Of a stretch of DNA of 38,051 nt, positions 1 to 38,051 are shown in pieces. The DNA comes from a virus. A model generated the notes under the pieces. The model saw only the letters and a list, made by a program, of their open reading frames with translations. It did no database searches and was not told where the DNA came from. Every line of letters begins with the position of its first letter. The stretch's first letter is position 1. The stretch lies in the IMG/VR virus record IMGVR_UViG_3300027733_000110, positions 1-38,051 of that record. The stretch is one strand, 5' to 3'. Both the position numbers and the translations under genes were made by a program.

Positions 1-11
1 GGTCCACGAGC
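1..11. repeat. Terminal direct repeat, left copy
   Basis: The first 11 bases, GGTCCACGAGC, are identical to the last 11 bases of the window (38041-38051). An 11-base repeat is shorter than usual assembler k-mer overlaps. It may mark a circularised contig or the single-stranded ends of a cos phage, in line with the GpA-type terminase. The sequence alone cannot decide between these. Confidence 0.75.
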
Positions 12-142
12 CGCAGAAAAACAGTTGAGAATGGTTCGCAACAAGGCGACCCCATAGGGCTGGGCGCACACGATCCCCCACCCGTCGCAGGCCGTTTGTC
101 ACACATTCCTAGCCTGTGACAAGAGGCGACAAGCCAAGGTAA
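12..142. other. Non-coding left end, possible cos/packaging region
   Basis: There is no convincing ORF here. The stretch lies directly upstream of the terminase genes, where lambda-like phages carry cosB or the packaging initiation region. Its only clear structure is the inverted repeat at 96-122. Assignment as a packaging site is inferred from position. Confidence 0.4.
96..122. promoter_or_regulatory. Inverted repeat TTGTCACA/TGTGACAA enclosing a promoter-like element
   Basis: Perfect 8-base arms TTGTCACA (96-103) and TGTGACAA (115-122) flank an 11-base loop. The loop contains most of a TTCCTAGCCTG element (106-116), whose TAGCCT lies at 110-115, 27 bases before the TerS start. It could be an operator over the terminase promoter or a TerS-binding site. 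Both readings are inference. Confidence 0.5.
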
Positions 143-673
143 GTGCTGATAAGCGTGGGTGAAGCGGCCAAGGTGCTCGGGCTCAAAAGCCGGGGCAGCA
201 TTTACCGCAAGATCAAGAATGGCGAGCTGCCAACAACACCCGGGCCTGATGGCAACCCGCTGATCGAGCGGGATGCACTGGAGCAGCGCTGGGCCAACAT
301 CACCCGCACGCGCTCAGATTCACCCCAGCCGCTCCGGCCGGCTGCCGTGCGCTCAGCCCCCGCCGCACCCAAGCCACCACCAAAGCCACCGGAGCAGCTG
401 CCTGAATACGGCGAAAGCCGGGCCCGCACCGAGTTTGAGAAAGCCAACCTGCTGGAACTGGAGCGCCGGCAGAAAGAGGGCCAGCTGCTGGAGCGCGAGG
501 AAGTTGAACGGGCCCAGGCCGCGGCGATCGCCATCAGCAAGACCAGGCTGCTTGGCGTGCCCAGCACCGCCAAGCAGCGCATCCCGCACCTGAGCCTGGA
601 AGAGGTGGAGATCCTCACGACGCTGATCCGTGAGGCCCTTGATGAGCTGGCCAGCTGGGAGGTGGAAGCATGA
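143..673 (+). CDS. Terminase small subunit (Nu1-like)
   Basis: This 176-residue protein probably recognises the packaging site and recruits the large terminase. The N-terminus (about residues 3-30, ISVGEAAKVLGL followed by SIYRKIKNGELP) is a winged-helix/MerR-like reading head as in lambda Nu1. A proline-rich linker (about 55-85) and a helical, charged C-terminal half follow, probably for oligomerisation and TerL contact. The start is GTG with AAGGT a few bases upstream. Its stop overlaps the TerL ATG (ATGA), as expected of a coupled terminase pair. It is somewhat shorter than, but close to, the length of Nu1. Confidence 0.85.
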   Translation: MLISVGEAAKVLGLKSRGSIYRKIKNGELPTTPGPDGNPLIERDALEQRWANITRTRSDSPQPLRPAAVRSAPAAPKPPPKPPEQLPEYGESRARTEFEKANLLELERRQKEGQLLEREEVERAQAAAIAISKTRLLGVPSTAKQRIPHLSLEEVEILTTLIREALDELASWEVEA

Positions 674-2517
674 GCGAGCTTGCGCGGCAGATCCTGAGCC
701 ACTGGCGCCCGCCGCCACGGCTGAGCTTGAGCGAATGGGCCGATACCTATGGCGTGCTGACCGGCGACGCGGCGGAGAAAGGCCGATGGAAGACGCTGCC
801 GTACCAGCGCGGAATCATGGACGCCTTCACCGATCCAGAAGTGGAGACGGTGGTGTGCCTCAAGTCCGCTCGGGTGGGCTGGACCATGATCCTGGGGCAT
901 GTGATCGGCTACTTCAGCCACCAGGACCCGTGCCCGGTGATGGTGGTCCAGCCCGTGGTGGAGGACGCCGAGGGCTACAGCAAAGAGCAGATCGCGCCAA
1001 TGTTCCAGGACACGCCGGCGCTGCGCGGGCTGGTGTCGGAATCCAAGGCGCGCAACACCGCCGGCAACACCATCCTGCTGAAGCAGCTCACCAACGGCGG
1101 CGTGATCGACATTGTGGGCGCCAACAGCGGCCGAGCATTCCGGCGGAAGTCCAGGCGGGTGGTGCTGTTTGATGAGGCCAGCGCCTACCGGGCGATCCCT
1201 GAAGGCGACCCGATCAAGCTGGGCCGCAACCGCTCGGACTACTTCTGGAATCGGAAGATCGGCATCGGCTCCACCCCGATCACCAAGGGTTTTGACCGCA
1301 CTGAGGCGTGGTTCCTGAAGTCAGATCAGCGGCGGTTCTATGTGCCGTGCCCGTTCTGCCAGGCCATGCAAGTGCTCCGCTGGCCGCAGATGAAATGGCC
1401 TGAAGGCAAGCCAGAGCAGGCCGCCTACGAGTGCGAGAACTGCGGCGAGCTGATCCCCCACAGCAGCAAGCGGGCGATGGTGGAGGCCGGTGAATGGCGC
1501 GCCACGGCGGTGGCGGCTGAGCCGGGCCTGGTCGGCTTTCACATTTGGGCCGCCTACAGCTTTAGCCCCAACGCGGAATGGGGAAAGCTGGCGCGCGAGT
1601 TCCTCGAGGTGAAGGGTGACCCCGAGCAGCTGCAGACGTTCGTGAACACGATCCTGGGCGAAACCTGGGAGGAAGAGTTCAGCGGCCAGGTCAATGCCGA
1701 AGGGCTGGCAGCACGGCGCGAGGACTACCCCATGGGCCAGGTGCCGGCCGGCGGCCTGGTGCTCACCGGCGGCGTGGATGTGCAGGACGATCGAATCGCC
1801 GTGGCGATTTGGGCATGGGGCCGCGGCGAGGAGGCCTGGCACATCTATGCGCAGGAGATCTGGGGCGACCCGTCACAGCCGGAACTGTGGGAGCAGCTTG
1901 ATGCGGTGCTGGAGACCAGGTGGGCGCGCGAGAGCGGTGGTGAGATGAAGTTGGCTCAGCTGGCGATCGACTCAGGCCACATGGCCCATGAGGTCTACGC
2001 CTATTGCAGGGCCAGGAAGTCTCAGGGTGTGGTGCCAATCAAGGGCGCCAGCGTGCGTGGGAAGCCACCGATCGGGAAAGGCACGCCGGTGGACATCAAC
2101 CGCCGCAACCAAGCCACGATCAAGGGCGGCGCCATGCTCTTCCAGGTCGGCACCGACACGATCAAGGCCACGCTCTATGCCAGGCTGCGCCACGCCAACC
2201 CGGGCCCGGGTTACATCCACATCGGCGAAGCGGCGACCGATCAGTTCCTGCAGCAGCTCACGCCATGGAAACTGCAGACCCGCTACGTCAAGGGCCAACC
2301 GGTGCGGGACTGGGTGAAGGCCAGCAAGGACCGCGACGAGTTTGGGGATTGCACGGTCTACAGCTATGCCGCTCTGCAACTCCTGGCCCGCCGCTACAAC
2401 CGCGCGACGATGTGGGATCAGCTGGAGGCTGCAGCCAAGGCCGGCGCCCCCCAGCGGCCAGCACGGCAGGGCAAGGCAGAACGGCCGGCGGCCCCGTCAT
2501 TCCTGACGAGCTGGTGA
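670..2517 (+). CDS. Terminase large subunit (GpA family)
   Basis: This is the 615-residue DNA-packaging ATPase/nuclease that cuts the concatemer and drives DNA into the prohead. The GpA hallmark Walker A variant KSARVGWT is at residues 65-72 and the Walker B FDEA at 167-170. Two CxxC pairs (C227/C230 and C255/C258) form the zinc-ribbon-like insert seen in GpA proteins. Acidic nuclease motifs follow, including GGVDVQDD (about 370) and AIDSGH (about 435). The length matches lambda GpA (about 640). GpA enzymes normally package cos genomes, which supports reading the 11-base terminal repeat as an end signature. Confidence 0.96.
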   Translation: MSELARQILSHWRPPPRLSLSEWADTYGVLTGDAAEKGRWKTLPYQRGIMDAFTDPEVETVVCLKSARVGWTMILGHVIGYFSHQDPCPVMVVQPVVEDAEGYSKEQIAPMFQDTPALRGLVSESKARNTAGNTILLKQLTNGGVIDIVGANSGRAFRRKSRRVVLFDEASAYRAIPEGDPIKLGRNRSDYFWNRKIGIGSTPITKGFDRTEAWFLKSDQRRFYVPCPFCQAMQVLRWPQMKWPEGKPEQAAYECENCGELIPHSSKRAMVEAGEWRATAVAAEPGLVGFHIWAAYSFSPNAEWGKLAREFLEVKGDPEQLQTFVNTILGETWEEEFSGQVNAEGLAARREDYPMGQVPAGGLVLTGGVDVQDDRIAVAIWAWGRGEEAWHIYAQEIWGDPSQPELWEQLDAVLETRWARESGGEMKLAQLAIDSGHMAHEVYAYCRARKSQGVVPIKGASVRGKPPIGKGTPVDINRRNQATIKGGAMLFQVGTDTIKATLYARLRHANPGPGYIHIGEAATDQFLQQLTPWKLQTRYVKGQPVRDWVKASKDRDEFGDCTVYSYAALQLLARRYNRATMWDQLEAAAKAGAPQRPARQGKAERPAAPSFLTSW

Positions 2518-2524
2518 ATCAGGA

Positions 2525-2536
2525 TTCCTAGCCTGA
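2525..2536 (+). promoter_or_regulatory. Promoter-like element TTCCTAGCCTGA before the connector gene
   Basis: The element has TAGCCT at 2529-2534 and ends 4 bases before the ATG at 2541. It sits in a short inverted repeat, TCAGG...CCTGA. If TAGCCT acts as a -10 box, transcription would begin at or within the start codon, giving a leaderless mRNA. Confidence 0.45.
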
Positions 2537-2540
2537 GGGC

Positions 2541-3113
2541 ATGACGATCCCCGCGACATTCCGCGCCGGTGACACGGTGAGCTGGCGCGATGACGCCTCC
2601 ATCGACAGTCTGGGTAATGCGGTCGGCTCCAGCAGCTGGACCCTGACCACCTACCTGCGCAGTGCCACCGCTGGCGCCGGCCTGACGGTGGTGGCCACGG
2701 CCTACGGCACTGGCTGGCAGTCAACAATCAGCGCCGCCAATTCGGCAGGCTTGGCGGCTGGGGAGTGGACCTGGGGCGCCAGGGCCACCAATGGCGCGCA
2801 GGCGCTCACGATCGGCAGCGGCAGCCTCACGATCCTGGCAGCGCTGAACTATGCCGGCGCACCTGGGGCGCTCGATGGCCGCAGCCAGGCCCGGCAGGAC
2901 CTTGATGCCGTGCAATCGGCGATCCGTGCATTGATCAGCGGCGGCGCGGTGCGGCGCTACATGATCGGCGGCCGGCAGCTGGAAAAATACAGCCTCGCCG
3001 AGCTGATTGAGCGCGAGAACTTGCTCAAGGCAGAAGTGGCCAAGGAAGTAGCCGCCGAGCGGATGGCCAACGGCCTGGGCGATCCCCGCAATCTGTTCGT
3101 GAGGTTCGGCTGA
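2541..3113 (+). CDS. Head-tail joining protein (gpW-like C-terminus)
   Basis: This 190-residue protein sits between TerL and portal, the usual position of the gpW head-completion protein. Residues 1-105 are rich in beta-prone Ser/Thr/Gly/Ala stretches, as in a family of fused connector proteins of siphoviruses. Residues 110-190 are helical and end in GLGDPRNLFVRFG, resembling gpW, whose C-terminus contacts the tail. The ATG follows the preceding promoter-like element by 4 bases with no space for a normal leader. The stop overlaps the portal ATG (TGATG). The N-terminal domain function is unknown. Confidence 0.7.
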   Translation: MTIPATFRAGDTVSWRDDASIDSLGNAVGSSSWTLTTYLRSATAGAGLTVVATAYGTGWQSTISAANSAGLAAGEWTWGARATNGAQALTIGSGSLTILAALNYAGAPGALDGRSQARQDLDAVQSAIRALISGGAVRRYMIGGRQLEKYSLAELIERENLLKAEVAKEVAAERMANGLGDPRNLFVRFG

Positions 3114-4711
3114 TGGCATTCGGTCTTGGCTTCTCAATCCGTGAACGGCTGGGCCTGCGCAAGCCCGCAGCAGTCGAACCTCCCAAACGCCGCGCCTATG
3201 CCGGTGCCACCGTGTCGCGGCTCACGGCCGACTGGGTGAGCGGCGGCAGCAGCGCCGACAGCGAGATCAAGGGCAGCATCAGCAGGCTGCGCAACCGCGC
3301 GCGCCAGCTGGTGCGGGACAACGACTATGCCAAGCGGGCCAAGAGCCTGGTCACCAACAACGTGGTGGGCACCGGCATCAGGCTGCAGATGCAGGTGCGG
3401 ATGCAGCGCGGCGGCGGCCGGCTGGATCAGGTGGTAAATGACCAGATCGAAACGGCCTGGGAGAAGTGGACCCGCAAGGCCACCTGTGACGTTGCCGGCC
3501 GCTTAAACCTGCACCAGATCGAGCGCATGGCGATGGGCGCCATGGTCGAAAGCGGCGAGATCTTGATCAGGCTGGTGCCGCAAGCCTTCGGTGGCGGCCG
3601 GGTGCCGCTGGCGCTGCAGGTGTTCGAGTCTGATCAGCTTGACGAGAACTACTCCGGTGGCAGCACGGCGCCGGGCAACGAATGGCGCATGGGCGTGGAG
3701 GTGGATCGCTTTGGGCGGCCGGTGACCTATGCCTTTCTGGCCAAGCACCCGGGCGACACGGCCCTAGGCGGCAGCAACCCCAGCGCGCGCCATCTGCTGG
3801 TACCAGCCAGCGAGGTGCTGCACCTGTTTGTGCCGGAGCGCCCGCAGCAGACCCGCGGCGTTTCGTGGTTTGCCGCTGGCATTCAGCGGCTCCATCACCT
3901 GGCCGGCTACGAGCAGGCGGCCCTGGTGCGGGCCCGGGCAGCATCGGCGCTGATGGGTTTCATCACCAGCCCCGAAGGTGCGGGCGAAACCTACGGGGAA
4001 GAGGTGATCGACGGCGAGCATGTCACCACCTTTGAGCCGGGCATGTTCAAAACGCTGTTCCCTGGCCAGTCGGTGGAGGTGCCACAGATCAACGCGCCGG
4101 ATGGCCAGCTTGAGCCGTTCGTGCGCGGGATGCTGCGGGCGTTTGCCAGCGGCGTTGGCGTGAACTACGCCGCGCTCAGCGGGGACTACAGCCAGAGCAA
4201 CTACAGCAGCAGCCGCCTGGCGCAGATCGAGGACCGCGACGGCTGGAAGGTGCTGCAGCAGTACCTGATTGATGAGCTGCTCACTCCCGTGTTTGAGCGT
4301 TGGCTGGAGGCCGCCGTGCTGAGCGGCGTGCTGAACCTGCCGAGCTACGAGCTGGCGCCGGATCGCTTCTGCTCCTGCCGGTGGATGGCTCGCGGCTGGG
4401 CCTACATCGATCCGCTCAAGGACGCGGAGGCCGACAAGATGGCCATCCGCTCCGGCACCAAGACCCAGGCCCAGGTGGTGGCCGAACAGGGCGGCGACCT
4501 TGAGGAGCTGCTGCTGGCACGCAAGGCCGAAGTCGAACGGGCCCAGGAGCTGGAGCTCCAGTTCGACACCAACCCGGCCGACGATGGCGATGCCGGCTAT
4601 GTCGAGCCGACTGATCCGGCTGTTGATACCACTGAGGACACTGCCGAAGGTGACGGGATCGGAGTTCCTAGCCTGAACCAAGATGGGATGAGCGATGGAC
4701 TTGATGCGTGA
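3113..4711 (+). CDS. Portal protein (lambda gpB family)
   Basis: This 532-residue protein should form the dodecameric ring at the capsid vertex through which DNA passes. The lambda-type portal signature is clear: the N-terminal RLTADWVSGGSSADSEI, then RARQLVRDNDYAKRAKSLV (residues about 62-80), and the stem/clip region VNYAALSGDYSQSNYSSSR at about 350. The C-terminus is acidic and low in complexity. Its last codons carry a promoter-like element (4659-4679) and overlap the next gene by 17 bases. Confidence 0.94.
   Translation: MAFGLGFSIRERLGLRKPAAVEPPKRRAYAGATVSRLTADWVSGGSSADSEIKGSISRLRNRARQLVRDNDYAKRAKSLVTNNVVGTGIRLQMQVRMQRGGGRLDQVVNDQIETAWEKWTRKATCDVAGRLNLHQIERMAMGAMVESGEILIRLVPQAFGGGRVPLALQVFESDQLDENYSGGSTAPGNEWRMGVEVDRFGRPVTYAFLAKHPGDTALGGSNPSARHLLVPASEVLHLFVPERPQQTRGVSWFAAGIQRLHHLAGYEQAALVRARAASALMGFITSPEGAGETYGEEVIDGEHVTTFEPGMFKTLFPGQSVEVPQINAPDGQLEPFVRGMLRAFASGVGVNYAALSGDYSQSNYSSSRLAQIEDRDGWKVLQQYLIDELLTPVFERWLEAAVLSGVLNLPSYELAPDRFCSCRWMARGWAYIDPLKDAEADKMAIRSGTKTQAQVVAEQGGDLEELLLARKAEVERAQELELQFDTNPADDGDAGYVEPTDPAVDTTEDTAEGDGIGVPSLNQDGMSDGLDA
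4659..4679 (+). promoter_or_regulatory. Promoter-like element before the protease-capsid gene
   Basis: This site combines both versions of the recurrent motif: TCGGAGTTC followed by CTAGCCTGAACC, with TAGCCT at 4669-4674. It ends inside the portal gene, and TAGCCT lies 20 bases before the ATG at 4695. It would give the capsid gene its own strong late transcript. Confidence 0.5.
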
Positions 4712-6587
4712 TCTGGAGGGCCAGACCCATCGCCGCGCGGCGTCGCTGGATGGCGTGGCCATCAGCAGCGAAGACCGAACGATGGAGTTCTCCTTCTCCA
4801 GCGAATACCCGGTGCAGCGCTACTTCGGCAACGAAGTGCTCAGTCATGAGCGCGGCGCCGTGGATCTGGGCCGCATGAACGATGGCGCGCCGGTGCTGTT
4901 CAACCATGACCCCAATCGCGTGATTGGGGTGGTGGAGCGTGCCTGGCTTGATGGCGAGAAGAAGCGCGGCATGGTGTCGGTCAAGTTCTCGCGCAATCCG
5001 TTTGCGCAGGAAGTGATGACCGACATCGCCGATGGCGTTCTTCGGAACGTCTCGGTGGGCTACTCCATCAATCAGATGGAGGAGCGCGCCGGCGATTTTG
5101 TCGCCACCTCGTGGAGCGCCTACGAGGTGAGCGTCGTTGGAATCGCTGCCGACCCCACCATCGGGATCGGGCGAAAGCTCGACACCGATGACGCGGCCCC
5201 AGCCGCAACCCCGACCCCTACCCCTTCCCCTACTTCCATGGAAGACACCAACCTCAACCTCGAGGCGGTGCGGGCGGAAGCGGCTGCACAAGCCGCCAAC
5301 GCCGAGCGCATCCGCATCGCCAGCATCAACGCTCTGACTGAGCGCCACGGCCTCAAGGATCTGGGTGCCACCCTGATCGAAAACGGCCGCAGCATCGACG
5401 AAGCCCGCGCTGCGGTGCTTGAGAAGATCAGCGCCAAGCCTGTCGAAACCGTCAAGCCGGTTGAGATGGACCAGCGCGACGCCAGCCGCTTCAACATCAC
5501 CGCCGGCATCCGTGCCGCGCTGTCTGGGGACTGGAGCTCCTACGAAGCCGGCCTGGTGCGCGAGATGAGCGCCGAGGTGCAGAAGTCGATGGGCCGTGCC
5601 CCTTCGGCTGAGCGGGCTTTCTTCATCCCCTTCTCTGCTCTGACCCGGGCCACCTACGTCACCAGCGGCGCCAGCACCGGCGGCAACCTGGTGGCCACCG
5701 ATCTGCTGGATCAGGACTTCATTGAGTTCCTGCGCAATCGTTCGGTGATGCTCGCCGCTGGTGTTCGCACTATGCCCGGCCTGCAGGGCAATGTGGCGAT
5801 TCCCCGTCGCTCTGGTGTGGCTTCGACCTACTACCTGAGCAGCCAGACCACCGCCATCACCCAGTCGGAATCCACCTTCGACCAGGTGACGCTCTCGCCG
5901 AAGAACCTGGCCGCGCTGTCTAAGTACAGCCGCCAAACGCTTCTCCAGGCCACCCCTGGTATTGAACAGCTGGTGCGCACCGACCTGATCGACGGCATCA
6001 ACGTCGCCATGGATCTGGGCATCCTCAACGGCTCTGGCTCCAGCGGCCAGCCCACCGGGATCATGCAGACCAGCGGCATTGGTTCAGTGGCCATCGGCAC
6101 CAACGGTGGCGCCATCACCCTTGAGGCCCTGGTGAACCTGGAAACCGAGCTCACCATCGACAACGTGCCGGTTGATCGCAACTCGGTCAGCTACATCACC
6201 AACGCCAAGGTGATGGGCAACCTGAAGAAGCTCCGCGCCGGTGGTTCCACCACGGGCGATGGTCCCTTCCTGGTGAACGACAACCTGCTGGCCATCGGCC
6301 GCGGCGCCACCCCTTCGGTGGTGAATGGTTACCCCATCTACGTCACCAACCAGGTGCCCAGCAACCTGACCAAGGGCAGCACCAGCGGCACTTGCTCGGC
6401 GGTGTTGATCGGCGACTACAGCCAGGCCATGGTGGGCCTCTGGGGCAACGGCCTCGAGATCACCGTGGGCGAGGACCAGGACGACTTCTCCAAGGCGCTC
6501 ACCAGCGTCCGGGGCATCGTGACCTACGACGTGGCGGTGCGCGATCCCAAGTGCTTTGCCGCTTGTTTGGATGTGACGACCAGCTGA
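4695..6587 (+). CDS. Fused prohead protease and major capsid protein (HK97 type)
   Basis: This 630-residue polyprotein carries both the maturation protease and the shell subunit. Residues 1-160 are an S78-family prohead protease, with the His motif FNHDPNRVIG (about 72-81) and the Ser motif LRNVSVGYS (about 115-123). A TPTPTPSPTS linker (about 172-180) leads to a charged delta-like/scaffold helix (about 182-260). The HK97-fold capsid domain follows (about 300-630), with typical elements such as GGNLVATDLLDQDFIEFLR and DLGILNGSGSSGQPTGI. No stop or frameshift separates the parts. The product probably self-cleaves before about residue 300. An internal ATG at 5239 (MEDTNLNLEAV) lacks a clear ribosome binding site. 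Confidence 0.94.
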   Translation: MDLMRDLEGQTHRRAASLDGVAISSEDRTMEFSFSSEYPVQRYFGNEVLSHERGAVDLGRMNDGAPVLFNHDPNRVIGVVERAWLDGEKKRGMVSVKFSRNPFAQEVMTDIADGVLRNVSVGYSINQMEERAGDFVATSWSAYEVSVVGIAADPTIGIGRKLDTDDAAPAATPTPTPSPTSMEDTNLNLEAVRAEAAAQAANAERIRIASINALTERHGLKDLGATLIENGRSIDEARAAVLEKISAKPVETVKPVEMDQRDASRFNITAGIRAALSGDWSSYEAGLVREMSAEVQKSMGRAPSAERAFFIPFSALTRATYVTSGASTGGNLVATDLLDQDFIEFLRNRSVMLAAGVRTMPGLQGNVAIPRRSGVASTYYLSSQTTAITQSESTFDQVTLSPKNLAALSKYSRQTLLQATPGIEQLVRTDLIDGINVAMDLGILNGSGSSGQPTGIMQTSGIGSVAIGTNGGAITLEALVNLETELTIDNVPVDRNSVSYITNAKVMGNLKKLRAGGSTTGDGPFLVNDNLLAIGRGATPSVVNGYPIYVTNQVPSNLTKGSTSGTCSAVLIGDYSQAMVGLWGNGLEITVGEDQDDFSKALTSVRGIVTYDVAVRDPKCFAACLDVTTS

Positions 6588-6591
6588 TAGG

Positions 6592-6614
6592 GGCTCAGGC
6601 TCCCAACCCTGACC
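6592..6614 (+). promoter_or_regulatory. Recurrent element (GGCTCAGGCT...CTGACC type) after the capsid gene
   Basis: GGCTCAGGCTCCCAACCCTG followed by ACC closely matches the element at 11525-11548 behind the tail-tube gene. It lies immediately upstream of a terminator-like hairpin and 28 bases before the next ATG. Confidence 0.35.
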
Positions 6615-6637
6615 GGGGCGGCGCTTGCCGCCCCTTT
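6615..6637 (+). terminator. Rho-independent terminator/attenuator after capsid
   Basis: A perfect 8-bp GC stem, GGGGCGGC (6615-6622) and GCCGCCCC (6627-6634), has a GCTT loop and is followed by TTT. It lies between the highly expressed capsid gene and the small downstream gene. It would stabilise or end the capsid transcript, or reduce read-through. Confidence 0.75.
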
Positions 6638-6642
6638 CCCAC

Positions 6643-6810
6643 ATGAAGATCCTCGTCACCCGTAACACCATCGCCAGCGGCCAGGCCCTTGAGGCTGGGA
6701 CCGTTTACGACGTAAGCAACGACGACGCGGCGATCCTCGCCCGACTGGGCAAGGCCACCACCGAGCTGCCGCCTGAACCCAAGCCCACCCGCAAGGCCAA
6801 GGAGGGTTGA
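6643..6810 (+). CDS. Small head-module protein
   Basis: This 55-residue protein is MKILVTRNTIASGQ... with a basic C-terminal tail (about 44-55, ending TRKAKEG). The pattern of a short beta unit reading 'xGxxLxxGxxYDVSxxDAAxLxxLGKA' is typical of small proteins found just after the capsid gene in many siphoviruses. The ATG at 6643 is chosen over 6625 because the terminator hairpin occupies the sequence before it. It is probably a head-completion accessory, but the exact role is unknown. Confidence 0.65.
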   Translation: MKILVTRNTIASGQALEAGTVYDVSNDDAAILARLGKATTELPPEPKPTRKAKEG

Positions 6811-7175
6811 TGTTCACCGAGGATCTAAGCGTCTTCCTGAACCTTGACGGCTTCGGCGTGCCAGTGGTCGCCGGGGCCGTTTCAGGCGTAGGCATCCTCG
6901 ATCAAAACAGCGAGATCATCCTCGGCGGTGAGCTCACCATCATCGATTATTTGCTGACCGTCCCAACGGCCACTTTTGGCGGCTTGACCTATGGCGACCT
7001 GGTGACCGTGGATGGCGTCAGCTACAAGGTCGAAACGCAGCCGCAGCGCTTCGATGATGGCGCGTTCTGCCGGGTGCCGTTGGTGAAGGCTGACCCTGAT
7101 CCGGCCATTGATTACATCCTCGACGGCGGCGCCGCTGTGGCCGCTGGGACCATCTACGACGGCGGAGGAGCATGA
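6810..7175 (+). CDS. Head-tail attachment protein (gpFII-like)
   Basis: This 121-residue protein starts at ATG 6810, which overlaps the previous stop (TGATG) and has GGAGGG just upstream. It is beta-rich, with the motif LTYGDLVTVDGVSYKVETQPQRFDDGAFCRV split over residues about 66-96. This matches the gpFII/neck class, in which a 'GDxVxVDGxxYxV' loop precedes an aromatic-rich end. Its position after the capsid fits the protein that prepares the filled head for tail joining. The family call is by pattern only. Confidence 0.6.
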   Translation: MFTEDLSVFLNLDGFGVPVVAGAVSGVGILDQNSEIILGGELTIIDYLLTVPTATFGGLTYGDLVTVDGVSYKVETQPQRFDDGAFCRVPLVKADPDPAIDYILDGGAAVAAGTIYDGGGA

Positions 7176-9094
7176 GCCAGACCATCCCCGCACGCATTGT
7201 CATTCGGCGCGATACGGCAGCAGCGTGGACCGCTGCAAACCCCGTGCTGCTCAGCGGCGAATGGGGGTTTGAAACGGATACCAGAAAGCTCAAGATCGGC
7301 AACGGCAGCAGCGCCTGGAATGCGCTCAGCTACTACTCCACCGGCGGCGGCAGCGGCAACACCATCCTCAGCGGCACCGGCGCCCCCAGCAGCGCCTTGG
7401 GTGCCAACGGTGATATCTACCTAGACACTGCCGCCACGCGCCTGTATGGCCCCAAGGCGGATGGCCTGTGGGGCTCTGGCGTTTCATTGATCGGCGCCGC
7501 CGGAGCAAACGGGACGAACGGAACCAACGGGACGAACGGGACGAACGGCACAGCAGCCACCGTCAGCGTTGGCACGGTGACCACAGGCGCTGCGGGATCG
7601 TCAGCAACGGTCACGAACACCGGCACCTCCAGCGCCGCCGTGCTGGCGTTCACGATTCCCCAGGGCGCAGCGGGAACGAACGGCACGAACGGCACGAACG
7701 GCACAGCCGCCACGGTGGCGGTCGGCACGGTCACCACGGGCGCTCCTGGATCGAGCGCTGCTGTTACGAACACCGGCAGCAGTTCTGCCGCTGTGCTGGC
7801 ATTCACCATCCCTCGCGGCGACGCAGGCGCAGCAGGAGCCAACGGCACGAACGGCACAGCCGCCACAGTGGCCGTTGGCAGTGTCACCACGGGTGCGGCA
7901 GGCAGCTCCGCCAGCGTCAGCAACGGAGGCTCCAGCAGCGCGGCTGTCTTCAACTTCACCATCCCCCGTGGCGATACCGGGGCCACAGGCGCCACCGGCG
8001 CTACCGGCCCCGCTGGGCCTGTTGCTGGCAGCAGCGGCCAGCTCGTCTACAACAACGCAGGCAGCGCCGCTGGGGCATCGGTGGGCGGCGGTCTGACGCT
8101 TTCTGGTGGCGTGCTTGGCGCGGACACGATCTGCCTCACCGCTGCCGAATACGCGGCGCTTGCATCTCCCGTTTCCGGCAAGCTCTACCTAATTCGCCGA
8201 GAATACACCAGTCCGCCTGAATCGTTGTTGCCTGCTATTTATGCGGGATACAAAAACGGTGTGCAGGTGTTCTATGACGATTCGGGTGATGCTGGTAGGT
8301 TTTGGAAGACAAGGGCAAACGCGGCTGATAACTTTTGGAACAGCGTTACATGGGCACCATCGCTGAACCTGTTCTGTGCCGTGGCACTCACCGGCGTCGG
8401 AAACAGGGTGATGACATCTTCAGATGGAACAAACTGGACTACTAGAACAAGCGCAGCGGATAACCAGTGGAACAGCGTTACATGGGCACCATCGCTGAAC
8501 CTGTTCTGCGCAGTTTCAGGCAGCGGCACCGGAAACAGGGTGATGACATCTCCAGATGGAACAAACTGGACTACTAGAACAAGCGCAGCGGATAACACTT
8601 GGAACAGCGTTACATGGTCGCCATCGCTGAACTTGTTCTGCGCAGTTGCAAGCAGCGGCACCGGAAACAGGGTGATGACATCACCGGATGGAGCGACATG
8701 GACGGCTCGAACAAGCGCAGCTGATAACAGTTGGCGTTCCGTTGTATGGGCACCATCGCTGAACCTGTTCTGCGCAGTTTCAAGCAACGGCGTCGGAAAC
8801 AGAGTAATGACATCACCGGATGGAGCGACATGGACGGCTCGAGCAAGCGCAGCTGATAACAGTTGGAACAGCGTTACATGGGCACCATCGCTGAACCTGT
8901 TCTGCGCAGTTTCAGGCAGCGGCGCCGGAAACAGGGTGATGACATCACCGGATGGAGCGACATGGACGGTTCGAACAAGCGCAGCTGATGTCCAGTGGCT
9001 CAGCGTTACATGGGCACCATCGCTGAACCTGTTCTGCGCGGTGAGTTTCGACGGAGTTGGAAACCGCGTCATGACCTCCACGAGTTTCCCATGA
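7172..9094 (+). CDS. Tail fibre/adhesin with collagen-like and beta-propeller-like repeats
   Basis: The 640-residue protein is modular. Residues 1-60 form a compact head (RDTAAAWTAANPVLLSGEWGF type) common at the start of phage fibre proteins. Residues about 110-290 hold GTNG/GATGATG collagen-like runs alternating with three copies of a module ending SSAAVLAFTIPRG. Residues about 390-640 hold six 44-residue units around WAPSLNLFCAV...GNRVMTSPDG, resembling beta-propeller or sialidase-like repeats and possibly forming a receptor-binding head. It lies between head-completion and tail genes, unlike lambda. The stop overlaps the next ATG (ATGA). Confidence 0.8.
   Translation: MSQTIPARIVIRRDTAAAWTAANPVLLSGEWGFETDTRKLKIGNGSSAWNALSYYSTGGGSGNTILSGTGAPSSALGANGDIYLDTAATRLYGPKADGLWGSGVSLIGAAGANGTNGTNGTNGTNGTAATVSVGTVTTGAAGSSATVTNTGTSSAAVLAFTIPQGAAGTNGTNGTNGTAATVAVGTVTTGAPGSSAAVTNTGSSSAAVLAFTIPRGDAGAAGANGTNGTAATVAVGSVTTGAAGSSASVSNGGSSSAAVFNFTIPRGDTGATGATGATGPAGPVAGSSGQLVYNNAGSAAGASVGGGLTLSGGVLGADTICLTAAEYAALASPVSGKLYLIRREYTSPPESLLPAIYAGYKNGVQVFYDDSGDAGRFWKTRANAADNFWNSVTWAPSLNLFCAVALTGVGNRVMTSSDGTNWTTRTSAADNQWNSVTWAPSLNLFCAVSGSGTGNRVMTSPDGTNWTTRTSAADNTWNSVTWSPSLNLFCAVASSGTGNRVMTSPDGATWTARTSAADNSWRSVVWAPSLNLFCAVSSNGVGNRVMTSPDGATWTARASAADNSWNSVTWAPSLNLFCAVSGSGAGNRVMTSPDGATWTVRTSAADVQWLSVTWAPSLNLFCAVSFDGVGNRVMTSTSFP
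8339..9091 (+). repeat. Six tandem 132-bp coding repeats
   Basis: Units begin at 8339, 8471, 8603, 8735, 8867 and 8999 (the last is shorter). Most share the DNA string AGCGTTACATGGGCACCATC, while the intervening codons vary. The DNA-level similarity points to recent duplication or gene conversion, and the array may expand or contract to alter receptor specificity. Confidence 0.95.
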
Positions 9095-9546
9095 CACAAC
9101 AACTCCCACAGATCGGCGCCACGGTTCGCCGGATCGAGCCTCCGACCAACGGTCTGGCCACGGTCTGCGAAGTGCAACGCAATGGCGACGACTACAGCAT
9201 TTGCATCAACTACGCCGAAGGCGGGCAGGCGTGGTGGCCGCTGGAGTGTTTGGAAATTGTCAACGACACCACCTCCGACTGGGCGCGCTTCAAGCGAATC
9301 GCGCTGAACAGCGACACCTTGAACGGAATCATTGCCACCGCCTACGAATTAGCGCCGGTTGCTGCTGGCGCCCTGGCATCAGCGCTGTTGCGTGCTGAAT
9401 CCGGGGATGTCAGCGATTTCGCGGACGCCTGGAAGAAGATCACGCGAGCTGTCGATGTCCCCGCCGAGGTGATTGCGGGCTTTGTCGGCGTGGCGCAAGC
9501 CTGCCAGCTCCCGGCGGATTTTGTGGCGGCGCTCTCGCCAGACTGA
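9091..9546 (+). CDS. Fibre-associated protein, unknown function
   Basis: This 151-residue protein starts at ATG 9091, overlapping the fibre stop. Residues 5-48 look like a small beta-barrel (IGATVRRIEPPTNG...WWPLECLEIV). The remaining part is helical and resembles helical domains that accompany phage fibres. The tight coupling to the fibre suggests a fibre chaperone or accessory, but this is inference. Confidence 0.55.
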   Translation: MTQQLPQIGATVRRIEPPTNGLATVCEVQRNGDDYSICINYAEGGQAWWPLECLEIVNDTTSDWARFKRIALNSDTLNGIIATAYELAPVAAGALASALLRAESGDVSDFADAWKKITRAVDVPAEVIAGFVGVAQACQLPADFVAALSPD

Positions 9547-9557
9547 GGTACGACCGC

Positions 9558-9851
9558 ATGAGCACCATGCCACCGGAGGACGTCAGCCACAGGGAGATCT
9601 GGATCGCGCTTACCGACCTGACCGGGCGAATTGACAACATCCGCAACCTGCTGATCGAGCGCAAGGAAGACCAGGACCGCACACGCAGGGACGTTGATGG
9701 CCTGTTTGATCGGGTGCGGCGGGTCGAGGCTCGTCTGGCGCAGGTGGTCATCCTGGGCGTGGTGCTGGCGATCTTGACTCAGGCATTCGGTCAGGCCGTG
9801 CAGCTCAGACTCTTGGTGCCGACCATTGAACGTCAGCAGGTGAAGCCATGA
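9558..9851 (+). CDS. Coiled-coil single-span membrane protein (XhlA-like)
   Basis: This 97-residue protein has an N-terminal amphipathic coiled coil (about residues 12-60, rich in RxxxxxLxxRxxRVEARL). One transmembrane segment follows (about 62-80, VVILGVVLAILTQAFGQAV) and then a short polar tail. This layout matches the XhlA haemolysin/holin-associated class, so it may be part of lysis or a membrane anchor. GAGGT lies upstream of the ATG. No classical two- or three-span holin is seen elsewhere. Confidence 0.6.
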   Translation: MSTMPPEDVSHREIWIALTDLTGRIDNIRNLLIERKEDQDRTRRDVDGLFDRVRRVEARLAQVVILGVVLAILTQAFGQAVQLRLLVPTIERQQVKP

Positions 9852-10060
9852 CTTGGTTCACCGCTGCCATGGTGGCTACGTACATCGGCGTCTGTGAGGC
9901 CCGGGTGCCATCGCCGTATCAGGCCTGCGAGGCTCGCTGGAACTGGGCCTTGGGCGTGCTGGTGCCCTCGCCTATCCAGGGCGCCGGGCGGCTCATTGCT
10001 GGCCAGCTGCGCCGCCGCAGAGAGCCTGACATCAAACCCGACAACGATCAGCAGCCATGA
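9848..10060 (+). CDS. Small putative membrane protein
   Basis: This 70-residue protein starts at ATG 9848, overlapping the previous stop. The N-terminus (residues 1-17) is hydrophobic, the middle contains VLVPSPIQGAGRLI, and the tail is strongly basic (GQLRRRREPD). It could be a lysis accessory working with the upstream coiled-coil protein. No family is recognised. Confidence 0.5.
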   Translation: MTWFTAAMVATYIGVCEARVPSPYQACEARWNWALGVLVPSPIQGAGRLIAGQLRRRREPDIKPDNDQQP

Positions 10061-10476
10061 CCGCAAGCAAGAGCGAAACGATCCTGGCCCGCATCGCAAC
10101 GGTGCTGGCCCCCACCGCGGGCATCAGCTCCAGAGTGTTCCGCGACCGCTGGGAGGCGTTGGCCAGATCGGAGCTCCCGGCCCTGGTGATCGAGCCGCAG
10201 AGCGAGAACGATGACATCCTCACCACCACCGAAACGGTTACCACCACGCTGGCGGTGAACGTTGACATCCTGATCAGTGGCGCGCCGTTGAGCACCCTGG
10301 CCGATCCCATCAGGGTGTCGCTGCATTCGCTGCTGCTGGCCGATACAACTCTGCGGGGCCTGGTGATCAGCATCTATCCAACCGGCCGCCAATGGGACGC
10401 GCAAAGCGGTGAGATTGGAGTGTTGAGGTGTTCCTACGCTGTCAGGTACAGGACCAGCCTTGGAAGCCTGACTTGA
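10057..10476 (+). CDS. Tail terminator-like minor tail protein (gpU-like)
   Basis: This 139-residue alpha/beta protein has the pattern of tail terminators: an N-terminal helix (ETILARIATVLAP), then LPALVIEPQSEND, a strand pairing VTTTLAVNVDILI, and a C-terminal strand (GVLRCSYAVRYRTS). Such proteins form the ring that ends tail polymerisation. The position one or two genes before the tube protein fits. The start ATG overlaps the preceding stop. Confidence 0.65.
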   Translation: MTASKSETILARIATVLAPTAGISSRVFRDRWEALARSELPALVIEPQSENDDILTTTETVTTTLAVNVDILISGAPLSTLADPIRVSLHSLLLADTTLRGLVISIYPTGRQWDAQSGEIGVLRCSYAVRYRTSLGSLT

Positions 10477-10661
10477 GCATCCTTCCTCCCCTCCCCGATC
10501 AGCCCGGCGCCTACCTGCTGGTGGACGACGACTGGATCCTCGACCACCGCACCGAACTTCCCGCCCTTCCTGATCTGAACCATGGCACTGACACGACGGC
10601 AGCTGTTGATGGTGGCCCTGGAGGGCTCCTACGGGACATCAGCGACCCCGACCGGCACTGA
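10473..10661 (+). CDS. Possible small ORF overlapping the tail-tube gene
   Basis: This 62-codon frame begins at a TTG overlapping the previous stop (TTGA) and reads LSILPPLPDQPGAYLLVDDD... Its last 80 bases overlap the tail-tube gene in another frame. The first 35 residues look protein-like and would otherwise leave a 105-base gap in an otherwise tightly packed module. There is no clear ribosome binding site. Confidence 0.3.
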   Translation: MSILPPLPDQPGAYLLVDDDWILDHRTELPALPDLNHGTDTTAAVDGGPGGLLRDISDPDRH

Positions 10662-11517
10662 TGCCCTGTTGGTGCTGGATCCCAGCCTGACGCCTCTGGA
10701 TGCCCAGGTGATCGAGCGCGCCATCATTGATCCGGCGTTTGGCCGTGTGCGCTCGCGGATCCTGGCGCAACGCAAGCTGGGCCTGGCGTTTGGTGTTGAG
10801 GCCACCGGCAGCGGCACCGCCGGCACCGCGCCGAAGTTTGGCGCGCTGCTGCAGGCTTGCGGCCTGAGCCTGGCAACGGTGGCCAGCACAAGCAACACCT
10901 ACAGCCCTGCCACCCCGGCCACCGATTCGGTGACGCTGAATCACAACTGGGATGGCAACAAGCATGAGGGCACCGGCGCCCGTGGCACGTTTGAGCTGGC
11001 GATGACGGCCGGCGAAATCCCCCGGTTCAATTTCACCATGACCGGGATTTACAACGCCCCCAGCGACGTTGCTTTCCCAACCCCGACCTACACCAACCAG
11101 GCGCAGCCGCTTGATGTGAGCGCCAGCAACACCACCAGCGTGAGCGTGGCTGGCCTGTCGGCTTGCATGGCTGAGTTCAGCCTGAACTGCAACAACACCA
11201 TTGAGTTCTTTGATCACGCTGGCTGCACCAAGCAAGCCAGGATCACCGATCGCATGGTGGAAGGCAGTATCACGATCGAGCGGCCGGACCTGCTGAGCAC
11301 CAAGGACTTCTACGCCCAGGCCATCGCCGGCACCACCGGCTCGATCAGCTTCACGCACGGCACCACCGCCGGCAATCGCATGGTGGTGACCATCTCGACC
11401 GCCAACTTCGGCCCGCCTGAGGTGGCTGACCTGCGCGGCATCGCTGGCCTGAAGATCCCGTTTGTGGCCCTGCACACTGCCGGCAGCTCGAACGAGTTCT
11501 CGCTCGCCTTCACCTGA
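10582..11517 (+). CDS. Major tail tube protein
   Basis: The 311-residue protein has features of large siphovirus tube subunits: the N-terminal ALTRRQLLMVALEGSYGT, many beta strands, GTFELAMTAGEIPRFNFTMTG in the middle (about 134-154), and a C-terminal Ig-like half. Position between terminator and G/GT chaperone fixes the role. The sequence just before the ATG (TGATCTGAACC) resembles the recurrent element. The stop lies within a terminator-like hairpin. Confidence 0.85.
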   Translation: MALTRRQLLMVALEGSYGTSATPTGTDALLVLDPSLTPLDAQVIERAIIDPAFGRVRSRILAQRKLGLAFGVEATGSGTAGTAPKFGALLQACGLSLATVASTSNTYSPATPATDSVTLNHNWDGNKHEGTGARGTFELAMTAGEIPRFNFTMTGIYNAPSDVAFPTPTYTNQAQPLDVSASNTTSVSVAGLSACMAEFSLNCNNTIEFFDHAGCTKQARITDRMVEGSITIERPDLLSTKDFYAQAIAGTTGSISFTHGTTAGNRMVVTISTANFGPPEVADLRGIAGLKIPFVALHTAGSSNEFSLAFT

Positions 11518-11536
11518 GCCGCCAGGCTCAGGCTTT
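11513..11536 (+). terminator. Terminator-like hairpin after tail tube
   Basis: A perfect 8-bp stem, CCTGAGCC (11513-11520) and GGCTCAGG (11525-11532), has a GCCA loop and is followed by CTTTC. It includes the tail-tube stop codon. As after the capsid, a hairpin follows a highly expressed structural gene. Confidence 0.6.
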
Positions 11537-11548
11537 CGACTCTGAACC
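11525..11548 (+). promoter_or_regulatory. Recurrent element before the gpG gene
   Basis: GGCTCAGGCTTTCGACTCTG followed by AACC ends 15 bases before the ATG at 11564. It shares its first half with the hairpin and its second half with the CTGAACC form seen at 4659 and 17675. Confidence 0.4.
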
Positions 11549-11563
11549 ATTCACAGCAACCCC

Positions 11564-11959
11564 ATGGGCTTCAAGATCAGCGAGGCCAGCAGCTACCGCT
11601 GGCCTGTGGCCGGCGAGGTGGCCGGCGTCCGCTTCAGCTTCAAGGCTGATTTTGCCTTCCTGCCTCAGGAGCGCATCGACTACCTGACCGTGGCATCGGC
11701 TCGCCGCCAGGCCCTGCTGGAGCGCGGCCAGGACGATGCCGACCTGCAGAACGTCACTGCTCGCGCCATCGCTGCCGAGGTGCTGGTGGGCTGGAGCGAG
11801 GTGACCGACGACAATGATGAGCCGGTGGTGTTCACCGCTGCCGCGGCCGATCGCCTCCTGCAGATCCAGGGCGTGGCCGCTGCGGTGGTCGAGGCTTGGG
11901 GTGAAAGCCTGCAGGGAGCCAAGCGGGGAAACTTGAAGGCGCCGCGCGGTATTGGCTGA
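11564..11959 (+). CDS. Tail assembly chaperone G
   Basis: This 131-residue short product of the tail-chaperone pair coats the tape measure during tail assembly. It begins GFKISEASSYRWPV and has the usual compact beta start and helical end. It lies between tube and tape measure. A GGGAAAC heptamer 25 bases before its stop allows a minority of ribosomes to continue in the -1 frame. Confidence 0.8.
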   Translation: MGFKISEASSYRWPVAGEVAGVRFSFKADFAFLPQERIDYLTVASARRQALLERGQDDADLQNVTARAIAAEVLVGWSEVTDDNDEPVVFTAAAADRLLQIQGVAAAVVEAWGESLQGAKRGNLKAPRGIG

Positions 11960-12246
11960 CCGGCGGCGCTGACGACCTGGAAGACTCCGCAGCGGCCTGG
12001 GGGCTGGAGCTCCCGCCGGAGGTGATCGGCCCGCAGGACTTTGAGGTGTGGCCAGAAAACTGGCCCGCGGTTGAATTGTTCCTGCGCTGCCAAACGCAGT
12101 GGCGCACCAGCGTGAACGGGAGAGCCGGCCTGGATTATGGCGTTGTGCTCAGCCTGGGTAGCCTGTACCAGATGGCCGATCTGCCGCGTGTTCTGGAGGA
12201 TCTGCAGGTGATCGAGCACACCATTTTGCTGGAGCAGGCGCGATGA
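11564..12246 (+). CDS. Tail assembly chaperone GT (product of -1 frameshift)
   Basis: A -1 slip at 11926-11932 joins 123 codons of G to 104 codons in the -1 frame, giving a 227-residue protein. After the slip the sequence continues LEGAARYWLTGGADDLEDSA, a natural read across the junction. The T part (to 12243) is helical, with WPENWPAVELFLRCQTQWR. Its stop overlaps the tape-measure ATG. Lambda GT recruits tube subunits through its T domain. Confidence 0.8.
11926..11932 (+). promoter_or_regulatory. Slippery heptamer G GGA AAC
   Basis: The zero-frame codons are CGG GGA AAC, so the heptamer has the canonical X XXY YYZ layout. It differs only in the last base from lambda's GGGAAAG. Continuing in the -1 frame gives an open frame to 12246. 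Confidence 0.85.
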
Positions 12247-13832
12247 ATCTGGATGCGATTCTGCGCATTGGCGCCAAGGTCACCGGCACTGAGCAGGTGG
12301 CGCAGCTGCAGGGGAAGCTCAAGGCGGCAGAAGGAGCAGCGCAATCCATGGCCAGCCGTGCCGGGCTGCTCAGTGGCGCGCTGGCCGCTGTGGTTCCAGC
12401 GGTCACGATTGGCGGCCTTGGTGCGTTGATCAGCAGCACCATTGAAGCCGGCGACGCGCTCAACGACATGAGCCAGAAAACCGGCGTGAGCGTCGAGGCC
12501 CTGGCAAAGTTCAAGAAGGCGGCGGCCACCAGTGGCACGGATATTGAGGCCGTGTCCAAGAGCCTGGTGAAGCTGGATCGGGGCCTGTTCAACATTGGCG
12601 GCAAGGGCGACAAAGTTGGCCCGGCCTTGGACCGGCTTGGCATCAGCGCCAAGGACGCAGCCGGGAACCTCAAGAGCGCTGATCAGATCACGCTTGAGGT
12701 GGCCAATCGGTTTGCGGCCATGCCCGATGGCGTTGAGAAAACGGCCACCGCGCTGGATCTGTTTGGCAAGGCTGGCGCCGACATGATCCCCATGCTGAAC
12801 ATGGGCGGCAAGGCAATCGACAGCCTGAGTATCAAGATGACCACCGCTTTTGCAAAGAAGGCGGACGACTACAGCGACAAGCTGGCCATGCTCAGCGGCA
12901 AGGTTGGCGGCTTGGCGGCTGGCTTGACCGTGGCCCTGCTGCCGGCTCTTGATGCCATCGCCACCGGGCTCACCGCGGTTGTCGATGGCTTCAGCAAGCT
13001 GCCCGGGCCGGTGCAGGCCATCATCGGCGGCGTGGCCCTGCTGTCCATCAGCCTGGCTGCTCTGGCGCCGATCTTTGCCAGCCTGATCACGGTGGCCACG
13101 GCATTCCAGGGTTTGACGATTGGCGCCACCATTGCCGGCTGGCTTGGAGCAATCGGGCCGCTGATCACCACCGTGGCCACGTTTGTGGCCGGGATCGTTG
13201 GCATGCCGCTGTTGATTGGTGCGGCATTGGTGGCGGTTGGCGTGTTGGTTTACAAGTTCAGGGATCAAATCTTTGGGGCGTTTAGGTGGCTTGGCGATGC
13301 CATCGGCAGCATTGGCGCGGCAATGATCAAGCCGTTTGAGGCTGCCGCCAATGGCATCAGACAGGTGTTGCGGAATGTGGTCAGCTATGGCGCCAACGTC
13401 ATCAACGGATTCCTGGGCGCGGTGAATCAAATGATCGCTGCAGTCAACAGGGTGGCCGGGCAACTGCGCCTTCCCCAGTTGCCGCTGTTCGGTCTGGTTC
13501 CAACGCCGCAATTCGCCACCGGCGCCTATGTGACTGGCGCCACGACAGCCACAGTGGGCGAGGCCGGGCCTGAGTATGTGATCCCAGCGGCGCGCATGGG
13601 CGCTGCTTCCAAGGCGTTCCTGCAGGGTGCCAGGGGCATTGATGTGGTGAACGGCGCGGGCGGCTCGGGTGCCCCCACCATCAACATCACCACCGGCCAG
13701 GTGGTGCAGATGCCTGATGGCAGCCAATGGGTCAGCATGGCTGACCTCGAGCAGGCCATGCGCGCCACCGCTGCTGGTGTCTTGGGTCAGCTGCGCACCC
13801 CAGCCGGCCGGGTTGCTCTGGGAGGTGCCTGA
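12243..13832 (+). CDS. Tail tape measure protein
   Basis: The 529-residue protein has an N-terminal coiled-coil/helical part (about 20-130, including MSQKTGVSVEALAKFKKAA). A long hydrophobic central region follows (about 205-340). The C-terminal motif ATGAYVTGATTATVGEAGPE followed by YVIP is typical of tape measures. The length is short for a siphovirus; at about 0.15 nm per residue it implies a tail near 80 nm. The start overlaps the GT stop. Confidence 0.88.
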   Translation: MNLDAILRIGAKVTGTEQVAQLQGKLKAAEGAAQSMASRAGLLSGALAAVVPAVTIGGLGALISSTIEAGDALNDMSQKTGVSVEALAKFKKAAATSGTDIEAVSKSLVKLDRGLFNIGGKGDKVGPALDRLGISAKDAAGNLKSADQITLEVANRFAAMPDGVEKTATALDLFGKAGADMIPMLNMGGKAIDSLSIKMTTAFAKKADDYSDKLAMLSGKVGGLAAGLTVALLPALDAIATGLTAVVDGFSKLPGPVQAIIGGVALLSISLAALAPIFASLITVATAFQGLTIGATIAGWLGAIGPLITTVATFVAGIVGMPLLIGAALVAVGVLVYKFRDQIFGAFRWLGDAIGSIGAAMIKPFEAAANGIRQVLRNVVSYGANVINGFLGAVNQMIAAVNRVAGQLRLPQLPLFGLVPTPQFATGAYVTGATTATVGEAGPEYVIPAARMGAASKAFLQGARGIDVVNGAGGSGAPTINITTGQVVQMPDGSQWVSMADLEQAMRATAAGVLGQLRTPAGRVALGGA

Positions 13833-14293
13833 TGATCCGGGGGCAGGCGGCGTTCGTGGCGATCGGCGACGGCTTCGGCGCCACGTTTGCGCGGTGGCAG
13901 AGCTACTGGGTCGATGCCGTGGTGAGCTGGGACGGCGCATCCTGGAGTTACCAGCAGCTCGACTGGGCAGGGCTTGCCAGCGGCCAGGCTGTTGGCGATC
14001 AGGCGACGCTGACCCTGCCAGCGGTGCCATCGGTGCAGGCCATGACTGAGCAGGCTCTGGCAGGCCCGTGGGTGGCCACCCTGCGCGTGATCCAGTTCGA
14101 TGATTCCACCGCCGGCAGCGGCCCACCAGCCAGCTACATCCTGGCCGCCAGCTGCGTCGGTGAGGTGATTGGCGCATCGGCCAGCCTCACGCAGATCACC
14201 TGGAAGCTGGGCTCGGCGTTGTCGCCGGTGGGCGTTCAATTCCCGCCGCGCACGGCGATCACGCCGTTGGTTGGAGTCCCCTGCCGGTTATGA
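13832..14293 (+). CDS. Minor tail protein
   Basis: This 153-residue beta-rich protein starts at an ATG overlapping the tape-measure stop. Motifs such as AVVSWDGASWSYQQLDWAGL and GDQATLTLPAV suggest an early tail-tip subunit of the kind that follows tape measures in cyanosiphoviruses. No better name can be justified. Confidence 0.6.
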   Translation: MIRGQAAFVAIGDGFGATFARWQSYWVDAVVSWDGASWSYQQLDWAGLASGQAVGDQATLTLPAVPSVQAMTEQALAGPWVATLRVIQFDDSTAGSGPPASYILAASCVGEVIGASASLTQITWKLGSALSPVGVQFPPRTAITPLVGVPCRL

Positions 14294-16530
14294 ACGACTT
14301 CGGCTTCAGCGTGAACATGCTGCCGCTCAAGAGCAGCACCAGCTCTTCGGGGAGCTCAGCAGCGGCCCAGCGCTACGGCACCATGAGCGTGGCCGCCACG
14401 GCGCTGTCCGGCCAGCTCCCCCCGCCCGCGAACGCCGCCGCAGCTGCTGGCAATTCGCCGCTGCAGGTGCCCCAGGCGGCCATGGTGGTGGGCGAGCCGA
14501 TCCCGGTGGTGTTCGGCCGGAGGCGCGGCAACGTGGGTGGCGTGCTGACCTTCCCCAAGGCCACCGAGGCGCGGTTTGAGAACACCTCCACCACCATCAC
14601 GGCGCGTTACCACTGCGTGCTGGGTGAGGGCTTGCTGGGTGATGTCGAGGTGCGCGATGCGCGCCAGGGTGAGTGCCGCCCTGGTGCCGTTTACAGCCAG
14701 AACTACAACCAGCGCGCTGGGTCATGGGCCGCCGGCAACGTCGCCACGGTCCAGAGCGGTTACACCGTGCCGGCATTCCCCAGTTTCACCGGCGGTGGCG
14801 GCAACTACCAGGGCATCAGCACCATCGAGTTCAGCGGCACCTATGCCGGCGGATCTGATCAGTGGCGCATCGGCTGGAATGTGTTCGTGCGCAATGGCCT
14901 GGTGATCGAGCGCGGCCGGCTGCTTGATTCCACCGCTGGGAGCAGCGACAACATCGCCGATTTGATCCTGTGGGCCCTGCAGCGCAGCGGCCGGGTGCCC
15001 GATGCCCTGATCGACTTCGACAGCTTGACCGCTGCGGCGCGATTCGTTGAAGCCAACGGCCTGTGGTGCAATGGCGAGTTCAGCAGCTCCACCAACCTGG
15101 GCGACTGGCTGATCAAGCTGCTGCCAGACTTCCTGCTGCGAGAAACCAAGATCGCCGGCAAGTTTGGCCTGCGGCCTTTGTTGCCCACCAACTCAGACGG
15201 CAGCATCAACACCGGCACGATCACACCGGCCTGGAGCCTGACGGAGGCGGCAATCATCCCCGACAGCTTCCAGATCGAGTACGCCGAAGCCAGCAGCCGG
15301 CGGCCGGTGGCCATGGCGATGCTGTGGCGCCAGCAGCAAGACGCCACCGATGTGCCGATCGTGCGATCCCTGGCGGTGGGCGATGTCAATGCCAGCGGCC
15401 CGGTTGAGCAGCACGACCTGAGCCAATACGTCACGACCGAGAATCACGCGGGCAAGGTCGGCGCCTATCTTTATGCCCGGCGCACCCTTTCAACGCACAC
15501 CGCCACCGTGCGGCTCAAGGCCGGCAGCCAGACCGGCACCATTGCGCAGGGCGACATCGTGCAGATCTACTTGCAGAACTCCAGCAGCCGTGAGCCCGCC
15601 GATGTGTTCAATCGCTACTACCAGGTGGAATCAGTGGCGCAAGCGATCAGCGGTGAAGAGACGCTGCAGCTCAGCCATTTCCCGGTTGATTCCAGCGGCC
15701 GGAGCCTGATCGCGCTGGCCGTGACCCGCGCCAGCGGGCCGGGCCAGGTGCTCTCCAGCAACCGTACCGGCGGCGGCTGTGATGTGGCCGGAGCGTCGGC
15801 CAACACCACGATCCCCGCAAAGAACACCAGCGGCACGCCGATCAGCGGCCAGGCGTCCACTTATTGGGCGGCATCGGGGCAGTCGATTGACCTGTTCCGC
15901 CCGTGGACTGAGCTGCCCCGCGACGCACCACCCGGCGCCGGCAATGGCACCGGCGTTCCTGGCAGTCCAACACGCGCTGGAGCGCCCGTGGCGGGCCCTG
16001 ATGGTCCGCTCGGCCCAAGCGATGGCACCGGCGGCCTTGGTCCCTGCCCGTTTGGGTATTACCGCATCACCAGCAATGTTGATTTTGCAAGGATCAACGC
16101 TTTCGATCTAGCCATTTCAGCAGGTGACACGATCATCTCTAAAAACGTGCCAACCGTTTCTTCGCTTGGCAATGTCAACAACGGCATCTTCATCACCGAG
16201 CGTTACCGGGTGTCATTCACCAACATGGACGGCAACGCCGAAAGCAGAGACTATTCAGGCGTCATCGGCTCAACCAACGGTGATACATTCAGAGCGCCTT
16301 TCAGATTTACCACGACCGAATATTGCTGCAACGCATCAGATGGCACCCTAGGCTCTTGCACTTCAACACGCAGATACAGGGTGAAGCCAGGCGACACGCT
16401 CTGGGACATCGCCGGCCGTTACTACGGCGACCCGACCAGGTGGCCCGACATCTACAACGCCAACCGGGGCATCATCGGCTCTGATCCCAACCTGATCTAT
16501 CCAGGCCAGAACCTGACCGTCCCAACGTAA
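14290..16530 (+). CDS. Tail tip/hub protein with C-terminal LysM
   Basis: This 746-residue protein is in the place of the lambda J/tail-hub protein. Residues about 55-460 carry hub-like beta domains (PIPVVFGRRRGNVGG at about 72; LGDWLIKLLPDFLLRETK at about 270). A Gly/Pro/Ala-rich linker (about 540-580) follows. Residues about 585-690 have a more AT-rich coding sequence. The last 51 residues (696-746, YRVKPGDTLWDIAGRYYG...) form a LysM domain that should bind peptidoglycan. This suggests local wall engagement at the tail tip. Confidence 0.8.
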   Translation: MNDFGFSVNMLPLKSSTSSSGSSAAAQRYGTMSVAATALSGQLPPPANAAAAAGNSPLQVPQAAMVVGEPIPVVFGRRRGNVGGVLTFPKATEARFENTSTTITARYHCVLGEGLLGDVEVRDARQGECRPGAVYSQNYNQRAGSWAAGNVATVQSGYTVPAFPSFTGGGGNYQGISTIEFSGTYAGGSDQWRIGWNVFVRNGLVIERGRLLDSTAGSSDNIADLILWALQRSGRVPDALIDFDSLTAAARFVEANGLWCNGEFSSSTNLGDWLIKLLPDFLLRETKIAGKFGLRPLLPTNSDGSINTGTITPAWSLTEAAIIPDSFQIEYAEASSRRPVAMAMLWRQQQDATDVPIVRSLAVGDVNASGPVEQHDLSQYVTTENHAGKVGAYLYARRTLSTHTATVRLKAGSQTGTIAQGDIVQIYLQNSSSREPADVFNRYYQVESVAQAISGEETLQLSHFPVDSSGRSLIALAVTRASGPGQVLSSNRTGGGCDVAGASANTTIPAKNTSGTPISGQASTYWAASGQSIDLFRPWTELPRDAPPGAGNGTGVPGSPTRAGAPVAGPDGPLGPSDGTGGLGPCPFGYYRITSNVDFARINAFDLAISAGDTIISKNVPTVSSLGNVNNGIFITERYRVSFTNMDGNAESRDYSGVIGSTNGDTFRAPFRFTTTEYCCNASDGTLGSCTSTRRYRVKPGDTLWDIAGRYYGDPTRWPDIYNANRGIIGSDPNLIYPGQNLTVPT

Positions 16531-17681
16531 TGGCTCAATTCCCCGGGCTATCTCCAACAGCTGCGCCGATCACGTTTGGAGCGGTGCCGGTCACGATGGC
16601 CAGCAGCCTCAACGGCTCGGAGTCACGCATCCGGCACGGCACGGCGGAGATTGGCAGGCGGCTGCGTTTGACGTTCGAGAACGTCAGCGAGTCTGACTTC
16701 CTGGCAATCTTGAGCCATTACCGTGAGCAGCGCGGTGGCTTCGATTCGTTCGGATTCAGCACCACCACCTTGGCCGCAGCATTGACTCCATCTGGCTACG
16801 CCTGGCTCTACGCCAGCTCGCCCCAGGTGGTCGATGAGCACGCCAACGTCTTCACGGTGGCCTGTGAGTTCAAGGCCGAACCACGCGGCCTGGTGGTGGC
16901 TCCTGGCGACACCTGGCGCAGCTTCTTCTCGACGTTCACGCCAGGGGCCAGGAGCAATGGGATTGTTTCAGCCGCTGGGGTGCCATGGGTGACCAGCTCG
17001 ACCACGTTCACGCCTGGCCGCACTGATTTCCCGCTTTCTCCGGTGGCCTGGTTTGACGGCTCCGATGCAACGGCGCGCACGATCGTCAGCGGCGCATTCA
17101 GCGCGCTGAACGACAAGTCTGGCAACGGCTGGAACCTGGCCCAGTCTGATTCATCGCTCAGACCGGCCCTGGCATCAAGCTCAATCAACGGGCTGGACGC
17201 AATCCAATGGCCCAATTCTGGTAACGCCAAGCGGCTGTTCAATACAAATTCAGCCACGTTTACAACGGCCGCTGTGTATGCCATTGTTCAATGGACAGAC
17301 GGCGCAACGTTTACTGATTTCTGTGGCATCTTCAACGCAAACGACAACGGCGTTGCGTACTGGCTAATTGGCCAAGGTGGCGGGACCGGGCTAAATGTTG
17401 CGACCTTTGACACGATCAACATCAACGGTGGCAGCACCAACAAGGTCAATAATTTGCTGCCTGACATTTCCAGCCCGCGCTTGATTCGCGCCACCATTGC
17501 CGGAGGTGGCACGGTTTCAACGGCCAGCGGGCTGGCCTTTGGCATGGATCGGAACTATGGCTCCCTCTCTCGCGGCTGGCATGGATTGATTGGCGAGCTG
17601 GTGGCGTTCTCAACGGTGCCTTCATCTGGCGATGACGCCAGGATCCGCGACATCCTGATGACTAAATGGGGCCTTTCCTAG
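16530..17681 (+). CDS. Tail protein with LamG-like C-terminal domain
   Basis: The 383-residue protein joins two parts. The N-terminal 120 residues (MAQFPGLSPTAAPITFG...ILSHYREQRGGFDSF) are the same type as the whole of the gene at 18137. The C-terminal part (about 165-383, VAWFDGSDATARTIV...SGNGWNLAQ...LIGELVAFST) looks like a concanavalin/LamG sugar-binding domain. It is probably a host-recognition fibre at the tail tip. Its stop codon TAG is also part of a TTCCTAGCCTGA element. Confidence 0.65.
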   Translation: MAQFPGLSPTAAPITFGAVPVTMASSLNGSESRIRHGTAEIGRRLRLTFENVSESDFLAILSHYREQRGGFDSFGFSTTTLAAALTPSGYAWLYASSPQVVDEHANVFTVACEFKAEPRGLVVAPGDTWRSFFSTFTPGARSNGIVSAAGVPWVTSSTTFTPGRTDFPLSPVAWFDGSDATARTIVSGAFSALNDKSGNGWNLAQSDSSLRPALASSSINGLDAIQWPNSGNAKRLFNTNSATFTTAAVYAIVQWTDGATFTDFCGIFNANDNGVAYWLIGQGGGTGLNVATFDTININGGSTNKVNNLLPDISSPRLIRATIAGGGTVSTASGLAFGMDRNYGSLSRGWHGLIGELVAFSTVPSSGDDARIRDILMTKWGLS

Positions 17682-17694
17682 CCTGAACCAGGCT
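17675..17694 (+). promoter_or_regulatory. Promoter-like element TTCCTAGCCTGAACC
   Basis: TAGCCT is at 17679-17684, 27 bases before the GTG at 17712. It overlaps a short perfect hairpin, AGCCTG-AAC-CAGGCT (17680-17694). It may start a separate transcript for the last tail genes and the lysin. Confidence 0.45.
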
Positions 17695-17711
17695 CCTGAC
17701 CCCGATCTGAC

Positions 17712-18137
17712 GTGGCATCCGTCGTTTACGACTCGTTCTTGGCCGACGTGTTCAGCGGCGCGGCCAACACGTCGCACAGCTATAAGGCGCTGCTGACGAC
17801 CAGCAGCTACACCGAGGACCGTGGTGCCCACAGCAAGCGCAGCAGCGTCACCAACGAGGTGAGCGGGACTGGGTACACCGCCGGCGGCGTTGCGGTCACG
17901 CTGACCGCCAGCTTGAACACGACCACGCACAAGCTCACGCTGACCATCGGCTCAGCCACCTGGTCCAGCAGCACCATCACGGCGCGCAAGCTGGTTGTTT
18001 TTCGGGCCCGCGGTGGCGCCAGCTCTGCTGATGAACTGGTCTGCTGCGTGGACAACGGCACCGACCTGGTGAGCAGTTCCAGCACCATGCAGTGGAACGC
18101 CAGCACCTGGGAAATCCCGCTGCCGGCGCCGGTCTGA
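17712..18137 (+). CDS. Tail fibre-type structural protein
   Basis: The 141-residue beta-rich protein has ASVVYDSFLADVFSGAANTS at the start, then NEVSGTGYTAGGVAVTL and STITARKLVVFR. This set is typical of a phage particle protein repeatedly found near cyanosiphovirus and proteobacterial phage tail fibres. The start is GTG with no strong ribosome binding site. The stop overlaps the next ATG. Confidence 0.6.
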   Translation: MASVVYDSFLADVFSGAANTSHSYKALLTTSSYTEDRGAHSKRSSVTNEVSGTGYTAGGVAVTLTASLNTTTHKLTLTIGSATWSSSTITARKLVVFRARGGASSADELVCCVDNGTDLVSSSSTMQWNASTWEIPLPAPV

Positions 18138-18505
18138 TGGCGCAATTTCCTGCCCTTGAGCCGCTTGATCGGTCCTACGGCCTGGGTGCTCACCCGGTCT
18201 CTGCGGCGACGCTTGCCAACGGTGACGAGACCAGGTTCCTCCATGGGGCCCTGGCGTTCGGCGTGCCGATGTCGTTGCAGTTCCGCAAGCTCAACGCCAC
18301 CGACACCCAGGCGATCCGGGACCACTACGCGGCTCACAGCCAGGCCCGACCGTTCACGATCCCCGCGCAGCTCTGGCGCACACACACCACCGCGACCGAT
18401 GTGGTGCCGGCGGAGTTTGCATGGCGTTATGCCGCACCGCCGGAGGAAACGCCGATCAGCGGCGGCCTGTTTGATGTCTCTGTGTCCCTGCTCTCTGTTG
18501 ACTGA
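18137..18505 (+). CDS. Tail protein paralogous to the N-terminus of the 16530 gene
   Basis: This 122-residue protein starts MAQFPALEPLDRSYGLG, close to MAQFPGLSPTAAPITFG of the upstream protein. It shares the overall plan (LQFRKLNATDTQAIRDHY versus LTFENVSESDFLAILSHY) and the final WRYAAPPEE region. This suggests duplication, with the C-terminal LamG domain lost or never gained. It is probably a tail-tip component. Confidence 0.6.
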   Translation: MAQFPALEPLDRSYGLGAHPVSAATLANGDETRFLHGALAFGVPMSLQFRKLNATDTQAIRDHYAAHSQARPFTIPAQLWRTHTTATDVVPAEFAWRYAAPPEETPISGGLFDVSVSLLSVD

Positions 18506-18510
18506 TCACC

Positions 18511-19248
18511 ATGGCCAACACCATCGCATCGGTTCGTGACGCAGCTCAGGAGATCGCCAAGCGCGGCCAGATCCTGCCGCATCAGCTGGCGGCACTGAGC
18601 GCTCTGGATCAGGCTCTCACGCCTGAGCAGCGGCAGCAGTTCACTGAGGACTGGCGTGCCGTGGGAAGCCCAGCAGCGCCGATGCCGAAGCCGCTGCCGC
18701 CGCCGGTGCGCAGGACCACCAACCCGCTCACGGGGTTTCCCTATTTCGCGCAAGGGGACAACGGGAATGAGGGGTGGCGTCAGTGCCAAACCAGCTCGAT
18801 TGCGATGTGCCTGGCCTACCTGGGCGTGGGCGGCATCAAAGACGATCTGGATTATCTGCAGGCGGTGAGGCGCCACGGGGACACCACCAGCCAGGCCGCG
18901 CATCAGGCGGCGTTGGCCGAGCTCAAGGTGCGCGCGCGCTTCGTCACCAACTGCTCAGCCTCCCAGCTTCAGGCCGAGATCCGCGCCGGTTTGCCAGCCG
19001 CCATTGGCGTGCTCCACCATGGGCCAACGTCGGCGCCATCAGGCGGCGGCCACTGGCTCGCGGCCTACGGCTTCGATGCCTACGGCTGGGTGGTGAATGA
19101 CCCCTTCGGAGAGCTGGACCTGCTCAACGGCCAATGGCTCCGCACTGGCGGCAAGAGCGGCCGCAACCTGCGCTACAGCTACCGGAACCTCAACCCACGC
19201 TGGCTGCTTGAAGGGCAGGCCAGCGGCTGGGCCTGGCTGTTCAGCTGA
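18511..19248 (+). CDS. C39-type cysteine peptidase, likely endolysin
   Basis: The 245-residue protein has a helical N-terminal region (1-50), a proline-rich linker (about 54-68) and a papain/C39-like domain. Candidate catalytic residues are C92 (WRQCQTSSIAM), H181 (GGGHWLAAYG) and D197 (VVNDPFGE). Phages often use such domains as lysins cutting peptide cross-links. Position after the tail genes supports a lysis role. There is no signal peptide or separate wall-binding domain, so holin help would be needed. A virion-bound peptidase is the alternative. Confidence 0.75.
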   Translation: MANTIASVRDAAQEIAKRGQILPHQLAALSALDQALTPEQRQQFTEDWRAVGSPAAPMPKPLPPPVRRTTNPLTGFPYFAQGDNGNEGWRQCQTSSIAMCLAYLGVGGIKDDLDYLQAVRRHGDTTSQAAHQAALAELKVRARFVTNCSASQLQAEIRAGLPAAIGVLHHGPTSAPSGGGHWLAAYGFDAYGWVVNDPFGELDLLNGQWLRTGGKSGRNLRYSYRNLNPRWLLEGQASGWAWLFS

Positions 19249-19426
19249 GCGGCACTGGCTGGCCCCGGCTCACCAGCAGGGCCCGGTAGCGCTCCATGAG
19301 CTTCAGCCCGCAGCGATCGCGCAGGCACACCCCACCGGCGCAAATCTCCCAGCAGGCGCTGCCGTGCTCGTCGATGACGACGTGCAAGCGGTCGCCGTCA
19401 GACTGGAGATCCTGAGGTGATGTCAT
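19241..19426 (-). CDS. Small hypothetical protein
   Basis: The 61-residue product includes DGDRLHVVIDEHGSACWEIC and CLRDRCGLKLMERYRALL, with three cysteines that could bind a metal. It ends 8 bases inside the lysin gene, tail to tail. Its ATG overlaps the opposing ATG at 19425 through a shared CATG. It would be the last gene of the leftward operon. Confidence 0.45.
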   Translation of the reverse strand: MTSPQDLQSDGDRLHVVIDEHGSACWEICAGGVCLRDRCGLKLMERYRALLVSRGQPVPLS

Positions 19427-19691
19427 GTCCTGGCTCGACCCTGCTCTCAGTCTGTCGGCCGAGCTTGAGCTGGAACGCGCACGCCGGGCAATCCCCAAAC
19501 TCCACCGCCATGACCTCGAGGCCCGGCTGGATTCGGCGTTGGTTCACCTGGTGACACAGGATCAGCTGCTGCGGCAAGCGCTGGCCCGGGTGCAGGAGCT
19601 GGAGCTTAAAGAGATCGTCAACCAGCCGCCCAGCGATCAACACCACGCCTGGGCCGCTGAGGTGCGCGGGTGGTTTGGGTTGGGATCCTGA
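19425..19691 (+). CDS. Small helical protein, cyanobacterial type
   Basis: This 88-residue protein begins MSWLDPALSLSAELELERAR and continues with helices containing QDQLLRQALARVQELE. Short helical proteins with this start are common in picocyanobacteria, supporting the host guess. GAGGTGA gives a good ribosome binding site. Its 3' 74 bases overlap the sigma-factor gene tail to tail. Function is unknown. Confidence 0.55.
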   Translation: MSWLDPALSLSAELELERARRAIPKLHRHDLEARLDSALVHLVTQDQLLRQALARVQELELKEIVNQPPSDQHHAWAAEVRGWFGLGS

Positions 19692-20565
19692 GGCTGAGCT
19701 GCCGTGCCACCTCCGGCAGCGGCGTGCGCAACGCCGCTTCAGCCTCACGCAGCTGCGCCCGGGCGGCTGGGATGGTCAGCTTCTCGGATGCCGCCAGCGG
19801 CCCCAGCTTGAGCTTGGCGCAGCCAATCCCCCAGCGGCCGGCAATCAATCGGGCCTGGAGCGGCGGCAACGCGGCAAGGCGCTCACGCAGCTCTATGGCC
19901 AACGGGTCAGGCTCTGGCGCGCCAGGGGTGGCCAACATGGCGCCCAGTGGCGATGGATCCTCGGACCCAGCCACCGGCTGATCAAGCGAGCAGCAGGACT
20001 GGCCAACGGTGAGCACCAGATCAAGATCACGCAGGCTCATGCCCAGCGCTTCGGCCAGTTCGGCGCGGCTGGGTTGACGCCCCAGCTGCCGCTGCAGCTC
20101 CTCGCCGATTCGGCCCAGCCTGGCCAACTTGGGCGCATGGCCCGATGGCGGCCGGATCAGCCTGCTGCTGGAATCGCACCAACGACTGACACCCTGCCGG
20201 ATCCACCAGTAGCCAAAGGTCGAGAACTTGTAGCCCCGCGCCGGATCAAATCGCTCCGCGCCACGCATCAGGCCCATGGCGCCAGCCTGAAACAAGTCGG
20301 GCAGATCAGCCTCCCCAACCTGCCGGCCCAGGCCCGGGCGCATCGTGCGCACCACATGGGCCACCAGGCGCAGGTTTGCGCTGACGATGCGATCCCTGGC
20401 CCTGCGGCCGCGGCGGGTGATGCGAGCAGGAGCCTGATCAGGCCCGGCAGGATGATCCTGCCAGGCCCGAACCAGGCTGCCGAGGTGGAGTTCCTCGGCT
20501 GCGGTGAGCAGCGGCTGGCGCCCAGCCTGCTGGAGCCAATGCGTTGCCGCGTCATCGCTGCTCAT
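19618..20565 (-). CDS. Phage-encoded sigma-70 family factor
   Basis: The 315-residue protein resembles cyanobacterial group 1/2 sigma factors. Region 1.2 is at about 14-40 (LLTAAEELHLGSLVRAW). Region 2 is at about 56-138 (RDRIVSANLRLVAHVV; DLFQAGAMGLMRGAERFDPA; GYKFSTFGYWWIRQGVSR), so core binding and -10 recognition look intact. Region 3 is at about 139-200. Region 4 (about 225-283) is divergent: RWGIG is kept, but the usual LREIGELLGVSRERVRQIEA-type helix is replaced by KLTIPAARAQLREAEAALR, implying altered -35 contact. It is the downstream part of the leftward operon. It probably redirects host RNA polymerase to phage promoters. Confidence 0.85.
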   Translation of the reverse strand: MSSDDAATHWLQQAGRQPLLTAAEELHLGSLVRAWQDHPAGPDQAPARITRRGRRARDRIVSANLRLVAHVVRTMRPGLGRQVGEADLPDLFQAGAMGLMRGAERFDPARGYKFSTFGYWWIRQGVSRWCDSSSRLIRPPSGHAPKLARLGRIGEELQRQLGRQPSRAELAEALGMSLRDLDLVLTVGQSCCSLDQPVAGSEDPSPLGAMLATPGAPEPDPLAIELRERLAALPPLQARLIAGRWGIGCAKLKLGPLAASEKLTIPAARAQLREAEAALRTPLPEVARQLSLRIPTQTTRAPQRPRRGVDRWAAG

Positions 20566-20568
20566 GGG

Positions 20569-20724
20569 TCAGGGCGGCGTGGGGCAGATCAAAACCGCCG
20601 CGACGCCCAGCGCAGCGGCCACCACCAGCGAGCCGGAATGACCACCGGCAATGCAGATCACAGCCACGCCCAGCACGGCCAGCAGCAGCGAGAACGCGCA
20701 GCGTTGGGCTTCGTGTTCGCTCAT
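20569..20724 (-). CDS. Small two-span membrane protein
   Basis: The 51-residue protein has two hydrophobic stretches: residues about 11-29 (AFSLLLAVLGVAVICIAGG) and 32-47 (SLVVAAALGVAAVLIC). Its start overlaps the stop of the upstream small membrane gene (ATGA), and it ends 3 bases before the sigma-factor ATG. It might be a holin-like pore or a sigma-associated membrane partner; neither can be shown. Confidence 0.55.
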   Translation of the reverse strand: MSEHEAQRCAFSLLLAVLGVAVICIAGGHSGSLVVAAALGVAAVLICPTPP

Positions 20725-20939
20725 GACGCCCCCCTGATGCGACGGCGCAGCTGGCGGCTCCAATGCAGGCCCACGCCAAGGCCCAGCAGCGGGGCAGGGC
20801 CTGGGGCGCCGGGTGCGCTGATCGGCCTGCAGGTTCCTGGACCAACGACGGGATCGATGCAGAGAATCAGGCCGCCGCTGGTGGTGGGCGGCGTGCCGCC
20901 GGGGAGGCCCAGCAGCAGCGCCAAAGGAAGAGACAACAT
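20721..20939 (-). CDS. Small hydrophobic/proline-rich protein
   Basis: The 72-residue protein has a hydrophobic N-terminus (MLSLPLALLLGLPGG), a Pro/Gly-rich middle with two Cys, and a basic end (SRQLRRRIRGAS). The start overlaps the upstream ssDNA-binding gene's stop, and the stop overlaps the next start. It may be exported or membrane-attached. It has no recognised family. Confidence 0.45.
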   Translation of the reverse strand: MLSLPLALLLGLPGGTPPTTSGGLILCIDPVVGPGTCRPISAPGAPGPAPLLGLGVGLHWSRQLRRRIRGAS

Positions 20940-21523
20940 CAGAACGGCACCTCTTCGCTATCGCCAAACTCATCAACGAAGCCACCGGCATCAGCGGCGA
21001 CGCTGTAACCCTCCTGCTCTTCAAAGCCATCGGTGGCGTCTTGCTCCTCCCGGGGCACGAAGCCGACCACCTGGGCGGCCTTGGGCTGCAGGCTCAGGCC
21101 CGTCCCTTCCGGCCGCTCCCAGCCGTAGGTGGTGAAGCTCAAAATCACCTCGGAGCCGTTGCCGATGGCGGCACCATCCCAAGGCTGTTTCTTGGCATCG
21201 ATGACGCGCGGGCCCGGTGCGGTGCTGCCGTCGTCGCGCGTGAACTGCTGGGTCTTGAACTTGACAACCACCTTGGAAGCGTCGTCTTTGTCGGCCTTCC
21301 AGGGCACCCCTTTATCGGAGCGCTTCTTTTTGCTGCCGTGAGTTTCGGTGAAGATCGCCTCAAGCTTCTCGATGAACGCGGCGTGACTGGGGTTGGTCTT
21401 GGGCTCCAACACCAGCTCGCAGGTCCAGGCCTTCGGCTTGGATTCGTCGAGCTGCGCGCGCGGGGTGATCAGGTGGGCCCAGCGCACGGTGGCGCGGGGC
21501 GTGTAGTGGATCTCGGATGCCAT
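20939..21523 (-). CDS. ssDNA-binding protein (DUF2815-like)
   Basis: The 194-residue protein has an OB-fold-like plan and reads WAHLITPRAQLDESKPKAW early, VVVKFKTQQFTRDD in the middle, and an acidic C-terminus ending DEFGDSEEVPF. The acidic, aromatic-ended tail is typical of phage SSBs such as T7 gp2.5 and DUF2815 proteins. It should coat single strands during replication and recombination. The ATG at 21523 is preferred over an upstream TTG at 21529. Confidence 0.75.
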   Translation of the reverse strand: MASEIHYTPRATVRWAHLITPRAQLDESKPKAWTCELVLEPKTNPSHAAFIEKLEAIFTETHGSKKKRSDKGVPWKADKDDASKVVVKFKTQQFTRDDGSTAPGPRVIDAKKQPWDGAAIGNGSEVILSFTTYGWERPEGTGLSLQPKAAQVVGFVPREEQDATDGFEEQEGYSVAADAGGFVDEFGDSEEVPF

Positions 21524-21525
21524 GG

Positions 21526-21783
21526 TCAATTCAGGGGGGAAAGGGGATCAAGACCCGCACCAAGGCGGATCAGGTGATGCGCAGCGCCGGAGCGGCTGAG
21601 CTGGTGCCGCTCCACCAGGTCGAGAACCGCGGCGGCAGAGTCGGCCCTGAGGCTCACCATCACGACCACCGAGCCGCCACCCAAGCGCTGCGCGCTGCCG
21701 TAGGTGCGGCGGTTCTGAGTGGCTGGCAACGTCGGCCGGCGCTTGCGCGGCTCAGGCTCTGGACTCTGATGCTTGCGGGTCAT
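21526..21783 (-). CDS. Possible ribbon-helix-helix regulator
   Basis: The 85-residue protein has a basic N-terminus (about 1-33) and then VVVMVSLRADSAAAVLDLVE followed by RHQLSRSGAAHHLIRLG. This reads as the beta strand-helix-helix of an RHH (MetJ/Arc) fold. Its start overlaps the upstream stop (TGA/ATG). It may act as a repressor on nearby operators. Function is inferred from fold only. Confidence 0.5.
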   Translation of the reverse strand: MTRKHQSPEPEPRKRRPTLPATQNRRTYGSAQRLGGGSVVVMVSLRADSAAAVLDLVERHQLSRSGAAHHLIRLGAGLDPLSPLN

Positions 21784-22049
21784 GCTGCTGCGTCTTCAAC
21801 AATGGACAGGACAGGTGCCATGCGAGCCGGCGGGTAATCGCCGAGCATGTCGGCCAGTTCCCTGGCCAGCCGCTCGATGGTGTCGGTCTGCCGGCTGAGC
21901 CCCAGCATCCGACCGATGCCGATCGGGCCGGGGTTTTGCTCCAGGCTGGCCGCTGCCTTTTCGGACAGCGCCGCCTGGTATTCGTTGCCCACCTGCTCGA
22001 GGAGCTCCAGGGCGCGGCGCAAGCGCTCGCGGTTGCGTGGGTCGTTCAT
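21780..22049 (-). CDS. Helical hypothetical protein
   Basis: The 89-residue, mostly helical protein (RERLRRALELLEQVGNEYQA; IERLARELADMLGDYPP) is in the leftward early operon with overlaps on both sides. A regulatory or recombination accessory role is possible, but nothing specific is visible. Confidence 0.55.
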   Translation of the reverse strand: MNDPRNRERLRRALELLEQVGNEYQAALSEKAAASLEQNPGPIGIGRMLGLSRQTDTIERLARELADMLGDYPPARMAPVLSIVEDAAA

Positions 22050-22699
22050 GGCCGCGGCATCCCCATGGCTTCACCGGTGAAGCGATCCACAAAGTCAAGG
22101 TGCTGAAACTGCAGGATCAATGGCGCGATCGCCTTCTCGCTGGCAGGCACTTTGAAGGCGCTGCGGAAGCTGATGGCGAACGACTTGCGTTCGGACGGGT
22201 CCATTTCCTTGATCATCTGAATCGCCGCGGCCTTCTCCTGATCGCTCAGGGGATCCTCGGGCGCCCGGCCCGGCTGAGCAGGCTCAGCGATGACCACGCC
22301 GCAGGTGGCGGCGGCCAGCGACTCGGCGGCTACATCAACCGCTTCAACCGGATCCGCCGGTTTATGCGCTTTCCGCATTTTTTTATCAGGCTCAGCAGGC
22401 TGAGCCTCTTGCTCCAAAGGAAAGGCGCCCAGCAGGCCCAGGATCAAAGCCAATGGGTTATCCCCGAGGGCCTTCTCCTCCGACCCAGCGCTGTGGCGCA
22501 GGATCGCCTCAGTCACTTCCCCATCAATGGGGCGAAACAGCCAGCAGAAGCCGGCTTCATTGGCAGCCGCCAAAACATTGGCGGCGCATTGGCCATGGGT
22601 CTGGAGCTGGAGCTGGGCCAGGGCGGCTGAAAATGCCGCGTCGGCATCGAATGCCCGGAGGGCCAGCTCCGTGGATAGGAGTTGGGGTTGTTGGTGCAT
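22046..22699 (-). CDS. Hypothetical recombination/replication-associated protein
   Basis: The 217-residue protein has a helical N-terminal region (about 1-75), a low-complexity acidic/Ala linker (about 92-150), and a conserved-looking end (KSFAISFRSAFKVP; LQFQHLDFVDRFTGEA). Similar ends occur in proteins of picocyanobacteria and their phages, with no known role. A promoter-like element lies about 62 bases before its ATG. Confidence 0.5.
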   Translation of the reverse strand: MHQQPQLLSTELALRAFDADAAFSAALAQLQLQTHGQCAANVLAAANEAGFCWLFRPIDGEVTEAILRHSAGSEEKALGDNPLALILGLLGAFPLEQEAQPAEPDKKMRKAHKPADPVEAVDVAAESLAAATCGVVIAEPAQPGRAPEDPLSDQEKAAAIQMIKEMDPSERKSFAISFRSAFKVPASEKAIAPLILQFQHLDFVDRFTGEAMGMPRP

Positions 22700-22759
22700 G
22701 TGGTGCTGAAATGCTGCACCACCGGACCTTAACGCCTAACTAAGCCACGACGCAAGCGC

Positions 22760-23500
22760 TTAACTCAGAACTCCGACCATCATCCCCCCCCCCCCCCCCC
22801 CCCCCTGGGTGGCACTCCGACCGGCCAACGCAGCGGCCCAATCACCGATCCAACCCACCACAGCCCACTCGCCCTCCTCAGGGTTCCAGCAGGGCTGCAG
22901 CAGCTCAGGGGTGAAGCCGCCGGCCAGGCCGTCTTCAACCGCCTCACGGGCAGCGGCGGGCACCACCCGGGCAAACTGCCCCATGGCCTGGAGCGGGCGC
23001 AGCTTGTGGGCCGCGCCAACCTCGATCACCTGTTCGCGCCAGTCATCGCCCAGGTCGATGGCGGCCTGCTGGGTGAGCTCTGGGAATGGCGAAAGCGGCT
23101 TGGGTTGCAGCCAGTCGGGGATGGGGCGAATCCCGGCATGACATTCCCAGAACGCCGCAGGGCCCCATGGCTGGCCAGCCTGATCGCAGATTGGTTTGCT
23201 GCCGGTCAGCTCGTCGAGGATCTTGCGGGAGCTCACCCCCTTGTAATCGCCGGCGGCGACCCTGGCGTTCATTTCACCCAGGTACAGGAACAACGGCGCG
23301 CGCGGGTGTTTGGTTCTTCCTGTCTCCAGTTCGCTCAGGCCGCTATGGGGCAGGGTGGCAAACGGCTTGGCAGCCTGATTCGCCCACTCGGCGGCGGTGT
23401 ACTGGGTCCAGCCGTTCCGCTCGCGCCAGCGGCGCAGCATGGCGCCGAAGGCAATGGCGGCTTCAGCCTGGGTGTTGCGGACCTGTTCACGGGTGCTCAT
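22760..23500 (-). CDS. XRE-type regulator with poly-glycine end
   Basis: The 246-residue protein carries an N-terminal helix-turn-helix (about residues 18-60, MLRRWRERNGWTQ, then LSELETGRTKHP). A longer C-terminal part of unknown fold follows. It is placed like a phage repressor or early regulator, next to the integrase. The ATG at 23500 is chosen over the longer frame because the HTH begins soon after. The C-terminus runs through a 22-base G tract giving seven Gly, then MMVGVLS. Slippage would alter only the last residues. Repressor function is inferred. Confidence 0.65.
   Translation of the reverse strand: MSTREQVRNTQAEAAIAFGAMLRRWRERNGWTQYTAAEWANQAAKPFATLPHSGLSELETGRTKHPRAPLFLYLGEMNARVAAGDYKGVSSRKILDELTGSKPICDQAGQPWGPAAFWECHAGIRPIPDWLQPKPLSPFPELTQQAAIDLGDDWREQVIEVGAAHKLRPLQAMGQFARVVPAAAREAVEDGLAGGFTPELLQPCWNPEEGEWAVVGWIGDWAAALAGRSATQGGGGGGGMMVGVLS
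22762..22778 (-). promoter_or_regulatory. Recurrent element GGTCGGAGTTCTGAGTT
   Basis: It overlaps the end of the XRE gene and ends 62 bases before the ATG of the next leftward gene (22699). It differs from sites at 30252 and 33690 only in its last bases. Confidence 0.45.
22784..22805. repeat. 22-base homopolymer (C on the + strand)
   Basis: An uninterrupted run of 22 C on the + strand codes for Gly at the end of the XRE gene. One base more gives DDGRSSELSACVVA and then a stop; one base fewer gives an early stop. Copies of GGTCGGAGT lie on each side on the minus strand (22811-22819 and 22770-22778). Length is likely polymorphic or hard to sequence. Confidence 0.85.
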
Positions 23501-23559
23501 GGTCGTGATCCTGGGTAGGTGGTGCCATAACCCTAAGGTCCTGACTTGGCTTGGCGCCA

Positions 23560-23575
23560 CTGGGAACTCCGACCC
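23560..23575 (-). promoter_or_regulatory. Recurrent element GGTCGGAGTTCCCAG
   Basis: It lies 59 bases before the XRE gene ATG, in the 160-base gap after the integrase. It shares GGTCGGAGTTC with three other sites. Confidence 0.4.
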
Positions 23576-23624
23576 TCAGCACAACAGCATCCGAGCTGCT
23601 GCAGGTTGACGCAGTGGCACTGCT

Positions 23625-23642
23625 GGGCTCAGACTCCAGAGC
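23625..23642 (-). promoter_or_regulatory. Recurrent element GCTCTGGAGTCTGAGCCC
   Basis: It is nearly identical to the + strand site at 32882-32902. It is an imperfect palindrome (GCTC...GAGC) located 124 bases upstream of the XRE gene, in the same orientation. Confidence 0.4.
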
Positions 23643-23660
23643 ATGGATGCACGCACAGCG

Positions 23661-24932
23661 CTACGCCGGATCGTTGCTCGGGCAATCGCGCAGCCGGACT
23701 TTGACGCGGCTGGGATCGCCGACGTAGAGAATCTCCGCGCAGAACTCCAGCAGGATCACCCTGAGTTCTTCGTCTGTGGCGCCGTCAAGCACATCGGGAC
23801 GGCTGAGCGCATCGCGAAAACCTGCCCAGTTCGCTGATACCACTGGCGGTGGCGCCAGCAATTCAAGGCGCATGGCGTCAATCGTGGGCGCCAGGCCCGG
23901 CACACCCTGAGCGGCCAGCGCTTCAAGCTGGGCCAGCTGCTGGCGCTTCTCGGCCTGCTCTGGCGCGTCCTTGGTCGGCTGCGCCGATGCAGCGACATCA
24001 CCCATGGCCGCGGCGGCTGCGCGCAGCTCCTTGATCACCTGGTCCCGGATCTTCCATTCCGCCAAGCCTCGGCCCCAGAAGCGGCAATGAAGGTGGGTGC
24101 ATTTGAGTCGCTGCTTTCCGTGAGCCACGGCGTAGTGCATTGCCTTGCCGCAGCCAGCGCAACGCACCAAGCCTGAGAAAGGTCGTATCACTCGAGGCGC
24201 CCTGGTGCCCGCAATCTTCCTGGAGTCAATCAGCCGCCGGGCCTGCTGCCACTCTTCCCAGTTGATCAAGGCCGCCACCCGATCGGCTTGGCTGTTGATG
24301 ATGCCCCTGAGGATTGGATTGTTGACCCAACGGCCCAGGCCTCGCGCGCTCCAATCAAGACCATGGCGCCGAATGGTGCCGGGCAGATTGAACTCCATCG
24401 CGGCCAGCTGGTCCCACAGCAGTCGCGCCTCGGCAAACCGCTCAGGGTGCGGCACCACCTGGGAACCGTCGTAGGCATAGCCGAACGGCACGCGCCCGCA
24501 GGCGTAGTGGCCGGCGGCTTTGCGCCTGGCCAGGCCATTGCGGATGTTGATCGCCTTGATGTCGCTGTCAATCTCGTTTACCAGCGACAACACGCCGGTG
24601 AGCAGCTTTCCCGATGGGTCGGCAGTGTCAGACGGCGTACCGTCAAGCAGTCGGACCTCCACGCCAAGCCGTGCGCACATGCGCAGGAATGGCACGTCTT
24701 CACCCTTGCGGCTGAGGCGGCTCAGGCTGATGGCCACCACCCGCCGCACCCTCCCACCGGCGACCAGCGCCAGCAGCTCATCCCAGCCGGGCCTGGGGCC
24801 TTCCTTGTGGGCGCTGCGGCGCTCGGCAATCACTCGATCGCAACCGGCGTCCCTGAGCTGCTTTACCTGCTCAGCAATCGAAACATCCTGCTCGGCCTTG
24901 TCCGTGCTGACCCTGGCATAGCCGATGATCAC
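23661..24932 (-). CDS. Large serine recombinase (integrase, XisF-like)
   Basis: The 423-residue protein has a serine-recombinase catalytic domain (residues 1-140), with nucleophile S9 in MIIGYARVSTDKAEQ and arginines in ISLSRLSRK (about 72). A recombinase domain (about 155-260, RKAAGHYACGRVPFGYAYDG) is followed by a zinc-ribbon (CAGCGK about 258-263, CTHLHC about 279-284) and a coiled coil. The compact length recalls cyanobacterial XisF. The start is GTG. This enzyme makes the phage probably temperate. Its attP site is expected close by, probably at 24933-25104. Confidence 0.9.
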   Translation of the reverse strand: MIIGYARVSTDKAEQDVSIAEQVKQLRDAGCDRVIAERRSAHKEGPRPGWDELLALVAGGRVRRVVAISLSRLSRKGEDVPFLRMCARLGVEVRLLDGTPSDTADPSGKLLTGVLSLVNEIDSDIKAINIRNGLARRKAAGHYACGRVPFGYAYDGSQVVPHPERFAEARLLWDQLAAMEFNLPGTIRRHGLDWSARGLGRWVNNPILRGIINSQADRVAALINWEEWQQARRLIDSRKIAGTRAPRVIRPFSGLVRCAGCGKAMHYAVAHGKQRLKCTHLHCRFWGRGLAEWKIRDQVIKELRAAAAAMGDVAASAQPTKDAPEQAEKRQQLAQLEALAAQGVPGLAPTIDAMRLELLAPPPVVSANWAGFRDALSRPDVLDGATDEELRVILLEFCAEILYVGDPSRVKVRLRDCPSNDPA

Positions 24933-24952
24933 CCGCCCGCTGCAACTGCGAC

Positions 24953-24962
24953 GAGGCTAGGG
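24953..24962 (-). promoter_or_regulatory. Promoter-like element GCCCTAGCCTC before integrase
   Basis: On the minus strand TAGCCT lies 21 bases before the GTG start of the recombinase. It is the weakest match of the TAGCCT class, with C instead of G after CCT. Confidence 0.35.
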
Positions 24963-25005
24963 CTTTGCAGGACCTTTCTAAAGAGTGCGCCGGTTATGCA
25001 CCAAT

Positions 25006-25035
25006 AAAAAACCCCGGCCCGTAGAGCAGCCGGGG
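25006..25035 (-). terminator. Rho-independent terminator reading leftward
   Basis: Read on the minus strand, a 7-bp stem CCCCGGC/GCCGGGG with a 10-base loop is followed by TTTTTT. It would stop leftward transcripts before the integrase, or is part of the attachment region. It faces no gene in this window that ends here, which is unusual. Confidence 0.65.
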
Positions 25036-25074
25036 CAATGCAGCACCCACAGGACCAGCCTAGGAAGGCTGAGA

Positions 25075-25086
25075 TCCCTAGCCTGC
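25075..25086 (+). promoter_or_regulatory. Promoter-like element TCCCTAGCCTG
   Basis: TAGCCT at 25079-25084 is 20 bases before the ATG at 25105. It supports choosing that ATG rather than an upstream in-frame ATG at 24985. Confidence 0.45.
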
Positions 25087-25104
25087 AGGGGCCGGCGGGA
25101 TCTT

Positions 25105-25980
25105 ATGGCACAACCCAGGAAGATCAGGCTGTTGCGCCACTCCCCTGAGCTGCTGGAGATCCGCATTCCCTACCAGCGGGCGGAGCCCCATGAGTTCCTG
25201 CTCTGCTCAGACATCCACCTCGACAACCCGAAGTGTGACCGCGAGCTGTTGCGGAAGCACCTCAAGCAGGCCCAAGGCCGCGGCGCCCATGCGTTGATGT
25301 TTGGTGATGTCCTGTGCCTGATGCAAGGCAAGCGCGATCGGCGCGCCAGCAAGAGCAGCATCAGGCCGGAGCACTTGGGATCGAATTACTTTGATCTGGT
25401 GTTTGACGAAGCCGCTGAATGGCTCAAGCCGTTCGCGCAAACCGTCCTCATGATGAGCGACGGGAACCATGAGACGGCGATCATCAGCCACAACGAAATT
25501 GACCCCCTCGGCAACCTGACCCGCCTGATGCGCGACCGCTATGGCTCGCCGTGCGAGCACATGCGTTACCAGGGCTTCATCTGGTTCAGCTTCTTCATGG
25601 CTGGCGCCAATCGAGAAGAGAAGATCCGGCGCACGACGCTGTTCTTTCATCATGGCGCCTGGGGCGGGATCATCACCAAGGGCACCATGGGCGGTGGCCG
25701 TTATGCCGCCATCGCGCCGGATGCGTCGATCCTGGTGAATGGCCACAACCACGAACGCAGCATCGTGAGCCATCCCTGCTACCGGCTGGGCCAGAGCGGC
25801 CGACAACGCATCGAGCAGCGCTGGCACCTTCAGACTGGCACCTACAAAGAGGAGTTCGAAGGCGGTGGCGGCTGGGCGGTTGAGCGCATCGTGATGCCCA
25901 AGAGCCTGGGTGGCGTCTGGCTGCGGCTCAAGCCTGAGCCAGACGGCGGCGTGTCGATCAGCTGCGAGCCTGCTTCCTAG
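25105..25980 (+). CDS. Calcineurin-like metallophosphoesterase
   Basis: The 291-residue protein carries the metallophosphoesterase motifs in order: SDIHLD (35-40), FGDV (66-69), DGNHE (119-123), FFHHG (about 195) and NGHNHE (about 230). It should bind two metal ions and hydrolyse phosphodiesters or phosphomonoesters of nucleic acids or nucleotides. Phages carry such enzymes near replication genes. The substrate is unknown. The start is set at 25105 because a terminator and promoter-like element lie between it and the longer frame. Confidence 0.85.
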   Translation: MAQPRKIRLLRHSPELLEIRIPYQRAEPHEFLLCSDIHLDNPKCDRELLRKHLKQAQGRGAHALMFGDVLCLMQGKRDRRASKSSIRPEHLGSNYFDLVFDEAAEWLKPFAQTVLMMSDGNHETAIISHNEIDPLGNLTRLMRDRYGSPCEHMRYQGFIWFSFFMAGANREEKIRRTTLFFHHGAWGGIITKGTMGGGRYAAIAPDASILVNGHNHERSIVSHPCYRLGQSGRQRIEQRWHLQTGTYKEEFEGGGGWAVERIVMPKSLGGVWLRLKPEPDGGVSISCEPAS

Positions 25981-26302
25981 TAAACGCCCCGCACCCCCTG
26001 GCCCAAGCCAGGCCCTCCAGCAGCGGTTCAGGGATGCCCAGCCCACAGCGGCCCAGCTGCATGTGCTGCTTCGTCTGGTCGCGGCTGTCCCAGTGCACGC
26101 ACTGATGGCACAGGCGCCGGGCCTGATCGGGCTCCATGCGCTCCATGTCTGGCGCTTCATCGGCCCAGCGCTCGCCAAACCTCACGCGGCGCACCGTCTC
26201 GCGGCCCAGGCCCACCTCAGCGGCAATCTGGGCATGGGTAACGCTCGGCGGATACTCCAGGATTCGGCGCACTAGGAGTCGGCCGCGGCTCTTTGTTTCC
26301 AA
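25958..26302 (-). CDS. HTH/zinc-binding-like hypothetical protein
   Basis: The 114-residue protein has an N-terminal helix-turn-helix (VTHAQIAAEVGLGRETVRRV, about 21-40). A C-terminal cysteine set follows (CHQCVHW, GRCGLG, ARGCGAF) that could bind zinc. The start is TTG at 26302, supported by a TAGCCT element 21 bases upstream. It overlaps the phosphoesterase end tail to tail by 23 bases. Confidence 0.55.
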   Translation of the reverse strand: METKSRGRLLVRRILEYPPSVTHAQIAAEVGLGRETVRRVRFGERWADEAPDMERMEPDQARRLCHQCVHWDSRDQTKQHMQLGRCGLGIPEPLLEGLAWARGCGAFTRKQARS

Positions 26303-26320
26303 CGTGGGCTGTCGTTGCAG

Positions 26321-26333
26321 CTCAGGCTAGAAG
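26321..26333 (-). promoter_or_regulatory. Promoter-like element CTTCTAGCCTGAG
   Basis: On the minus strand TAGCCT spans 26329-26324, 21 bases before the TTG start at 26302. The same spacing holds before the integrase. Confidence 0.45.
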
Positions 26334-26339
26334 TGCTGA

Positions 26340-26783
26340 TCAGCTGGCCCATGCCTCGTCCTCGGGGAACAGCTCAGCCATCGTGGGTGGTTCAAGCTCT
26401 GGCAACGGGTCAGGCTCTGGCCAGCAGCTGCAGGTCAGCAAGCGCTGCTGCAGCCGCTCGCGCTGTTCATCGGTGAGCAGGTGGCGCAGCGGCTCAAGCA
26501 CCACCGCCGCGGGCCCGGCGAGCCAATCAGGCCAGCGATCGCAGCCAAAGCTCCAGGTTTCGCCATCCGGTGCCGTGGCGGCCCACAAGCGGCCAAGCTC
26601 CGGCCCTGGGTGCCACCACAGGCTCAGCCGCCAGCCGTTGGCTAGGTCAATGCGCTGGCTGCCGCCGGCATCGCTGACCGGCCGATCAGCCAGCAGCGCA
26701 CAATCAGGCTCGGCAGCCTGAGCCAGCACGGCCGCCAGGGCGGCGCGGCTGGGTGGGGCGGGGGGTTCGATGGTGTTAGGCAT
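26340..26783 (-). CDS. Hypothetical protein
   Basis: The 147-residue protein contains GWRLSLWWHPGPELGRLWAA and TWSFGCDRWPDW. It looks like a small alpha/beta protein with a C-terminal helix and an acidic tail (about 123-147). It is coupled to the upstream gene by an 8-base overlap. No family is recognised. Confidence 0.55.
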   Translation of the reverse strand: MPNTIEPPAPPSRAALAAVLAQAAEPDCALLADRPVSDAGGSQRIDLANGWRLSLWWHPGPELGRLWAATAPDGETWSFGCDRWPDWLAGPAAVVLEPLRHLLTDEQRERLQQRLLTCSCWPEPDPLPELEPPTMAELFPEDEAWAS

Positions 26784-27291
26784 TGCGCTCCAGGTGCGAC
26801 ACCTCCTCGGCTTGGGTCAGCAGCTCAATGCGGCGGATCTCTAGTGTGTGCGGGCCATCTTGGAGGTACTGAGCCAGGTAATGATTACCCTCGCTCAACG
26901 CCTGAGAATAGGTCGGTGCTGTCCCGCCAGCCTGCTGGTTGTAATCGCCGTCCACGACAGCAAACTCAAAGTGGACCTCACGCGCCACCGGGGCGGGCTG
27001 GGCGACTGGGGACTGGGTGGCGCCGTGCTGGCGGCCAAGGTCGTAGCAGCGCCTAAGCCGCCCCTGTTCAGTAGACAAAGGCATGCTGTAGGCGAGCTGA
27101 TACAGCTCCTCATCCGTGGCCACCGTGTCCGCCTTGATGGCAGGGCCGCCAATCAGCAGTATGTCGTGTGGTTGTGCAGCCTCCAGCGCCTCAACGCGCT
27201 CCAGCAGGTTCAGCAACGTTTGGGAAACAACAGCACCATCGAGGGCGGCGGACTGGCGCAGCCAGTTTCTGGTTTGTGGAGAGATGGTCAC
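26776..27291 (-). CDS. Hypothetical protein
   Basis: The 171-residue protein starts at a GTG that overlaps the upstream stop (GTGA). A coiled-coil N-terminus (about 1-45) leads to a beta-rich end (VHFEFAVVDGDYNQQ; LEIRRIELLTQ). It is part of the leftward accessory operon. Function is unknown. Confidence 0.5.
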   Translation of the reverse strand: MTISPQTRNWLRQSAALDGAVVSQTLLNLLERVEALEAAQPHDILLIGGPAIKADTVATDEELYQLAYSMPLSTEQGRLRRCYDLGRQHGATQSPVAQPAPVAREVHFEFAVVDGDYNQQAGGTAPTYSQALSEGNHYLAQYLQDGPHTLEIRRIELLTQAEEVSHLERNA

Positions 27292-27557
27292 GATGCCATC
27301 TCCGCAACGGTGCGCTCAGCCAGCCAGTCTTCGACGACCGCCAGCGCCGCCGGCGGGACCAGGCGCGCACCAACAGGGTGCCAGCGCGTGTCATCCCAGC
27401 GGCCAGCCGGGAGCCAGGCGGCGCATTGATCGAGCATTTTGTGCATGCGCTTGCGGCGCACGAAGTTCACGACCCAATAGCCGGGGCCCGGGTGCGCGGT
27501 GACGGTCAAACCGATCGTGGGATCGGTGTAGAAGGTGTGGGGGGTGGGGTCAGGCAT
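27288..27557 (-). CDS. Hypothetical protein
   Basis: The 89-residue basic protein includes YWVVNFVRRKRMHKMLDQCA and ARLVPPAALAVVEDWL. It overlaps neighbours at both ends. It might bind DNA, given its positive charge, but no motif shows this. Confidence 0.5.
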   Translation of the reverse strand: MPDPTPHTFYTDPTIGLTVTAHPGPGYWVVNFVRRKRMHKMLDQCAAWLPAGRWDDTRWHPVGARLVPPAALAVVEDWLAERTVAEMAS

Positions 27558-27726
27558 GGGAGTCTGAGGGTGAACGGTGATTGGTCATTGCTTCTCGCAT
27601 CAAGCCTCGAACCCACACCGTGATCGGCATGTCGAGGCTGTTGCAATGCTGGCGGATCTTGTCGTACAGATCAGGCTGAACCGTGATCTGAATCAGCCGG
27701 CGGTTGTCGTCTTTGCGGGTGGTCAT
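27550..27726 (-). CDS. Ribbon-helix-helix (Arc-like) regulator
   Basis: The 58-residue protein has the typical RHH layout: a basic arm (TTRKDDNRR), a strand (LIQITVQPDLY), then helices (DKIRQHCNSLD; ITVWVRGLMREAM). The ATG at 27726 is chosen because it overlaps the upstream fusion gene's stop region. It probably regulates its own operon or other phage promoters. Confidence 0.7.
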   Translation of the reverse strand: MTTRKDDNRRLIQITVQPDLYDKIRQHCNSLDMPITVWVRGLMREAMTNHRSPSDSHA

Positions 27727-29228
27727 GCCGGCACCTCCTGAATCATTTGCATACCTGGCCATTGGCCGCTGGCTTGTCCGAGAAGGTTGGTCTTCAGCCA
27801 GACCTTGCAGCCGTCGCGGCGTGCGGTCGCCACAAGGTCAGCTACCCACTCAAAATCAGGCGCAAACGCTGGATTCTGGCCAACATTCTCCGATTGAGCG
27901 CCTATCACGATCCAGTCAATGCCCTCAAGGTTTGAAAACCTGATTGGTTCCAATAACGGCTCCAGTGACAGCCACTTGACTTTGACGCCTGACACCTTGC
28001 CCATGGCGGCCAGGGTCGGCTCAGCTCGATGCTGATCGTCAACCGATGCGCCAATCCAGCCGCTGGCAGGAAGCTGCAGACGATCGTAACGCTGCGGAAA
28101 CTTTGTCAGATACAGGTACTCCCACTGTGGGTTGGCCACGGTGGAGGCAACAACCCGATCAATCCACTCTTGGGGCACCCAGGCGCCAAACAGGTCGGCC
28201 ATGGAGCAAACAAAGACGCGACCAAAGGCCGGCTCATCTTGTGCACGTTGAGGCACCGACGTGTTCTGTGGCGCTTCCAGTCGTTCGTGGTGAAACAGTG
28301 GGGTGAAGCCGGCCGGGTAGTACGGCTTCATGTCGCGCGACTCAGCAATGGTTCGGGCGTAGCAATAGCTGCAGCCATGATTGCAGCCGGTGACGGGATT
28401 CCAGCTCCACATTGCCCAGCCGATTTCGGTGCCTTTCTGCTGGTTGAACGTGGCCTTGCCCTTGGGCTTCGGATAGCTGAACGGGTTGCCTTTGTGATCA
28501 ACCAAGGTGATAGTGGCGTCTTCCTGCAGCCTGGGCGCTTCGGGCTGCGGCCTGGTGGCGGCCTGCTGTCGCTCCCGCTGCTGAGCTTCGCGGTGCGCCT
28601 TGTCAAGCGCCATGGTACCGGCCTGCACCTGCGGCAGCAGATCGGGCGCCACCTTCGCTACGCGGGCAGCCTGCTCCACTGAGCGAGAACTGGCGCCGAC
28701 GGCCTTGGCGGCCTGGGCAGCGACGTTGCGACCCTGTTTGCGTTGCTCGGCCAGGACCGACGCTGCAGCCATCTGGGCGGCCGTTTCCGCGACGGGTGAA
28801 AGGTACCGCAGATCTGCGGTACCTTTATTGGCTGGCTTTCCGGGTGCCGCCGATCTACCGGCCTCGGCCATGCGTTCGGTTGCCGCCGGCTGCAGCAGCT
28901 CCCGCACACTTAGTGCCACGACGGCACGCTGGCCAGCATTCAGGTGCCGCCGATGCAGGTTCGCGCTCAGGCTGAACTGCACAGGGTCGTCGCCGTCATA
29001 GGTCTCCAGCACCACCTCCTGATTGGTGCGGTAGCAGGCGACCAGGCGGTTGCGGCCATCGAGCAGGGTGCCGTCACGCCACACGATGATCGGCTGCTGC
29101 AGGCCGCGTTCTTTGATGTCGGCGCACAGCTCGCGCAGCTCATCACCCTCGACCATCGGAAACAGATCAGCAGCCGGATGAATGCCGGTGATCTCGTCGT
29201 AGTGACGCAGAATCTCAGTCCAGTCCAT
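27723..29228 (-). CDS. ParB-like domain fused to three-cysteine radical-SAM-like protein (DUF5131/Gp37-Gp68 type)
   Basis: The 501-residue protein joins two modules. Residues about 5-110 are a ParB N-terminal/sulfiredoxin-like domain (GLQQPIIVWRDGTLLDGRNR at about 42-61), followed by a KorB/ParB-like helical part (about 115-220, VGASSRSVEQAARVAKVAPD). Residues about 265-501 are a DUF5131-type domain with WNPVTGCNHGCSYCYAR. Its C282-x3-C286-x2-C289 motif is that of radical SAM enzymes and should hold a [4Fe-4S] cluster. The ATG at 29228 overlaps the stop of the upstream TcmP-like gene. The substrate is unknown; DNA-targeted chemistry is suggested only by the ParB part. Confidence 0.85.
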   Translation of the reverse strand: MDWTEILRHYDEITGIHPAADLFPMVEGDELRELCADIKERGLQQPIIVWRDGTLLDGRNRLVACYRTNQEVVLETYDGDDPVQFSLSANLHRRHLNAGQRAVVALSVRELLQPAATERMAEAGRSAAPGKPANKGTADLRYLSPVAETAAQMAAASVLAEQRKQGRNVAAQAAKAVGASSRSVEQAARVAKVAPDLLPQVQAGTMALDKAHREAQQRERQQAATRPQPEAPRLQEDATITLVDHKGNPFSYPKPKGKATFNQQKGTEIGWAMWSWNPVTGCNHGCSYCYARTIAESRDMKPYYPAGFTPLFHHERLEAPQNTSVPQRAQDEPAFGRVFVCSMADLFGAWVPQEWIDRVVASTVANPQWEYLYLTKFPQRYDRLQLPASGWIGASVDDQHRAEPTLAAMGKVSGVKVKWLSLEPLLEPIRFSNLEGIDWIVIGAQSENVGQNPAFAPDFEWVADLVATARRDGCKVWLKTNLLGQASGQWPGMQMIQEVPA

Positions 29229-30148
29229 CACAGCTCTACTCCACGGTTGAACTCATCGCGGGTCAGAAACAGAAACCGCTGCAGTTCGTGAAACGCGTCC
29301 GGGTTCCGCTTGCGCCACACCACTTGCGGTGGCGCCGTGATCTTTTTTTCCAGCCTCTGCGCCGCTTGCAAGCATTCGCTGGTGATCTCGTCCCGCCACT
29401 TAGATGGCGCCGTGATCAGGTACGCCCACTGGTCAGCGCCGCCGACAGAAAACAAGCACGCATCGTGCCAGTTTTGCAGCAACGACTCGCACAGAACCTC
29501 AACGCGCGTAAACCATTCGCGTCGCTTCCCTTCCTCAATGCGCTTCAACCCGCCAACGTTGCAGCCAAGCGTCGATAGCGATGTGGTGAACTTTGGGCAG
29601 TTGCGCACGAACTCTGGCGTCAAGCTCCAGTCTTCGATGTGGTTCGGGTCGTTGTAGATGAAGCAGGCCGCATCTCGATTGATCAGTGGCGGCTGCAGTT
29701 CTTGGGAGTTGGCGTTGAGGTAACGGACCTCTCCGTATCCCTTGACGTGCACGCCGCGGGAAAGCTCCATCCACTCATTGGCCGCCAGCCAGCTGCCCGT
29801 GTTCTTGAGCAGTTCGGAATGCGTGATCGCCTGTTTTTCGCAGCTGGTCAGCCGCACCGGCAGGCGGTTGCGCCGCACAAGCCAGTCGGCGTGACGCAGG
29901 AAGATCCCAGGCGAGCAGCCGTCACCGAAGGCGGCTCGGGGCAGCAGCTCGCCTTGCTCTGTAGGGACGTAGGGAACGCCGTCACCGGCGGTCAGGTCGT
30001 ACAGCAGCACTTCCTTGACCGGAGGCATGCCACGGCTAAGGACGCCCATTTCTCTGCCCAGCAACCTGTTAAGCAGGAAGTGCTTGCATGGCGTGATTCC
30101 TGACTTTCCAGGTTGCTCGCTTTTTTTCCGCGTTGGTGCGGCGACCAT
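29228..30148 (-). CDS. Methyltransferase-like three-Cys-motif partner (TcmP-like)
   Basis: The 306-residue protein has a helical start (KHFLLNRLLGREMGV) and then a class I methyltransferase-like motif I, YDLTAGDGVP (50-59). GDGCSPGIFL (76-84) and RLTSCEKQ (99-106) follow. Proteins of this plan (DxFAGxG...GSP) are known as partners of three-cysteine DUF5131 proteins. Here the pair overlaps by one base. The start at 30148 keeps the whole N-terminal helix; the open frame continues much further upstream without coding character. The SAM role is inferred. Confidence 0.65.
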   Translation of the reverse strand: MVAAPTRKKSEQPGKSGITPCKHFLLNRLLGREMGVLSRGMPPVKEVLLYDLTAGDGVPYVPTEQGELLPRAAFGDGCSPGIFLRHADWLVRRNRLPVRLTSCEKQAITHSELLKNTGSWLAANEWMELSRGVHVKGYGEVRYLNANSQELQPPLINRDAACFIYNDPNHIEDWSLTPEFVRNCPKFTTSLSTLGCNVGGLKRIEEGKRREWFTRVEVLCESLLQNWHDACLFSVGGADQWAYLITAPSKWRDEITSECLQAAQRLEKKITAPPQVVWRKRNPDAFHELQRFLFLTRDEFNRGVEL

Positions 30149-30161
30149 TAAGAATGCCGGC

Positions 30162-30231
30162 AACCAGGCCGGTCGATAGGACACAGGGCTGGCCGTGGCC
30201 AGGAGCGGGGCCGGTTGCAGCCGGCCTGGTT
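30162..30231. repeat. 11-bp inverted repeat AACCAGGCCGG...CCGGCCTGGTT
   Basis: Perfect 11-base arms are separated by 48 bases, within which CTGGCC-GT-GGCCAG forms a second perfect stem. It lies just upstream of the leftward TcmP-like start. It could be a cruciform, operator pair or structured leader. Confidence 0.7.
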
Positions 30232-30251
30232 CCGCATGAGCAGACCATACA

Positions 30252-30268
30252 GGCTCAGAACTCCGACC
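30252..30268 (-). promoter_or_regulatory. Recurrent element GGTCGGAGTTCTGAGCC
   Basis: This minus-strand copy is identical over 17 bases to the + strand site at 33690-33706. It lies 103 bases before the TcmP-like ATG and points toward it. Confidence 0.5.
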
Positions 30269-30291
30269 GTCAAGCCTCAGCCTTGCCACTC

Positions 30292-30310
30292 CGTATCCGC
30301 CACGGATACG
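30292..30310. promoter_or_regulatory. Operator-like inverted repeat CGTATCC/GGATACG
   Basis: Perfect 7-bp arms with a GCCAC spacer end 23 bases before the ATG of the RHH gene at 30334. This fits an autoregulatory operator. Confidence 0.5.
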
Positions 30311-30333
30311 CTGTCTGGGCTTGACCCCCACCC

Positions 30334-30495
30334 ATGCACCCCATCCCCGTACGGCTCCCGGCCGATCTGATCCACTGGCTGGATCAGGCTCGGGACTCTG
30401 AGCCGCGTTCCACCGTGATCCGCCAGATCCTGCGCGATGAGAAACGGCGCCGCGAGCGCGCCCAGGCCCGCAACGATCGCCAGGCCCGCCCGTGA
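30334..30495 (+). CDS. Small ribbon-helix-helix protein
   Basis: The 53-residue protein reads IPVRLPADLIHWLDQARDSE, then STVIRQILRDEKRRRE. This is the CopG-like strand-helix-helix fold with a highly basic tail. It is the first gene of the replication operon, and its stop overlaps the primase-helicase ATG (TGATG). It is likely an autoregulator acting on the inverted repeat just upstream. A copy of the recurrent element is embedded in its coding sequence (30384-30404). Confidence 0.7.
   Translation: MHPIPVRLPADLIHWLDQARDSEPRSTVIRQILRDEKRRRERAQARNDRQARP
30384..30404 (+). promoter_or_regulatory. Recurrent element inside the RHH gene
   Basis: TCAGGCTCGGGACTCTGAGC followed by C encodes part of QARDSEP. 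It is a GGCTC-N8-GAGCC imperfect palindrome, 90 bases before the primase-helicase ATG. Coding constraint could explain it. Confidence 0.3.
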
Positions 30496-32711
30496 TGACC
30501 TTGACACCTGAGCTGCTGGCGGAGCTCCAGCAGGTGGACAGCGACTGGCGGCTGATCCCCTGCGATGGACTCAAGCGGCCTGTGGACCCGGCCACCGGGG
30601 ACATGAAGACGGACTGGAGCCACCACACCTACGACGCCGACGGCATCGCCGAGCTGGCCGATTCCAGCTTCGTGAAGGCTGTCGGCCTGGTGCTGGGTGA
30701 AGCGTCCGGCGTGATCGCCGTGGACTTTGACGGCACCGGCGCCGTGGCGATGTTCAAGCAGGTCTACGGCCGGCTTTGGTCTGACCTGCCTCCCACGGTG
30801 GCCTGGTCATCCGGCGTGATCAATCGCCGCCAGATGGCCTTCAGAGTGCCGGCTGATCTGTGGCCCCATCTGCGCGGCCGGCGGGTCTGGCACAACGATG
30901 CCGGCCGCATCGTGCTTGAGCTGCGCGGCACCGGGCACCAGTCCGTGATCGCTGGGGCGCACCCTGACACCGAGGGTTACCGCTGGATTGATGGCCGCTC
31001 CCCTGCCGATCTGCAGGTGGCCGATGCGCCGGATTGGTTGTTGTGGCCCATGCTCAAGGCCGCGACGGAACCGGCAGCAGCTGAGCACCAGCCGGCTTCT
31101 GATGCCGACGTGCCCAGGGCGCAGGAGCTGTTGAGGCACATTCCGCCCTGTGAGGACTACGACCGCTGGCTGCGGGTCGGCATGGCGCTGCACAGCGTCT
31201 CGGCGGGCCTGATCAGCGACTGGGTGAAGTGGTCGAGCGGATGCAGCAACTTCGATGAAGACGAGTGCATGGCGAAATGGCAGAGCTTCAAGAGCAGTGG
31301 CACCACCATCGGCACCCTGCACTACCTGGCCGACACCCTCGGCGGGTTCCGTTACCGCCGCCCCCAAGGTGAGCAGCCGCCGGGAAAGGCCCCAGGCGCA
31401 GCCGCTGATGCCGGGGCGGCTGACGTTGATGAGCAGCCACCGGCCACTTACCGCGAGCTGTTGACGGTCACGCTGGCGGCCATCCGCGGCCAGGACGACG
31501 ACACCGAGATGGAAGCCCGGGCCGAGATCATGGCGCGGTTCCGGCGCACCGATGGTCAGATCAATGCAGCGCTGTTCCGGCTGCTCACCGAGCAGGAGCA
31601 GCACCGCGCCGGCACCGCGCCAAAGGAGCGGCCCACCTACCGATCGATCGACTTGTCGAAGGTGATCAGCCTGGATTGGCTACTCGAGGGCTTCCTGCCC
31701 GCCAACGATCAGGCGCTGCTCTATGCGCCCGCTGGCGCTGGTAAGACCACCGCGGCGCTGGCGATGGCGTTTGCCATCATTGATGGCACTGGCTTCCTGG
31801 ACCGCGAGGCGCAGCCGCAGGCCGGCAGCGTCCTGATGATCGCCACCGACTCGGGCCCGGCGCCATTGATCCGCACCCTGCAGGATCTGGGCAAGGCCGA
31901 GCATCCGGCGATCAGCCCAACCCACGAAGGGCTCCGGCTCCATGTCTGGGCCCATGATTCCGATCAGGCGGCCATGGGCTGGGATGCCGGATTGCGCGGC
32001 TGCTTGGCTCTGCTCGACTTCGTGCAGAGCCAGAAGATCGCCCTGGTGATCATCGACAGTTGCAAGGCCGCCACCTCTAGAGCTGATCTCAATTACTGCG
32101 ACAACGGCCAGGTGACGGCGCTGCTCACCTTCGTCAAGGAAGTGATCTGCAGGCACACGGCGGTGCTCTGGCTCAACCACGACGGCACCGGCAGCGGTGA
32201 AGCGGCAGGCGCCAAGGCATGGAAGGAGATCCCCTCCATCGTGCATGGCATCCAGCTGGTCACCGAAGGCGGTGACGATGACGGCTTTGAGGGACCGCCG
32301 GACAAGTCGTCAGGGAAGAAGCGCATCAGCACCTGGCGCCGGACCTGGATCGTGCGGAAGTGCCGGCAGGGCACAGCCCGGGAGTTCAACTACCAGATCG
32401 ACGAAGACACCGGCCGGCTTGCCGTCACCGCCATGACGGAAGTCATCCGCGACGTGCGGCACGGCGTCGGGAAGCTGCTTTGGGATGCATTGCAGGGCGG
32501 GAAGCCATCATTGCACCGGCGCGAGATCATCGCCCAGCTGGGCAAGGCCAAGGGCTACAGCAGCGGATCGGTGGCCAACAGCCTCACGCGGGCCAGCGGC
32601 GGCCGGCGGCCCATGGTGGCCAGGGTTGGCCCGATGCCGGGCCACTGGAAGCTGACGCCGGTGGCCCGGGAATGGTTCGAGCGGAACGGGGATCAGCCGA
32701 TGCCGCCGTGA
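30495..32711 (+). CDS. Primase-polymerase/helicase replication protein
   Basis: The 738-residue protein has an N-terminal prim-pol domain (about 10-190) with the acidic motif VDFDG (76-80) and GHQSVIAGAH (about 147-156). A PriCT-like helical domain follows (about 205-290, DYDRWLRVGMALHS). A RecA/RepA-like ATPase comes next, with Walker A YAPAGAGKTT (410-419) and Walker B LVIIDSCKAA (about 515). A winged-helix-like end completes it (about 650-720). It should start and unwind phage DNA replication, and the palindromic candidate origin is directly downstream. Confidence 0.88.
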   Translation: MTLTPELLAELQQVDSDWRLIPCDGLKRPVDPATGDMKTDWSHHTYDADGIAELADSSFVKAVGLVLGEASGVIAVDFDGTGAVAMFKQVYGRLWSDLPPTVAWSSGVINRRQMAFRVPADLWPHLRGRRVWHNDAGRIVLELRGTGHQSVIAGAHPDTEGYRWIDGRSPADLQVADAPDWLLWPMLKAATEPAAAEHQPASDADVPRAQELLRHIPPCEDYDRWLRVGMALHSVSAGLISDWVKWSSGCSNFDEDECMAKWQSFKSSGTTIGTLHYLADTLGGFRYRRPQGEQPPGKAPGAAADAGAADVDEQPPATYRELLTVTLAAIRGQDDDTEMEARAEIMARFRRTDGQINAALFRLLTEQEQHRAGTAPKERPTYRSIDLSKVISLDWLLEGFLPANDQALLYAPAGAGKTTAALAMAFAIIDGTGFLDREAQPQAGSVLMIATDSGPAPLIRTLQDLGKAEHPAISPTHEGLRLHVWAHDSDQAAMGWDAGLRGCLALLDFVQSQKIALVIIDSCKAATSRADLNYCDNGQVTALLTFVKEVICRHTAVLWLNHDGTGSGEAAGAKAWKEIPSIVHGIQLVTEGGDDDGFEGPPDKSSGKKRISTWRRTWIVRKCRQGTAREFNYQIDEDTGRLAVTAMTEVIRDVRHGVGKLLWDALQGGKPSLHRREIIAQLGKAKGYSSGSVANSLTRASGGRRPMVARVGPMPGHWKLTPVAREWFERNGDQPMPP

Positions 32712-32741
32712 TTTCCCTTGATAGCGTCCGTTCCCAAGTGA

Positions 32742-32770
32742 CTCTATGTACTAAAAACCCTGTCATAGAG
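32742..32770. repeat. Inverted repeat CTCTATG/CATAGAG
   Basis: Perfect 7-bp arms (32742-32748 and 32764-32770) flank a 15-base A-rich loop, followed by AGAGTTTTAA. The region is much more AT-rich than its surroundings. It may be a weak terminator for the primase-helicase gene or part of the origin. Confidence 0.55.
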
Positions 32771-32785
32771 AGAGTTTTAAGGAGA

Positions 32786-32865
32786 TCACCAGGCAGTCAT
32801 CATGTGACTCCGCTAGTCCAATTTCAAAATTGACACAGCGTGATCACATGGTGATCCCCTGGTGA
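32786..32865. repeat. 80-bp three-tier palindrome, candidate replication origin
   Basis: Perfect inverted-repeat blocks share one centre (between 32825 and 32826): TCACCAGG/CCTGGTGA (32786-32793 and 32858-32865), CATGTGA/TCACATG (32801-32807 and 32844-32850), CGCT/AGCG (32811-32814 and 32837-32840) and CAATTT/AAATTG (32819-32824 and 32827-32832). In all, 28 of 40 base pairs are complementary. It lies in an AT-rich island after the primase-helicase gene, suggesting an origin or a dimeric-protein binding platform. Confidence 0.8.
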
Positions 32866-32881
32866 CAAGGCCAAACGCAAG

Positions 32882-32902
32882 TCAGGCTCTGGAGTCTGAG
32901 CC
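32882..32902 (+). promoter_or_regulatory. Recurrent element TCAGGCTCTGGAGTCTGAGC(C)
   Basis: It ends 62 bases before the ATG of the exonuclease-like gene and 17 bases after the palindrome. It is an imperfect GGCTC-N8-GAGCC palindrome. Confidence 0.45.
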
Positions 32903-32964
32903 AATGGAGTCACCTGGAGCCGTTCACCACGCGCGCGCGACCCCCATCACCACCCCCACCACCC

Positions 32965-33651
32965 ATGCCCACCCCCACCACCTGGCTCCAACCCATCCCC
33001 GGCCTGCACCGGCGCGACCCTGAGCACCGCTACTGGCTTGGCGACGTGGAGTTCCCGATCTCGGTCACCGGCGTGATCGGCTGCCTGAAGTCGGACTACG
33101 CCATGGAGCGCATTGAGGCGACGCGGGAGGTGTGGCAGCCCAGGGGCAACACGGCGCACCGAGCGCTGGAGCTGATGATGCTGACCACCAAGGGCGCCCC
33201 GCGCACGATCGAGCAGGTGCGCCACGACATTGCCGAGCTCGGGGCCCTGGCGATCGGGGACTACAGCGACTGGATCCAGCCGCTGCTGGAGCATGACCGC
33301 TGGGACCAGCTGCAGATCATCGCCAGCGAGCGCCCCACCTGCTGCCTCAGGCGCAAGGTGGCTGGCACCTTTGACGTGGCCTACATCGACGAGCAGGGCC
33401 GGCGGATCCTGGCCGACCTGAAGAGCCTGGGCAGCGAGAGCAGCAGCACCTACAGCACCGCCGCGCAGTTGGGCGGCTACATGGCCCTGGAAGCCACCTG
33501 GGGGAACCATTACGACGCAGGCCAGACCATCTGGGCCCGGCCTGGCAGCACCACCTTCAGCCCGCTGTACTCCCGCGCTGAGTGCTTGCTGGCGTGGGCC
33601 GGGGCCTGGGCAACCTGGCGTGCTCGGGACTCTGAGCTTGGATTTGTCTGA
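32965..33651 (+). CDS. PD-(D/E)XK exonuclease (Cas4/RecB-like)
   Basis: The 228-residue protein has the RecB-nuclease order of motifs: H65 (NTAHRALE), E122 (ASERP), D137 (AGTFDVAY), D151-x-K153 (ILADLKS) and Q168 (AAQLGGY). Such phage enzymes trim DNA ends in recombination or replication. The partner ssDNA-binding protein at 20939 could act with it. No adjacent annealing protein is seen. Confidence 0.85.
   Translation: MPTPTTWLQPIPGLHRRDPEHRYWLGDVEFPISVTGVIGCLKSDYAMERIEATREVWQPRGNTAHRALELMMLTTKGAPRTIEQVRHDIAELGALAIGDYSDWIQPLLEHDRWDQLQIIASERPTCCLRRKVAGTFDVAYIDEQGRRILADLKSLGSESSSTYSTAAQLGGYMALEATWGNHYDAGQTIWARPGSTTFSPLYSRAECLLAWAGAWATWRARDSELGFV
33622..33637 (+). promoter_or_regulatory. Recurrent element GCTCGGGACTCTGAGC
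   Basis: It lies in the last codons of the exonuclease gene (ARDSELGFV), upstream of the element at 33690. The same codons carry the motif in the RHH gene at 30384. Confidence 0.3.
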
Positions 33652-33689
33652 TGGTTGCCGCTGAGCTTAGAAGCGGGCTAAGGTCGCAG

Positions 33690-33706
33690 GGTCGGAGTTC
33701 TGAGCC
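33690..33706 (+). promoter_or_regulatory. Recurrent element GGTCGGAGTTCTGAGCC
   Basis: It is a 17-base exact match to the minus-strand site at 30252-30268. It lies 16 bases before the small membrane protein ATG at 33723, in the 71-base gap that follows the exonuclease gene. Confidence 0.5.
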
Positions 33707-33722
33707 GACTCACCCAATCCAC

Positions 33723-33818
33723 ATGCACGCACCCACCCCCCGCAGCCAACGCCTTGGCGATCTGGCCTTGCTTGCTTTCTTCGCTGCCTTCTTCGCTGCG
33801 GTGGTCAGCCATGGTTGA
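33723..33818 (+). CDS. 31-residue membrane peptide
   Basis: A very small gene, MHAPTPRSQRLGD followed by a hydrophobic segment LALLAFFAAFFAAVV and SHG. The stop overlaps the start of the next gene (ATGGTTGA), indicating coupling. A recurrent element precedes it. It would be an inner-membrane peptide of unknown role. Confidence 0.5.
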   Translation: MHAPTPRSQRLGDLALLAFFAAFFAAVVSHG

Positions 33819-34164
33819 CCATCTCACTCAGACTGTGGAGGCCGAGCCCGGCCTGATGACCACCGACGAGCTGCTGCAGCACGCCATTGACATCAAGGCC
33901 GCATCCAAACGCCTCGACGCGAGCCTGGCCGCCATTCAGGACGAACTCACCAAGCGCGTGGAGTCCGGTGATCTGGACCCAGCCTTCAGCCACAACGATT
34001 GGTCGTTCACCTGGATCGTCGGCCGCCGTTCCTGGAAATACCCTGCCGCCGTCACCGGCCTGGAAGCCCAGCTCAAGGAGGCCAAGCGCGCCAGCGAAGC
34101 CGATGGCAGCGCGCTCCCCACCACCGGCGCGCCGTATTGGACAATCCGGGAGCCGCGGCCATGA
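33811..34164 (+). CDS. Helical replication-module protein
   Basis: The 117-residue protein has an N-terminal coiled coil (about 15-52, TDELLQHAIDIKAASKRLDA) and an end WKYPAAVTGLEAQLKEAKRA...PYWTIREPRP. This resembles small phage proteins located beside recombination nucleases. The ATG at 33811 overlaps the membrane peptide's stop. Function is unknown. Confidence 0.6.
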   Translation: MVDHLTQTVEAEPGLMTTDELLQHAIDIKAASKRLDASLAAIQDELTKRVESGDLDPAFSHNDWSFTWIVGRRSWKYPAAVTGLEAQLKEAKRASEADGSALPTTGAPYWTIREPRP

Positions 34165-34379
34165 ATGCCACCGACAGCCTTCTGGGCCGCACCGTGCACG
34201 CCCTCGCTGAGGGCTTGTACATGGCCGGCCACAGCGACTGCTGGCAGGCTGAAACCTGCAAGGTGCTGCTGTTGCACGCAGCGGCCGAGTTGATCGTGCT
34301 CGAGCAGCAGGCCGGCCGGCCCTTAACCTTGCAGGACGCCTGCCAGTTCCTTTGCCGTGGTGCGGAGGAGCAGGCATGA
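34161..34379 (+). CDS. Small hypothetical protein
   Basis: The 72-residue, mainly helical protein (VHALAEGLYMAGHSDCWQAE) has three Cys. Its ATG overlaps the previous stop and its stop overlaps the next ATG. No family is recognised. Confidence 0.55.
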   Translation: MNATDSLLGRTVHALAEGLYMAGHSDCWQAETCKVLLLHAAAELIVLEQQAGRPLTLQDACQFLCRGAEEQA

Positions 34380-34654
34380 CCGAATCAACCCTTGAGCGCA
34401 TTCGGCACGACCTGCAGCAACTCATTGAAACCGCCGCAGCCGAAGTGGAGCTCACGCAGCAGGAGACCGCAGCGGCCCTTGAGGCCGCCTCTGGGGCGCC
34501 TGCAATCGCTGCGGCCTATGACCAGGGCCGCCAGGACGAGCGCGCTCGTGTGCTGGCGCTGCTGGCCCACCAGCAGGAGATGTTGGGCAGGGCTGGGCTC
34601 AATGCGATCAGCCTGGCCACTCTGAGGCGAGCGCTGGAGGTTGGGGAAGGGTGA
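34376..34654 (+). CDS. Helical hypothetical protein
   Basis: The 92-residue protein has a coiled coil over most of its length (LERIRHDLQQLIETAAAEVE). It is coupled to both neighbours, including the helicase whose GTG overlaps its stop. It may be a helicase partner, but this is only positional. Confidence 0.55.
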   Translation: MTESTLERIRHDLQQLIETAAAEVELTQQETAAALEAASGAPAIAAAYDQGRQDERARVLALLAHQQEMLGRAGLNAISLATLRRALEVGEG

Positions 34655-36030
34655 CAAAGACCCTCACCGATTACCGGGCATTTATCGCCTCCAAGGGCAC
34701 CGCTGCGGCGTCGCACGGATTCACCCCCGCCAATCAGTGGCCAAGCCTGTTCCCGCACCAGCTGGCCACCTTGCAGTTTGTCTGCGAGAAAGGCAGGGCT
34801 GCCGCGTTTTTGGACACCGGCCTGGGCAAGTCCAGGGTCGAGGCCGCTGCTGCTGCTGAGTTTGCCCAGCAGTCAGGCCGGCCATCGCTGATCCTGACCC
34901 CGCTGGCGGTGGCCCGGCAAATGCAGCGCGAGTGCGCCGCCATCGGCGTCGATGCCCGCGTGATCCGCGAGCAATCAGAGGCCGGGCCAGGCGTCAACAT
35001 TGCCAACTATGAGCGGTTGCCAAAGCTGGACCCCAGCGCCTACGGCGGCGTCGTGCTGGACGAGAGCAGCATTCTGAAGAGCTTTACCGGGCCCACAAAG
35101 CGCATGCTTTGCGATGCGTTCGCCTTCACGCCGTACCGGCTGGCTGCCACGGCTACGCCGGCGCCCAACGATCACATGGAGATGGGCAATCACTCTGAGT
35201 TCCTGGGCCACCTAGGAAGCATGGAGATGCTGTGCCGGTGGTTTGTCAACGACACCAGCACGGCCAGCCAGGATTGGCGACTGAAAGGCCACGCTCAGGC
35301 TGACTTTTGGCGATGGGTGGCCAGCTGGGCCAGGGCCGCCACGTTGCCATCTGACTTGGGCGGCGACGATTCGGGATTTGTGCTCCCGCCCCTCACCTAC
35401 GAGCTTCACACGGTGTCGGCTGACATCACCGTGGACGTGCCCGACGGGATGCTGTTCAGGATTCCCGACGGCAGCGCCACCACGGTCCACAGAGAGAAGC
35501 GACTAACCATGGATGATCGGGTGGCCAAGGCCGCCGAGATCGCCAACGCCGCCGACGGCGCTGTGATCGTCTGGTGCGAAACCAATGGCGAATCGTCAGC
35601 ACTGGCCCAGTCCATCCCTGACGCGATTGAGGTGCATGGATCCATGGATCCAGAGGAGAAGATCGCCGCGCTGGACGATTTCACGTTTGGCCGGCGCCGC
35701 GTGATTGTCTCAAAGCCGAAGCTGGCCGGCCTTGGCCTTAATTGGCAGCACGCCAACACTGTCGTATTTGCCAGCGTCAGCCACAGCTATGAGCAGCACT
35801 ACCAGGCCGTGCGCCGGGCCTGGCGGTATGGGCAAACCCGGCCAGTCATCTGCCACGTCGTGATCAGCGACACGGAAACATCGATCTGGAGCAACGTGCA
35901 GCGCAAGTCCCAAGACCATCAGCGCATGAAGCGCGCCATGGCTGAGGCGATGAACGGCCACCAATTAGCAGCAATCAAAAAGGCCTATTCACGCACCAAC
36001 CGAGTCACCCTTCCCGATTTTCTTAAATGA
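34651..36030 (+). CDS. SF2 (SNF2/DEAD-like) helicase
   Basis: The 459-residue helicase has motif I DTGLGKS (55-61), Ia LILTPLAVA (about 80-88), motif II LDESS (136-140, a variant of DEAD/DEAH), and III TATPAPND (about 170). Its C-terminal motifs include VIVSKPKLAGLGLNWQ and QAVRRAWRYGQ (motif VI). The start is GTG, overlapping the preceding stop. Paired phage helicase-methyltransferase genes are common, and the next gene is a methyltransferase. Confidence 0.88.
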   Translation: MTKTLTDYRAFIASKGTAAASHGFTPANQWPSLFPHQLATLQFVCEKGRAAAFLDTGLGKSRVEAAAAAEFAQQSGRPSLILTPLAVARQMQRECAAIGVDARVIREQSEAGPGVNIANYERLPKLDPSAYGGVVLDESSILKSFTGPTKRMLCDAFAFTPYRLAATATPAPNDHMEMGNHSEFLGHLGSMEMLCRWFVNDTSTASQDWRLKGHAQADFWRWVASWARAATLPSDLGGDDSGFVLPPLTYELHTVSADITVDVPDGMLFRIPDGSATTVHREKRLTMDDRVAKAAEIANAADGAVIVWCETNGESSALAQSIPDAIEVHGSMDPEEKIAALDDFTFGRRRVIVSKPKLAGLGLNWQHANTVVFASVSHSYEQHYQAVRRAWRYGQTRPVICHVVISDTETSIWSNVQRKSQDHQRMKRAMAEAMNGHQLAAIKKAYSRTNRVTLPDFLK

Positions 36031-36908
36031 AACCCGACTACCAAGGCGACAGCTGGGCCATCTATTTGGCCGACTGCATTGAAGTCATGAATGGCTTGCC
36101 GGACGGCATCATTGACCTTGCCATTTTCTCGCCGCCATTTTCTGATCTGTTTGTCTACTCAGATTCCGAGCGCGACATGGGCAACTGTGGCAGCCATGAA
36201 GAGTTCATGGAGCATTATGCCTATTTCACAGAGGCTCTGTATCGAGTGCTCAAGCCTGGCCGTATTGCCTGCGTGCATTGTTCAGACCTGCCAGCACGCA
36301 AGAGCAAGGATGGATTCATTGGCCTGCATGACTTTGGCGGCGATCTGGTCCGTGCCCATCAGGCCGCCGGATGGGTCTACCACGCTCGCTGCACGATTTG
36401 GAAAGACCCTGTGATTGAGATGCAGCGCACCAAGGCTTTGGGCCTGCTCTACAAGCAGCTGAAAAAGGACAGCACGCGCAGCCGGGTGGGAATGCCTGAT
36501 TACATGCTCTTCTTTCGCAAGGATCAAGAGAACCCCGATCCCGTGACCCATGACCCTGAGGATTTGCCCGTGGGCATGTGGCAGGAGCTGGCGTCGCCTG
36601 TTTGGATGCAGGTCAATCAGACCAAAGTGCTGAACGGCAGGATGGCCAAAGGGCAGGAGGATGAGCGCCACATCTGCCCGCTTCAGCTGGACGTGATCGA
36701 GCGCTGCCTGACCCTCTACAGCAACCCTGGCGATCTGGTGCTCGACCCGTTCAACGGCATCGGCAGCACTGGCTACCAGGCCGTGAAGATGGGCCGCCGC
36801 TACATCGGCGTCGAACTGAAGCCCGAGTACGCACGCCAGGCCGCCCGATTCTTGGAGCAGGCCGAGGGGCAGTCAACGTCGCTGTTTGACTCGGCCTCGG
36901 CAGCCTGA
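36027..36908 (+). CDS. DNA methyltransferase (beta-class N4/N6 type)
   Basis: The 293-residue enzyme has motif IV SPPF (35-38) before motif I DPFNGIGST (240-248), the order of beta-class amino-methyltransferases. SPPF/SPPY is most frequent in N4-cytosine enzymes but also occurs in N6-adenine enzymes. It would protect phage DNA from host restriction; no cognate restriction enzyme is seen. The start overlaps the helicase stop. Confidence 0.9.
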   Translation: MKPDYQGDSWAIYLADCIEVMNGLPDGIIDLAIFSPPFSDLFVYSDSERDMGNCGSHEEFMEHYAYFTEALYRVLKPGRIACVHCSDLPARKSKDGFIGLHDFGGDLVRAHQAAGWVYHARCTIWKDPVIEMQRTKALGLLYKQLKKDSTRSRVGMPDYMLFFRKDQENPDPVTHDPEDLPVGMWQELASPVWMQVNQTKVLNGRMAKGQEDERHICPLQLDVIERCLTLYSNPGDLVLDPFNGIGSTGYQAVKMGRRYIGVELKPEYARQAARFLEQAEGQSTSLFDSASAA

Positions 36909-36912
36909 TCGC

Positions 36913-37248
36913 ATGACCAACCCCCAGAAGGCCAAGGGCGACCGCGCCGAGCTTGAAGCGTCCGCGATCCTCACCGACCTGCTGGGAGTGCCGGTGCGGC
37001 GCAAGCTGGGCGCTGGCCGCATTGATGACACCGGCGACCTTGACGGCGTGCCTGGTCATGTGGTGCAGGTGGCCAGCTGGGCCGATACAGCAGCCGCGGC
37101 ACGGGTGAAGCCGAAGGAAGCTGAGCAGCAGCGCATCAATGCCCAGGCCACCCACGCAGCCACGCTGGTCAGGTTCAGGGGCGGCACCTGGCGGGTCGTG
37201 CTGACCCTGGAGCAGTGGAGCCGGTACGTCCAATGCACCAGGCCCTGA
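36913..37248 (+). CDS. Holliday-junction-resolvase-like PD-(D/E)XK protein
   Basis: The 111-residue protein has KAKGDRAELEASAILTDLLG, RRKLGAGRIDDTGDLDGVPG and QQRINAQATHAATLVRFRGG, the plan of small phage resolvases. E13 and D42 are present, but the usual E-x-K is Q52-x-A54 (HVVQVAS). Activity therefore may be altered, or a family variant is used. The ATG at 36913 follows the methyltransferase stop by four bases. Confidence 0.7.
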   Translation: MTNPQKAKGDRAELEASAILTDLLGVPVRRKLGAGRIDDTGDLDGVPGHVVQVASWADTAAAARVKPKEAEQQRINAQATHAATLVRFRGGTWRVVLTLEQWSRYVQCTRP

Positions 37249-37391
37249 AGCCTTTCTGGATCACCGTACGCCTCGACTGCTGCCGCACCCAGGACCACCG
37301 GATCCGATCGGACTCAGCCTGGGCCGCTGGGTGGCTCTGGCACCAGCTGCACCCTGATCAGACTGTGTTGATGGTCAGGGAGGTGAAGTGA
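37233..37391 (+). CDS. Small hypothetical protein
   Basis: The 52-residue protein MHQALKPFWITVRLDCCRTQ...WHQLHPDQTVLMVREVK overlaps the resolvase-like gene by 16 bases, and its stop overlaps the next ATG (TGATG). The coupling supports a real gene. Function is unknown. Confidence 0.55.
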   Translation: MHQALKPFWITVRLDCCRTQDHRIRSDSAWAAGWLWHQLHPDQTVLMVREVK

Positions 37392-38008
37392 TGGCGTCGG
37401 TTTCGTTCCAGGTCACTGGCCTTGATCAGCTGCAGCGCATGCAGGCATTCCTGGCGCCTGAAACATTCCTCAAGGCGCAACGTGGTGGGATCAGCTATGC
37501 CCTCAAGGCCGTCTCCCCCGCGGTGGCCAAGGGCATCGGCGCGGCCTACAACCTCAAGGCCGCCAGGATCAAGCAAGACATCCTCAGCGCCAAGATCGAC
37601 CCGGGCGGATTGTCGGCCACGGTGCGATTCAGCAGGAGGCCGCCAACCCTTGCCGCATTCAATCCCAAGCCCGGCAAACGTGGACACCAGCCAGGCCTGG
37701 GCCGTGGCATGGGTTGGGGCAAGGCCAAGCCACAGGGCAAGCCGCTCACTGCTGTGACCTTGCGAGCCAGGGGCCGCACCGCGTTCCCTGGTGCGTTCAT
37801 GGCGACAGGTGCCAGCGGCAACATGCTGGTGATGCGCAGGGATGCCAATGGCAGCCTGAAGGCTTTCCATGAGCCGTCGATCGGCTCATTGTTCCTGGGC
37901 AAGTCCAAGATCGGCCCGCAGCTGCGCATGGATGTGGAGGCTCGCATCAATGAGCAGTTCATCAAGGGTTTCCAGCGAGTGCTGGATTCAGCCTCGCGGG
38001 GATTTTGA
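37391..38008 (+). CDS. Minor tail protein Z
   Basis: The 205-residue protein resembles lambda gpZ: an N-terminal FQVTGLDQLQRMQAFL, SYALKAVSPAVAKGIGAAYN, ARIKQDILSAKI, a basic middle, and an end with RMDVEARINEQFIKGFQRVL. GpZ completes the tail end that joins the head. It is far from the other tail genes on the linear map, but next to TerS if the ends are joined. The ATG at 37391 is preferred over the upstream in-frame GTG. Confidence 0.7.
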   Translation: MASVSFQVTGLDQLQRMQAFLAPETFLKAQRGGISYALKAVSPAVAKGIGAAYNLKAARIKQDILSAKIDPGGLSATVRFSRRPPTLAAFNPKPGKRGHQPGLGRGMGWGKAKPQGKPLTAVTLRARGRTAFPGAFMATGASGNMLVMRRDANGSLKAFHEPSIGSLFLGKSKIGPQLRMDVEARINEQFIKGFQRVLDSASRGF

Positions 38009-38040
38009 GCGGGTCCCTCCTCCCCCACCCCCTTAGTGCC
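38009..38040. other. Right-end non-coding stretch
   Basis: The 32 bases are C-rich and contain no ORF. Together with 1-142 they form one non-coding region between gpZ and TerS in the circular form, where a cos site would lie. Confidence 0.4.
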
Positions 38041-38051
38041 GGTCCACGAGC
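38041..38051. repeat. Terminal direct repeat, right copy
   Basis: GGTCCACGAGC, identical to bases 1-11. Confidence 0.75.

Follow-up and report, generated by a model that had tools for sequence, protein, structure and literature searches.

The window analysed here, the whole 38,051-nucleotide stretch of a virus record, carries the terminase, portal, head and tail genes of a siphophage-like virus. A nucleotide search of the region against annotated phages gave no match, and relatives of the flanking gene are found in Cyanobium and Synechococcus contigs and, distantly, in Synechococcus phage S-CBS3; a related primase gene is carried by S-LBS1 from Lake Bourget. On the strength of these relatives, the host is most likely a freshwater picocyanobacterium. 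We specifically analyzed the gap between a primase-helicase gene and an exonuclease-like gene, together with the corresponding gaps of about 27 freshwater picocyanobacterial phages and proviruses. As contigs are often fragments, statements of absence made below are local. The primase-helicase combines a Prim-Pol domain, a PriCT-2 domain, an AAA_25 domain (a RepA-like ATPase) and a predicted C-terminal winged helix. The features of the locus are as follows.

30492-32711, plus strand: primase-helicase, the proposed initiator (Pfam PF09250, PF08707 and PF13481, all above cut-off; PHROG DNA primase).
32379-32708, plus strand: codons of the last 110 amino acids, the predicted winged-helix domain and proposed iteron reader (AlphaFold2, Foldseek).
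32712-32964, no strand: intergenic region of 253 bp between the primase-helicase and exonuclease-like genes, the proposed replication origin.
32735-32745, plus strand: iteron 1, CAAGTGACTCT, second-best site of the window with a matrix built from relatives only.
32742-32770, no strand: 7-bp inverted repeat within the most AT-rich stretch (32740-32779), a candidate unwinding element.
32784-32794, minus strand: degenerate iteron GCCTGGTGATC of the outer left arm, read from the sequence; clearer in L047 (GGTCACATG) and in the L085-L089 clade (GTTCAC).
32795-32805, minus strand: degenerate iteron ACATGATGACT, read from the sequence, overlapping the next copy; clearer in L047 as AGTCACAAT.
32801-32811, plus strand: iteron CATGTGACTCC of the inner left arm, top site of the window (matrix score 18.6).
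32818-32833, no strand: AT-rich core CCAATTTCAAAATTGA on the symmetry axis, retained in the L085-L089 clade.
32840-32850, minus strand: iteron CATGTGATCAC of the inner right arm, fourth-best site of the window.
32848-32858, plus strand: degenerate iteron ATGGTGATCCC, read from the sequence and aligned in relatives.
32857-32867, plus strand: degenerate iteron CCCTGGTGACA of the outer right arm, read from the sequence and aligned in relatives.
32906-32916, minus strand: iteron CAGGTGACTCC, outside the palindrome, third-best site of the window.
32965-33651, plus strand: exonuclease-like gene (PHROG exonuclease, E=4.9e-9), which flanks the origin and is not the specificity determinant.

Elsewhere in the window, a reverse frame of 466 amino acids (29228-30628, minus strand), unmatched, overlaps the start of the primase-helicase (30492, plus strand) by about 137 bp, and the true start of one or the other may lie further in. 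A gene at 27723-29231 (minus strand) encodes a ParB-like N-terminal domain fused to DUF5131, and a 132-bp tandem repeat (5.5 copies, 8316-9039) lies at the 3' end of a tail-fibre-like gene.

The highest-scoring 80-bp symmetry of the 38-kb window is a nested palindrome at 32786-32865, where 28 of 40 positions pair in blocks of 8, 3, 7, 4 and 6 bp about a single axis between 32825 and 32826, exactly as the original prediction had described it; the runner-up scores 25. Simulation did not produce a score of 28, either in 60 Markov-1 runs over the whole window (maximum 27) or in 3000 runs over the intergenic region (maximum 24). The palindrome had been placed directly after the prim-pol/helicase gene, which agrees with a reading frame ending at 32711 and an array spanning 32735-32916, and the further 7-bp inverted repeat is found where it had been reported (CTCTATG at 32742-32748, CATAGAG at 32764-32770) and is kept in the four closest relatives aligned. 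The description of the region as AT-rich within a GC-rich genome holds in relative but not in strict terms: the GC content is 53% in the gap and about 64% in the genome, and the AT-rich DNA beside the iterons consists of the most AT-rich 40 bp of the gap (32740-32779, 65% AT) and the AT-rich core. Poor conservation of the arms, or changes in them without compensation, had been named as grounds for abandoning the idea. Instead, the axis is conserved and the arms change compensatorily: relatives pair at 21-31 of 40 positions about the same or nearly the same axis (L038 lowest, with 21), the 15 compensatory cells in the arms were matched by 2 of 500 shuffles, and the arm covariation score was 0.179 versus 0.026-0.077 for slid controls. 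Cumulative GC skew over the whole window, also proposed as a check, has its minimum at 36167 and its maximum at 15078, with no extremum at the site; it is uninformative and lends no support to an origin.

Alignment with relatives resolves the palindrome into degenerate 11-bp iterons of consensus CATGTGACTCC, oriented oppositely about the core CCAATTTCAAAATTGA (left arm ←←→, right arm ←→→) and clearest in L047. With a weight matrix trained on four relatives, the window left out, the four best sites of the whole 38 kb all fall within the 253-bp gap, and two of them (32735 and 32906) lie outside the palindrome. The copies in the window are degenerate, with an 8-mer repetition of 3.8 that is barely above the simulation maximum of 3.4, so the clustered short repeat typical of iteron origins is weak here by repetition alone and clear in the relatives. 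The basic unit is a short iteron with copies both within the palindrome and beyond it: the symmetry claimed originally is real, but its three tiers are a by-product of how the iterons are laid out, and other families use other layouts.

An iteron array, of differing sequence, sits at this position in every one of the 21 gaps tabulated, and its density there exceeds that in the rest of the locus 14- to 146-fold. About 13 iteron words were found, each largely confined to its own gap; those of the other families are CCGGACAA, GCGGGAAT, ATGAATGG, GCCATAGC, TGCTGAAC, AGCCAACA, ATCGGCAA, AGCCCACA, AGGGATCC, GGTATCCA, GGGAACTG, ATGTGAAC and ATGTGACT, the consensus words being partly hand-aligned and chosen partly by eye. 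The table of words against gaps is near diagonal, with exceptions among related pairs such as AGCCAACA/AGCCCACA and AGGGATCC/GGTATCCA. Repetition is far above simulation in most families and slightly above it in the window, L033, L042, L090, L091 and L101, and the arrays of other families are mostly head-to-tail direct repeats of a specific word with weaker symmetry. In the cultured phage S-LBS1 the primase gene is followed by a CCTAACC repeat in 11 copies, whereas no iteron array was seen in the gaps inspected of S-CBS3, which has a RepA helicase. The S-LBS1 array lies at the end of its record (L111:8238-8642, S-LBS1 34237-34641), where no feature is annotated, and the record stops inside a repeated stretch. 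Other arrangements were also observed. In a Cyanobacteria MAG contig (L107:1259-2459) the gap contains a series of about four origin-like units in tandem, of which three have TTCAC-type iterons and the last, adjoining the nuclease gene, has TCAC-type iterons (GTGACC), possibly a duplication followed by a change of specificity; at L051:1395-4001 and L090:2-2617 the replicase frame continues through the array, which places the origin inside a coding extension. A further motif, GCANNGGATCTGA, is enriched across families whose iterons are unrelated (14 of 22 gaps versus 3.4 expected; L110, L072, L050, L031, L041, L056, L108 and others). It emerged from a search for an origin motif common to the families, but it is absent from the window and so has no part in our explanation.

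Which part of the replication module follows the iteron word was examined with 27 replicases, whose pairs are related by descent and not phylogenetically independent. Iteron similarity correlated with identity of the C-terminal 75 amino acids (Mantel rho 0.45, p 0.001) and with the helicase core (rho 0.42, p 0.001), and weakly with the primase domain (rho 0.16); for the adjoining exonuclease the correlation was not significant (rho 0.14, p 0.095). The same word was found in 1% of pairs with C-terminal identity below 0.3 and in 100% of those above 0.9 (10 pairs). Iteron identity thus follows the helicase and the C-terminal ~75 amino acids, not the primase domain or the flanking nuclease; the C-terminus and the helicase core are hard to separate outside a few natural swaps. 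Comparisons that tell the parts of the module apart are the following: (i) L109 and L110 are a near-minimal natural swap, with identities of 95% (core), 92% (N-terminal 230 amino acids) and 60% (C-terminus) and modest variation elsewhere too, and their words are unrelated (ATCGGCAA vs AGCCCACA), (ii) L041 and L091 share 80% of the core and 45% of the C-terminus and have the words GCGGGAAT and ATGAATGG, (iii) the window and L051 (the contig of L024) are 70% identical in the primase domain but differ in helicase and have unrelated iterons, (iv) the exonuclease-like gene is 87% identical in L035, though the L035 iterons are unrelated, and (v) the window and the L085-L089 clade have unrelated primase domains, while the helicase family is related and the origin layout and axis are the same. 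In this last comparison nearly every copy is altered, and altered alike, from TGTGACTC in the window to TGTGAACT in the clade, whose sites read TGTGAAC(TT). One pair is discordant, L057 and L031, with C-termini 79% identical and iterons that differ in their flank bases. The palindrome, the iterons and the way in which these change together and in step with the helicase and its C-terminal domain can all be read directly from the aligned sequences, and the concerted changes and compensatory arms look like the binding sites of one changing protein. As the site sequence changes whenever the C-terminal domain changes, site and domain behave as a swappable lock-and-key cassette.

The candidate reader is the C-terminal domain itself. 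The structure of the full-length protein was poorly predicted (mean pLDDT 51), and therefore only the AlphaFold2 model of this domain was used (mean pLDDT 83, elements H-H-H-E-E-H). Winged-helix domains predominate among its top PDB hits (Foldseek probability up to 1.00, E ~0.03), and we assign it to this fold with good confidence as a prediction. A search for the same winged helix outside replicases, for instance fused to a nuclease as in Odn, matched only contigs already known to bear a replicase.

Taken together, these comparisons favour the original suggestion of a replication origin or of a site where a dimeric protein assembles stepwise, in the form of an origin built of an iteron array that adjoins the initiator gene and co-varies with its predicted DNA-binding domain. 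The intergenic region 32712-32964 is very probably this origin, with iterons bound by the C-terminal winged helix of the primase-helicase and with helicase and origin forming one cassette. By analogy with SaPI Rep, Cch2, P4 alpha and pRN1, we infer binding, ring loading, unwinding, priming and the direction of replication. Primase-helicase molecules would bind the iterons through their C-terminal winged helices; the near-symmetric array about the AT-rich core would place two oppositely facing sets of them, plausibly two helicase rings; the AAA_25 domain would then melt either the core or the neighbouring AT-rich DNA (32740-32779), after which Prim-Pol would prime. Helicase and origin would evolve as a single cassette, the sequence specificity being swapped or drifting in concert.

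Other explanations fit parts of these data. The repeats might be operators that bind a transcription regulator of the downstream nuclease/helicase operon and have no role in replication: the gap lies immediately upstream of these genes, the winged helix is a frequent fold among regulators, and BlaI, MarR and IdeR domains were also among the hits of the fold search. We nevertheless regard this as unlikely, given that the repeat sequence tracks the primase-helicase and not a separate regulator, that the gap has no forward sigma-70-like promoter (the sole promoter-like site is on the minus strand), and that arrays are also present where no exonuclease homologue was found downstream (L085-L091). 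Autoregulation by the primase-helicase itself is compatible with the origin reading. Recognition of an extruded DNA stem-loop, rather than of iteron sequence, would be in line with pRN1, for which a ~100-bp stem-loop after the prim-pol/helicase gene is the origin element required, a similar one having been noted in phage BIP-1 (PMC4234260); coupling of the word to the C-terminal domain, and the mostly direct repeats of a specific word with lower symmetry in other families, make it quite improbable. A centromere for the ParB-like protein of the window has in its favour the domain match (PHROG 4715, E=1.5e-10) and the iterons typical of some centromeres, and it was rejected as highly improbable because no ParB-like gene was found near the arrays of 31 related loci, compared with flanks of a few kb only, and because the fusion to DUF5131 points to another role. 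Equally remote is a structured RNA, a hairpin of the plus-strand transcript ending or regulating the primase-helicase message, which would account for the stability of the whole gap when folded as RNA (z-score -4.87, equalled by no shuffle) but not for iterons outside the hairpin that share the word of those inside, for the head-to-tail, less symmetrical repeats of other families, or for scans of the gap that gave no terminator-like site, no Rfam family and only insignificant microRNA matches.

The proposed iteron origin resembles several known systems. For SaPI Rep and SCCmec Cch2, the short iterons follow immediately after the helicase gene and are bound by the C-terminal domain of its product (PMC7581432). 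The proposed window origin likewise lies directly downstream of its helicase gene, and its reader would again be a C-terminal domain, here a predicted winged helix that co-varies with the iterons. The helicases of the staphylococcal islands are of the DUF927 or D5/Primase_Cterm type, whereas in the window, whose host is most likely cyanobacterial, Pfam finds neither of these but AAA_25, a RepA-like ATPase with a RecA fold, which is fused to a Prim-Pol of the archaeo-eukaryotic type. The helicase of phage P4 alpha belongs to SF3. In P4 alpha, one protein likewise joins an origin-binding winged helix, a helicase and a primase, and acts on repeats, although its primase is of the Toprim type (PMC4234260). 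The pRN1 protein ORF904 has a Prim-Pol, a helicase and a C-terminal winged helix, and its origin, a ~100-bp symmetric element, lies after its own gene (PMC4234260), yet pRN1 has an SF3 helicase and a long stem-loop without iterons, while the window has AAA_25 and iterons, and iterons are present in the other cyanophage gaps as well. In the Vibrio cholerae satellite PLE, the DNA-binding domain of a RepA_N initiator and the origin iterons co-vary and swap as a module, and cognate pairs are required; there, in contrast, the domain is N-terminal, the iterons are three of ~30 bp, and two specificity groups exist among five PLEs against ~13 words in the cyanophage gaps (PMC8263062). RSF1010 shares a RepA-type hexameric helicase and iterons at oriV, but its RepA, RepB and RepC are three separate polypeptides, with RepC reading the iterons (PMC4234260).

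Helicase-linked iteron origins (PMC7581432) and the swapping of initiator DNA-binding domains with their origins (PMC8263062) are thus already known. The novelty lies in the combination of a RecA-fold AAA_25 Prim-Pol protein with an iteron origin, in the group of phages concerned, in how many specificities occur and in the C-terminal swaps found in nature. Among the papers searched, cyanophage and iterons are mentioned jointly in a single one, on a Vibrio phage and its satellite, and cyanophage origins with Prim-Pol replication appear essentially undescribed. The data predict the origin of the cultured phage S-LBS1, and the idea is therefore directly testable. We are slightly inclined to think that the single-protein initiators of freshwater cyanophages (Prim-Pol, RecA-fold or other helicase, C-terminal winged helix) are numerous and diversify fast, that each is locked to an origin word of its own, and that a swap of only a ~70-amino-acid C-terminal domain and a ~300-bp origin switches replicon identity. 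Incompatibility of co-infecting phages, or defences that target origins, as with Odn against PLE, could drive such switching. With ~13 matched pairs of winged helix and DNA word at one syntenic position, natural domain swaps included, this set suffices to test how winged helices choose their DNA and what makes phages change their origins time and again.
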